Positions 1-40,290 of a stretch of DNA of 40,290 nt are shown here, in pieces. The first letter of the stretch is position 1; every line of letters starts with the position of its first letter. Below the pieces are notes generated by a model that was not told the DNA's origin, searched no databases, and was given only the letters and a program-made list of their open reading frames with translations. Origin of the DNA: Marine Group III euryarchaeote CG-Epi1 (GTDB lineage Archaea > Thermoplasmatota > Poseidoniia > MGIII > CG-Epi1); contig MIZA01000003.1 in NCBI GenBank assembly GCA_001875345.1, positions 1 to 40,290 of the forward strand, read 5' to 3'. The position numbers and the translations under genes were made by a program.

Positions 1-1059
1 ACGGCCATAGCTAAATTCATATGTAAGCAACTAAAAGAAAAAGCTAAAAACGAGAATGTCAAGATAAATACAGCTTATATCAATTGTAAACAAACAAACA
101 CCCCTTATGGTGTTTTAACAAACATCGGAAAAACCTACTCTGCTGAATGGGAAAAGCAAATACCAAGTGCTGGATGGAGAATCGATAAAGTTTATTCTTC
201 ATTAAAAGAAAAAGCCGATGAAAACGGAGGAATTGCAATCGTCATCTTAGACGAGATTGATACTCTTGTTTCTAAAAATGGTGATGAAATACTCTATCAT
301 TTAACAGGCTTGAATTCTGATTTAGATAATTCCAAAATATCCATAATTGGTATTTCTAATGATGCTAAATTTACTTCATGGTTAGATCCTCGAGTTAAAT
401 CTAGACTCGGAGAAGAATCTCTTACTTTTTCACCCTATAACGCACCTCAAATAGAAGACATTCTCATTCAAAGAGCAAGAACTGCTTTCAAAGAAAATAC
501 TGTCGACCCTATTGTAATGACATACTGTGCTAGTAAAGCTGCCCAAGAACACGGAGATGCTAGAAAGGCAATTGATTTACTCAGGATTGCTGCCGAATTG
601 GCCGAAAGAGATGAAAGGGAAATTGTTACACTAGAACACGTTAATAATGCGCAAAACGTAATGGAAAAAGACCAAGTAAAAAGTATTGTTATAACATTGC
701 CAATACAGCACAAAGCTACCTTAGCCAGTATAATTTTAAACCAAGGAAATAAAGATAATAGCCAACAAACAACCGGAGAAGTTTATGGCACTTACACTAA
801 ACTTTGCAATAGCTATAATTTGGATGAACTTTCACAAAGAAGAATTGGGCACATAATCTCTGAATTGGACATGCAAGGATTGATTAATGCAAAAATAGTT
901 AATTTGGGAAGACATGGAAGAACCAAGTATATTGATTTGGCTGTAGATAGAGAACAATTATTGGGAATAATACAGCATGATCATTTTCTATCTGATTTAA
1001 TTGAATCTATGACAAAACTACAGATTTTTACAAAAAGTATGCAGTCTCGATTAATCTAA
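1..1059 (+). CDS. cdc6: Orc1/Cdc6 replication initiator, 5' end cut off by the window
   Basis: Archaeal AAA+ ATPase that binds origins and loads the MCM helicase. The open frame runs from base 1, so the protein is longer than any internal ATG would suggest; the Walker A loop must lie just upstream, because the first codons read TAIAKF, the usual continuation of GKT. Visible parts in order are Walker B (VILDEID), sensor 1 (IIGISND), a probable arginine finger (DPRVKSRLG), sensor 2 (GDARKAIDLLR) and a C-terminal winged helix with RRIGHIISELDMQGLI. The stop codon overlaps the end of the convergent gene by four bases. Archaeal origins often lie beside such genes, but the upstream side is outside the window. 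Identification is firm; which paralogue it is cannot be told. Confidence 0.95.
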   Translation, partial: TAIAKFICKQLKEKAKNENVKINTAYINCKQTNTPYGVLTNIGKTYSAEWEKQIPSAGWRIDKVYSSLKEKADENGGIAIVILDEIDTLVSKNGDEILYHLTGLNSDLDNSKISIIGISNDAKFTSWLDPRVKSRLGEESLTFSPYNAPQIEDILIQRARTAFKENTVDPIVMTYCASKAAQEHGDARKAIDLLRIAAELAERDEREIVTLEHVNNAQNVMEKDQVKSIVITLPIQHKATLASIILNQGNKDNSQQTTGEVYGTYTKLCNSYNLDELSQRRIGHIISELDMQGLINAKIVNLGRHGRTKYIDLAVDREQLLGIIQHDHFLSDLIESMTKLQIFTKSMQSRLI

Positions 1060-1472
1060 GGCCTATTAGCAATCCCTTCATTCCAACCTTTTTCCCATCC
1101 CGCTGCAATTGCCCCTTGCAGACCTGCATTTCGAGCTGCCTCTTTGGCTAGGCTAAGAATTTTGTCTCTCTCTTCTTTATTCTCTTGGCTATTAACTTGA
1201 AGAGCTATCTCTTTAGCCGCTGCTGTAAACTTTTCAGCCTCAGACCACAATTCCTTTTTTGTTTCTTCAAAAACCCTTTCTATGTCGTCTGAAGAAACTT
1301 TAATTGCTGTTTGATAACCTTCCCTCTTAGATTCATTATAAGCATCTACTTTTATTTCAGTGCCTTTTGCCTTTTCCTTGCTATACTTAGCCCATGACAA
1401 ACCTCTCGTAATTCCAGGCACAAATTTTTTCACGAAATCTGGAATTTCAGAGCCCAATTCCTCTTCTGACAT
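1056..1472 (-). CDS. Uncharacterised helical protein, 138 aa
   Basis: I do not recognise a family. The protein is soluble, highly charged and Ala/Glu/Lys-rich. It seems mostly helical, and its C-terminal third is glycine- and alanine-rich (residues about 110-138, with the pattern GLQGAIAAGWEKGW). There is no signal peptide or membrane segment. It starts at an ATG 36 bases beyond the trkH stop codon, on the same strand, so it could be the last gene of the trkA-trkH transcript; its 3' end overlaps the convergent cdc6 gene by four bases. The amphipathic C-terminal segment could contact a membrane or a partner protein, but that is only inference. Confidence 0.6.
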   Translation of the reverse strand: MSEEELGSEIPDFVKKFVPGITRGLSWAKYSKEKAKGTEIKVDAYNESKREGYQTAIKVSSDDIERVFEETKKELWSEAEKFTAAAKEIALQVNSQENKEERDKILSLAKEAARNAGLQGAIAAGWEKGWNEGIANRP

Positions 1473-1508
1473 GTAACACTAGCAAGGGTGCTGTAAAGAA
1501 ACTTAACC

Positions 1509-3077
1509 TTAATCTCTGTAAGTATCTGGAAAAAATAAAAGTAGAACTGTAATTATCTCAAGACGTCCGAGCATCATTAAAAAGGATAAAACCAAAACAG
1601 TGGGATCACTGAACCCATAGTAAGTTGACGAAGGCCCAATAGCACCAACTCCAGGGCCAATATTAGCTAAGCATGATAATGAAATAGATATCCCATCTAT
1701 TAGAGTTAGTGATGGCTCGAGATATAGTGTAGTTAAAGATCCGAATAGAAATATTATAATAAAAATAAAAAAGAATACACCTACATTCCTGAATAATGAC
1801 TCATCCAATACTTTCTTACCTATTCTCAGCTTAATTATTGCACGAGGATGAATAACAAGTAATAATTCTCTCTTTAGAGCCTTGAATAAAAGCATAATTC
1901 TAACTGTTTTCATGCCTCCTGTTGTTGAACCGGCACATCCTCCCATGAACATTATGAGGAGTAACACAAAAATGGACATTTTAGGCCATAAAGCATAGTT
2001 TGTAGTAGTAAAACCTGTACCAGTCAAAAGCGATACAGTTTGGAATATTGTATGACTAAAGTTAGAATTAAAAGTTCTATTTTCATTAAACTCTAAAACT
2101 AAATTTAATAATATGAGACTTGAACATGATACAATGAGAAATAAGTATACCTTCAATTCTTCATTATCTCTAACCAAAAGGTAGATATTCCTTATACGTG
2201 ATTGAATTGATTTTGAATTATCTTTGATATGATTAAAAATGTAATAAAGGATAACAAAGTTAACTCCAGAAATTAGCATAAAAAATGTAACAATAATATC
2301 TACATATGCACTGTCGTAAGAACCAATTGAATCTATTTTTGGGGAAAAGCCTCCCGTAGACACTGTAGAAAAAGAATTACATATAGAATCATACAAAGGT
2401 AAGCCTGCAAAATATAATAACACAATTTCAGTTAAAGTCAAGAAAAAGTATAAAGTCCAAAGAAGTCGTGCAGTTTGTGCCATTTGAGGTTTAAGTCGCG
2501 TGATACCTGTACCTGGCATTTCCGCTTGCAAAACCTGAATGCCTCCTCCAAATAATCTCGAAAATATAATTGTAGCAAGAACAATAATTCCCATACCTCC
2601 CAACCATTGAGTCTGTGACCTCCATAGTAGTAAAGATTTAGGTGCATCGAAGTATCCTTCAGAATATTGCTCATTGTTTATAACTTGATTTTCATCTGTA
2701 ATTTCTAATATTGTAGCGCCGGTTGTTGTCAAACCAGACATGGATTCAAAAATAGCTCCCGCAATTCCAACTTGATATGACATCAACTCGCCCCTTTCTG
2801 CCGCATAATATGGAAAAGCACTGACTAAAACCATAATTATCCAAGCAATGCTTACAAGTGCAAAAGCTTCTCTATTCCTAATATCTTCTTCTATATGAAA
2901 ATAAGAACTAAAAATATAACCAAAGATTAGACAAAAAAACATAGGAATAACAAACATTAAAGAAATGTCTATGATGTTTTCTCCTAAGATAAGTCCTGTA
3001 ATTATTGGAAATAAAAAAGACAAACCAAAAAAAGCTATCAGCGTACCTGTTAAACTTAATATTAGACTAAAGCGCAT
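1509..3077 (-). CDS. trkH: Trk potassium uptake system membrane subunit TrkH
   Basis: Potassium-translocating membrane subunit of a Trk/Ktr-type system. The 522 residues form about ten hydrophobic segments arranged as four membrane-pore-membrane repeats. Filter-like pore sequences are visible in each: TTTGAT at about residues 117-122, STGGFS near 240, GTGFTTTN near 345 and IGPGVG near 475. The loop before the last repeats carries the conserved GGCAGSTTGGMKTVR stretch. Length is typical of the family. The gene lies six bases after the stop of trkA on the same strand, so channel and its nucleotide-binding gating subunit are surely co-transcribed. Whether transport is driven by sodium or protons cannot be read from the sequence. 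Confidence 0.96.
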   Translation of the reverse strand: MRFSLILSLTGTLIAFFGLSFLFPIITGLILGENIIDISLMFVIPMFFCLIFGYIFSSYFHIEEDIRNREAFALVSIAWIIMVLVSAFPYYAAERGELMSYQVGIAGAIFESMSGLTTTGATILEITDENQVINNEQYSEGYFDAPKSLLLWRSQTQWLGGMGIIVLATIIFSRLFGGGIQVLQAEMPGTGITRLKPQMAQTARLLWTLYFFLTLTEIVLLYFAGLPLYDSICNSFSTVSTGGFSPKIDSIGSYDSAYVDIIVTFFMLISGVNFVILYYIFNHIKDNSKSIQSRIRNIYLLVRDNEELKVYLFLIVSCSSLILLNLVLEFNENRTFNSNFSHTIFQTVSLLTGTGFTTTNYALWPKMSIFVLLLIMFMGGCAGSTTGGMKTVRIMLLFKALKRELLLVIHPRAIIKLRIGKKVLDESLFRNVGVFFFIFIIIFLFGSLTTLYLEPSLTLIDGISISLSCLANIGPGVGAIGPSSTYYGFSDPTVLVLSFLMMLGRLEIITVLLLFFPDTYRD

Positions 3078-3083
3078 TAAATT

Positions 3084-4454
3084 CTAATAGAAAAACTTCT
3101 CCACTTCAGGTAATTTTCCTTTGAGAGTAAAGACAAGAACGTGATCACCCTCACTCAATATGAATTCCTCATCAGGAAAAATAGCTTCACCGTCTCTATT
3201 AATCATTGCAATTAGTGTTTTATCTGGAACTCCAAGTTTTTCAATAGGAATTCCAATATTTTTACTATTCTTTTTAATCAAAAATTCTCTAACTGAAGCT
3301 TCTCCCCCTTCCAACTCTTCCATGCCTTCTATTTTATCGGTAGAAGTTGCACGGTTGACAATTGCATTGACTGTGACTCTTTTTGGGTTAATAAGCGTAT
3401 CAATTCCTGTATCCTGAATAACGTATTCTAATTCAGTTTGGTAGACTAAAGCTACAGTCCTTTTGGCACCCTCTTTTTTAGCTAATAAACAGCTCAAAAC
3501 ATTCCAATCTTCACGATCTGTCGCAGCTACAAATAAATCTTCATATCGTATTCCTTCTTCCCTAAGAAAATGGCGATCAGTAGATGAACCTACAAGAACT
3601 CGTACCCCATCTGGAAGAACGGAACTTGCATTTTCTGCCAAAATTGGATCTGGCTCAGTTACGTAAACTTCTATATCTTCGTATTTAGGATCCTCATGGA
3701 CTTGTTTAGCCAAATTTAATGCAATTCGACTAGTTCCCGCAATCATTAATCTTTTGATATTTCTTTCGCTCGTAATCTCCTTTGGAATTCCCAAAGAGTC
3801 TGAAAGCTCTTCTAATTCGCTGTTTTCACTAAGAAGGACCAATATTCTGTCCCTGGGCATCAAAATATCTTGCTCAGAAGGAATAGTAACTCCTTCTTCT
3901 CTTGCAATTAGTGCAATACGGCAGTGAGGTGGCAGTTTAATGTTTGAAAGTGGACGGCCTACTGATGGTGAACTGTCATTAAGTCTAATTTCTAAAATTC
4001 TGAGGCTACCTACCGAAAAATGCTCCAATCTTGTTAATGCTGGCCTGGATAAAATCTGCCATATTCTATGCATTGACAGTTCATCTGGACTAACAAAAGC
4101 GTCTACACCAAATAATTGCTTGTGATCATAATCTGAAGGTAATTCTATTATATCTGGATTATTTAATCTAGCAATCGTACTGCATCCCATTTTCTTGGCA
4201 AGTGAGCAACCTACTAAATTTACAACATCTTTGCCAGTAACTCCGATAAAAAGGTCGGCATCTTTAATTGATGCTTCCTCCATCAAAAATTTAGCTGAGG
4301 CTGCATTTCCTTTGAAAACCTGAGCATCTAGTGTTTGGGCTCTTTTAACAGAAGACGGATTAGAATCAACAAGAGTTACTTCGTGACCTCTGTATACAAG
4401 ATCACGACCCACTCTAAATCCGACTTCACCAGCTCCTGCAATTAGAACTCGCAT
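3084..4454 (-). CDS. trkA: Trk potassium uptake regulatory subunit TrkA
   Basis: Cytoplasmic NAD(H)- and nucleotide-binding gating subunit of the TrkH channel. It has two tandem RCK units: a first Rossmann fold starting with the dinucleotide loop GAGEVGFRVG and the acidic ribose-binding end VDSNP, a TrkA-C domain at about 145-225, a second Rossmann fold starting MIAGTSRIALNLA near 236, and a second TrkA-C domain from about 375 to the end. The second glycine loop is degenerate (GTSRIA), as is common in fused TrkA proteins. It starts at an ATG preceded by a TATA-like box at about -22 to -32, suggesting a leaderless trkA-trkH transcript. The 456 residues match the usual two-unit length. Confidence 0.96.
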   Translation of the reverse strand: MRVLIAGAGEVGFRVGRDLVYRGHEVTLVDSNPSSVKRAQTLDAQVFKGNAASAKFLMEEASIKDADLFIGVTGKDVVNLVGCSLAKKMGCSTIARLNNPDIIELPSDYDHKQLFGVDAFVSPDELSMHRIWQILSRPALTRLEHFSVGSLRILEIRLNDSSPSVGRPLSNIKLPPHCRIALIAREEGVTIPSEQDILMPRDRILVLLSENSELEELSDSLGIPKEITSERNIKRLMIAGTSRIALNLAKQVHEDPKYEDIEVYVTEPDPILAENASSVLPDGVRVLVGSSTDRHFLREEGIRYEDLFVAATDREDWNVLSCLLAKKEGAKRTVALVYQTELEYVIQDTGIDTLINPKRVTVNAIVNRATSTDKIEGMEELEGGEASVREFLIKKNSKNIGIPIEKLGVPDKTLIAMINRDGEAIFPDEEFILSEGDHVLVFTLKGKLPEVEKFFY

Positions 4455-4475
4455 AGGTTATGTTGACAGGTAGGG

Positions 4476-4486
4476 TTTTTAAAAGC
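4476..4486 (-). promoter_or_regulatory. TATA-like promoter of trkA-trkH
   Basis: The minus strand reads CTTTTAAAAAC here, 22-32 bases before the trkA ATG at 4454. That places the expected start point of transcription on or next to the ATG. It is inferred from spacing and composition only. Confidence 0.5.
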
Positions 4487-4497
4487 TCTCGTTCTGG

Positions 4498-5415
4498 TTA
4501 ATTTGTCTCTTTTTCTAAGCTTTTTAAGGCTAAATACAATCCAAAACCCAAAAAACCAAAGAACGTTACACCGACTATTGATAAAATTTCAAAGTTTTCA
4601 AACACTTCATTTAGACCTAAATTAGGAGATACTCCTTTTGTATCATAACTTTCTTTCCAAGGCCAAAGCGTTGCTAATGAACCTATCATTAATCCTGTTA
4701 AAACTGACATTACATCTTGCCTATAATTTATTAACATAAAATTCATAAAAGGTACGAATGTGAACAATCCAAGTAATCCTCCACAGAGAAAATAAAAAAT
4801 TATACTAAACTCAGAGTCGTGGACTGCATTTGCTACGACAGTGTATTGTCCTAGTGTCAAAAGAACCAAGGCACCACTAATTCCTGGCAATAACATAGCT
4901 GTAAGTGCAAGAGCTCCGCTAGCTATTAGCAATAAATTTCCACCTTCGTTATCTAAAGATAAATTTGTATAAAGTAAAACTAGAATAAAGCCAATAATGC
5001 AAAGAACATAACGGCTAAATGTACGATCCTCAACTCTCTGCCAAGGCTCCTTAACACTTGATAAAACTAAACCAAAAAAAAGAGCAAAAATGAAAGGAGC
5101 TGTGGAAGATTTCAAAAGTAAGCCCTCTTCTCCTTCTGAACCAACTAAAACCTTGGTAATTACATAATATGAAACAAGCATTCCAATACCTAGAGTAACA
5201 AGAAATTGAAACGAATTAAAAAAATCAGGGTATTTCTTTGAAGGAAATCTATCTTTGAAAAAATTTAAAAACTCAGACAAGGAAAAAATTAATTTGTTGT
5301 AAATTCCCAAAATCAAAGCTATAGTTCCGCCGCTGACTCCAGGTACTGCATCTGCCATACCCATTAGCAATCCACTACGAAACGTTGAAAAATCAAAATT
5401 AATCTTTTTACTCAT
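4498..5415 (-). CDS. DUF368 membrane protein, probable polyprenyl-phosphate transporter
   Basis: Polytopic membrane protein of the DUF368 family; bacterial members (PopT) have been described as flippases that recycle undecaprenyl phosphate. The two family signatures are visible as an internal repeat: a first ADAVPGVSGGTIALILGIY near residues 22-40 and a second LLPGISGALVLLTLGQY near 183-200, with about nine hydrophobic segments. In an archaeon the likely cargo is a dolichyl- or polyprenyl-phosphate glycan carrier, which is inference. I chose the ATG at 5415 (305 aa), which has AGGGG five bases upstream and overlaps the nop5 stop by eight bases; a TTG 21 bases earlier is possible. The surface-protein gene upstream would fit a role in the cell envelope. 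Confidence 0.85.
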   Translation of the reverse strand: MSKKINFDFSTFRSGLLMGMADAVPGVSGGTIALILGIYNKLIFSLSEFLNFFKDRFPSKKYPDFFNSFQFLVTLGIGMLVSYYVITKVLVGSEGEEGLLLKSSTAPFIFALFFGLVLSSVKEPWQRVEDRTFSRYVLCIIGFILVLLYTNLSLDNEGGNLLLIASGALALTAMLLPGISGALVLLTLGQYTVVANAVHDSEFSIIFYFLCGGLLGLFTFVPFMNFMLINYRQDVMSVLTGLMIGSLATLWPWKESYDTKGVSPNLGLNEVFENFEILSIVGVTFFGFLGFGLYLALKSLEKETN

Positions 5416-6115
5416 TTTTGCCCCTGTAAAAATCAATCTTTGCAGCTATGGCTACCTTAGATGCTAGAGAACGTGTTACTTTTCCCTTTTTCTTATTGTG
5501 AGTTCCTTTAACGGAAGGATGTTGGTATAATATTCCATGTTTAGGTGGTAAAGAACCATCTGACATGTGCCTGAATAGTGCTTTTTCAGCGCCTAATAAT
5601 TGGATTGTGGATGACGGCAGCCTAGCAAGTTTTGCTAAAGATCCTGCAAAAGAAACCAATCGAACTGTTAATTGTGCATCCAATAACTTTACTATTTCTG
5701 GAAATACTTTAGGAGCTTCTTCATCTATATATTTCGATAAATTTTCAATTAAAATTTGAAGATGAAGATAAGTATCTTTAAGATCTGAAATTGGGAAAGG
5801 CAATGATTCTTTATTTAATAGATAATCAACAGTACCTCTAGATTCGCCAGTAGTGTGAGCTTGCCAAGTACATAATCTCTCTGATAACAGATTTGAACTA
5901 GTATGGGCATCATCTAGAGCTTGAATCGCTTGAATAAGATTTTTGTCTGATGTTAAGGAATCTAAAATTCTTTTCTCAGTTTGGATTATACTTGCGTCTC
6001 TAAGATCTTTAATATCAATTTCCGGAGCTTTTTCAGATAAAGTATAATACTTAGAATCATCCATTATAGAAACTATCGTTTTGATTTTTTCTTTATCTGC
6101 TGTTACAGATTTCAA
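5408..6115 (-). CDS. nop5: Short Nop5 (Nop56/58 family) C/D RNP core protein
   Basis: Core protein of the C/D guide RNP that carries out 2'-O-ribose methylation. The Nop RNA-binding domain is clear: the LLSERL coiled-coil entry at about 77-82, then LLGAEKALFRH and PPKHGILYQHP around 165-200, and a basic tail with SLASKVAIAAKIDFY. The protein is only 235 residues, whereas archaeal Nop5 is usually about 380-410; just about 60 residues precede the coiled coil, where roughly 130 are expected. Most of the fibrillarin-binding N-terminal domain is therefore missing. The start is a TTG with AGGAG ten bases upstream; an ATG at 6064 would shorten it further. No fibrillarin gene is adjacent, although the two usually sit together. 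Confidence 0.88.
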   Translation of the reverse strand: MKSVTADKEKIKTIVSIMDDSKYYTLSEKAPEIDIKDLRDASIIQTEKRILDSLTSDKNLIQAIQALDDAHTSSNLLSERLCTWQAHTTGESRGTVDYLLNKESLPFPISDLKDTYLHLQILIENLSKYIDEEAPKVFPEIVKLLDAQLTVRLVSFAGSLAKLARLPSSTIQLLGAEKALFRHMSDGSLPPKHGILYQHPSVKGTHNKKKGKVTRSLASKVAIAAKIDFYRGKNE

Positions 6116-6128
6116 ATTAAATTAACTC

Positions 6129-9065
6129 CTAAAGCTTCTTTTTACGGCTAAATGAAATAATCGTGATAATAAGTAACGTACTAACTAGTCCCAATGAAGA
6201 AAGTGGAGAATCTTCCTCCTCTTCAACTACAGTATCATCAATTAGGTCTGATTTTAGAACTGAAAATGGCAAGCTTAGTTTCACTGATTTAGATGAATCG
6301 CTACTCAATGTAACATTGAGTGTACCTGCAGTATCTGAAGCGGCTTGAGTAACTGGTGGGCGAACTTCAATCATTATCTCTTCATAGCTTCCAGGTTCCA
6401 AGTAAATTGTTTCTTTTGGTAAAGTAAACCACGATGATCTCTTTCCTTCCATTACCAATGATAACGTTTCGACAGTATTTCCATTATTTGTAATTAACAC
6501 TTTGAAATCACCTGAAAGTCCAGCAGTAACGTCTCCTGCTGTAGTTTTTAGTTCAACATCAATATCTGCTTTTTCTTCAACATATACTATAAAATCTATT
6601 GAGCTCATTTGACCAGATTGATCAGATGACACCTTAGAAGTGATTGTACTGTTACCTCCAAAAACGTTAGCCGGAACTTTTACATTCAAGTAGACCGTTT
6701 TTGATTCTAATGGTTGTAAAGTAAAAGAAGATTCAGTATAGGTTCCAATCCAACCTGAAGGTAAAGTTGGTGAAGGTAAATTAATGTAATCTACATCATT
6801 GCCCAAATTTTTAACTGTTAATTGGAATGGTATTGTATCGCCTGATGAACCTGTTTTTGTATCTGAAGGTGTTTCAACTGAAAAGATGTATGTTGGATTA
6901 GTCATTATTTTGAAGCTATCGTAATTAGTAAATTTATCATTCAAAGATGAATAACCTACCAAACTTAGTGATATACCATTAACATTAGCTGGCTCATTTG
7001 ACATTGTTGTTATTTCAAGAGTAAAGTCAGAAGTTGCACCTTTTGCCATGTTAAGAGAGTTTAGACAATTACCACTGAATAAAACACAATAAGTCCAACC
7101 AGAAGGTAATCCTTCAATTTCAAAATTAATTTCTTCATCTGCATTTGCATTGTTAGTTATTGTAACTGGTAGAGCGTGTGTATAACCGGGATCACCTATT
7201 GACTCGCTAGGCATAACATCTATGATGAAATCTGCATAGTACTCCACTTTAACTGACAAATCAAGTGTATCTACTTTAATGCCTGATGAAGATAGTTTAA
7301 CATATATTGTAAAATTATAATATCCTGGATTTTCATTTTGAGGGATTTCAAAGGGAAGTACGAAAGCTTCAACTCCTCCGTAGGGGTCTAACTGTTGTGT
7401 TTCAAAAATTAGAGTTTCTTCAAAATTCCAACCATCTGGAACGTTAGATCCTTTGCTAAACTTGTAACTCTCAACGCTGTTACCATTATTAGTGATAGAT
7501 ATGTTAAATTGGTTACTATCTCCGGGATACATTACAGATACTGCTGAGGCTGTAACATATTGATTGTATACTGTATTAACTTTTGAAATTACATCTAGGT
7601 CTGCAAAAGCTGTTGAATCATCATGAGACTCTGCTGTAACTGTAATAGTTGCTTCGTCAGTTGATCTAGCTGAAGAAGGAATCTCAACGAACAACTGAAT
7701 ATCCTCAGAATCTCCGTCATCCAAATCCTCAATGGAGTACTTACTCAAGGAGACTACCCAAGCATTACAAGATTCGCATAGTTCATATCCCAGATTAATG
7801 TCATCAGGATCTGAACCTGAATTTGTAACTGAAACTGTATATGTTAAAATCGAACCCGGGTTTCCACTGAGACTATTTTCAGGTGTAGTCAAAGACACTC
7901 CCCTAACTGGCAATCGGACTGAAGTGTTAACTTCTAAATCATCGTCGAATTGCTCACGATTTTTTGAATAAATATTAATTTTAGTTAGAGACCAGGCATT
8001 CTCCTCTGCATCATCTGGAGAGAAGACACTTAGAACTAAACTGTAGCTTTCATCAGGACCTAAATTATCAATCTCAAATTGACTTAGATTTGATACCCAA
8101 CCTTCTTCACCTTCGTGAGTAAACTCTAAAGCAAATGAATCAGATTCACCACCCTCATTAGTAACGGATAAATCATAAATTACCATACCTCCCGGAATAA
8201 TTTGCTTAGATTCTGCATCTGCTACAATATCAACTTGATAAGTACGCCCATCTTGTGCAGTTGTGTTAGTATTACCAAAACCATAAATGTAATTGTAATC
8301 TTCTTCTTGAACTCGAGCAATTACAGGTATTACTGCATACTCATCGACTGCAGCTGTATTAGGAACTGTAACATCCATCGTAACATCTTGGGAAGTTCCT
8401 GGCTCCAAAAATACTTCTGACACGCTGGAAGATGCTATCCAATCTTTAGGGACATCTCCAATTTCGATAGCGAAATTGTCTGCGTTATCTCCTCGATTTG
8501 TTAAAGAAACAACATAAGAGGCAGATTCTCCTCTTTTAGCTTGAGCCGCATCTCCTTGCTTCAGTTCAACGTCTATTGCATATACCATGTCAATATCTAT
8601 AACTTGATCTATTGAATCACTAACTGATTCGTTCTGAGATGTAACTTCCATAGTGTAGGTCATTTGAGAATTATCATAGACATTTTGGACAGGGGCTTGA
8701 AAACTAAAATTAACGTTCTCTTGAGATTGGGCATCTACTGAAATAGAATCGACTTCAGACTCACCAGACCAGCCAGCTCCGTCATCCTCCCAACTAATCT
8801 CTAAATCATAAGTGTCGTCCATAGTTCCTAAATTAGAAACTAAAAATGTAAAAGTTACAAACTCATTTCTTGTTAGCGAATCGTAACCCGTATTTTCTCC
8901 AGTATAATCTATATCAACTGCATAGCTAGAACGTGAGAAATCAAATACATCATTTGTTGAGAGCTGGGAATCACTGTAAACAAATGAACTGGTTACTCCA
9001 GCAATTGGCATTGCCAAAATTAGGGCAATTAACGAAACAAAAAAAGAATTTACACCTTTCTTCAT
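6129..9065 (-). CDS. Large secreted surface protein with repeated NEW3/CARDB-like Ig domains
   Basis: Cell-surface protein of 978 residues. An N-terminal signal peptide (basic MKKG then a hydrophobic stretch to about residue 28) is followed by seven or eight tandem beta-sandwich modules of about 100-120 residues. Each carries a phrase such as VTNxGxxxD, a WxxxLS or GW motif, and a closing LxPGxSxxVxLxVxVP. This pattern is typical of NEW3/CARDB-type domains found in archaeal envelopes. The C-terminus has an acidic EEEED patch, a hydrophobic segment of about 20 residues and a basic RKKK end, so it is anchored in the membrane with the repeats outside. A GTG nine bases upstream is possible, but a TATA-like box 21-31 bases before the ATG at 9065 favours this start. 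Confidence 0.9.
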   Translation of the reverse strand: MKKGVNSFFVSLIALILAMPIAGVTSSFVYSDSQLSTNDVFDFSRSSYAVDIDYTGENTGYDSLTRNEFVTFTFLVSNLGTMDDTYDLEISWEDDGAGWSGESEVDSISVDAQSQENVNFSFQAPVQNVYDNSQMTYTMEVTSQNESVSDSIDQVIDIDMVYAIDVELKQGDAAQAKRGESASYVVSLTNRGDNADNFAIEIGDVPKDWIASSSVSEVFLEPGTSQDVTMDVTVPNTAAVDEYAVIPVIARVQEEDYNYIYGFGNTNTTAQDGRTYQVDIVADAESKQIIPGGMVIYDLSVTNEGGESDSFALEFTHEGEEGWVSNLSQFEIDNLGPDESYSLVLSVFSPDDAEENAWSLTKINIYSKNREQFDDDLEVNTSVRLPVRGVSLTTPENSLSGNPGSILTYTVSVTNSGSDPDDINLGYELCESCNAWVVSLSKYSIEDLDDGDSEDIQLFVEIPSSARSTDEATITVTAESHDDSTAFADLDVISKVNTVYNQYVTASAVSVMYPGDSNQFNISITNNGNSVESYKFSKGSNVPDGWNFEETLIFETQQLDPYGGVEAFVLPFEIPQNENPGYYNFTIYVKLSSSGIKVDTLDLSVKVEYYADFIIDVMPSESIGDPGYTHALPVTITNNANADEEINFEIEGLPSGWTYCVLFSGNCLNSLNMAKGATSDFTLEITTMSNEPANVNGISLSLVGYSSLNDKFTNYDSFKIMTNPTYIFSVETPSDTKTGSSGDTIPFQLTVKNLGNDVDYINLPSPTLPSGWIGTYTESSFTLQPLESKTVYLNVKVPANVFGGNSTITSKVSSDQSGQMSSIDFIVYVEEKADIDVELKTTAGDVTAGLSGDFKVLITNNGNTVETLSLVMEGKRSSWFTLPKETIYLEPGSYEEIMIEVRPPVTQAASDTAGTLNVTLSSDSSKSVKLSLPFSVLKSDLIDDTVVEEEEDSPLSSLGLVSTLLIITIISFSRKKKL

Positions 9066-9085
9066 AACGTTCACTAAAGTAGAAA

Positions 9086-9096
9086 GTTTATATAAT
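9086..9096 (-). promoter_or_regulatory. TATA-like promoter of the 978-residue surface protein gene
   Basis: The minus strand reads TTATATAAAC, 21-31 bases before the ATG at 9065. The spacing fits a leaderless transcript. The box overlaps the stop codon region of the preceding gene. Confidence 0.6.
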
Positions 9097-9434
9097 TACT
9101 CACTATCATTTTTCTGTTCTTTTTCTAGATGCTTTGTTATATTTTTAACTTCTTTTTGAAGACTGTTAATATCGTCTTTTAGTCTTAGCATTGAAACTTC
9201 GAAAGGTGTAAAACCCTGAGTTGATAAAGTCCTAGTGGCTATAAACATTCCGAGAAGAACGCCACCCAAAACTGCAGCCAATGATACAGTATATACTGAG
9301 AATGCATAAAACGTTAACAAAGAACTTACATCAAATTGAACATATCCCGTTAAGAATAAAATTAAATAAAGCAGAAATGCAACAACTGTAGCTACTGTGA
9401 CCTGATATGCAAGCGGTGCTTGAGTTATATTCAT
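9096..9434 (-). CDS. Small two-helix membrane protein with a coiled-coil tail, unknown function
   Basis: Unrecognised protein of 112 residues. Two hydrophobic segments are visible (about residues 12-32 and 42-66), followed by a charged, probably coiled-coil tail (about 80-110) rich in Lys, Glu and Leu. This gives a hairpin in the membrane with a cytoplasmic helix. The ATG shares its A with the TAA stop of the lipoprotein gene before it (TAATG), so the two are almost certainly co-translated. It may assemble with that lipoprotein, but no function can be assigned. Confidence 0.7.
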   Translation of the reverse strand: MNITQAPLAYQVTVATVVAFLLYLILFLTGYVQFDVSSLLTFYAFSVYTVSLAAVLGGVLLGMFIATRTLSTQGFTPFEVSMLRLKDDINSLQKEVKNITKHLEKEQKNDSE

Positions 9435-9886
9435 TATTTATAATTTAAAGGAGTACTATAAGGCAGTTTCCACTCTTTTTCATCGTAATCATCAACATCA
9501 TCCTCATTCAAAATTATTGCATCTAATATCATTTTATTATCAGTTGAATCTAGGCTCACTTTAAGTTTACAATTAAGCTCCCAGTGAACATCAGATAAAT
9601 CTGCTTTGAAAGTAAAAGAAATAAAATTTTCTGAGTCTTTAGTTAAATCATCAAAAGAAATCTTTTTTTGATGACTGTAAGCAGATGAAGCCGTATCATT
9701 TCCGTCACTTGAAACAATTGTGAAATTGCCCATTTTAGTCCTAGGAACTGTATAAAGATAAACCCAAAAATCATCTCCATCTGAATCTATTTGAAACGTT
9801 ACAATTGTTCGATTTGGTGATGAATCTGTACAGCCTGTGAATGATGCTGTGAACAAAATTATCGCGAAAACAACACTTCGGAACAT
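9434..9886 (-). CDS. Putative small lipoprotein, unknown function
   Basis: Secreted protein of 150 residues. The N-terminus is a short signal peptide that ends in a lipobox-like SFTGC around residues 15-19, so the mature protein would be anchored through its N-terminal cysteine. The rest is a predicted beta-rich domain with many Asp, Ser and Thr residues, rather like a single Ig-type sandwich. It is the first gene of a pair with the two-helix membrane protein. It is divergent from the gene at 9950, with 63 bases between the two starts. A TATA-like CTTATTAT on the minus strand at about 9909-9917 would give a leaderless transcript. I recognise no family. Confidence 0.7.
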   Translation of the reverse strand: MFRSVVFAIILFTASFTGCTDSSPNRTIVTFQIDSDGDDFWVYLYTVPRTKMGNFTIVSSDGNDTASSAYSHQKKISFDDLTKDSENFISFTFKADLSDVHWELNCKLKVSLDSTDNKMILDAIILNEDDVDDYDEKEWKLPYSTPLNYK

Positions 9887-9949
9887 AATACTATTTAGAA
9901 AAAGGGGATAATAAGGATACTCTCAATAAGGGGCATTCGTAGGCCATTC

Positions 9950-10393
9950 ATGCCTACAACTGCATTTAGATTAATTTCTATTGAAGCAAAAAGTCATCGT
10001 AAAGCCACAAGACAAAAAGAATTGCAAATTAACCACAGTACAACGATCTTATCATCTAGAATCAAAAGTGATAATCAATTAAATGTAGAAATAAGATATT
10101 CTGTATCTTATGGATTATTAGGCATGGTACAATTAGATTGCGAAGTTATGTATTCTGATAAAAAAAATGATGTGATTAAATCTGCCCAAAGCCAATGGGA
10201 AAAAGAACACAAACTACCTGAAAAAATGACCGGTGAGCTATACAATAGAGTCTTAGGCGAAGGGTCTTTTGAGGTACTAAATATAGCTAGGAAATTAGGG
10301 TTACCCCCGCCTTTTAAGATTGAAGTGCCTCAAGTTAAGATGGGTGAAAATAAAAACATTAAGCCTAACATAAACAGTCCTGAAATTGCCTAA
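9950..10393 (+). CDS. Uncharacterised alpha/beta protein, 147 aa
   Basis: Not recognised with confidence. The first 70 residues look like four beta strands (for example FRLISIEAKS and VEIRYSVSYG), followed by a helical region with an amphipathic stretch around 85-120 and a proline-rich segment LGLPPPFKIEVP. No signal or membrane segment is present. The strand order and the internal phrase LGMVQLDCEVMY recall archaeal SecB-like proteins such as MJ0357, but this is a weak impression. The next gene, a zinc-ribbon membrane protein, starts two bases after its stop, so they form an operon. Confidence 0.65.
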   Translation: MPTTAFRLISIEAKSHRKATRQKELQINHSTTILSSRIKSDNQLNVEIRYSVSYGLLGMVQLDCEVMYSDKKNDVIKSAQSQWEKEHKLPEKMTGELYNRVLGEGSFEVLNIARKLGLPPPFKIEVPQVKMGENKNIKPNINSPEIA

Positions 10394-10395
10394 AA

Positions 10396-11292
10396 ATGCC
10401 AAATATAAACTTCAATTGTCCAAGTTGCGAAAAAAAGGATAAAATTACTCTGATGGGAGAAAGCCACGGCCTCTTTGAAAAAAAATGTAAAGAATGTGGA
10501 ATTATTATTGAATTAACTGTTGAGGATAGCGAATTAAAAGAAACTAGAACAAAGAAGAAATACCTTCCAAAGATTAAAACTAAAATCCCTGAAGATTACC
10601 AAAAATACGACTTTAATCACGAAGAGGGGAAAAATAAGGAAAAACACTTTTGGGTTAAAACGATTTCTTTTTTAATCTTAAGTGCATCAATAATGGGATT
10701 AATGACTGGAGGGTCACTTTACTTTGCACCGGAACAATTTAGTGATTCTGAAGACATAAAAATAAACTTAATTATTGAAAACAACACTGATTATATTGAT
10801 TTTGCAGTGATAATTATAGATAATAAAGAAGTTAATCAGTCATATTTGGATAATGGAACATATAATATTTTTTTGAAACCTGGAAAGTACGAAATTAAAG
10901 TGAGCGCCGAAGGACATAAGACCTCAATTATGACTGTTTATATTCCTCCACAAGATCCTGATTTGAGCTTAATTGATTATAGCACAGGTCTAGAAGGAGT
11001 TAACCGTTTTACTTTTGAACTCGAGGAAGGAGAAGGAAATATAATTCAAGACGAAAATACATATCTTAAAATGCTTAACTGGTGTCCAATATTAATTTTA
11101 CTATTTTCATTGGTAGGCGTCTGGGGTTCATGGGTTACATACACTTTACAATCTTATAAAAATGCACAAATTGGGGCGTTTTTTTCAATAATGGCTATGG
11201 GATTCTTAATTATAGGTCCATTACTAGGAATTATTGCATTAATTCTATTACCAAAAATTAAAAAAAATTTCACCGGTCATTTTAAAAAGTAG
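10396..11292 (+). CDS. Zinc-ribbon membrane protein with a PEGA-like outer domain
   Basis: Membrane protein of 298 residues with an unusual domain order. The N-terminus is a cytoplasmic zinc ribbon (CPSC at about 8-11 and CKEC at about 31-34). A charged linker and one membrane helix (about 89-110) follow. Next is an external domain of about 100 residues ending in a PEGA-like phrase, LKPGKYEIKVSAEGHKT. Two more membrane helices lie near the C-terminus (about 230-250 and 258-290) before a lysine-rich end. PEGA domains are common in archaeal surface proteins. The cytoplasmic metal ribbon could bind protein or nucleic acid, but no role can be assigned. It lies 18 bases before gatE on the same strand. 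Confidence 0.8.
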   Translation: MPNINFNCPSCEKKDKITLMGESHGLFEKKCKECGIIIELTVEDSELKETRTKKKYLPKIKTKIPEDYQKYDFNHEEGKNKEKHFWVKTISFLILSASIMGLMTGGSLYFAPEQFSDSEDIKINLIIENNTDYIDFAVIIIDNKEVNQSYLDNGTYNIFLKPGKYEIKVSAEGHKTSIMTVYIPPQDPDLSLIDYSTGLEGVNRFTFELEEGEGNIIQDENTYLKMLNWCPILILLFSLVGVWGSWVTYTLQSYKNAQIGAFFSIMAMGFLIIGPLLGIIALILLPKIKKNFTGHFKK

Positions 11293-11310
11293 ATTATTTG
11301 AATTAAGAAA

Positions 11311-13029
11311 GTGGCGCTTAAAGCAGGATTAGAAATTCATCAGCAATTAAACAGCGGAAAACTATTTTGTAATTGTGATACCAATGATAATGGTAAAGAT
11401 TTATTATTTAGGAGAAAACTTCATGCAACTTCAAGTGAAATGGGGGAAGTAGATATTGCTGCAAAAACTGAACAAATTAAATTATTTACCTATTATAACA
11501 AAAGCTGTAATTGTTTAATTTATGCCGATGAGGAGCCACCAAGAGGGCCAAATGAAGATGCTGTAAGGATTGCACTACAATTTGCAAAGTTAGTAGGGGC
11601 AAAGGTAGTTGAAGAAATGCATTTCATGAGGAAAGTAGTGGTGGATGGATCTAACACAAGTGGATTTCAAAGAACCGGACTAATAGCGACTGGAGGGGAG
11701 ATTGAATATAATGGTAAAATACTCGAACTTGACCAATTATGTCTTGAGGAAGATTCATGCCGACATGGAGATGAAAATCATGAATACCTACTGGACAGGC
11801 TCGGAATCCCTCTTTTAGAAATTACTACTAAGCCACAATTGAACGATAGTAAAGATGTGCAGAGTGCTGCGAAAGCAATTGGAAGACTACTCAGAGCATG
11901 TAATGTTAGACGAGGGCTTGGGACAATTAGGCAAGATGTAAATGTTTCAGTAAACAACGGGCAAAGAGTTGAATTAAAAGGATTTCAAGATTTAAGCTCA
12001 ATGCCAAAGGTGGTTGAAAATGAGGTAAAAAGACAAACTACTCTAAATGAAATTGAGAAGGGAAATATTGACAAAGTGACCGTTGTAAATGATTGTTTTA
12101 AAGAAAAAAAAGAATTCGCTCTAGCATTAAGAATTGATAAGTGGAAAGGTATTTTGGGAAACAAGAATTCTCCAGATAATCATGTAAGAATGGGTAAAGA
12201 ACTTGCTGATTATGCTAAAAGAGCTGGAATGAAGGGAATAATGCATAGTGATGAGTTACCTGCGTATGGAATTGACGGTGACGAAACAGATCAGATTAAA
12301 AGAAAGCTTAAATGTAAGGAAAATGACGCATTCATACTCATATTTGGTAAAGAAAAAAAAGTTGAGAATGCAATGAATCTGGTAATTGAAAGAATTAAAA
12401 CTAATGGAGTACCGGCTGAAGTAAGAAAAGTCACTCCTGAAAATCTTACCAAATACTTAAGACCTATGCCTGGAGCATCGAGGATGTATCCTGAAACGGA
12501 CATTGCACCATTCAAAATTAGTGGCATAAATGTCTCAAAACCTAAAACTTTAGATGAAAGGGAAAAAAACTTGCCCCTCAATGATGAAGAATCAAAACAG
12601 TTAGTCAGTAGAGAACTTGACGGAAAATTTAATTATTTAAATGATAAATATGAAATACCGAAACTAATTTCTCGTATTTTACTACATACATTACCACAGC
12701 TTAATGATGAAGGTGAAAAGATAAGCATTGGAGATTTAGAAAAAGTTCTTGATTTATTCAAAGATGGAGTACTTGTTAAAGAAGGCATTCCAAACGCACT
12801 AATTCAATCAAGTAATAATGAAGAAATCGAAATTAATAGTGGAAATATAGATAATGAAGTTCGTGATTTTATAAATGATTTAATTAAGGAAAGGGAACAA
12901 TTCATAAAAGAGAGAGGAATGGGGGCTGTCGGTGCTTTAATGGGTCCCGTAATGTCTGAATTTAGAGGGAAAATGGACGGCGGCGACATAAATAAAATAT
13001 TAATGAAAAAAATTAAGGAGATTTTATGA
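11311..13029 (+). CDS. gatE: Glu-tRNA(Gln) amidotransferase subunit E
   Basis: With GatD (not in this window), GatE converts Glu-tRNA(Gln) to Gln-tRNA(Gln), the archaeal route to glutaminyl-tRNA. The N-terminal GatB-like kinase and transamidation core begins AGLEIHQQLNSGKLFC and has the zinc-type cysteine pairs CNC at about 19-21 and near 70, the RRKLHATSSE stretch and LLEITTKP. The AspRS-like GAD insertion follows at about 270-400. A helical YqeY-type tail ends with MGAVGALMGPVMSEF, which contacts the tRNA. At 572 residues it is a little shorter than well-known GatE proteins (about 610-630). The start is GTG, forced by an in-frame TGA just upstream. Its stop overlaps the next start as ATGA. 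Confidence 0.96.
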   Translation: MALKAGLEIHQQLNSGKLFCNCDTNDNGKDLLFRRKLHATSSEMGEVDIAAKTEQIKLFTYYNKSCNCLIYADEEPPRGPNEDAVRIALQFAKLVGAKVVEEMHFMRKVVVDGSNTSGFQRTGLIATGGEIEYNGKILELDQLCLEEDSCRHGDENHEYLLDRLGIPLLEITTKPQLNDSKDVQSAAKAIGRLLRACNVRRGLGTIRQDVNVSVNNGQRVELKGFQDLSSMPKVVENEVKRQTTLNEIEKGNIDKVTVVNDCFKEKKEFALALRIDKWKGILGNKNSPDNHVRMGKELADYAKRAGMKGIMHSDELPAYGIDGDETDQIKRKLKCKENDAFILIFGKEKKVENAMNLVIERIKTNGVPAEVRKVTPENLTKYLRPMPGASRMYPETDIAPFKISGINVSKPKTLDEREKNLPLNDEESKQLVSRELDGKFNYLNDKYEIPKLISRILLHTLPQLNDEGEKISIGDLEKVLDLFKDGVLVKEGIPNALIQSSNNEEIEINSGNIDNEVRDFINDLIKEREQFIKERGMGAVGALMGPVMSEFRGKMDGGDINKILMKKIKEIL

Positions 13030-14234
13030 TTGAGGAAGCTCTAATTTTAGCTGCAGGAAAAGGCACCCGAATGTGGCCATTAACTGAGAACTATCCAAAA
13101 CCGTTGCTACCTTTGTGTGGTAAACCGATAATCGAACAACAAATAACGGCATTAAGAAAAGTTGGCGTTTCTAAAATTAACATATTAATTGGACATAGGA
13201 TGAAGGAAATTTCCGACTTAGTTGGAACTGGAGAAAAATATAACGTTGAAATTAAGTATATTGTTCAAAACGAACAAAAAGGTACTGGGCACGCCGTGTC
13301 TTTAGCTGAGGAACACGTTGACGGAGCATTCTTTTGTTTGAATGGAGATACTTTAATTGATGAGGAAAATTTAAATTTATTATCTAATCAAAAAAATCAA
13401 ATGGCAATGATGATTACAACCGTTGATGATGGCAGAAACTTTGGTGTAGTTCAAACCAAAGATGGACTTCTTACGTCAATAATTGAAAAAGGTGTAAAAG
13501 GGCCTGCATCAATAAACGCAGGAATATATTTATTTAATAAAAAAATATTTAAATCTCTTAAATCTATTAAAAAATCTATCAGAAATGAATTGGAACTAAC
13601 TGACGCTTTAAAATTAAATGATATCTATACTGTAAATTATAGAGGTTTCTGGAGAGACATTGGATCTCCATGGGACTTGCTTACTGCAAATGAAGTTTAT
13701 ATCGAAGAAATTCAGAATGACATTAAGGGAACGGTTGAAAAGAACGTGAATCTAAAAGGGGACGTTCATCTGGGAAAAGATTCTGTATTAAAATCCGGAA
13801 CTTACATTGAAGGGCCTGTTTGGATTGGTAAAAATTGTGTAATCGGACCTAACGCTTATCTTAGAAGAGGAACTGTTTTATGTGGAAATAATAAGGTAGG
13901 GGCTTCCTCGGAAATTAAAAATTCTATCCTATTTGAAAATGCAAAAGCACCACACCACAATTATGTGGGTGATTCAATTATTGGTAAAAACTGTAATTTA
14001 GGTTCGGGAACTAAAATTGCAAATTTAAGATTGGATAAAAAAGAAATAACTGTTGTACATAAAGGTCAGCGAGTCAATACTTCTAGGAGAAAACTAGGAG
14101 CAATCATAGGAGATAACGTGGCAACCGGAATTAATTCTTCAATAAATTCAGGAACCATTATAGGAAGCGATACTAAAATTGGTCCAAATGCACTTATTTC
14201 AGGCACTTATGAAAGTAAAAGTTTGATTATATAA
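13026..14234 (+). CDS. glmU: GlmU-like sugar-1-phosphate nucleotidyltransferase/acetyltransferase
   Basis: Bifunctional enzyme that makes an NDP-sugar, most likely UDP-N-acetylglucosamine. The N-terminal nucleotidyltransferase has the signature LAAGKGTRMWPLT and the PKPLLPLCGKP loop, with the metal-binding aspartate in NGDTLID near residue 110. The C-terminal half is a left-handed beta helix of hexapeptide repeats. It contains the acetyltransferase-type segment APHHNYVGDSIIG with a candidate catalytic histidine near 310, then LGSGTKIANLR. Length (402) and layout resemble the characterised archaeal enzyme ST0452. Sugar specificity is not readable from sequence. It is joined to gatE by ATGA and to the following glycosyltransferase by TAATG, so its product probably feeds a glycan. 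Confidence 0.9.
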   Translation: MIEEALILAAGKGTRMWPLTENYPKPLLPLCGKPIIEQQITALRKVGVSKINILIGHRMKEISDLVGTGEKYNVEIKYIVQNEQKGTGHAVSLAEEHVDGAFFCLNGDTLIDEENLNLLSNQKNQMAMMITTVDDGRNFGVVQTKDGLLTSIIEKGVKGPASINAGIYLFNKKIFKSLKSIKKSIRNELELTDALKLNDIYTVNYRGFWRDIGSPWDLLTANEVYIEEIQNDIKGTVEKNVNLKGDVHLGKDSVLKSGTYIEGPVWIGKNCVIGPNAYLRRGTVLCGNNKVGASSEIKNSILFENAKAPHHNYVGDSIIGKNCNLGSGTKIANLRLDKKEITVVHKGQRVNTSRRKLGAIIGDNVATGINSSINSGTIIGSDTKIGPNALISGTYESKSLII

Positions 14235-15355
14235 TGCACATTCTTCAAGTAACTCCATATTTTTTTCCGCACTTTGGTGGAGTAGAATCACACGTGCTAG
14301 GTCTCTCTGAGAACTTGATTAAATTGGGTCACGAAGTTGAGGTTGTAACCTCAAGATATAGTAGGATGCCAGAAACTGAAAATCTTAATGGAATAAAAAT
14401 TACAAGACTACCTCAATGGATCAATATGTACAATACACCAGTAGTAACTTCCATACGGCAATTTGTTAGAAGGACTCATGCTGACATTGTGCATATTCAT
14501 TCACCGCCTCCATTTACAGAGAGGTTTGCAGCAAAAGGAGCCAAAGATGCTGGAAAACCTTTCGTTGTGACTCATCATTGTGACTTAGAGCTAAAAGGGT
14601 TTTTTGGTAATACTGTTGTGAATTTTTATCAAAAATATCTAGGAGACTATCCTCTGAGAGAGGCAAATAGAGTAATTTCAACTACAGACAGCTATGCTAC
14701 CACATCGCGTACTTTGTGGGATATCGATGTGACAGTAATTCCAAATGCTGTTGATATCAGCCGATTTAATATCCATAATGATGGTAAAATAATAAGAGAT
14801 AAATACTCTTGTCAAGACGAACCTCTAGGCCTTTTCGTTGGGAGGCTAGTTCCTCACAAAGGTATCGGAATTCTGATAAGAAGTTTAACTTATACAAAAA
14901 GAGGGAAATTATTAATTGTAGGAGATGGACCATATAAAAAATGGCTAGTTAATCTAGTTAAAAAATTAGATTTAAAAGATAGAGTGATATTCGTAGGCCC
15001 TGTTGATGATTATTGGTTACCATCATATTATTCAGCTACAGATGCTGTTATTTTACCCTCAACATCTAGGCTAGAAGCCTTTGGAATTGTTGGCTTAGAG
15101 GGTATGGCCTCTGGAAAACCTTTGATTTTAAGCGATATACCTGGAGTAAGAGATGTTATATCTGAAAAAGAAGGCTACATTGTAGAACCATTGGATCCAA
15201 GTGCAATAGCTGCAGCATTAGAAAAAATCTGGAATGCACCGGAGATGGCTCGCGAAATGGGGAAGAGAGGCCGAGAAAGAGTGGAAAAACTTTTTTCTTG
15301 GGAAAAAGTATCTAGGGATATTGAGAGTATATTTACTGAAATTTTAACTAAATGA
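14234..15355 (+). CDS. GT4 family glycosyltransferase
   Basis: Retaining glycosyltransferase with the GT-B fold, using an NDP-sugar. The N-terminal half has the acceptor-side glycine loop FFPHFGGVESHVLGL. The C-terminal half has the nucleotide-sugar phrase GLFVGRLVPHKGIGIL, the E-x7-E type motif EAFGIVGLEGMASGKP (about 285-300) and SDIPGVRDVI. There are no obvious membrane helices, so it is probably a peripheral cytoplasmic enzyme. It is translationally coupled (TAATG) to the nucleotidyltransferase that may supply its donor. The likely pathway is lipid-linked glycan or protein N-glycosylation, but the acceptor is unknown. Its 3' end overlaps the convergent TPR gene by eight bases. Confidence 0.92.
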   Translation: MHILQVTPYFFPHFGGVESHVLGLSENLIKLGHEVEVVTSRYSRMPETENLNGIKITRLPQWINMYNTPVVTSIRQFVRRTHADIVHIHSPPPFTERFAAKGAKDAGKPFVVTHHCDLELKGFFGNTVVNFYQKYLGDYPLREANRVISTTDSYATTSRTLWDIDVTVIPNAVDISRFNIHNDGKIIRDKYSCQDEPLGLFVGRLVPHKGIGILIRSLTYTKRGKLLIVGDGPYKKWLVNLVKKLDLKDRVIFVGPVDDYWLPSYYSATDAVILPSTSRLEAFGIVGLEGMASGKPLILSDIPGVRDVISEKEGYIVEPLDPSAIAAALEKIWNAPEMAREMGKRGRERVEKLFSWEKVSRDIESIFTEILTK

Positions 15356-17075
15356 CTAATTCTTTATCAATATTAGACAGTATAATTTGACAGGAACTAA
15401 AATCTTCACCTTTCTTTTTCAATGCAGAACCTTTACCGTATAATGCTTCAGAACATAAAGAATCGATCCCTATAGCCATATCAAAAAAATCAATTGCTTC
15501 ATCAAAGTCCTTAATTTTAATTGAAATCCAACCTGCATTTAAAAAACCATTAAGTTCGCGGGGAAATGCCCGAACGAACTTTTTCGCAAAAAATATTGAA
15601 TCTGAAAATTCTTCTAGTATTAAGAAACATTGACTTAGCAACAAAAAATGTTTTGAATTCTTTTTATCAAGAAATTCAAGTGCTAATTTAGGATCTATGT
15701 CTAAAATTTTTTCCGCTATAGTTTCCTGTACTTGGGAACTTTTTCCTTTGAAAAACAAAAATTCTTCTATCCTATCTATTATCTCTTCACCGGATAGTGT
15801 TTTTAGCAATAATGACTTCCCAGTTATTGAATTTGAATCAATTTCTAAACCTTTCTCAATTAATTTCCGAGCTTCTGAAAGTTTATCAAAATCAATCATC
15901 ACTTGTGCATTCCTAAAATAGGGCCGACCTGTGCCAGGAGCTACAGATATTGCATTAGAATATTGACGAAAGCCTTCATGTACTATTCCTGCGACTTGTA
16001 AAATACGTCCCTTTTCTATCCAATCTAAATCTCTCATCCTGTTCCTTGAAAGAATATCTTGAGCCCTAACTGCTTCATCAAAGCATTGCATAGCTTGCAA
16101 AGTATTTCCAATTTCCATATTTATATCGCCTAGAGCTATCCAACAAGGTACATGTTGCCCGTCAACAGATAAGCCTAAATTGATTATTTGCCTTGCCTTA
16201 TCATATAATTTTAAACTTTGAAAACAACGACCTAACGCCTCATGGTAATCTGGATCCTCAGAATCTAACTCTATCGAAGTTTCTATAAATTCAAGTCCTT
16301 CTTCGGGACGGCCCAGACGAGTCAGCGCACGACCTTTGGCCATCCAAGCATAATGAAACGTCGAATCTAATTCTATAGCTTTTTCATGGTAATATATTGA
16401 TTCTTCATATCTATGCAAATGATCTAGTGCATTACCAATATTATTGACAGCGATTACATATTCTTCATCTAATTTCAGAGATTCTTCATAAAGTTCAATA
16501 CTCCTCTCGTAAAGGCCTTGATTATAATGAACATTCGCCAAATTATTCCATGCAATCTTATCACTGGGATCTAAATCTACTGCACGTTGATAATAATCCT
16601 TTGAATCATTTAGTCTCCCGGATAATTGAAGGGTGTAACCATAATTGTACCAAGCTACAGCATATGTAGGATCTGATTTCATTGATTCATCATAACATCG
16701 TAAAGCCTCATTCCAACGATTAATATTGAAATTAGCAAATCCTCTATTATTCCATGCAGGTGCATTTCTTGGCTCTAATTCAAGTGAAATAGCGTATGCG
16801 CCTATGGCATCCTCATATCTAGATAATCTTTGCAATGAATCTCCTAATCTCATGTGATATCTAGCGACCTCGGGAGCTAATTTACATGCTTTTTCATAAA
16901 AAACTCTAGCCTCATTTGGGGAATTCTGAGACATCTCGAGCATTCCCAATCTGTTGAAAATTTGGGGATCTTCGGGAGCAAGAGATGAGGCCTGCAAAAA
17001 TTTTGACTTTGCCGAAGAATAATTCCCATTCTCATAATCCATTTCACCTTCTTCAATAAGATCTATAACATCCAT
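15348..17075 (-). CDS. TPR repeat protein, 575 aa
   Basis: Cytoplasmic scaffold built of tetratricopeptide repeats. At least eight consecutive 34-residue repeats are clear from about residue 35 to 310, each with the W/Y-x-x-x-G and A-x-x-x-Y/F pattern (for example AWNNRGFANFNINRWNEAL). More degenerate repeats continue to the end, and the last is well formed near 520-560. No other domain, signal or membrane segment is seen. The start shares an A with the stop of the preceding TPR gene (TAATG), so the two are made together and may bind each other or one client. TPR proteins usually hold protein complexes; the partner is unknown. Confidence 0.88.
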   Translation of the reverse strand: MDVIDLIEEGEMDYENGNYSSAKSKFLQASSLAPEDPQIFNRLGMLEMSQNSPNEARVFYEKACKLAPEVARYHMRLGDSLQRLSRYEDAIGAYAISLELEPRNAPAWNNRGFANFNINRWNEALRCYDESMKSDPTYAVAWYNYGYTLQLSGRLNDSKDYYQRAVDLDPSDKIAWNNLANVHYNQGLYERSIELYEESLKLDEEYVIAVNNIGNALDHLHRYEESIYYHEKAIELDSTFHYAWMAKGRALTRLGRPEEGLEFIETSIELDSEDPDYHEALGRCFQSLKLYDKARQIINLGLSVDGQHVPCWIALGDINMEIGNTLQAMQCFDEAVRAQDILSRNRMRDLDWIEKGRILQVAGIVHEGFRQYSNAISVAPGTGRPYFRNAQVMIDFDKLSEARKLIEKGLEIDSNSITGKSLLLKTLSGEEIIDRIEEFLFFKGKSSQVQETIAEKILDIDPKLALEFLDKKNSKHFLLLSQCFLILEEFSDSIFFAKKFVRAFPRELNGFLNAGWISIKIKDFDEAIDFFDMAIGIDSLCSEALYGKGSALKKKGEDFSSCQIILSNIDKELVI

Positions 17076-18199
17076 TATTCACCAATTGTCTTTTTCAATC
17101 TAACTATCGCATCTTCTGTATCTTTCTTTAATTTCGCCCATTCAGCTCCACCATGTTCTCTTGAATCTGGCTTATGATTTAACGCAGTACTGTAGCTTTC
17201 AAGAGCTTCCCGTGGCCTATCAAGTAATTCCAAGGCATAGCCCTTGTTGTGCCAAGCCCATGCATATTCCTCTTTCAAAGCTAGAGCTCTTTCATAACAA
17301 TCAAGTGATTCTTCTAGTCTATTTAATTGCCTTAAAGTAACTCCCCGATTATTCCAAGCACTTCTGTTATTAGGATTCAACTCTGTAGAAGTCTGAAACG
17401 CTGTTAAAGCATCTTTTAGATCTCCGACCCTGAATAATGCCTTTCCAAGATTAAACCAACAAATCGAATACTTAGGATTTGATGCTAAAGCTCTACGATA
17501 ACTATCAATGGCTTTGTGATTATAGCCTAACCTACTAAGCGCTACTCCCCTGTCATTGAAGACTATCTCATCGTCTACATTGATACTTTTCTTCAATGCT
17601 TCTGATGCTTCGGCGTACTCATTTAACTCATCGTGCGATATTCCCTTAGCCTTCAAAACTTCATTATCTCGGGGTCGAAACTCTAAAACTTTATCAAATG
17701 ATTCTAAAGCTTCTCTATACCTGCCTCTTTGATGATTGATTTTGCCTAATTGATATAATGCATCCCTGTTTTCTGAATCCAATTTTAATAGCTTAGTGAA
17801 AGATGATATTGATTGCTGAAAATTACCTAATTCTTTTTGAATCAATCCTTCGACATAAAGTGAAGAAGTGTTGTCGGGATTTTCCGACAAGGAATGCTGT
17901 ACTGCCTCCAATGATTTTTCCATTTCATTCATTTTATAGTAGCACATCGCAATGTCCTTGAAAAGAATATGGCGACGTTTAATTTTATCTGATAAAATCA
18001 ATAATATTTCAAGACAATCTGAATATTTTCCATTTTTAAAAAATATTTTAGCTAACTCATGATTGAGACTATTATCCTCAGGTTTTAGCTCTAATGCTTT
18101 CAATATACTACTTTCAGCTTTACTATAATCTTCCAATTTTTTATATGAAACTGCCTCTAATTTTAATGATTTAATTTGCGATTCTATACTCTTGGTCAC
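17075..18199 (-). CDS. TPR repeat protein, 374 aa
   Basis: Second tetratricopeptide protein, first gene of the pair. About nine to ten repeats cover residues 15-350; the best are AWNNRGVTLRQLNRLEESL and AWHNKGYALELLDRPREAL near the C-terminus. These closely resemble repeats in the downstream protein, so the pair may have arisen by duplication of repeat blocks. The start is GTG at 18199, with a TATA-like box 19-29 bases upstream, suggesting a leaderless message. It is divergent from hutH with 74 bases between the two starts. Confidence 0.88.
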   Translation of the reverse strand: MTKSIESQIKSLKLEAVSYKKLEDYSKAESSILKALELKPEDNSLNHELAKIFFKNGKYSDCLEILLILSDKIKRRHILFKDIAMCYYKMNEMEKSLEAVQHSLSENPDNTSSLYVEGLIQKELGNFQQSISSFTKLLKLDSENRDALYQLGKINHQRGRYREALESFDKVLEFRPRDNEVLKAKGISHDELNEYAEASEALKKSINVDDEIVFNDRGVALSRLGYNHKAIDSYRRALASNPKYSICWFNLGKALFRVGDLKDALTAFQTSTELNPNNRSAWNNRGVTLRQLNRLEESLDCYERALALKEEYAWAWHNKGYALELLDRPREALESYSTALNHKPDSREHGGAEWAKLKKDTEDAIVRLKKTIGE

Positions 18200-18216
18200 G
18201 TTTTAGCATAAGCGGG

Positions 18217-18228
18217 TTATAAAAAAAC
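18217..18228 (-). promoter_or_regulatory. TATA-like promoter of the TPR gene pair
   Basis: The minus strand reads TTTTTTTATAAC here, 18-29 bases before the GTG at 18199. This fits a leaderless start and supports the GTG. Confidence 0.5.
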
Positions 18229-18243
18229 TAAAGGGACAGTGAA

Positions 18244-18253
18244 TTTTATTTAA
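18244..18253 (+). promoter_or_regulatory. TATA-like promoter of hutH
   Basis: TTTTATTTAA lies 21-30 bases before the ATG at 18274, the archaeal TATA distance for a leaderless transcript. It lies close to the opposite-strand TPR promoter, so expression of the two may be linked. Confidence 0.55.
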
Positions 18254-18273
18254 GTACTAATATCTACATTAAA

Positions 18274-19794
18274 ATGTCCGTAGTAATTGATGGTAAGACT
18301 TTGACAATCGATAAGGTAGTTGAAGTTGCTAGAAATAACGCTAATATTTCCGTATCTGATGAATCTTGGGAAAAAATTAACTCTTGTAGAGAAATGCTTG
18401 AAGAGAAAATTAACAACCATGAAATCATGTATGGAATTACTACTGGCATAGGGGAATTCTCTGAAGTTACACTAGATCCAGACCAGACAAAAGAGTTTCA
18501 GAAATTATTAATCTATTCACATGCAGCAGGAATTGGAAAGCCTATGGATATTGAAATTGTTAGAGGTGCTATGTGTGGAAGAATAAATGTTCATTCTAAG
18601 GGTCACTCTGGAGGTAGAAAAGAAATAACTGAATACCTTATTGAAGCGTTAAATCAAAATTTAACTCCTGTTGTTTGTGAAAAAGGGTCTGTGGGTGCAT
18701 GTGGTGATTTATCTCCTATGTCTCAAATTGCTTTGTCGCTTATGGGTGAAGGTGAAATGATTGTTGAAGGAGAAATAATAGATTCTAAAGAAGCTTTGAA
18801 TGCCGTCGGATTAAAACCTCTCGAACTTGAAGCTAGAGATGGATTAGCACTAATCAACGGAAGTAACGTTCTTACTGCATTAGCTGCAATTACTTTACAT
18901 GATGCTCAAAAATGGATGAAATTACACGATATTGCTGCTGCAATGACTTTAGAAGCATTAATGGCAAATATGAAACCATACGATGGGCGGATTCACGAAT
19001 TAAGAGGCTTTAGTGGTTCACAAATTATAGCTAAGAATCTAAACATACTAACCGAAGATTCTGAGATTCTATTTAGCGGAGGTAAGAAGGTACAAGACGC
19101 ATATTCTATGAGATCTACTCCTCAGGTAGCTGGAACTTTGCGTGATTCCATAAATTATGCTATAACTCAAGTTGAAATTGAACTAAACGGTGTTGGAGAT
19201 AATCCAATATTTTTAACCGAAGAAAAAGATGTTCTAACTGGAGCTAACTTCCAAGGAACTCCAATAGCACTTCCAATGGAAATGGTGGGTACTGGACTAA
19301 GTATGGTTGCTGTTTTGTCTGAAAGGAGAATGAATAGGCTAACAAATCCTGCACTGTCTGTTGGGTTACCTCCATTCTTAGCTGAAAAACCAGGATTACA
19401 TTCTGGAATGATGCTTTCGCAATATACGGCTGATGCGTTAATTGCTGAAACAAGAATACTCTCTCATCCCGCAGCAAATCAATCTATTCCAGCTGCTGCA
19501 GATCAAGAAGACTTTGTTTCCATGGGGCTAACTACGTCACAGAAGACAAGGCAAATTCTAGATAATTGCTACGGTGTTCTAGCCATCGAAATGATGGCAG
19601 CTGCTCAAGCACTTGACATGAGAAAAAAAGGCATGGGAAAAGGGACATCGATTGCCCATCAAATAATTAGAGAAAGTGTAGATTATTTAGATGAGGATAG
19701 ACCCCTGTACAATGATCACAACAAAATGGTTGAAATATTGAAATCTGAACGGATAATTAAAGAAATTGAAAGCGAATTGAAGATTAAACTTTGA
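18274..19794 (+). CDS. hutH: Histidine ammonia-lyase with Cys in place of the MIO serine
   Basis: Deaminates L-histidine to urocanate, the first step of histidine breakdown. The 506 residues align easily with bacterial HutH. Active-site residues keep their positions: Tyr53 in YGITTGIG, Ser82-His83, Asn195, Gln274, Tyr277, Arg280 in QDAYSMR, Phe326 and Glu412 in QEDFVSMG. His83 and the Glu412 context favour histidine over phenylalanine or tyrosine. The cofactor tripeptide, normally Ala-Ser-Gly, reads Ala142-Cys143-Gly144 (GSVGACGDLSP; codon TGT at 18700-18702). In Pseudomonas a Ser143-to-Cys mutant is known to mature to an active enzyme, so activity is possible. No hutU, hutI or hutG is in the window. 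The stop directly abuts the convergent aminotransferase gene. Confidence 0.88.
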   Translation: MSVVIDGKTLTIDKVVEVARNNANISVSDESWEKINSCREMLEEKINNHEIMYGITTGIGEFSEVTLDPDQTKEFQKLLIYSHAAGIGKPMDIEIVRGAMCGRINVHSKGHSGGRKEITEYLIEALNQNLTPVVCEKGSVGACGDLSPMSQIALSLMGEGEMIVEGEIIDSKEALNAVGLKPLELEARDGLALINGSNVLTALAAITLHDAQKWMKLHDIAAAMTLEALMANMKPYDGRIHELRGFSGSQIIAKNLNILTEDSEILFSGGKKVQDAYSMRSTPQVAGTLRDSINYAITQVEIELNGVGDNPIFLTEEKDVLTGANFQGTPIALPMEMVGTGLSMVAVLSERRMNRLTNPALSVGLPPFLAEKPGLHSGMMLSQYTADALIAETRILSHPAANQSIPAAADQEDFVSMGLTTSQKTRQILDNCYGVLAIEMMAAAQALDMRKKGMGKGTSIAHQIIRESVDYLDEDRPLYNDHNKMVEILKSERIIKEIESELKIKL

Positions 19795-21321
19795 TTAGTT
19801 TAAAGACTGTCTGAAATGGATAATTCCTTCTCGTACAATTGAAACTATTAAATCAATTTCTTCAGAAGTAATCCCGAAATGTGACGTGAATCTCAGAGCG
19901 TTAATTCCTCCATGGATTACACCAAGCCCTCTTCTGCGACACCAAGGCTCAATCCCATCAAATCCGACTACTGGAATTTCGGGTCTGAGCTCTGCACTAC
20001 ATAATAGACCGGTTCCTTGAACCTTGAGTACTTCATCTGGAAATTCAGTCATCAATTGGTTTAACTTTGTTACGAATTCTTTACCTCTCTCTCTAATGTT
20101 CGTACGTAATTCTGGAGTGATACTCTCTAAAACACTTACTGCAGTTTCTAAAGCTCTGGGATTGGTTGTCATTGTATTTCCATATATTCCCTTAACATAC
20201 AATTCAGAAGCTTTTGAGTTCATACCTAAGACTGAAAGAGGATATTGTCCTGCGTTAAGAGCTTTTGACCATGTTTCTAAATCTGGAGCTTCACAATCTT
20301 CAAATCCTTCATAATCTATGACCGAAAGACATCCTTGGCCTCTAAATCCAGCTTGAATCGAATCTATCAATAGTAAAGATCCATGTTCTTTTGTAAGCTT
20401 TCTGGCTTCGTCATAAAATTCCCTTGTAATGCACTGCCCAGGATTGCCTTCTCCTTGTACAGGTTCAATAGCCATTAATTCAATGAATACATTATTCTTG
20501 TCAGCATGCTGAAAAATATTTCTTAACGCATCTAAATCGTTAGGAGGAACTAAGTACAAATTATCTCTATCTCTAAAGGAAGCCAAGTGCTTGTCATATC
20601 CGTCTTTGCAAGAGTGGGATAACTGAGCGGGCCGATCTGTTCTACCGTGAAAACCATGCTCTACTGCTAACAATTTTATTTCTTTTCCTTCGTGCTTACC
20701 GCCTGGAGAGGTATGATTGAATGAATTTACATCTGCAATTCTCAAACTAACTGAAACAGATTCGGAGCCACTGTTAACACAAATATATCTGTCGAATGGA
20801 CTATGGCCTCGGGTGTGTCCTAGTTCTTTGTTTAAAGCCTCCACAAATCTTTGCTGTGAAAATGAAGCTGTCATTACATTAGCCATAACCCAGTTTTTAG
20901 ACATAGAGGAAACAATATTCTTAGGGCCGTGACCTGAACCTAGCATACCATAACCTCCATTATCATGAATCACTGCACCGTGTGAAGTTACTATCCAGGG
21001 ACCTTGAGCACTTATTGCCACATATGGATTGATTGTAGCTGGTGCGTAAAAATTAACAAAACCTTGTTGTAAATATTCAACAAGATTTTTTTCTGTTTTC
21101 ATTAAAATTTCACTACCTACTTTTTCCCTTAGTGAAATGTGATAATCATGTGCTTGAGCTATAGCCTCTTTCAAAGTAGAATCCATTGAAAGAAAGTTAA
21201 ATATTTCAGAATTAGCAAGACCTGCAGTATCTGAGTCTCCACTATTTTTCCTAATATCTTCTAACTTTAAAAAATATTTATCGGTAAGATATTTTGATTT
21301 GTCTATGGTAGCTGCCTGCAT
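19795..21321 (-). CDS. Class III PLP-dependent aminotransferase
   Basis: Fold-type I enzyme of the omega-aminotransferase group (relatives include GABA, ornithine and lysine-epsilon aminotransferases). Visible landmarks are NSGSESVSVSLRIA near 183-196 for the phosphate, HGFHGRT near 222-228 for ring stacking, AIEPVQGEGN near 284-293, Asp320 for the pyridine nitrogen, and the Schiff-base Lys353 in TWSKALNAGQYP. The usual DEVQTG around the aspartate is DSIQAG here. An N-terminal helical extension of about 90 residues precedes the core, making 508 residues against the usual 420-450. Substrate is not predictable. It converges on hutH with no gap, which may reflect a shared amino-acid metabolism role or nothing more. 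Confidence 0.88.
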   Translation of the reverse strand: MQAATIDKSKYLTDKYFLKLEDIRKNSGDSDTAGLANSEIFNFLSMDSTLKEAIAQAHDYHISLREKVGSEILMKTEKNLVEYLQQGFVNFYAPATINPYVAISAQGPWIVTSHGAVIHDNGGYGMLGSGHGPKNIVSSMSKNWVMANVMTASFSQQRFVEALNKELGHTRGHSPFDRYICVNSGSESVSVSLRIADVNSFNHTSPGGKHEGKEIKLLAVEHGFHGRTDRPAQLSHSCKDGYDKHLASFRDRDNLYLVPPNDLDALRNIFQHADKNNVFIELMAIEPVQGEGNPGQCITREFYDEARKLTKEHGSLLLIDSIQAGFRGQGCLSVIDYEGFEDCEAPDLETWSKALNAGQYPLSVLGMNSKASELYVKGIYGNTMTTNPRALETAVSVLESITPELRTNIRERGKEFVTKLNQLMTEFPDEVLKVQGTGLLCSAELRPEIPVVGFDGIEPWCRRRGLGVIHGGINALRFTSHFGITSEEIDLIVSIVREGIIHFRQSLN

Positions 21322-21344
21322 AGTAATACAATATATCCGGAGTA

Positions 21345-21758
21345 TTAAAGGAAGAGGTCCTTGTGACCAAGACCAAAAACAAATGTTGGCAATTCTTCAA
21401 CACAAGAAATTTCTTTAGCTGTAAATTTGGAAAGTGATACTCTAATTTTGTCATTAGGAATCAAATCACAAGCTTCGCCATAAGATATGAGCTGTTTAGC
21501 AAGTTTATTACCTGTTTTATCCCAATCCATTAAAATTATAAATTGAGATGATCTACCAAACTTTTGTGAAATACGTTCGACTGTGGATAAAACCGATTTA
21601 CCATCATTAATCTCAATTATATCGCCTTCAATACCTAATCTTCTCAACGCAATTGTATCCCTTTTACCTTCTACTACTATAGGAAACCTAAGTGATCGCA
21701 AGTCATCCCATATCTTTTGAAAATCTGACGCTCGCCTTTCTTTGCTTACGTAAACCAT
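21345..21758 (-). CDS. Small Toprim-domain protein
   Basis: Stand-alone Toprim fold of 137 residues. The conserved glutamate is Glu30 in PIVVEGKRD, and the metal-binding DxD is Asp78-Trp-Asp80 in FIILMDWDKTG. This pattern is shared with DnaG-type primases, topoisomerases, OLD nucleases and the RnmV (M5) ribonucleases. Small archaeal proteins of this type are known but of uncertain function; RNA or DNA cleavage, or nucleotidyl transfer, are candidates. There is no zinc finger or other domain. It lies 23 bases before the aminotransferase start on the same strand, so the two may share a transcript. Confidence 0.82.
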   Translation of the reverse strand: MVYVSKERRASDFQKIWDDLRSLRFPIVVEGKRDTIALRRLGIEGDIIEINDGKSVLSTVERISQKFGRSSQFIILMDWDKTGNKLAKQLISYGEACDLIPNDKIRVSLSKFTAKEISCVEELPTFVFGLGHKDLFL

Positions 21759-21790
21759 AACAAACTTACCCCGTTACTATAACAAAGTCG

Positions 21791-21800
21791 CATATAATTA
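21791..21800 (+). promoter_or_regulatory. TATA-like promoter of the lone ABC ATPase gene
   Basis: CATATAATTA lies 48-57 bases before the ATG at 21848. A start about 25-30 bases downstream would fall inside the inverted repeat that follows, leaving a leader of about 25 bases. Identified by composition and spacing. Confidence 0.5.
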
Positions 21801-21810
21801 AGATAGCTTC

Positions 21811-21834
21811 GACCTTAATTCTTAAGTTAAGGTC
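21811..21834. promoter_or_regulatory. 8-bp perfect inverted repeat, probable operator
   Basis: GACCTTAA at 21811-21818 is exactly mirrored by TTAAGGTC at 21827-21834, with an eight-base spacer that contains CTTAAG. It lies between the TATA-like box and the ABC ATPase start codon, over the expected transcription start. A dimeric repressor bound here would block initiation. A hairpin in the message leader is the other reading. Confidence 0.55.
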
Positions 21835-21847
21835 TCTCTCAAGGGTA

Positions 21848-22564
21848 ATGATTAGGGTTGCAGGATTAACAAAATATTACAGTGGTAAACCTGCAGCAAA
21901 AAATATTACCTTTAATGTAGATAAAGGTGAAGTTTTTGGTCTATTAGGAACTAATGGAGCTGGAAAGTCTACAACAATAAAAATGCTTTGTGGGTTGCTC
22001 AAACCAAGCAAAGGGATGGTTACAATTGGAGGTATCGATTTACAACGAACTCCCCTAAAAGCCAAATCAATAATGGGCTACCTTCCGGAAAATCCACTAC
22101 TTTATGATAAATTAACTGGAGCTGAGAGCTTAGAATTAATTGGAAAATTACGTAAATTGTCTTCTGATATGATCAAACAACGCGTGACTTACTATGCTAA
22201 AGCGTTAGGTTTAGGTGAACAGATATACCAAGAAGTTGGAACTTATTCTAAGGGTATGAGACAAAAAATCGCTATTGCAATGACATTAATTCATGATCCT
22301 GAGATGGTTTTATTGGATGAACCTGCTAGTGGGTTAGATCCAAGATATACAAAAATTCTTAAAGATTGGATAAAGAATCTTGCAAGTAATGGAAGAACCG
22401 TACTACTTTCAACACATATTATTGAAATGGCTGAAAATCTATGCACTAAAGTAGCAATTATAGATAAGGGACAACTTCTCGCAGTAGGTACTATTCAAGA
22501 GATACAAGCAAGTACTGGCGTTAACAATTTGGAAGATGCTTTCATTCGTCTTATTGGCGATTAA
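21848..22564 (+). CDS. ABC transporter ATP-binding protein (ABC-2 type exporter class)
   Basis: Nucleotide-binding subunit of a probable ABC-2 exporter. Walker A is GTNGAGKST near residue 36, the signature loop YSKGMRQ near 135 and Walker B MVLLDEPASGLDP near 155, followed by the switch histidine in LLSTHI. Length (238) is that of a stand-alone ATPase without the C-terminal DUF4162-type extension. No permease gene adjoins it: the genes on both sides run in the opposite direction. It may serve a permease encoded elsewhere. Its 3' end overlaps mptE by 14 bases. The inverted repeat in its promoter suggests it is regulated. Confidence 0.92.
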   Translation: MIRVAGLTKYYSGKPAAKNITFNVDKGEVFGLLGTNGAGKSTTIKMLCGLLKPSKGMVTIGGIDLQRTPLKAKSIMGYLPENPLLYDKLTGAESLELIGKLRKLSSDMIKQRVTYYAKALGLGEQIYQEVGTYSKGMRQKIAIAMTLIHDPEMVLLDEPASGLDPRYTKILKDWIKNLASNGRTVLLSTHIIEMAENLCTKVAIIDKGQLLAVGTIQEIQASTGVNNLEDAFIRLIGD

Positions 22565-23201
22565 GAATCTTAACTTTACCCGTTCTTTCGTCGCATTCGT
22601 TTACTATTTTACGAGCCCACGATAATTTTTGAATTTTTCGAGGACTATAATCTCCAGAATAGGGTCCTATTTTATCAAAATTAAAACCTGTTAGATTAAC
22701 TGATTTAGCACCTAGTCCCAATGACATCATAAGGGATCTATCGCCATCAGTAAAGCCTCCCCAACAATTTGTTCCAGAATAAGGATAAGTAGTTGTCAAA
22801 CTAATAGCTTGTATTTCATTAGAAAATTCAAAAAGTCTTGATAAATTATCCCCATGTGCATGAACTACTATCTTTGAACCCTTCTTATTTGCCCATACCA
22901 TTTCAGGCAAATTGCCATCTAAATCAGTAACTATAATATCAGGAATTATATTCCTCTCGAGACAAGCTGAAACTGCACCATCTGCAGCTATCTTAATTCC
23001 ACCAGGAATAGTATCTTTTTCACTTATTCCTGCACCCACTATGGTTACTTTATTATTCAGAATAATCTTTGATAAATTTCCTTTAGGTTGATACAATCTC
23101 GAAATTAAACGTGACGAAACTTCCTCTCGAGATCTGGAAAAACCGAACTCGGTGTTTATTTCCTCTTGTAGAGGCCACCACCAGTCTATAGCAAAAGACA
23201 A
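22551..23201 (-). CDS. mptE: 6-hydroxymethyl-7,8-dihydropterin pyrophosphokinase MptE (DUF115)
   Basis: Activates 6-hydroxymethyl-dihydropterin with ATP in archaeal folate or methanopterin synthesis, as shown for MJ1634. The 216 residues carry the DUF115 signature: IVGAGISEKDTIPGG, then ADGAVSACLERNIIPDIIVTD followed by LDG, and the WGGFTDGDR stretch near residue 165. The start must be TTG at 23201, because an in-frame TAG lies immediately upstream and no early ATG or GTG exists. Since methanogenesis is not expected here, the product is probably tetrahydrofolate or a related pterin. No other pterin gene is nearby. Confidence 0.85.
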   Translation of the reverse strand: MSFAIDWWWPLQEEINTEFGFSRSREEVSSRLISRLYQPKGNLSKIILNNKVTIVGAGISEKDTIPGGIKIAADGAVSACLERNIIPDIIVTDLDGNLPEMVWANKKGSKIVVHAHGDNLSRLFEFSNEIQAISLTTTYPYSGTNCWGGFTDGDRSLMMSLGLGAKSVNLTGFNFDKIGPYSGDYSPRKIQKLSWARKIVNECDERTGKVKILNRQ

Positions 23202-23226
23202 CTAAATCTTAATTTTAGTGTCTTGC

Positions 23227-26200
23227 CTATAAGGCATTACCATCTTCATCACAAGGAACTTCTTCGCCTGTGTCTGGATCTATGTAGTAGAATGAACCAT
23301 CTTCGTCTTCATAAATTTCAACTTCATATTCATCATCTCCACCAAGATCACCGAAATCTCCGAAGTCAGCGTCAGCCATCGATCCACCAGATGCTGCTGC
23401 GCTCAACATATTCATAATGTTGTTTTCAACAGCTGCTGCATCTCTAGCTTCCTTTGATGATTCTAATGCATCAATCTTACGTTTGGTTGACTCATAAGAT
23501 TCAGTCATTTCTGTTAGCTTCTCAAGTTGCTCATCGCGTTCCATTTTCAGGATGCGTGCGAGATGCTTTTCAATTTTTGATAAGTCATCACGTGCTGCAA
23601 CTAAGCGTGCTAAAGATTCATGGAATCTTTCTGCAACCATCTCTATGTCTGGATCTTCCAAGTCAAGTTGCATTTCCTCTTCTTCCTTTTGGCGTGCTTC
23701 TTCAGCAGCTTCAAGCTCTTTGAGTTTATCCTCTGCAGCTATTTCCTGGGCTTTTACCAGTATGCTATTGAAAGCGCTAATGTGCTCTTCCAATTTTGTC
23801 GCTGCACGAGATGCATCATAAGCGGAGACTTCCATAAGTTCTTCACGCTCTGATAAACTTTCCATGCGGCGCTCTACACTCTCTAGTCTTTGTCGGTCTC
23901 TTTCGTTCATTTCTTCGTCACCTGCTATTACACCTTGTTGCAATTTGAATGCTGTACCTGATAGAATTGCTCCTAAAAGGAAGAATCCAATTAATGCAAC
24001 TAGGTTATAAGTATAAGAACTTCCTTCTAATGTTACCATTTCGTCGCTAACGGAGACTGCTACTGTTTGTGAAGTGCTGCCTCCAGAATTGTCATATGCA
24101 GTAGCTACTACATCAAAATTACCTGATTTGGAATATGTATGAGTTGCAGTAACTGTTTGTCCACTGAAATCTGAGGTTTGGAACGTTTGAGATTCTCCAT
24201 CTCCGAAATCAATAACAAAATGAGTTACTGTTCCATCTGCATCAGTTGGTATTGTGAATGAAAATAATTGTTCTGTACCTTGAACTGGATTATCAAGTGA
24301 AGGTGCCGCTACTGTTGGATTACTATTTTCAATTGTAGTATCAAACACATGCGTTCCAGTCTGCCCATTTGCATCCACATAATCCAAAGTGGTTGTCCAT
24401 GTTCCTGCATTAGCATATGCAGAACCATCCCATGAATCCATATCATAAGTACATGTAGCTCCAGAGTTACTACATTCTCCAAGTCCCCAATTACTCATGT
24501 CTGTACTGAATGTTCTTGCAGTTAAGGAAAATGTGTGTGTAGCTGAACTAAAATCAACATTATCAGAAACTGTAAAAGATTGATCGCCGCTGGATGAAGT
24601 CATGATGCTGAAAGTTACATCCTGAGTTGCCCCTGCAGCTACAGTATATTCCGAGGTTGCAAAGCTAACTGAGTCTGTCATGGAGGTTACAATAAAGGTA
24701 GTGGAAACTCCGGTATTTTGAATTGTAGCAGTTCCTTGACCAATTGTACCTTGATTAAATGTATATGCAGTGCCACCAGTAATTGCTAATGAACGTGTTG
24801 ATGAAGCAACTACTACATCATAAGAATCTGTGGATGCGGCCCCACTAGATGTTGCAGATAGACCTATTGAAGAAGATGCGGCACTAGCTGCATCTGCAGG
24901 AATTCCAACTGTAATATCAACTGTAGCTGAAGATCCAGATGCCAAGGATACGGTGTCATCGGATTTAGCATTAGCCCAAACTCCACTATGCCCAATTGTA
25001 AAAGTATCAAAACCATTGCCAGTATTAGTTACAGTAAAAGATAAAGTTCCAGATTCACCAGGATTTAGTCCTGTTAGTGTTCCTACTGCGACTGTGACTC
25101 CATATACTTGATTTGCAGTGGTTGTAACTGAGGTAGATGAACCATCTCCGTTAATTACAGTAAATGTTACAGATTCTGAAGCACCTGAACCTGCATTAGC
25201 CGGAATTGTTTGAGTAACTGAAATCGTATCTGAAGCTCCCATGGCAAGAGTAGTGCTGCCTCCTGGCGTATCAACATTCCATGAAGAAGTAACAGTGTAA
25301 TCCATCTTCTCTTGTGCATTACCAGTATTTAGAATTGTAAAATGGTAAGTTACGGTGTCGCCTGGATTTCCAGATAAATCGGTGTCGCCAGTTAGGTCGT
25401 GGCCTGTTACTGTATCTACTGTAACTGTACCTGTTTCATCGTTGCTAACTGATGCGTCATTAGTAGCTACAGCACTTACAGTCCATGAATCTTTAGTTCC
25501 TGCTGCTACATGCGGTACGTTTACTGTGATGTCGCAATCAGATGAAGAATCATATGCAACTGTAACTGCAGGGCATGTGACAAACCATCCATTCAAACTG
25601 GATGCTGAAATTGTGAAAGTGTCCTCAAAATTACCATCATTATCTATGGTAAACGTTAAAGTATTTTGACCCGGAGCCAAACTCATGCTTGAGGATGTAC
25701 TCATTGAGAAGGAACTAGTTTTGTTAACTTCAATTGTGGTTCCAAAGTCTGCTGAAACTATTTCTCCGTAGGAATCTGCTGTAACGAAAGTAACGGTTCT
25801 CAAACCTCCTCTTTCATCTATTATTGCTGATTCTGCAACGGTAATTGTATAATTGGAATTTTCATCTAAACCCATAGCTACGGTTGAACCAAATTCAATT
25901 ACTGCGAAAACTGAAATTGAATCTCCGTCATTTAAATTTATATCATCGACGGTGGCATTAATTATGAAATTTGAATCTATCTTTCTGGCTGAACCGTCTG
26001 AAATTACTGGAAGATCATTAATGGTCACGGATGTGGAATCTAAATTTTCAGCCGAAGCTGCAGTGTTAGATGCTGAAAATTGAACTGCCTGAGCATCTGC
26101 TGCCCAAGCCACAGCTGTAGATACTGTGTAGTTAGTACCAACGCCATTTACACATGCATCGTAAGCTCCATTTTCACTTAGGCCAATAGAAGTACCGCCG

Positions 26201-27111
26201 ACATTTACTGATACAGTAGTACCTGCTTGAGCTTCAAATACACAATAGACTACATCAAATACTATTTGATCAGCTTCACCAGCTGAAGTTGAACTTACTG
26301 AGTCATTCACTAACCATGGTGTTTCTGTATCAACTGAGAAAGAAGCGGTTCTGTTATCTTCAGCTGAGTCAAATCCATCTGTACCGCTTACTGTAACTGT
26401 TAAATCTCCACCGAAAGCAGTTTGGAAATCTGCTGAATAAACTGCACCTGTAGTTTCATCTCCAGACTCTTTTGATAAACTGAATGATGCTTCACAACTT
26501 GTTGGATCTGAATCTTCACAAACTGTAGCTGAGAGTACGCCGGCGTGTCCGTCTGCATCTGTGTAAGTTATTGTAACTGTCCTTACAGAGTAAGGCATGT
26601 CATCGCCTGTAACTGCTGCATCATCACTCAATGAGGGAAGTGTGTTAACGTGTATTGCAGGATCTGTAGAAACTGTATCCACTCCACCATTCCAGACGTA
26701 TTCATTACCACTATCCATTGTAGCTTTAAAATTATAAAAAATTACTTCTTCACCTGGTGATGAAACTGTATCGCCTGCTGTTAAAGTAACTGGTGTTTTC
26801 CAAGTTCCATCAAGGTCGTCTCCTGTACCTTCACAGTCTGCAACATCGGTGTCGCATTCTAAATCTACTTCACCAGTCCAAGACCCATCTGGATCTCCAA
26901 AAATTGCCACTATAGAGGTTATACCTTCATCATTATCATTGTTTGCATTAAGAACAACACTAAATGAGATTCCTGCTGAAGGATCTAGCCTTGTTTCGTC
27001 TGAAGGTTCATAGTCTCCGTTATTCAAACTAGCTTCTGAACTGCCTACTAAGAAAAGCGACAATACGGCAAAGGCCAATGCGGACATAAATGCAACACGA
27101 TTATTTATCAT
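23227..27111 (-). CDS. Giant surface protein with Ig/PKD repeats, one membrane helix and a cytoplasmic coiled-coil tail
   Basis: Membrane protein of 1294 residues. A signal peptide (about 1-27, ending GSSEA) leads to some 1000 external residues. These hold several beta domains, at least three NEW3/CARDB-like modules around 470-800 (phrases such as LNPGESGTLSFTVTNTGNG) and a PKD domain near 935-1025 with DFGDGE and HTYSKSGNF. A single helix at about 1036-1056 is followed by an unusually large inside part of about 238 residues. That part is coiled coil to about 1225, then a short acidic Asp/Gly segment and a C-terminal patch DGSFYYIDPDTGEE. The size of the inside part suggests signalling or cytoskeletal attachment rather than simple anchoring. 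GGTG five bases before the ATG could be the ribosome site. Confidence 0.9.
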   Translation of the reverse strand: MINNRVAFMSALAFAVLSLFLVGSSEASLNNGDYEPSDETRLDPSAGISFSVVLNANNDNDEGITSIVAIFGDPDGSWTGEVDLECDTDVADCEGTGDDLDGTWKTPVTLTAGDTVSSPGEEVIFYNFKATMDSGNEYVWNGGVDTVSTDPAIHVNTLPSLSDDAAVTGDDMPYSVRTVTITYTDADGHAGVLSATVCEDSDPTSCEASFSLSKESGDETTGAVYSADFQTAFGGDLTVTVSGTDGFDSAEDNRTASFSVDTETPWLVNDSVSSTSAGEADQIVFDVVYCVFEAQAGTTVSVNVGGTSIGLSENGAYDACVNGVGTNYTVSTAVAWAADAQAVQFSASNTAASAENLDSTSVTINDLPVISDGSARKIDSNFIINATVDDINLNDGDSISVFAVIEFGSTVAMGLDENSNYTITVAESAIIDERGGLRTVTFVTADSYGEIVSADFGTTIEVNKTSSFSMSTSSSMSLAPGQNTLTFTIDNDGNFEDTFTISASSLNGWFVTCPAVTVAYDSSSDCDITVNVPHVAAGTKDSWTVSAVATNDASVSNDETGTVTVDTVTGHDLTGDTDLSGNPGDTVTYHFTILNTGNAQEKMDYTVTSSWNVDTPGGSTTLAMGASDTISVTQTIPANAGSGASESVTFTVINGDGSSTSVTTTANQVYGVTVAVGTLTGLNPGESGTLSFTVTNTGNGFDTFTIGHSGVWANAKSDDTVSLASGSSATVDITVGIPADAASAASSSIGLSATSSGAASTDSYDVVVASSTRSLAITGGTAYTFNQGTIGQGTATIQNTGVSTTFIVTSMTDSVSFATSEYTVAAGATQDVTFSIMTSSSGDQSFTVSDNVDFSSATHTFSLTARTFSTDMSNWGLGECSNSGATCTYDMDSWDGSAYANAGTWTTTLDYVDANGQTGTHVFDTTIENSNPTVAAPSLDNPVQGTEQLFSFTIPTDADGTVTHFVIDFGDGESQTFQTSDFSGQTVTATHTYSKSGNFDVVATAYDNSGGSTSQTVAVSVSDEMVTLEGSSYTYNLVALIGFFLLGAILSGTAFKLQQGVIAGDEEMNERDRQRLESVERRMESLSEREELMEVSAYDASRAATKLEEHISAFNSILVKAQEIAAEDKLKELEAAEEARQKEEEEMQLDLEDPDIEMVAERFHESLARLVAARDDLSKIEKHLARILKMERDEQLEKLTEMTESYESTKRKIDALESSKEARDAAAVENNIMNMLSAAASGGSMADADFGDFGDLGGDDEYEVEIYEDEDGSFYYIDPDTGEEVPCDEDGNAL

Positions 27112-27192
27112 TTGTACACCAATTGCGTGAAATTAAAAACCCGTAAATCACATTCACAGGCTCTAAGTTCAGGTATTGTACTACAATCGCTC

Positions 27193-27222
27193 TTTATATA
27201 AATTTATTTGTTGATATATATG
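27193..27222. promoter_or_regulatory. AT-rich divergent promoter region
   Basis: The 154-base gap between the giant surface gene and the propeller/TPR gene contains TTTATATAAA at 27193-27202 and GATATATATG at 27213-27222. The second lies about 44-53 bases before the plus-strand ATG at 27266. The first is nearly symmetrical and could serve either strand. A weaker box on the minus strand (TTTTTAAT, about 27132-27140) sits at leaderless distance from 27111. Which box is used cannot be decided. Confidence 0.4.
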
Positions 27223-27265
27223 TGTAAAAAGAGATAAATATGAGCTTGAATGGATTGTTGTGCTA

Positions 27266-28729
27266 ATGTCTGCAAATTCTAAATTTCAAATAAACACTTC
27301 TGACACTATTAAGTGCATTTCTTCGTCGGAAGGCGGGAGGAAAATAGCTTTTGGAAATAATAGCGGCGATATTTTTTTAGTCGATAATGAAGGACAGACA
27401 ATTTGGGAAAAAAACATCGGCGATGGCACTTATGGAATCGCGATTATGAAAGATGGCAAGAGAGTCATTTGCGGCGGAAAAGACTGCAAGTTAAGAATGT
27501 TTAATTCTTTGGGAAATGTTGAATGGGAAGTTAATGTGGGAAAAGCCATTTGGTCGCTTGCGGTCGACCCAAATGGGCAGGTCGTTGTGATTGGAACTGG
27601 AGATTCAATCTCAATGTTTACAGAAAGTGGAACTAAATTATGGGAATATGATACCAGCAGAGCGATGGTAGGCGTTGGCGTATCAAGAAACGGGGCACAT
27701 GTTGTAGCGTGCGCTGACGAATTTTTGTACTGTCTGGACTCTGAAGGCAATCTATCTTGGAAAAAACAAAGAAGTGATGCACTATGGGATGTCGACATTG
27801 AAAAAGATAACAACTCGATAATAATTGGTGGTTGGGATTGCACAATTTATTCATTAGACTTACATGGAAATGAAATTTGGAATTATGAAACAAAAGGATA
27901 CGTTCGCTCTGTTAGGCCACTTAATGATGGAGGTGTTCTAGCTGGATCTCACGATAACAAAATCTACATATTAAATGATAAAGGTGAAGTAGTAAAAAAT
28001 TTCGAAACGGGCGGAGAGATAACGTGTGTTTGTTCGACTTTAGCATCGGATTATATTTACGCAGGCGCTGGCAACACCATATTGGCATTTGATACAGATG
28101 AAGGAACAATGCCTGCATCTCATGAGGAACCTTCAACACCTAGCAGTAATGTTCCAGAAAAGGAGACTGCAAGAAACGATGATAATGAAGAGTACGAGCC
28201 TATGTTTGGCTTTGGGATGTTTGATGAACCAAGTCCCGACACTACAGAAATTTTAGAGAGAGATGATTACATTAGTAGTGAAACAACAACAGCCACTGAA
28301 GATTATTCCTCGCATTCAGAAAGTTATTCTAATACTTACCAAAGAAATACTCCTTCATATGTAGATAGCAGTGAAAATATAGATCGAGGAGGAGAGTATA
28401 GAGAGTTTGCTGCAAAAGTCTTGAAAGGAGATGTGAAGAACTATCTAAGGCTCGGGAATGCTGCATGGGCTGAAAAGCGACTAGAGCGAGCAGCTGAACA
28501 TTTTAGAAAGGCTACTGAAATCAATCCTGATGAACCAAGAGCTTGGCATAACTTAGCTGTTTGTAATTATCACCTGGCACTGAAGAGAAATCCTGATGAT
28601 GTTGAAGGAGCTGTTGAAAGTGCATTTGGTCCGCTTGAAATTGCAAAAGAAAAAGGCGGTAGCGAATATACTAGCGTTAACAAAACATTGGCCTTTTTGG
28701 CATCGCAAATAGGTATTGAAGAAGATTAA
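27266..28729 (+). CDS. Beta-propeller (PQQ/WD-like) and TPR protein
   Basis: Cytoplasmic protein of 487 residues without a signal peptide. Residues about 5-285 form a seven-bladed propeller; the blades share the pattern G-x-x-x-W-x-x-x (GNVEWEVNVGKAIWSLAVD, GNLSWKKQRSDALWDVDIE, GNEIWNYETKGYVRSV). An acidic, Ser/Thr-rich and probably disordered linker covers about 285-380. The C-terminus has one or two TPR units (AWAEKRLERAAEHFRKATEI, AWHNLAVCNYHLAL). I chose the ATG at 27266 over a GTG six bases earlier. Both parts are protein-binding modules, so a scaffold is likely. It is divergent from the giant surface gene, which has its own cytoplasmic coiled coil; a physical link is inference. It overlaps the next gene by four bases. 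Confidence 0.85.
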   Translation: MSANSKFQINTSDTIKCISSSEGGRKIAFGNNSGDIFLVDNEGQTIWEKNIGDGTYGIAIMKDGKRVICGGKDCKLRMFNSLGNVEWEVNVGKAIWSLAVDPNGQVVVIGTGDSISMFTESGTKLWEYDTSRAMVGVGVSRNGAHVVACADEFLYCLDSEGNLSWKKQRSDALWDVDIEKDNNSIIIGGWDCTIYSLDLHGNEIWNYETKGYVRSVRPLNDGGVLAGSHDNKIYILNDKGEVVKNFETGGEITCVCSTLASDYIYAGAGNTILAFDTDEGTMPASHEEPSTPSSNVPEKETARNDDNEEYEPMFGFGMFDEPSPDTTEILERDDYISSETTTATEDYSSHSESYSNTYQRNTPSYVDSSENIDRGGEYREFAAKVLKGDVKNYLRLGNAAWAEKRLERAAEHFRKATEINPDEPRAWHNLAVCNYHLALKRNPDDVEGAVESAFGPLEIAKEKGGSEYTSVNKTLAFLASQIGIEED

Positions 28730-29859
28730 ACTTCTGTTATAACTGATTCATAGTAAGTATAACTTACGTAAAGTATCCAATCATTTCCTTGATCTACTTC
28801 ATTAAATAACTCAGGGACTATAGAAGGTGCATCATTACAAGTAATGGAAGTAACCCAACTACCTTGGCCTTTAGCACTGGTGTAACCATTTTGAAATAAA
28901 TATTGTTTAACTTCATTTTCTGAACCCAAAGATAAAATCAAATCATCAGGAATAGAAGACAAAACGTCAAAATTAAGTTCAAGGTTGCCTGAAGTTCCAT
29001 TTTCAGTTAAGTTGAAAACATAATTTGTTGAAACTCCAAGTGAAAAATCATCAGGAAATAAAGTTCCTACCACTGGATTATCTGGCGAGTCAAGATCTTC
29101 GTCTTCTTCCCATTCTAGATCATAAGAAGCTGAAGTCAAATTGTAGGGATAAGCATGATTTTGAGTTGTTGTGGCGCCTTCTGCAGTGTAACCAGCAAAT
29201 GCTGGAATTGTTATTTCATTTTGAATAAATTCTACATTGTAGGTTCTTATGTTGACTAATACCCAAGTTTCTGCAGTACTAGATTCATTGCTAGAGTCCC
29301 TGACTGTTAATGTGACTGTGTAATTCCCTATACTAGTGTATTCATGATTTGGACGTAGTAATGATGAAGTGGAACCATCGCCAAAATCCCATTCAAATTC
29401 TAACACATCTCCATCTGGATCGCTAGAAGCTCCACCATCAAAAAAGGCGATACTGTTAACTTTGACTTGTTGACCGAGCCCACCATACGTAGCCTCTAAA
29501 CTTGCTAAAGGGGCTTGATTTCTGTACAATATGTCTACATCCTTTTTAGCAACACCTATTCTACTATCATCATCAACTACGGTTAATGTTACTGTGTAAG
29601 TGCCTTCATCTTTATAGGTGTGTTCGACAGCCTTGCCCGAGCTGCCACTATCATCTCCGAAATCCCAAAGAAATTTGGCTCCCTTAGGATTATTGCCTGA
29701 GGCCATAAATTGAATTGTATCTCCCTCAACAAATGACTCTGCTAGAATTGAAATATCTACGCCATCTAAAGATTCTGGAGTACTATCTAGACAGCCCGGA
29801 ATTAGCATCATCGCTGCAATAAGCCATATTTTGCGCACAGTATGGTAAAAACTGCTCAT
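28726..29859 (-). CDS. PKD-domain lipoprotein
   Basis: Secreted lipoprotein of 377 residues. The signal peptide ends in a lipobox LIPGC (Cys near 23). Two PKD domains follow: the first at about 33-110 with WDFGDDSG and HTYKDEGTYTVTLTV, the second at about 115-205 with WDFGDGS and HEYTSIGNYTVTLTV. The C-terminal 170 residues are a beta-rich region I do not recognise, with a Cys near 346. PKD domains act in protein or polysaccharide binding at archaeal surfaces. The gene is convergent with the propeller/TPR gene and divergent from psmA. AGGTGG lies about 12 bases before the ATG. Confidence 0.85.
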   Translation of the reverse strand: MSSFYHTVRKIWLIAAMMLIPGCLDSTPESLDGVDISILAESFVEGDTIQFMASGNNPKGAKFLWDFGDDSGSSGKAVEHTYKDEGTYTVTLTVVDDDSRIGVAKKDVDILYRNQAPLASLEATYGGLGQQVKVNSIAFFDGGASSDPDGDVLEFEWDFGDGSTSSLLRPNHEYTSIGNYTVTLTVRDSSNESSTAETWVLVNIRTYNVEFIQNEITIPAFAGYTAEGATTTQNHAYPYNLTSASYDLEWEEDEDLDSPDNPVVGTLFPDDFSLGVSTNYVFNLTENGTSGNLELNFDVLSSIPDDLILSLGSENEVKQYLFQNGYTSAKGQGSWVTSITCNDAPSIVPELFNEVDQGNDWILYVSYTYYESVITEV

Positions 29860-29886
29860 TTAATAATTAAGCCACCTACCGATACT

Positions 29887-29894
29887 CTTTATTA
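29887..29894 (+). promoter_or_regulatory. Possible TATA box of the psmA superoperon
   Basis: CTTTATTA lies 32-39 bases before the ATG at 29926. It would give a leader of only about ten bases and is too close to the alternative GTG at 29899, which supports the ATG. Confidence 0.4.
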
Positions 29895-29925
29895 GAGCGT
29901 GAAACGGTGGCATGTAGGTATTTTT

Positions 29926-30639
29926 ATGCAAGCAGGACACATGGCATATGACCGAGCAATAACTGTATTTTCTCCAGACGGGAGATTATTTCAAGTTGAA
30001 TACGCAAGGGAAGCAGTAAAGAGAGGGACTACCACCGTTGGAGTGAAATTCAAAAATGGTGTTGTATTAATAGTAGACAAGAGATTGAGCTCTAAATTAA
30101 TAGAAGCAGACAGTATTGAAAAAATATTCAAAATAGATGGACATGTGGGTTGTGCAACCTCAGGTTTAGTTGCTGATGCAAGAGCATTAGTTGATAAAGC
30201 TCGAGTAGAATGTCAAGTCAACACATTTAATTATGACGAAGAGTTAGCTGTTGCTTCTCTAGTTAAAAAATTATGTGACTTTAAGCAAAGCTACACTCAG
30301 TATGGAGGAGTAAGGCCATTCGGTACGGCAATGCTAATTGCTGGAATAGATGCATCAGGACCTCATCTCTACGAGACTGATCCTTCAGGTGCAATGATGG
30401 CGTACAAGGCTGGAGGAATTGGCGCTGGAAGAAATGAAGTAATGGAAGTCTTCGAAAAAGATTACAAAGATAATATGACTGAAAAGCAAGCTATCAATCT
30501 AGGATTGAAAGCTCTTTCCGCAGCTAACGATAACAATCTGAAAGCTGAAGTCATTGAAATCGCAGTTATAAGTACAGAAAGAGAATTTGGAACATTAGAC
30601 CCTAAAGTAGTCAGTGGAGAAATTAAAAAAATTAAGTAA
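29926..30639 (+). CDS. psmA: Proteasome alpha subunit
   Basis: Forms the outer gated rings of the 20S proteasome. The N-terminal gate segment and first helix are intact: [21 protein letters not shown] with the conserved Tyr-Asp-Arg. There is also the typical [11 protein letters not shown] and the GG-x-RPFG stretch near residue 134. A GTG at 29899 would add nine residues unlike the family; the ATG at 29926 gives the usual MQ-x-G-x-MAYDR beginning and is preceded by AGGT seven bases upstream. The 237 residues match the family. It is joined to the SBDS gene by TAATG. The beta subunit and PAN are elsewhere. Confidence 0.97.
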
Positions 30640-31331
30640 TGGTATCTCTTGAAGATGCTGTAATTGCCAGGCTTGAAGCTGGTGGGCATCGCTTCGAAAT
30701 ACTAATAGATCCTAATGAAGCTCAAGCTTTCAAAGAAGGTGACGAAATTGATTGGGAAGACAGCATTGCAGTGGATGGAATATGGGCTGACAGTGCAAAG
30801 GGTGAGAGATCTCCAGAAAATATTTTAAATGATTTTTTCGAGTCATCAGATTTGATAGATATTTATAAGAAAATATTAACTGAAGGAACAATTCAATTAA
30901 CTTCTGAACAGAAAAAGGAAATGGTTGATAACAAAAGGAAGCAGATATTATCCCACATTGTCGCTAACGCTATGAACCCGCAAACGGGTGGAGCGCATCC
31001 TCCACAGAGAATTGAAAATGCTATTATTGAAGCAAAATATAACTTTGATCCAATTAGAAGTGTTGAGAGACAAGTTGAAGACATTGTAAGAAAAATAAGG
31101 CCATTAATTCCTATATCTTTTGAAAAAGTTAAGGCAGCGGTTAAAATTCCAGCAATATATGTTGGGAAATGTTATGGTCAAATGTCTGGATTGGGGGCTA
31201 TTGAAAATGAAGAATACCAAAGCGACGGAAGCTGGATAGGAATTGTAAAGATGTCAGCAGCTTCCTACAATGAACTTGAAAATTTGTTAGGATCTACCAC
31301 AAAAGGTACTGCTGAATTGAAAATAATTTAG
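30639..31331 (+). CDS. sdo1: Ribosome maturation protein SDO1 (SBDS)
   Basis: Orthologue of the SBDS protein, which in eukaryotes works with EFL1 to release eIF6 from 60S subunits. The N-terminal FYSH domain begins VIARLEAGGHRFEILIDP. The central helical domain carries NPQTGGAHPPQRIENAI near residues 108-124, the best-known signature. A ferredoxin-like C-terminal domain completes the 230 residues, the normal archaeal length. It is the second gene of the superoperon, followed by a 69-base gap before rrp4. Confidence 0.96.
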   Translation: MVSLEDAVIARLEAGGHRFEILIDPNEAQAFKEGDEIDWEDSIAVDGIWADSAKGERSPENILNDFFESSDLIDIYKKILTEGTIQLTSEQKKEMVDNKRKQILSHIVANAMNPQTGGAHPPQRIENAIIEAKYNFDPIRSVERQVEDIVRKIRPLIPISFEKVKAAVKIPAIYVGKCYGQMSGLGAIENEEYQSDGSWIGIVKMSAASYNELENLLGSTTKGTAELKII

Positions 31332-31370
31332 AAACAAATCTTCATATAGGGGTAAGTTTGGAAAGGATTG

Positions 31371-31378
31371 TTATAATT
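31371..31378 (+). promoter_or_regulatory. Possible internal promoter before rrp4
   Basis: TTATAATT lies 23-30 bases before the ATG at 31401, inside the only sizeable gap of the superoperon (31332-31400). It could let the exosome genes be transcribed apart from psmA and sdo1. It is a composition-based guess. Confidence 0.35.
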
Positions 31379-31400
31379 GAAAAAATAATGGATGATTCAT

Positions 31401-32084
31401 ATGAGCGAAGAATCAAAAAATAATAAAAAAAGTGAGAATTCTAAAGGATTTGTACTTCCTGGCGATTTACTAGAAACAAAAAGTAAACCAGGCAAGGGAA
31501 TTTTTAGAAAAGATGGACGAGTTTATTCCTCAGTAGTAGGTTACTCAAATGATAGAAGTGGATACATGAATGTCAATGCAATTAAAGGCAGATATAATCC
31601 AAAAGTTGGTGACAAAATAGTTGCAATTTGTGCTGAAACTGGACCTTCTGTTTGGAGAATGGATATTGGTGCTGCATTTAATTCAACACTTCATCATAGT
31701 GAATCAGGATGGAAAGTACCATTCGGAGATACTGCACGATTTTTATCAATCGGCGATGCAGTTTGGGCTGAAGTTTTCATGGTAGATGCTGCCGGTTCAC
31801 ACCAAATAACTTTGAAAAAAGATGATTGTAGAAAATTATACTCTGGAACTGTAGTGAAAGTAGAACCTACTGCGGTACCGAGAGTTATCGGAAAGCAGGG
31901 GTCAATGATTACTGCTATACGTGAAAAAACAAATACTCGTATTCAGATAGGTCAAAATGGATTTATTTGGATTGATGGTAAGGGGGAAGATATCTCTAAG
32001 GCACAAAAAGCTATGGAGACAATTGATCGAGAAGCTTCCTCAGAAGGTTTAACTAAAAAAATAGAAAAATTATTGGAGAAATAA
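31401..32084 (+). CDS. rrp4: Exosome RNA-binding subunit Rrp4
   Basis: Cap subunit of the archaeal exosome that guides RNA into the Rrp41/Rrp42 ring. An N-terminal domain (PGDLLETKSKPGKGIFRKDGRVYSS begins the fold, near residues 20-45) is followed by an S1 domain around 65-140 and a KH domain with VPRVIGKQGSMI near 160-172. I chose the ATG at 31401 (227 aa), preceded at once by GGATGAT and at leaderless distance from a TATA-like box. An ATG nine bases earlier is also possible. The Rrp41 gene begins one base after the stop. Confidence 0.95.
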   Translation: MSEESKNNKKSENSKGFVLPGDLLETKSKPGKGIFRKDGRVYSSVVGYSNDRSGYMNVNAIKGRYNPKVGDKIVAICAETGPSVWRMDIGAAFNSTLHHSESGWKVPFGDTARFLSIGDAVWAEVFMVDAAGSHQITLKKDDCRKLYSGTVVKVEPTAVPRVIGKQGSMITAIREKTNTRIQIGQNGFIWIDGKGEDISKAQKAMETIDREASSEGLTKKIEKLLEK

Positions 32085-32085
32085 A

Positions 32086-32808
32086 ATGGCTGGCCAAACA
32101 GATATGGAATTAATTAAAGACGGAGTCCGTCTAGACGGAAGAAAACCCGATGAACTAAGAGAAGTGAAAATCACTGCAGGTGTTTTAGATAATGCAGATG
32201 GTTCTTGTTATCTTGAATGGGGTAACAACAAAATTTATGCAGGTGTATTCGGACCTATGGAATGTCATCCTAGACACAAACAAAAAGCAGATAGAGCTAT
32301 TGTTCAAGCAAGATATACTATGGCTCCTTTTAGTGTAAATGACAGAAAAAGACCTGGATTAGACCGAAGATCTAGTGAGATATCTTACATTGTTTCTCAA
32401 GCATTTGAAAAAGTAGTTATGGTAGAAGAATTTCCAAAAGCGTCTATACGTGTAGATATGCAGGTTGTAGAAGCTCATGCAGGTACTCGATGTGCTGCAA
32501 TGACTGCAGCTTCTGTAGCTTTAGCTGATGCAGGTATACCAATGAGAGATATGATTCCTGCTTGTGCTTCTGGAAAAGTTAATGACGTAGTGGTGCTAGA
32601 TTTGAACAAGGAAGAAGATAACTATGGGCAAGCTGATTTGCCTTTAGCAATAATTCCAAGTACTGGAGAAGTTGTCTTGCTACAGTTAGACGGACACTTA
32701 ACTCCAGACCAATTCGAGGAAGCTATGGATTTAGCTACTAGCGGATGTATGGATTTGTACAAGATTATGCGAGATGCTTTAGACAAAAGCTACGGAGGTA
32801 AGAAATGA
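32086..32808 (+). CDS. rrp41: Exosome catalytic subunit Rrp41
   Basis: RNase PH-fold subunit with the phosphorolytic active site of the exosome. The fold starts RLDGRKPDELREVKI. RNA-binding arginines are present in RPGLDRRSSEIS near 84-95, and the acidic catalytic region reads DLNKEEDNYGQADLPLA near 170-186, keeping the conserved aspartates. The 240 residues match the family. With Rrp42, whose gene follows by an ATGA overlap, it forms the hexameric ring that degrades or tails RNA from the 3' end. Confidence 0.97.
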   Translation: MAGQTDMELIKDGVRLDGRKPDELREVKITAGVLDNADGSCYLEWGNNKIYAGVFGPMECHPRHKQKADRAIVQARYTMAPFSVNDRKRPGLDRRSSEISYIVSQAFEKVVMVEEFPKASIRVDMQVVEAHAGTRCAAMTAASVALADAGIPMRDMIPACASGKVNDVVVLDLNKEEDNYGQADLPLAIIPSTGEVVLLQLDGHLTPDQFEEAMDLATSGCMDLYKIMRDALDKSYGGKK

Positions 32809-33587
32809 GCAGCGACAGTGTTTCAAACTTAATGAAAGGACATATGGAATCTTTAGCTGCTGAAGGAAAGAGAGCTGATGGAAGAGGCATTAATGAATTT
32901 AGAGAAGTAAAAATAGAAACTGGAATGATTAACACTGCTGAGGGTTCTTCCATGGTTCATCTAGGTAAAACTAAGGTTCTTTGTGGAATTAAGTTGTTAA
33001 TAGGAACACCCTACGGTGATTCTCCAGGAAGTGGAACTATGACCACTTCAACTGAATTAGCTCCTTTAGCAGATCAGTCTTTTGATCCTGGACCACCTCG
33101 TGAAGCTTCAATTGAATTAGCAAGAGTTGTTGATAGAGGCATACGCGAATCCAGAATGATCGATTTTGATGCCCTGTGTATAGAACACGGTGAGCGTGTT
33201 TGGATGGTTTACATTGATTTACACATCTTAGATAATGGCGGTAACTTGTTTGACTGTTGTACATTGGCTGCAGCTGCTGCTTTATCTAACGCTAAAATAC
33301 CAAATGTTCAACATGGAATTGCTGACGAAGACGTTGATTTACCAGTTACATGCTGGCCAATTTCCTGTACCTTCGGAAGACTTGGAGATACTGTCATTTT
33401 AGATCCAACATCTGATGAAGAATCTGTCATGAGTGCAAGATTAACTGTAGCTCATGATGAAGATGGAAATATAAGAGCGGCTCAAAAAGGTATGAATGGA
33501 GCATTTACTGATGCTGAAGTTAGAGAAGCTGTGAAAACTGCACGAAAGAGCGATAATGTTTTACGTGAGGCTCTAAAAGGGATATAG
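32805..33587 (+). CDS. rrp42: Exosome non-catalytic subunit Rrp42
   Basis: Second RNase PH-fold subunit of the exosome ring, structurally needed but without its own phosphorolytic site. It begins with the Rrp42-type RADGRGINEFREVKIETGM and carries GTMTTSTELAPLADQSFDPGPP near 70-91. The catalytic aspartate motif of Rrp41 is replaced. The 260 residues are typical. The stop TAG is followed directly by the ATG of the L37Ae gene. Confidence 0.96.
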   Translation: MSSDSVSNLMKGHMESLAAEGKRADGRGINEFREVKIETGMINTAEGSSMVHLGKTKVLCGIKLLIGTPYGDSPGSGTMTTSTELAPLADQSFDPGPPREASIELARVVDRGIRESRMIDFDALCIEHGERVWMVYIDLHILDNGGNLFDCCTLAAAAALSNAKIPNVQHGIADEDVDLPVTCWPISCTFGRLGDTVILDPTSDEESVMSARLTVAHDEDGNIRAAQKGMNGAFTDAEVREAVKTARKSDNVLREALKGI

Positions 33588-33815
33588 ATGAGTCAGGGTA
33601 CGAAGAAGGTTGGAAGTACAGGCAGATTTGGACCAAGATATGGTGTTTCTGTTAGAAGACGCTTAGGTGCTGTTGAGAAAAAACAGAAGCAGAAGTTTGA
33701 ATGTCCATCTTGTTCTAAGACTAACGTAAAAAGAATTTCAACTGGAATTTACAGTTGTAATAGTTGTGGTTACCAATTTGCTAGTGGTGCATATTATCCA
33801 ACGAGGGACGACTAA
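33588..33815 (+). CDS. rpl37ae: Ribosomal protein L37Ae (eL43)
   Basis: Small zinc-ribbon protein of the large ribosomal subunit, 75 residues. The N-terminus is basic with the family phrase [15 protein letters not shown]. Two cysteine pairs, CPSC and CNSC, form the zinc site, and the C-terminus reads GAYYPT. It shares its stop with the RpoP start as TAATG and keeps its usual place in the exosome superoperon. Confidence 0.97.
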
Positions 33816-33955
33816 TGGTTAATTACAAGTGTGCTTCTTGTGGTACTAGATTAGATATGGACTTGGAAGTCCTTGGTCTTACATGCCGTGTTTGCGGTGA
33901 AAAAATATTTTATAAAATAAGACCATCCACTAAGAAAACAGTTGTTTCCGATTAA
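33815..33955 (+). CDS. rpoP: RNA polymerase subunit P (RpoP/Rpb12)
   Basis: A 46-residue protein, read from the bases directly. It has the zinc ribbon YKCASCG near 4-10 and LTCRVCGEKIFYKIR near 22-36, matching archaeal RpoP, which helps stabilise open promoter complexes. It is linked by TAATG overlaps at both ends, to the L37Ae gene before it and pcc1 after it. Its position between those two is the conserved archaeal order. Confidence 0.93.
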   Translation: MVNYKCASCGTRLDMDLEVLGLTCRVCGEKIFYKIRPSTKKTVVSD

Positions 33956-34182
33956 TGAAAGCTCAAGTTAGCTTGAAAATGGGAACTAATTCCAAACATA
34001 TAGCAAGAGCTTTAATGGATGAGGCAAAAGATAAACTTCCAAAAGTAGATGTTGAAGTTATTCCAGCAGGTGAAAAAGTGAAAATCGAAATAGAAGCTGA
34101 AGATTTTACTAGTCTAAGAGCTGCGCTAAATTCTTTTTTAGGATGGGCATATTGTGCAGAAGGAGTTTTAGATAATGGATAA
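33955..34182 (+). CDS. pcc1: KEOPS complex subunit Pcc1
   Basis: Small dimerising subunit of the KEOPS complex that makes the t6A modification of tRNA position 37. The 75 residues have the Pcc1 pattern of beta strands and two helices, with IEIEAEDFTSLRAALNSFL near residues 43-61 and WAYCAEGVL at the end. The next gene overlaps it by eight bases. Other KEOPS genes (kae1, bud32, cgi121) are not in the window. Confidence 0.88.
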   Translation: MKAQVSLKMGTNSKHIARALMDEAKDKLPKVDVEVIPAGEKVKIEIEAEDFTSLRAALNSFLGWAYCAEGVLDNG

Positions 34183-34555
34183 AATAACTGAAGAAAATAT
34201 TCAAGAGAAAATTAATCTTTTCCAACAGATGCAGCAACAAGCCCAAGCTCTAACCCAACAAACTTCTCAAATCGAAATGTCTGTTAATGAAATTGAAAGA
34301 ACTCTTAACGAAATTGAGGATACAAATGATAAAAGTACATTGTACAGAGCCATTGGATCTATTATGCAGAAAGTTGATAACGTTAAACAACTAAAAAAAG
34401 AACTAATGGATGAAAAAGAAACTCTGGAAATAAGAAATAAAAGTCTAAAAGGTCAAGTAGAAAATCTAAATGTCCAAATTAATGAGATGCAAAGTAAGCT
34501 AACTCCTATTGTTCAAAGTCTACAGGAAAATAAAAATCAAGATGTTACTCAATGA
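34175..34555 (+). CDS. pfdB: Prefoldin beta subunit
   Basis: Subunit of the hexameric prefoldin chaperone that passes unfolded proteins to the thermosome. Of 126 residues, two long coiled-coil helices (about 5-45 and 75-115) flank a short hairpin with STLYRAIGSIMQKVD near 49-63, the family hallmark. Glutamine-rich helix ends are usual. It overlaps pcc1 upstream by eight bases and the DHH gene downstream by fourteen. Confidence 0.94.
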   Translation: MDKITEENIQEKINLFQQMQQQAQALTQQTSQIEMSVNEIERTLNEIEDTNDKSTLYRAIGSIMQKVDNVKQLKKELMDEKETLEIRNKSLKGQVENLNVQINEMQSKLTPIVQSLQENKNQDVTQ

Positions 34556-35489
34556 TTCCTCAAAAAAATTATTTGAGAAAAAATTATTATTATTAGTTCA
34601 TCATCATGCCGATGTTGACGCCGTAGCTTCCGCCATAGCATTACAAACTGTATTCGAAGACGCTATAATTTGTGCTCCAGATAAAGTGAGTTCTCACGGT
34701 CAGAAAATAGCCGAATTTAATGAAATTGATATTCTTATGGAGTCTCCTAAAAAATGGGAAGGGACGGTCATTGCCTTAGACAGTCCAAACCCTCAACATT
34801 GTAGCCCTGTCCCTAAAGCTCAAAACATGATTGTAATTGATCACCATACAAAAATTGAAGGATGGCCTGAAGGAACGGAAGTAATCCACCAGCCAAATAA
34901 GACTAGTACTGCAGAAATTATTATACAAATAATTGATGAATTAGGTTTAGCAATTAACAAAAAATGTGCTAATGTATTACTTGCAGCGATTTACACAGAT
35001 ACAGGTCAATTCAGACACGCAAACAACGAAACATTTAGTTCAGCAAGTATATTGTGTGATAATGGAGCTGAACCCCAGGAAGTCATTAACCTACTAGATA
35101 GTGAAAGACCACTAATTCAAAAAGTTACATTTTTGAAAGCAGCGCAAAACATGAAATGGATTCAGCATGGAAAGTGGATTGTCGCAACAAGTATCGTCGG
35201 ATCTTTCGAATCTGGTAGTGCAAGACACATGATAGTTTTGGGTGCTGATATAGCCATAGTAGGATCTAGTAAGAAAAATGGTGAGATGCGCCTTTCTACA
35301 AGAGCTTCAAATCGAATAGTATCTAAAGGTTTTAATTTGACTAAAATACTAGAAAAAATATGTGAAATAAATGAAGGTTCTTCAGGTGGCCACCCTGGTG
35401 CTGCAGGATATAATGGAACTGGAGATACTGAAGCAATTATCGAGATTGCTAAACAAGAATCAATCGACAAAATAACCCAACTATCTTAA
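34542..35489 (+). CDS. DHH/DHHA1 phosphoesterase (NrnA-like)
   Basis: Manganese-dependent phosphoesterase of the DHH superfamily, possibly an oligoribonuclease or pAp phosphatase. The N-terminal DHH domain has VHHHADVDAVASA near residues 19-31, ALDSPNP near 79 and the namesake VIDHHTK near 104-110. The C-terminal DHHA1 domain ends with SSGGHPGAAGYNG near 285-297, the substrate-binding loop. The ATG at 34542 (315 aa) is preferred; an earlier ATG would add basic residues inside prefoldin. An enzyme that clears short RNAs would complement the exosome encoded just upstream, but this is inference. Confidence 0.88.
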   Translation: MLLNDSSKKLFEKKLLLLVHHHADVDAVASAIALQTVFEDAIICAPDKVSSHGQKIAEFNEIDILMESPKKWEGTVIALDSPNPQHCSPVPKAQNMIVIDHHTKIEGWPEGTEVIHQPNKTSTAEIIIQIIDELGLAINKKCANVLLAAIYTDTGQFRHANNETFSSASILCDNGAEPQEVINLLDSERPLIQKVTFLKAAQNMKWIQHGKWIVATSIVGSFESGSARHMIVLGADIAIVGSSKKNGEMRLSTRASNRIVSKGFNLTKILEKICEINEGSSGGHPGAAGYNGTGDTEAIIEIAKQESIDKITQLS

Positions 35490-35513
35490 CTGTAGCTCCC
35501 TTTATACTCAATT

Positions 35514-36848
35514 GTGAGATATAGCGCAATTTTCCAAGTTTATGGTCTAATTATGGCAAATTTGCTGCTAATCATGGGCGGACAATTAGGATATTTGTAC
35601 ATTGTAGGGCCTATTGCCATGGAGGAAGGAAATACTATGTCTTTACCTGAAATTCCATTCATGGGATTTTTGATTATGATTTTAATGGTGGCTGGAGGCA
35701 TGATTATAGTCGCAATTTTGCAAAAAATGCCGGCTCCAATTAGATATGTGACATCTAATAGAAAACCATACACTAAGAATATAGAGAAAAATATTGATGA
35801 CACCTCTGAGAGCAGTTACAGATCTGAATACCCCGGTCAATATAGCTCTAAATCTGGAAAACTATTTTACAGTAAAAGTGAAGAAAAAAATGATCTTGAC
35901 TGGGGAGGACTAAAGCCTGTTTCAAATGAAACTAGCTTCAAGTTAGGTTCAATACAGAGACAAGTACTGCAATTACCAAAATCTGGAATGCTGTTCTTTT
36001 TGTTCCTCATGTCTTTAGCTCTAGGATTGGTAGCACTTACCGAAAGAGGGCCATTCCTATTTCTCTTTCCGATTGCATTTGTTATAGCATTTGCATTCCC
36101 TGGTCTAATCTGGGTTAGCTATATTTATTCAAGAACAATAACTTCACCAGAACCCCAGAGACTTGTCCTAATCGCGCTAGCGTGGGGAATGTTTTCTACT
36201 TTACCTGCTAGTTTGCTAAATGATTTAGGATCAAGAATTGTAGAAGTCAATCAAAATGCACTACTAGGAAAAGGCGAATTTGGAACTCCTGAATTAATTC
36301 TAGTATCAATAATAGCTCCGTTTGTAGAGGAACTGTTGAAACCAATTGGATTAATTTTCATAATGAAAAGATTAAAAACTCCTTATGAGGGAGTTTTGTA
36401 TGGTGTCGCATGCGGAATGGGTTTCGCCATAATTGAGAATATGTTATATGAATTATTCATTTTGCTATGGTACGGCTCTGATGCTTGGACTTTGAATGCA
36501 TTCGTAAGAGGTATTGGCTCTACAGTTTTACACGCAGTTGGACCTGGAGCAATTGGATTTGCAATTGCATATTCAAAGCAAATGGAAAAATCTATGAAAA
36601 TGCCTCTAATTTATGCATATATCTTCGGGTTTGTAATGCATGCTGCGTGGAATGGATTTGCAACCCTTCCACTTCTAAAATCAGGTCAATCATGGGAATA
36701 TTTTTCATATCTGTTAATTGCAATAATGATTGTTTTATGCCTGATTTTCATAGTCAAGTCGCTAGAATATGGGAAGTATTATTCTAGACTTGAATTGACT
36801 GCCGCAAAGTTTGATGATTTAGAAGAAGAAACAAATAGTGGCCACTAA
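35514..36848 (+). CDS. PrsW-type intramembrane metalloprotease
   Basis: Multi-pass membrane protein of 444 residues. Two N-terminal helices and a polar cytoplasmic loop (about 75-150) precede a C-terminal bundle carrying the PrsW (M82/CPBP superfamily) motifs: VEELLKP near residue 272, GFAIIENMLY near 305-313, STVLHAVG near 340 and FVMHAAWNGFA near 376. These Glu and His residues form the proposed metal site. Bacillus PrsW cuts an anti-sigma factor; the archaeal substrate is unknown. The start is a GTG 24 bases after the DHH stop; an ATG at 35553 is also plausible. The tRNA-Tyr gene begins 11 bases after the stop codon. Confidence 0.85.
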   Translation: MRYSAIFQVYGLIMANLLLIMGGQLGYLYIVGPIAMEEGNTMSLPEIPFMGFLIMILMVAGGMIIVAILQKMPAPIRYVTSNRKPYTKNIEKNIDDTSESSYRSEYPGQYSSKSGKLFYSKSEEKNDLDWGGLKPVSNETSFKLGSIQRQVLQLPKSGMLFFLFLMSLALGLVALTERGPFLFLFPIAFVIAFAFPGLIWVSYIYSRTITSPEPQRLVLIALAWGMFSTLPASLLNDLGSRIVEVNQNALLGKGEFGTPELILVSIIAPFVEELLKPIGLIFIMKRLKTPYEGVLYGVACGMGFAIIENMLYELFILLWYGSDAWTLNAFVRGIGSTVLHAVGPGAIGFAIAYSKQMEKSMKMPLIYAYIFGFVMHAAWNGFATLPLLKSGQSWEYFSYLLIAIMIVLCLIFIVKSLEYGKYYSRLELTAAKFDDLEEETNSGH

Positions 36849-36859
36849 TCAGCGTAATA

Positions 36860-36978
36860 CCGTCCTTAGCTCAGACTGGCCAGAGCGGCCGGCTGTAGGG
36901 GTCTATCCCTTTTACCCGTGAGTACGGGAGGCCGCAGTTACCGGCAGGTCCCCGGTTCAAATCCGGGAGGACGGACCA
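36860..36978 (+). tRNA. tRNA-Tyr (anticodon GTA) with intron and encoded CCA
   Basis: A full cloverleaf is found once a 41-base intron is removed. The acceptor stem pairs CCGTCCT (36860-36866) with AGGACGG (36968-36974), keeping the C1-G72 pair typical of archaeal tRNA-Tyr. The D stem is GCTC/GAGC, the anticodon stem GCCGG/CCGGC with loop CTGTAGA and anticodon GTA at 36895-36897, the variable loop five bases, and the T arm CCCGG-TTCAAAT-CCGGG. The discriminator A at 36975 is followed by a genomic CCA. The CCA ends exactly before the stop codon of the convergent permease gene. Confidence 0.96.
36899..36939 (+). other. tRNA-Tyr intron with bulge-helix-bulge splice site
   Basis: The intron lies after tRNA position 37, the canonical archaeal site. 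The splice motif can be drawn fully: the anticodon stem, a bulge TT|A (36938-36940), a four-pair helix CTGT/GCAG (36893-36896 with 36934-36937, one G-T wobble), a bulge AG|G (36897-36899) and an inner helix GGT/GCC. Cutting after the second base of each bulge releases 41 bases, as expected for the archaeal splicing endonuclease. Confidence 0.9.
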
Positions 36979-37779
36979 TTAATCTATTGAACGGGTAATT
37001 GTTCGGTAATTTATTGTACTAGTAATAGTTGTAAGGACAATAATACATGATACTGCTATTGTAACTGAGTCCATTGTTGAATCTGTAAAACCTTCCAAGA
37101 AGATACCTCTTACTGCTCTGATTAAATATTCACTAGGATTGTATACAATAGCAGACTGTAACCAATCTGGAAGTAGTACATCAGGAACATAAGCAGTACT
37201 CATGAAAACGGCTACGAAAAATAAAGGAAACACTGCTTGAACTGCCTGTTCACTCTTAGTTTTGAAAGCTAAAGCCACTACCAAATTTCCAACAACACCA
37301 ATACCAAAGGAGGCTGCTAAAAGTACAATTGTAATCAATCCCAAAATACCTGCTTCTGGTAATTCCAAAACTCCGCTAATTCTTTTGTGATACAAAATTG
37401 AAACTGTAATAATCAAAAATAATTGTAATGACAGCCTAGTAAATTCAGACATAAAACGAGCAATGACCTGAGGTGCAAGACTGGCCGGTGTCGCTCTTAA
37501 CTTATCAAAGTATCCTGTATTCAAATCAACCAAAAGGGCTGCTGATGAGTTCACACTTCCAAATATTGCTGTTAGAATTATAATTGCAGGAGTAATATAC
37601 ATGTAGTAAGGGTAATTTCCATAGGGATTACCTGGAACATCTGATAAGCTATTAAATAAATTAGAAAAAATAAGATACTGTATTACTGGAACGATAAAAC
37701 TGAAAGCAAGTACTGCTGGAAGTCTCTTGTATTGCTTTAGGTTTCTAATATACAGTGTTAAAATTGTACTAAATTTCAA
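36979..37779 (-). CDS. ABC-2 type transporter permease
   Basis: Membrane subunit of an ABC exporter, 266 residues with six hydrophobic segments. It resembles the DrrB/NodJ type, with the family's FVAVFMSTAYVP and YNPSEYLIRAVRG phrases near residues 190 and 217. Its start overlaps the ATPase stop as ATGA, so the two form one transporter. The substrate is unknown; lipids, drugs or glycans are typical for this class. The TAA stop directly abuts the CCA end of the tRNA-Tyr gene on the other strand. Confidence 0.93.
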   Translation of the reverse strand: MKFSTILTLYIRNLKQYKRLPAVLAFSFIVPVIQYLIFSNLFNSLSDVPGNPYGNYPYYMYITPAIIILTAIFGSVNSSAALLVDLNTGYFDKLRATPASLAPQVIARFMSEFTRLSLQLFLIITVSILYHKRISGVLELPEAGILGLITIVLLAASFGIGVVGNLVVALAFKTKSEQAVQAVFPLFFVAVFMSTAYVPDVLLPDWLQSAIVYNPSEYLIRAVRGIFLEGFTDSTMDSVTIAVSCIIVLTTITSTINYRTITRSID

Positions 37780-38732
37780 GATAATTCCTCCAAACGCTTA
37801 CCGGTGTATTTTAGATAAACATCATCTAGAGAAGGACGGAGCACTTTAGTTCCTTTAACTTTGATTTCCATTTGAATTATTATTTTGAGAGTATCCAGAA
37901 GTGTTTCTTCGCCATCATCAACTCTAACCGTAAAAAAAGAATCATTTGCAGAAATATTTTCCTCACCAAACTCATCTTTCAATGCTATTATTTGCTCTTC
38001 ACTGAGTGATTCAAATAATTTGAACTCAATTCTATCTTTGCCAATAGTCTTCTTGAGCTTTTGAGGAGTATCCATTGCCACTATTTCTCCTGAATCTATT
38101 ATAGCAAGCCTATCGCAAAGTACGTCCGCTTCTTCCATATAATGTGTGGATAGTACAATCGTAATTCCCTTTTCAGTTTTTAGTTTCTTCAATAGAGTCC
38201 ATAAATCAGATCTATGTGCTGGATCTAAACCAGTAGTCGGTTCATCTAAGATAAGAAGTTTGGGATCGTGAACTAATGAGACTGCTAGATCCAATCTTCT
38301 TTGTGTTCCTCCAGATAGCTCTGGAATCATTTGATCTGAATACTGATGTAAGTCCAATAAAGATAAACTTTGTTCAACTCTCCTGTCGATCTCTACGCCT
38401 CTGAATCCAAAAAGTTTGACATGAAATGCAATTAATTCCTTAACAGTAGATAGACTATCCAAACCTGCTTCCTGAAGTGCAAAACCTATGTTTTCTCTAA
38501 CATTACTTGAATCTGATTCAACATCATATTCTAAAATTTTAATTTTACCATTTGTAATATTCAATAGTGTTCCCATCATCTGTAAAGTAGTGGTTTTACC
38601 TGCACCATTCGGGCCAAGCATTCCGAAAATTTCCCCTTTTTTTACTTCAAAATTGATACCTTTAACTGCATGAGTACCGCTCTTATATTTCTTCTCTAAA
38701 TCTTTAACGACTACTATATTATTTTCACTCAT
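37776..38732 (-). CDS. ABC transporter ATP-binding protein, DrrA-like
   Basis: ATPase partner of the ABC-2 permease. Walker A is GPNGAGKTT near residue 40, the signature loop [11 protein letters not shown] near 138, Walker [14 protein letters not shown] near 158 and the switch [10 protein letters not shown]. The last 90 residues form the C-terminal extension common in DrrA-type exporters, ending [15 protein letters not shown] chose the ATG at 38732 (318 aa), which overlaps the J-domain gene's stop as ATGA; a TTG 15 bases earlier is less likely. Confidence 0.94.
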
Positions 38733-39010
38733 CTTATGTAATCCCAAGTACCTGTCCAGACATTAGTTGCTTGCCATTGAGGGGCTTTACGTGGGATATA
38801 TTCAGAACCAAATTGATCGTATTTTTCGCGTTCTTTATCGTCTATAAGAACATGGTAAGCCTCGTTAATTTTCTTAAAATGTTCTTCTGAAGATTTTACA
38901 TTTTCTGGATTCAAATCAGGGTGATGCTTTTTTGCTAGTTTTTTGTAAGCTTTCTTAATTGATTCCGAATCTGCATTTTCATCAACTCCCAAGATGTCGT
39001 AATAATTCAC
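38729..39010 (-). CDS. Short J-domain protein
   Basis: Stand-alone DnaJ-type J domain of 93 residues that would stimulate an Hsp70 (DnaK). It has [12 protein letters not shown] at the start, the catalytic HPD tripeptide at about 30-32 in [11 protein letters not shown], and [22 protein letters not shown]. The glycine-rich, zinc-finger and client-binding domains of full DnaJ are absent; the last 25 residues (with two Trp) are unlike known domains. The start is GTG, with a TATA-like box about 20-26 bases upstream. It leads the operon with the ABC exporter, an uncommon pairing. Confidence 0.88.
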
Positions 39011-39034
39011 AATATACAGTAAACTTGGCTATAT

Positions 39035-39769
39035 CTAAGCTGCAGTCTGTCCACCATCTATAGATATGATAGAACCTGTAGTCCAACCTGATTCCGGTCC
39101 ACAAAGATGTAATGCCATAGATGCTACTTCTTCAGGAGTACCCATTCTTCCCATCGGCTGAACGTTTTCAAGATATTCTCTTGTGGCTTGTCCTGTTTCA
39201 ATTCTATTTTTAACCATTGGAGTTTCGACAACTCCGGGACAGAGACAATTTACTCTAATCTTGTCTACTAAATCAAGAGCCACGGCTTTTGTCAAATTAA
39301 CAACGCCTCCTTTAGCTGCACAATAAGCAACTGCACCTTCCATCGCCCTCAATCCTAGTGTTGATGATATATTCAATATTGCACCCCCATCATTCATAAT
39401 TGGAGCTAACTTGTTACACATTAGAAAAGTCCCGGTAAGATTTACAGAAATAAGAAAGTCCCAATCTTCTTCGGTTACCTCCATTATACCATCATATCTA
39501 ACTGCTCCAGCACAGTTTACTAAAATATCTAAAGAACCATGCGTATCAACTAGCCATTCCTTCAAGGATAATACCGATTTTGAATCACTGACATCTACTG
39601 CAAAGCAATCACTGCCAAGTTCATTTGCTGCAACTTCTAATTCTTCTTTATTCCTGCTAGAAATTACTACTTTTGCACCTTCTTTTGTAAATCTCTCAGC
39701 TATACTGTAACCTATACCTTTAGATCCACCGGTAATTACTGCAACTTTCCCTTTAAGCAAACCTGTCAT
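39035..39769 (-). CDS. Short-chain dehydrogenase/reductase (SDR)
   Basis: NAD(P)-dependent oxidoreductase of the classical SDR family. The cofactor loop is TGGSKGIG near residues 15-22, the second glycine/asparagine motif NCAGA near 86, the catalytic Ser in ILNISSTLG near 134 and the YCAAK pair Tyr/Lys near 150-154. The PGVVETPM stretch follows, and the C-terminus ends SIDGGQTA. The Arg-containing segment SSRNKEE after the second strand suggests NADP preference. The ATG at 39769 (244 aa) has AGGT seven bases upstream; an ATG at 39784 is equally open. The substrate is unknown; FabG-like or sugar/alcohol oxidation are possible. Confidence 0.9.
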   Translation of the reverse strand: MTGLLKGKVAVITGGSKGIGYSIAERFTKEGAKVVISSRNKEELEVAANELGSDCFAVDVSDSKSVLSLKEWLVDTHGSLDILVNCAGAVRYDGIMEVTEEDWDFLISVNLTGTFLMCNKLAPIMNDGGAILNISSTLGLRAMEGAVAYCAAKGGVVNLTKAVALDLVDKIRVNCLCPGVVETPMVKNRIETGQATREYLENVQPMGRMGTPEEVASMALHLCGPESGWTTGSIISIDGGQTAA

Positions 39770-39800
39770 TGTATACCTATCCATGCCTGACTAAAGTAGT

Positions 39801-40290
39801 TTATCTTCTTCGAATTGCAATCAATCCTATAACGGAAATTACCGCAATTATTGTCATTGAAGACAAGAATCCTCCATCATCTTCATCCTCATCGGCCTTA
39901 TCATTTTCTTCTACAGGAACTAGACACACATCGTCTACTAAGTTTTCGTTATCTTCATTAATCTCATCTGGACAATAATCTAATTTTTCTTCCGTGAAAT
40001 CACAAGTCCCATCGTCAATCTCAGCGGTAGAATTAAAATTATTAGCTGTCTCATTTGTACATCCCTTTATGGGCTCTGGAAACTGGCATGAGCCGTCATC
40101 TACCTCAGCTTCTGAATCATAATTAGTTGCATTTACATCCATACAACCTCCTATTGGTTCGGGATATTCACAGGAGCCATCATCAACCTCTGCTGTCGAA
40201 TTATAATTTGTTGCATTAGTATCCATACACCCTTCAATCGGTTCAGGGTACTCGCATGAGCCGTCATCTACCTCAGCTTCGGAATTATAG
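39801..40290 (-). CDS. Surface protein with Cys/Asp repeats, N-terminal part outside the window
   Basis: Only the last 163 codons are present; the frame stays open to the window edge. They show repeats of 28 residues, GCMDxNATNYNSxAEVDDGS then CEYPEPI, each with two cysteines probably paired in disulfides and an Asp-rich turn that may bind calcium. The last repeat has diverged. An acidic linker (EEN...DEDEDD), a hydrophobic helix of about 20 residues and a terminal RRR follow. This puts the repeats outside the cell. Similar modules occur in secreted proteins of marine archaea and Bacteroidetes. Confidence 0.85.
   Translation of the reverse strand, partial: YNSEAEVDDGSCEYPEPIEGCMDTNATNYNSTAEVDDGSCEYPEPIGGCMDVNATNYDSEAEVDDGSCQFPEPIKGCTNETANNFNSTAEIDDGTCDFTEEKLDYCPDEINEDNENLVDDVCLVPVEENDKADEDEDDGGFLSSMTIIAVISVIGLIAIRRR
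40002..40290. repeat. 84-bp tandem coding repeats (28-residue units)
   Basis: About three and a half units lie at the window edge, with the array continuing beyond it. A 27-base run is identical at 40086-40112 and 40254-40280, exactly two units (168 bases) apart, while the unit between differs at several places. The unit nearest the gene's 3' end is the most diverged. Confidence 0.8.

Follow-up and report, generated by a model that had tools for sequence, protein, structure and literature searches.

We found that marine group III archaea have a large surface protein with a tail, predicted to be cytoplasmic, that is better conserved than the repeats outside the cell. The protein is encoded in a 40,290-nucleotide stretch of DNA from Marine Group III euryarchaeote CG-Epi1 (contig MIZA01000003.1), which we call the window. 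Compared with the other large genus (G015-G017), the tail is 59-60% identical and the ectodomain only 31-32%. No other part of the protein is as well conserved as the tail, which we detected in 18 of the 21 genomes of the order to which the window genome belongs. An earlier note on this DNA had asked whether the tail is conserved in relatives and whether its terminal patch is conserved more than the repeats; the answer to both is yes, and no other segment of the protein is as conserved as the patch. A tail located outside the membrane would also have spoken against the note, but the predicted topology places it inside.

Domain layout and topology

The gene occupies exactly positions 23227-27111 on the minus strand, as do all of the features of the protein described below. 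It starts with ATG and encodes a single-pass surface protein of 1294 amino acids, with orthologues of like length in the order. Hydropathy analysis identified only two hydrophobic stretches. One is a signal peptide (aa 1-28; 27028-27111), hydrophobic from residue 4. The other is a transmembrane helix (about aa 1032-1056; 23944-24018), also modeled as a helix by AlphaFold2. The ectodomain between them (aa 29-1031; 24019-27027) is acidic, evolves fast and is made of Ig/FixG_C-type sandwiches, with a membrane-proximal PKD domain (aa 929-1021; 24049-24327). Matches to both kinds of domain exceed the Pfam thresholds (FixG_C, 45.8 bits, cut-off 25.6; PKD_4, 33.1 bits, cut-off 27). By these cut-offs, together with the signal peptide and one transmembrane helix, the protein is a PKD/Ig-repeat surface protein.

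There are 238 residues C-terminal to the transmembrane helix. The ectodomain has 132 acidic and 17 basic residues. All six sequons are on its side, as are ten of the eleven cysteines; the tail has a single cysteine. Because the charge pattern and the distribution of sequons and cysteines agree with the hydropathy, the data fit an orientation with the N-terminus outside and the C-terminus inside, which would make the tail cytoplasmic. The giant surface protein with about 238 residues inside the cell that the earlier note described is thus borne out.

Predicted fold of the tail

In the AlphaFold2 model, the transmembrane helix is followed by two helices of about 85 residues each (aa 1068-1152, 23656-23910; and aa 1156-1240, 23392-23646) with a DPD turn between them, a disordered linker rich in Gly and Asp (aa 1241-1259; 23335-23391; pLDDT <50), and a three-strand meander (aa 1260-1294; 23230-23334, the last 35 codons). 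Mean pLDDT is 77 and pTM is 0.24, and the model does not settle helix packing or oligomer state. The hydrophobic periodicity of both helices peaks at 3.5, as for a coiled coil. The tail had been described as a long coiled coil, a Gly/Asp-rich linker and a conserved-looking acidic aromatic patch. The linker and the patch (DGSFYYIDPDTGEE) are there, and the helical character and periodicity of the coil hold, but there are two helices joined by a turn and not one rod. The patch lies in the terminal mini-sheet, which also contains an invariant cysteine, Cys1287.

We did not find a known family for this mini-sheet. It is like a WW domain in having ~30 residues, a three-strand meander, an aromatic core and sequence resemblance over 18 residues. 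However, the match to the WW profile (PF00397) is 16.6 bits (E 0.008) against a cut-off of 26.9, the fold match is not significant, and the marine group III patch contains no Trp and so lacks the signature Trp pair, ~20 residues apart. A match to PepSY (18.8 bits, cut-off 24) covers only half of that profile and was also rejected. With neither model did Foldseek return a match below E 0.001; the non-significant matches included WW domains and propeller blades. The gene next to that of the surface protein encodes a propeller, and we regard the propeller blades as a lead only. Sequence searches of the PDB gave matches at the level of chance, no NCBIfam family covers the tail, and literature searches found nothing on the surface protein or its tail.

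Conservation of the tail

Genomes with the tail that are labeled marine group III include CG-Bathy1, AH-321-L02 and AG-343-N02. In two of the three genomes in which it was not detected (G011 and G020), the gene meets a contig end before the tail, and the third (G007) has no such locus. Full-length tails were found only in marine group III: there were none elsewhere in the class, nor among 390 genomes sampled from the phylum. A search with the tail as a single query gave no match beyond marine group III, and the terminal motif was reached there only by profiles.

As yardsticks, we used proteins encoded on the same contigs. Identity was 54-56% for SBDS, 62-65% for RRP4 and 40-41% for the neighboring propeller protein. 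Within the tail, identity between genera is 57-61% for the helices, 35-40% for the linker and 90-94% for the last 31 residues, compared to ~32% for the ectodomain. In one genome (G008), all 31 residues of the patch are kept and yet 18 of the 31 third codon positions have changed. The identity of the patch is therefore not due to recently shared DNA, and its protein sequence is under purifying selection. This selection, and conservation of the tail in 18 of 21 genomes, indicate that the observation exceeds chance. An apparent duplication of the tail in G001 adjoins runs of unresolved bases, and we took it to be an assembly artefact.

A form of the protein without the ectodomain

CG-Bathy1 (G014) has the tail but not the ectodomain. 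Its gene (L057:11804-12604) encodes 266 amino acids consisting of a short N-terminus, the transmembrane helix and the tail, and is at the equivalent locus, between genes for an MptE-like protein and the propeller-TPR protein. We found no separate gene for the ectodomain in this genome, which is only 79% complete. CG-Bathy1 is 52-53% identical to each of the two other genera, and these are 57-59% identical to each other. Since CG-Bathy1 is about equidistant from both, gain of the ectodomain in the others and its loss in CG-Bathy1 are both possible. That CG-Bathy1 keeps the transmembrane helix and tail with no ectodomain indicates that the tail has a function for which no external ligand is required.

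Homologues of helix 2 elsewhere in the phylum

A profile of the marine group III tail matched (E 3e-13) a 232-amino-acid protein in a genome from another family of Thermoplasmatota (G252). This protein contains, in order, a zinc ribbon, a helix, an acidic linker and a second zinc ribbon. Its helix aligns with helix 2 over 88 residues with 32% identity and no internal gaps. The gene is directly behind one for a giant CARDB/PKD protein with a transmembrane helix (at least 1585 amino acids; L078:3-4760). We read the pair as a split form of the single marine group III protein, and the two G252 proteins may interact. The giant CARDB/PKD protein has a short cytoplasmic tail of its own that ends in a zinc ribbon (CSECDASNDIDAEYCDKCGG).

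With the G252 protein added, the profile also matched soluble proteins with a coil and zinc ribbons in G259, G267 and G248 (E 5e-11 to 1e-9); these are weaker evidence because coils resemble each other. Weak matches in G331, G444, G288 and G328 were to proteins of other kinds. The marine group III tail is not itself of the phylum's zinc-ribbon type: it has no CxxC pairs and only one cysteine.

The terminal mini-sheet in related archaea

A profile of the marine group III patch gave weak matches (E 6e-5 to 1) in two other families of the class (f2 and f3), which are presumably marine group II. The matches are mostly in proteins of ~3050, 1430 and 250 amino acids. Inspection places the motif at the extreme C-terminus, and in the large proteins it follows a transmembrane helix and an acidic linker. 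With a joint profile, we found between 4 and 7 copies per genome in four f2 genomes, 6 in one f3 genome (G032), and no match in the f3 genomes G024 and G029. Five marine group III genomes had exactly one copy each, the tail gene. In all f2 and f3 copies scoring >19, at most two residues separate the motif from the stop codon.

With a profile built from nine f2 and f3 copies, the top 18 of 1523 reading frames were the tail genes of marine group III, a ranking that is partly circular in that the copies had been chosen for their resemblance to the patch of these genes. The patch scored 26.6 bits against this profile, compared to at most 10.3 for 5000 shuffled sequences, so composition alone does not explain the match. 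An f2/f3 copy modeled alone by AlphaFold2 also formed a meander (pLDDT 92-94). It is likely that the mini-sheets share a common descent, although a short acidic and aromatic motif can converge. Neither the helical tail nor a close orthologue of the propeller-TPR protein was found in the f2 and f3 archaea that have the terminal motif.

We made two further observations in f2 genomes. A soluble protein of ~250 amino acids (MARKRGG...SRFVGAL; L055:4338-5105, L056:3245-4195, L054:2734-3486) ends in the same motif; it has no transmembrane helix and only a sub-threshold Pfam match (FIMAH). In addition, tandem genes for giant surface proteins (~3018 and 810-890 amino acids; L122:2-11541, L123:2048-13740) adjoin a replication-factor-C-like gene, and the second protein ends in a further W/Y motif (GWYVDSTGQLTSWLVSETGEWTRVS in L123). 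The discussion of adhesion in a phylogenomic study of marine group II deals with archaella, thrombospondin and flotillin genes and names no such tailed protein (PMC6461757).

Gene neighborhood

A divergent gene on the plus strand (27260-28729, start probably the ATG at 27266) encodes a protein with a beta-propeller and TPRs, as determined by Pfam and alignment. In every genome whose contig extends so far, this gene for a protein of scaffold type adjoins the tail gene. Synteny spans the whole block of at least ten genes, and adjacency of the propeller gene is therefore weak evidence for a partnership. The propeller-TPR protein has a conserved motif (FGFGMFDEPxPDT) in the otherwise unconserved sequence that links the propeller to the TPRs, possibly a binding motif. 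On the other side, 25 bp downstream of the surface protein gene, is an MptE-like gene (Pfam; 22551-23201, minus strand) that is conserved in position and is probably co-transcribed with it. An ABC transporter ATPase (21848-22564, plus strand) is also kept in the block, with no recognizable permease among the adjacent genes examined. The window encodes another large repeat protein, of 981 amino acids with NPCBM-associated/Ig-type repeats (6129-9074, minus strand).

Possible functions of the tail

On balance, we think it probable that the cytoplasmic module and not the ectodomain is the conserved working part of the protein, and that partners from the cytosol dock to it at the inner face of the membrane. 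The transmembrane helix would keep the module there, and the two long helices could dimerize, or pair with a helix of a partner, and serve as a spacer or scaffold. Beyond them, the acidic linker, being flexible, would hold out the ~30-residue mini-sheet for recognition by a cytosolic factor. The best candidate for this factor is the propeller-TPR protein encoded by the divergent gene. A variable outer coat would in this way be coupled to a constant internal platform. Two results count against this reading: the f2 and f3 archaea have the motif but neither the helical tail nor a close propeller-TPR orthologue, and the pTM of the tail model is low.

It is possible, but unlikely, that the protein is simply a structural, S-layer-like coat, with a helical tail that only oligomerizes and anchors the stalk, a mini-sheet that is a cap for folding or stability, and no signaling or scaffold partner. 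The Ig/PKD repeats, acidic ectodomain, single transmembrane helix and helices with a periodicity of 3.5 are all consistent with such a coat. However, an anchor does not need 31 near-invariant residues at its far end, and CG-Bathy1 retains the tail without the coat part. The CG-Bathy1 form, which has no sensor part, also argues against a transmembrane receptor, in which binding of a ligand or particle by the ectodomain would be relayed through the helices to the terminal patch and on to an effector in the cytosol. Although the order of the parts (outside, membrane, helices, terminal module), the fast ectodomain and slow tail, and the adjoining TPR/propeller protein would all suit a receptor, Pfam and NCBIfam identified no kinase, HAMP, methyl-accepting or other signaling domain in the protein, and Pfam no known ligand-binding domain. 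We consider a receptor quite unlikely.

The position of the motif, 0-2 residues before the stop codon in several different giant proteins per related genome, might instead indicate a sorting or export tag that is read by a shared trafficking or quality-control factor and has no connection with what the helices do. This is quite unlikely, given that the soluble f2 protein also carries the motif, that two genomes of the class have no match, and that marine group III genomes have one carrier each. Docking of cytosolic partners by the tail is the interpretation that we prefer. The earlier note had compared the layout to adhesion receptors or envelope-to-cytoskeleton linkers. An envelope-to-cytoplasm linker suits the data best; neither an outside ligand nor a cytoskeletal partner was found for the protein, and no examined neighbor is a recognizable cytoskeletal gene.

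The tail is conserved about as well as core cell machinery, and the terminal fold also caps giant proteins of relatives, which suggests a common docking point at the inner membrane. Tentatively, marine groups II and III may share an unnamed C-terminal mini-domain, at the cytoplasmic end of their giant surface proteins, through which these dock to one and the same internal platform. In the marine group III protein, the mini-domain would be joined to a helical scaffold; elsewhere in the phylum, the homologue of this scaffold is a zinc-ribbon protein in its own right, encoded beside a giant surface protein.

Comparison with known proteins

To our knowledge, little is known about how archaea attach their coat to the inside of the cell, and this holds particularly for the uncultured marine groups II and III. 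The results here offer a concrete conserved cytoplasmic module, a searchable motif of ~30 residues and one candidate partner gene. They also reverse the usual emphasis: in this surface protein the repeats are replaceable and the inside tail is constant.

The G252 pair resembles the marine group III protein in two respects: one member is a giant surface protein with a transmembrane helix, and in the other a helix 2 homologue precedes an acidic linker and a small C-terminal domain. It differs in that the parts are divided between two adjacent genes, zinc ribbons replace the mini-sheet and helix 1 is absent. The giant f2 and f3 proteins share the giant ectodomain, single transmembrane helix, acidic linker and terminal acidic/aromatic mini-sheet. 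In contrast to the marine group III protein, they have no helical tail, their motif is Trp-rich and ends at the stop codon, and there are several per genome; the marine group III protein has ~11 extra residues after the motif, including Cys1287. The closest known kind is the PKD/CARDB/Ig-repeat surface protein of archaea (Pfam PKD_4, FixG_C), with a signal peptide, beta-sandwich repeats, a PKD domain near the membrane and one transmembrane helix. Here, however, a conserved cytoplasmic module of 238 residues replaces the short anchor, and this tail is more conserved than the repeats and exists without them in CG-Bathy1.
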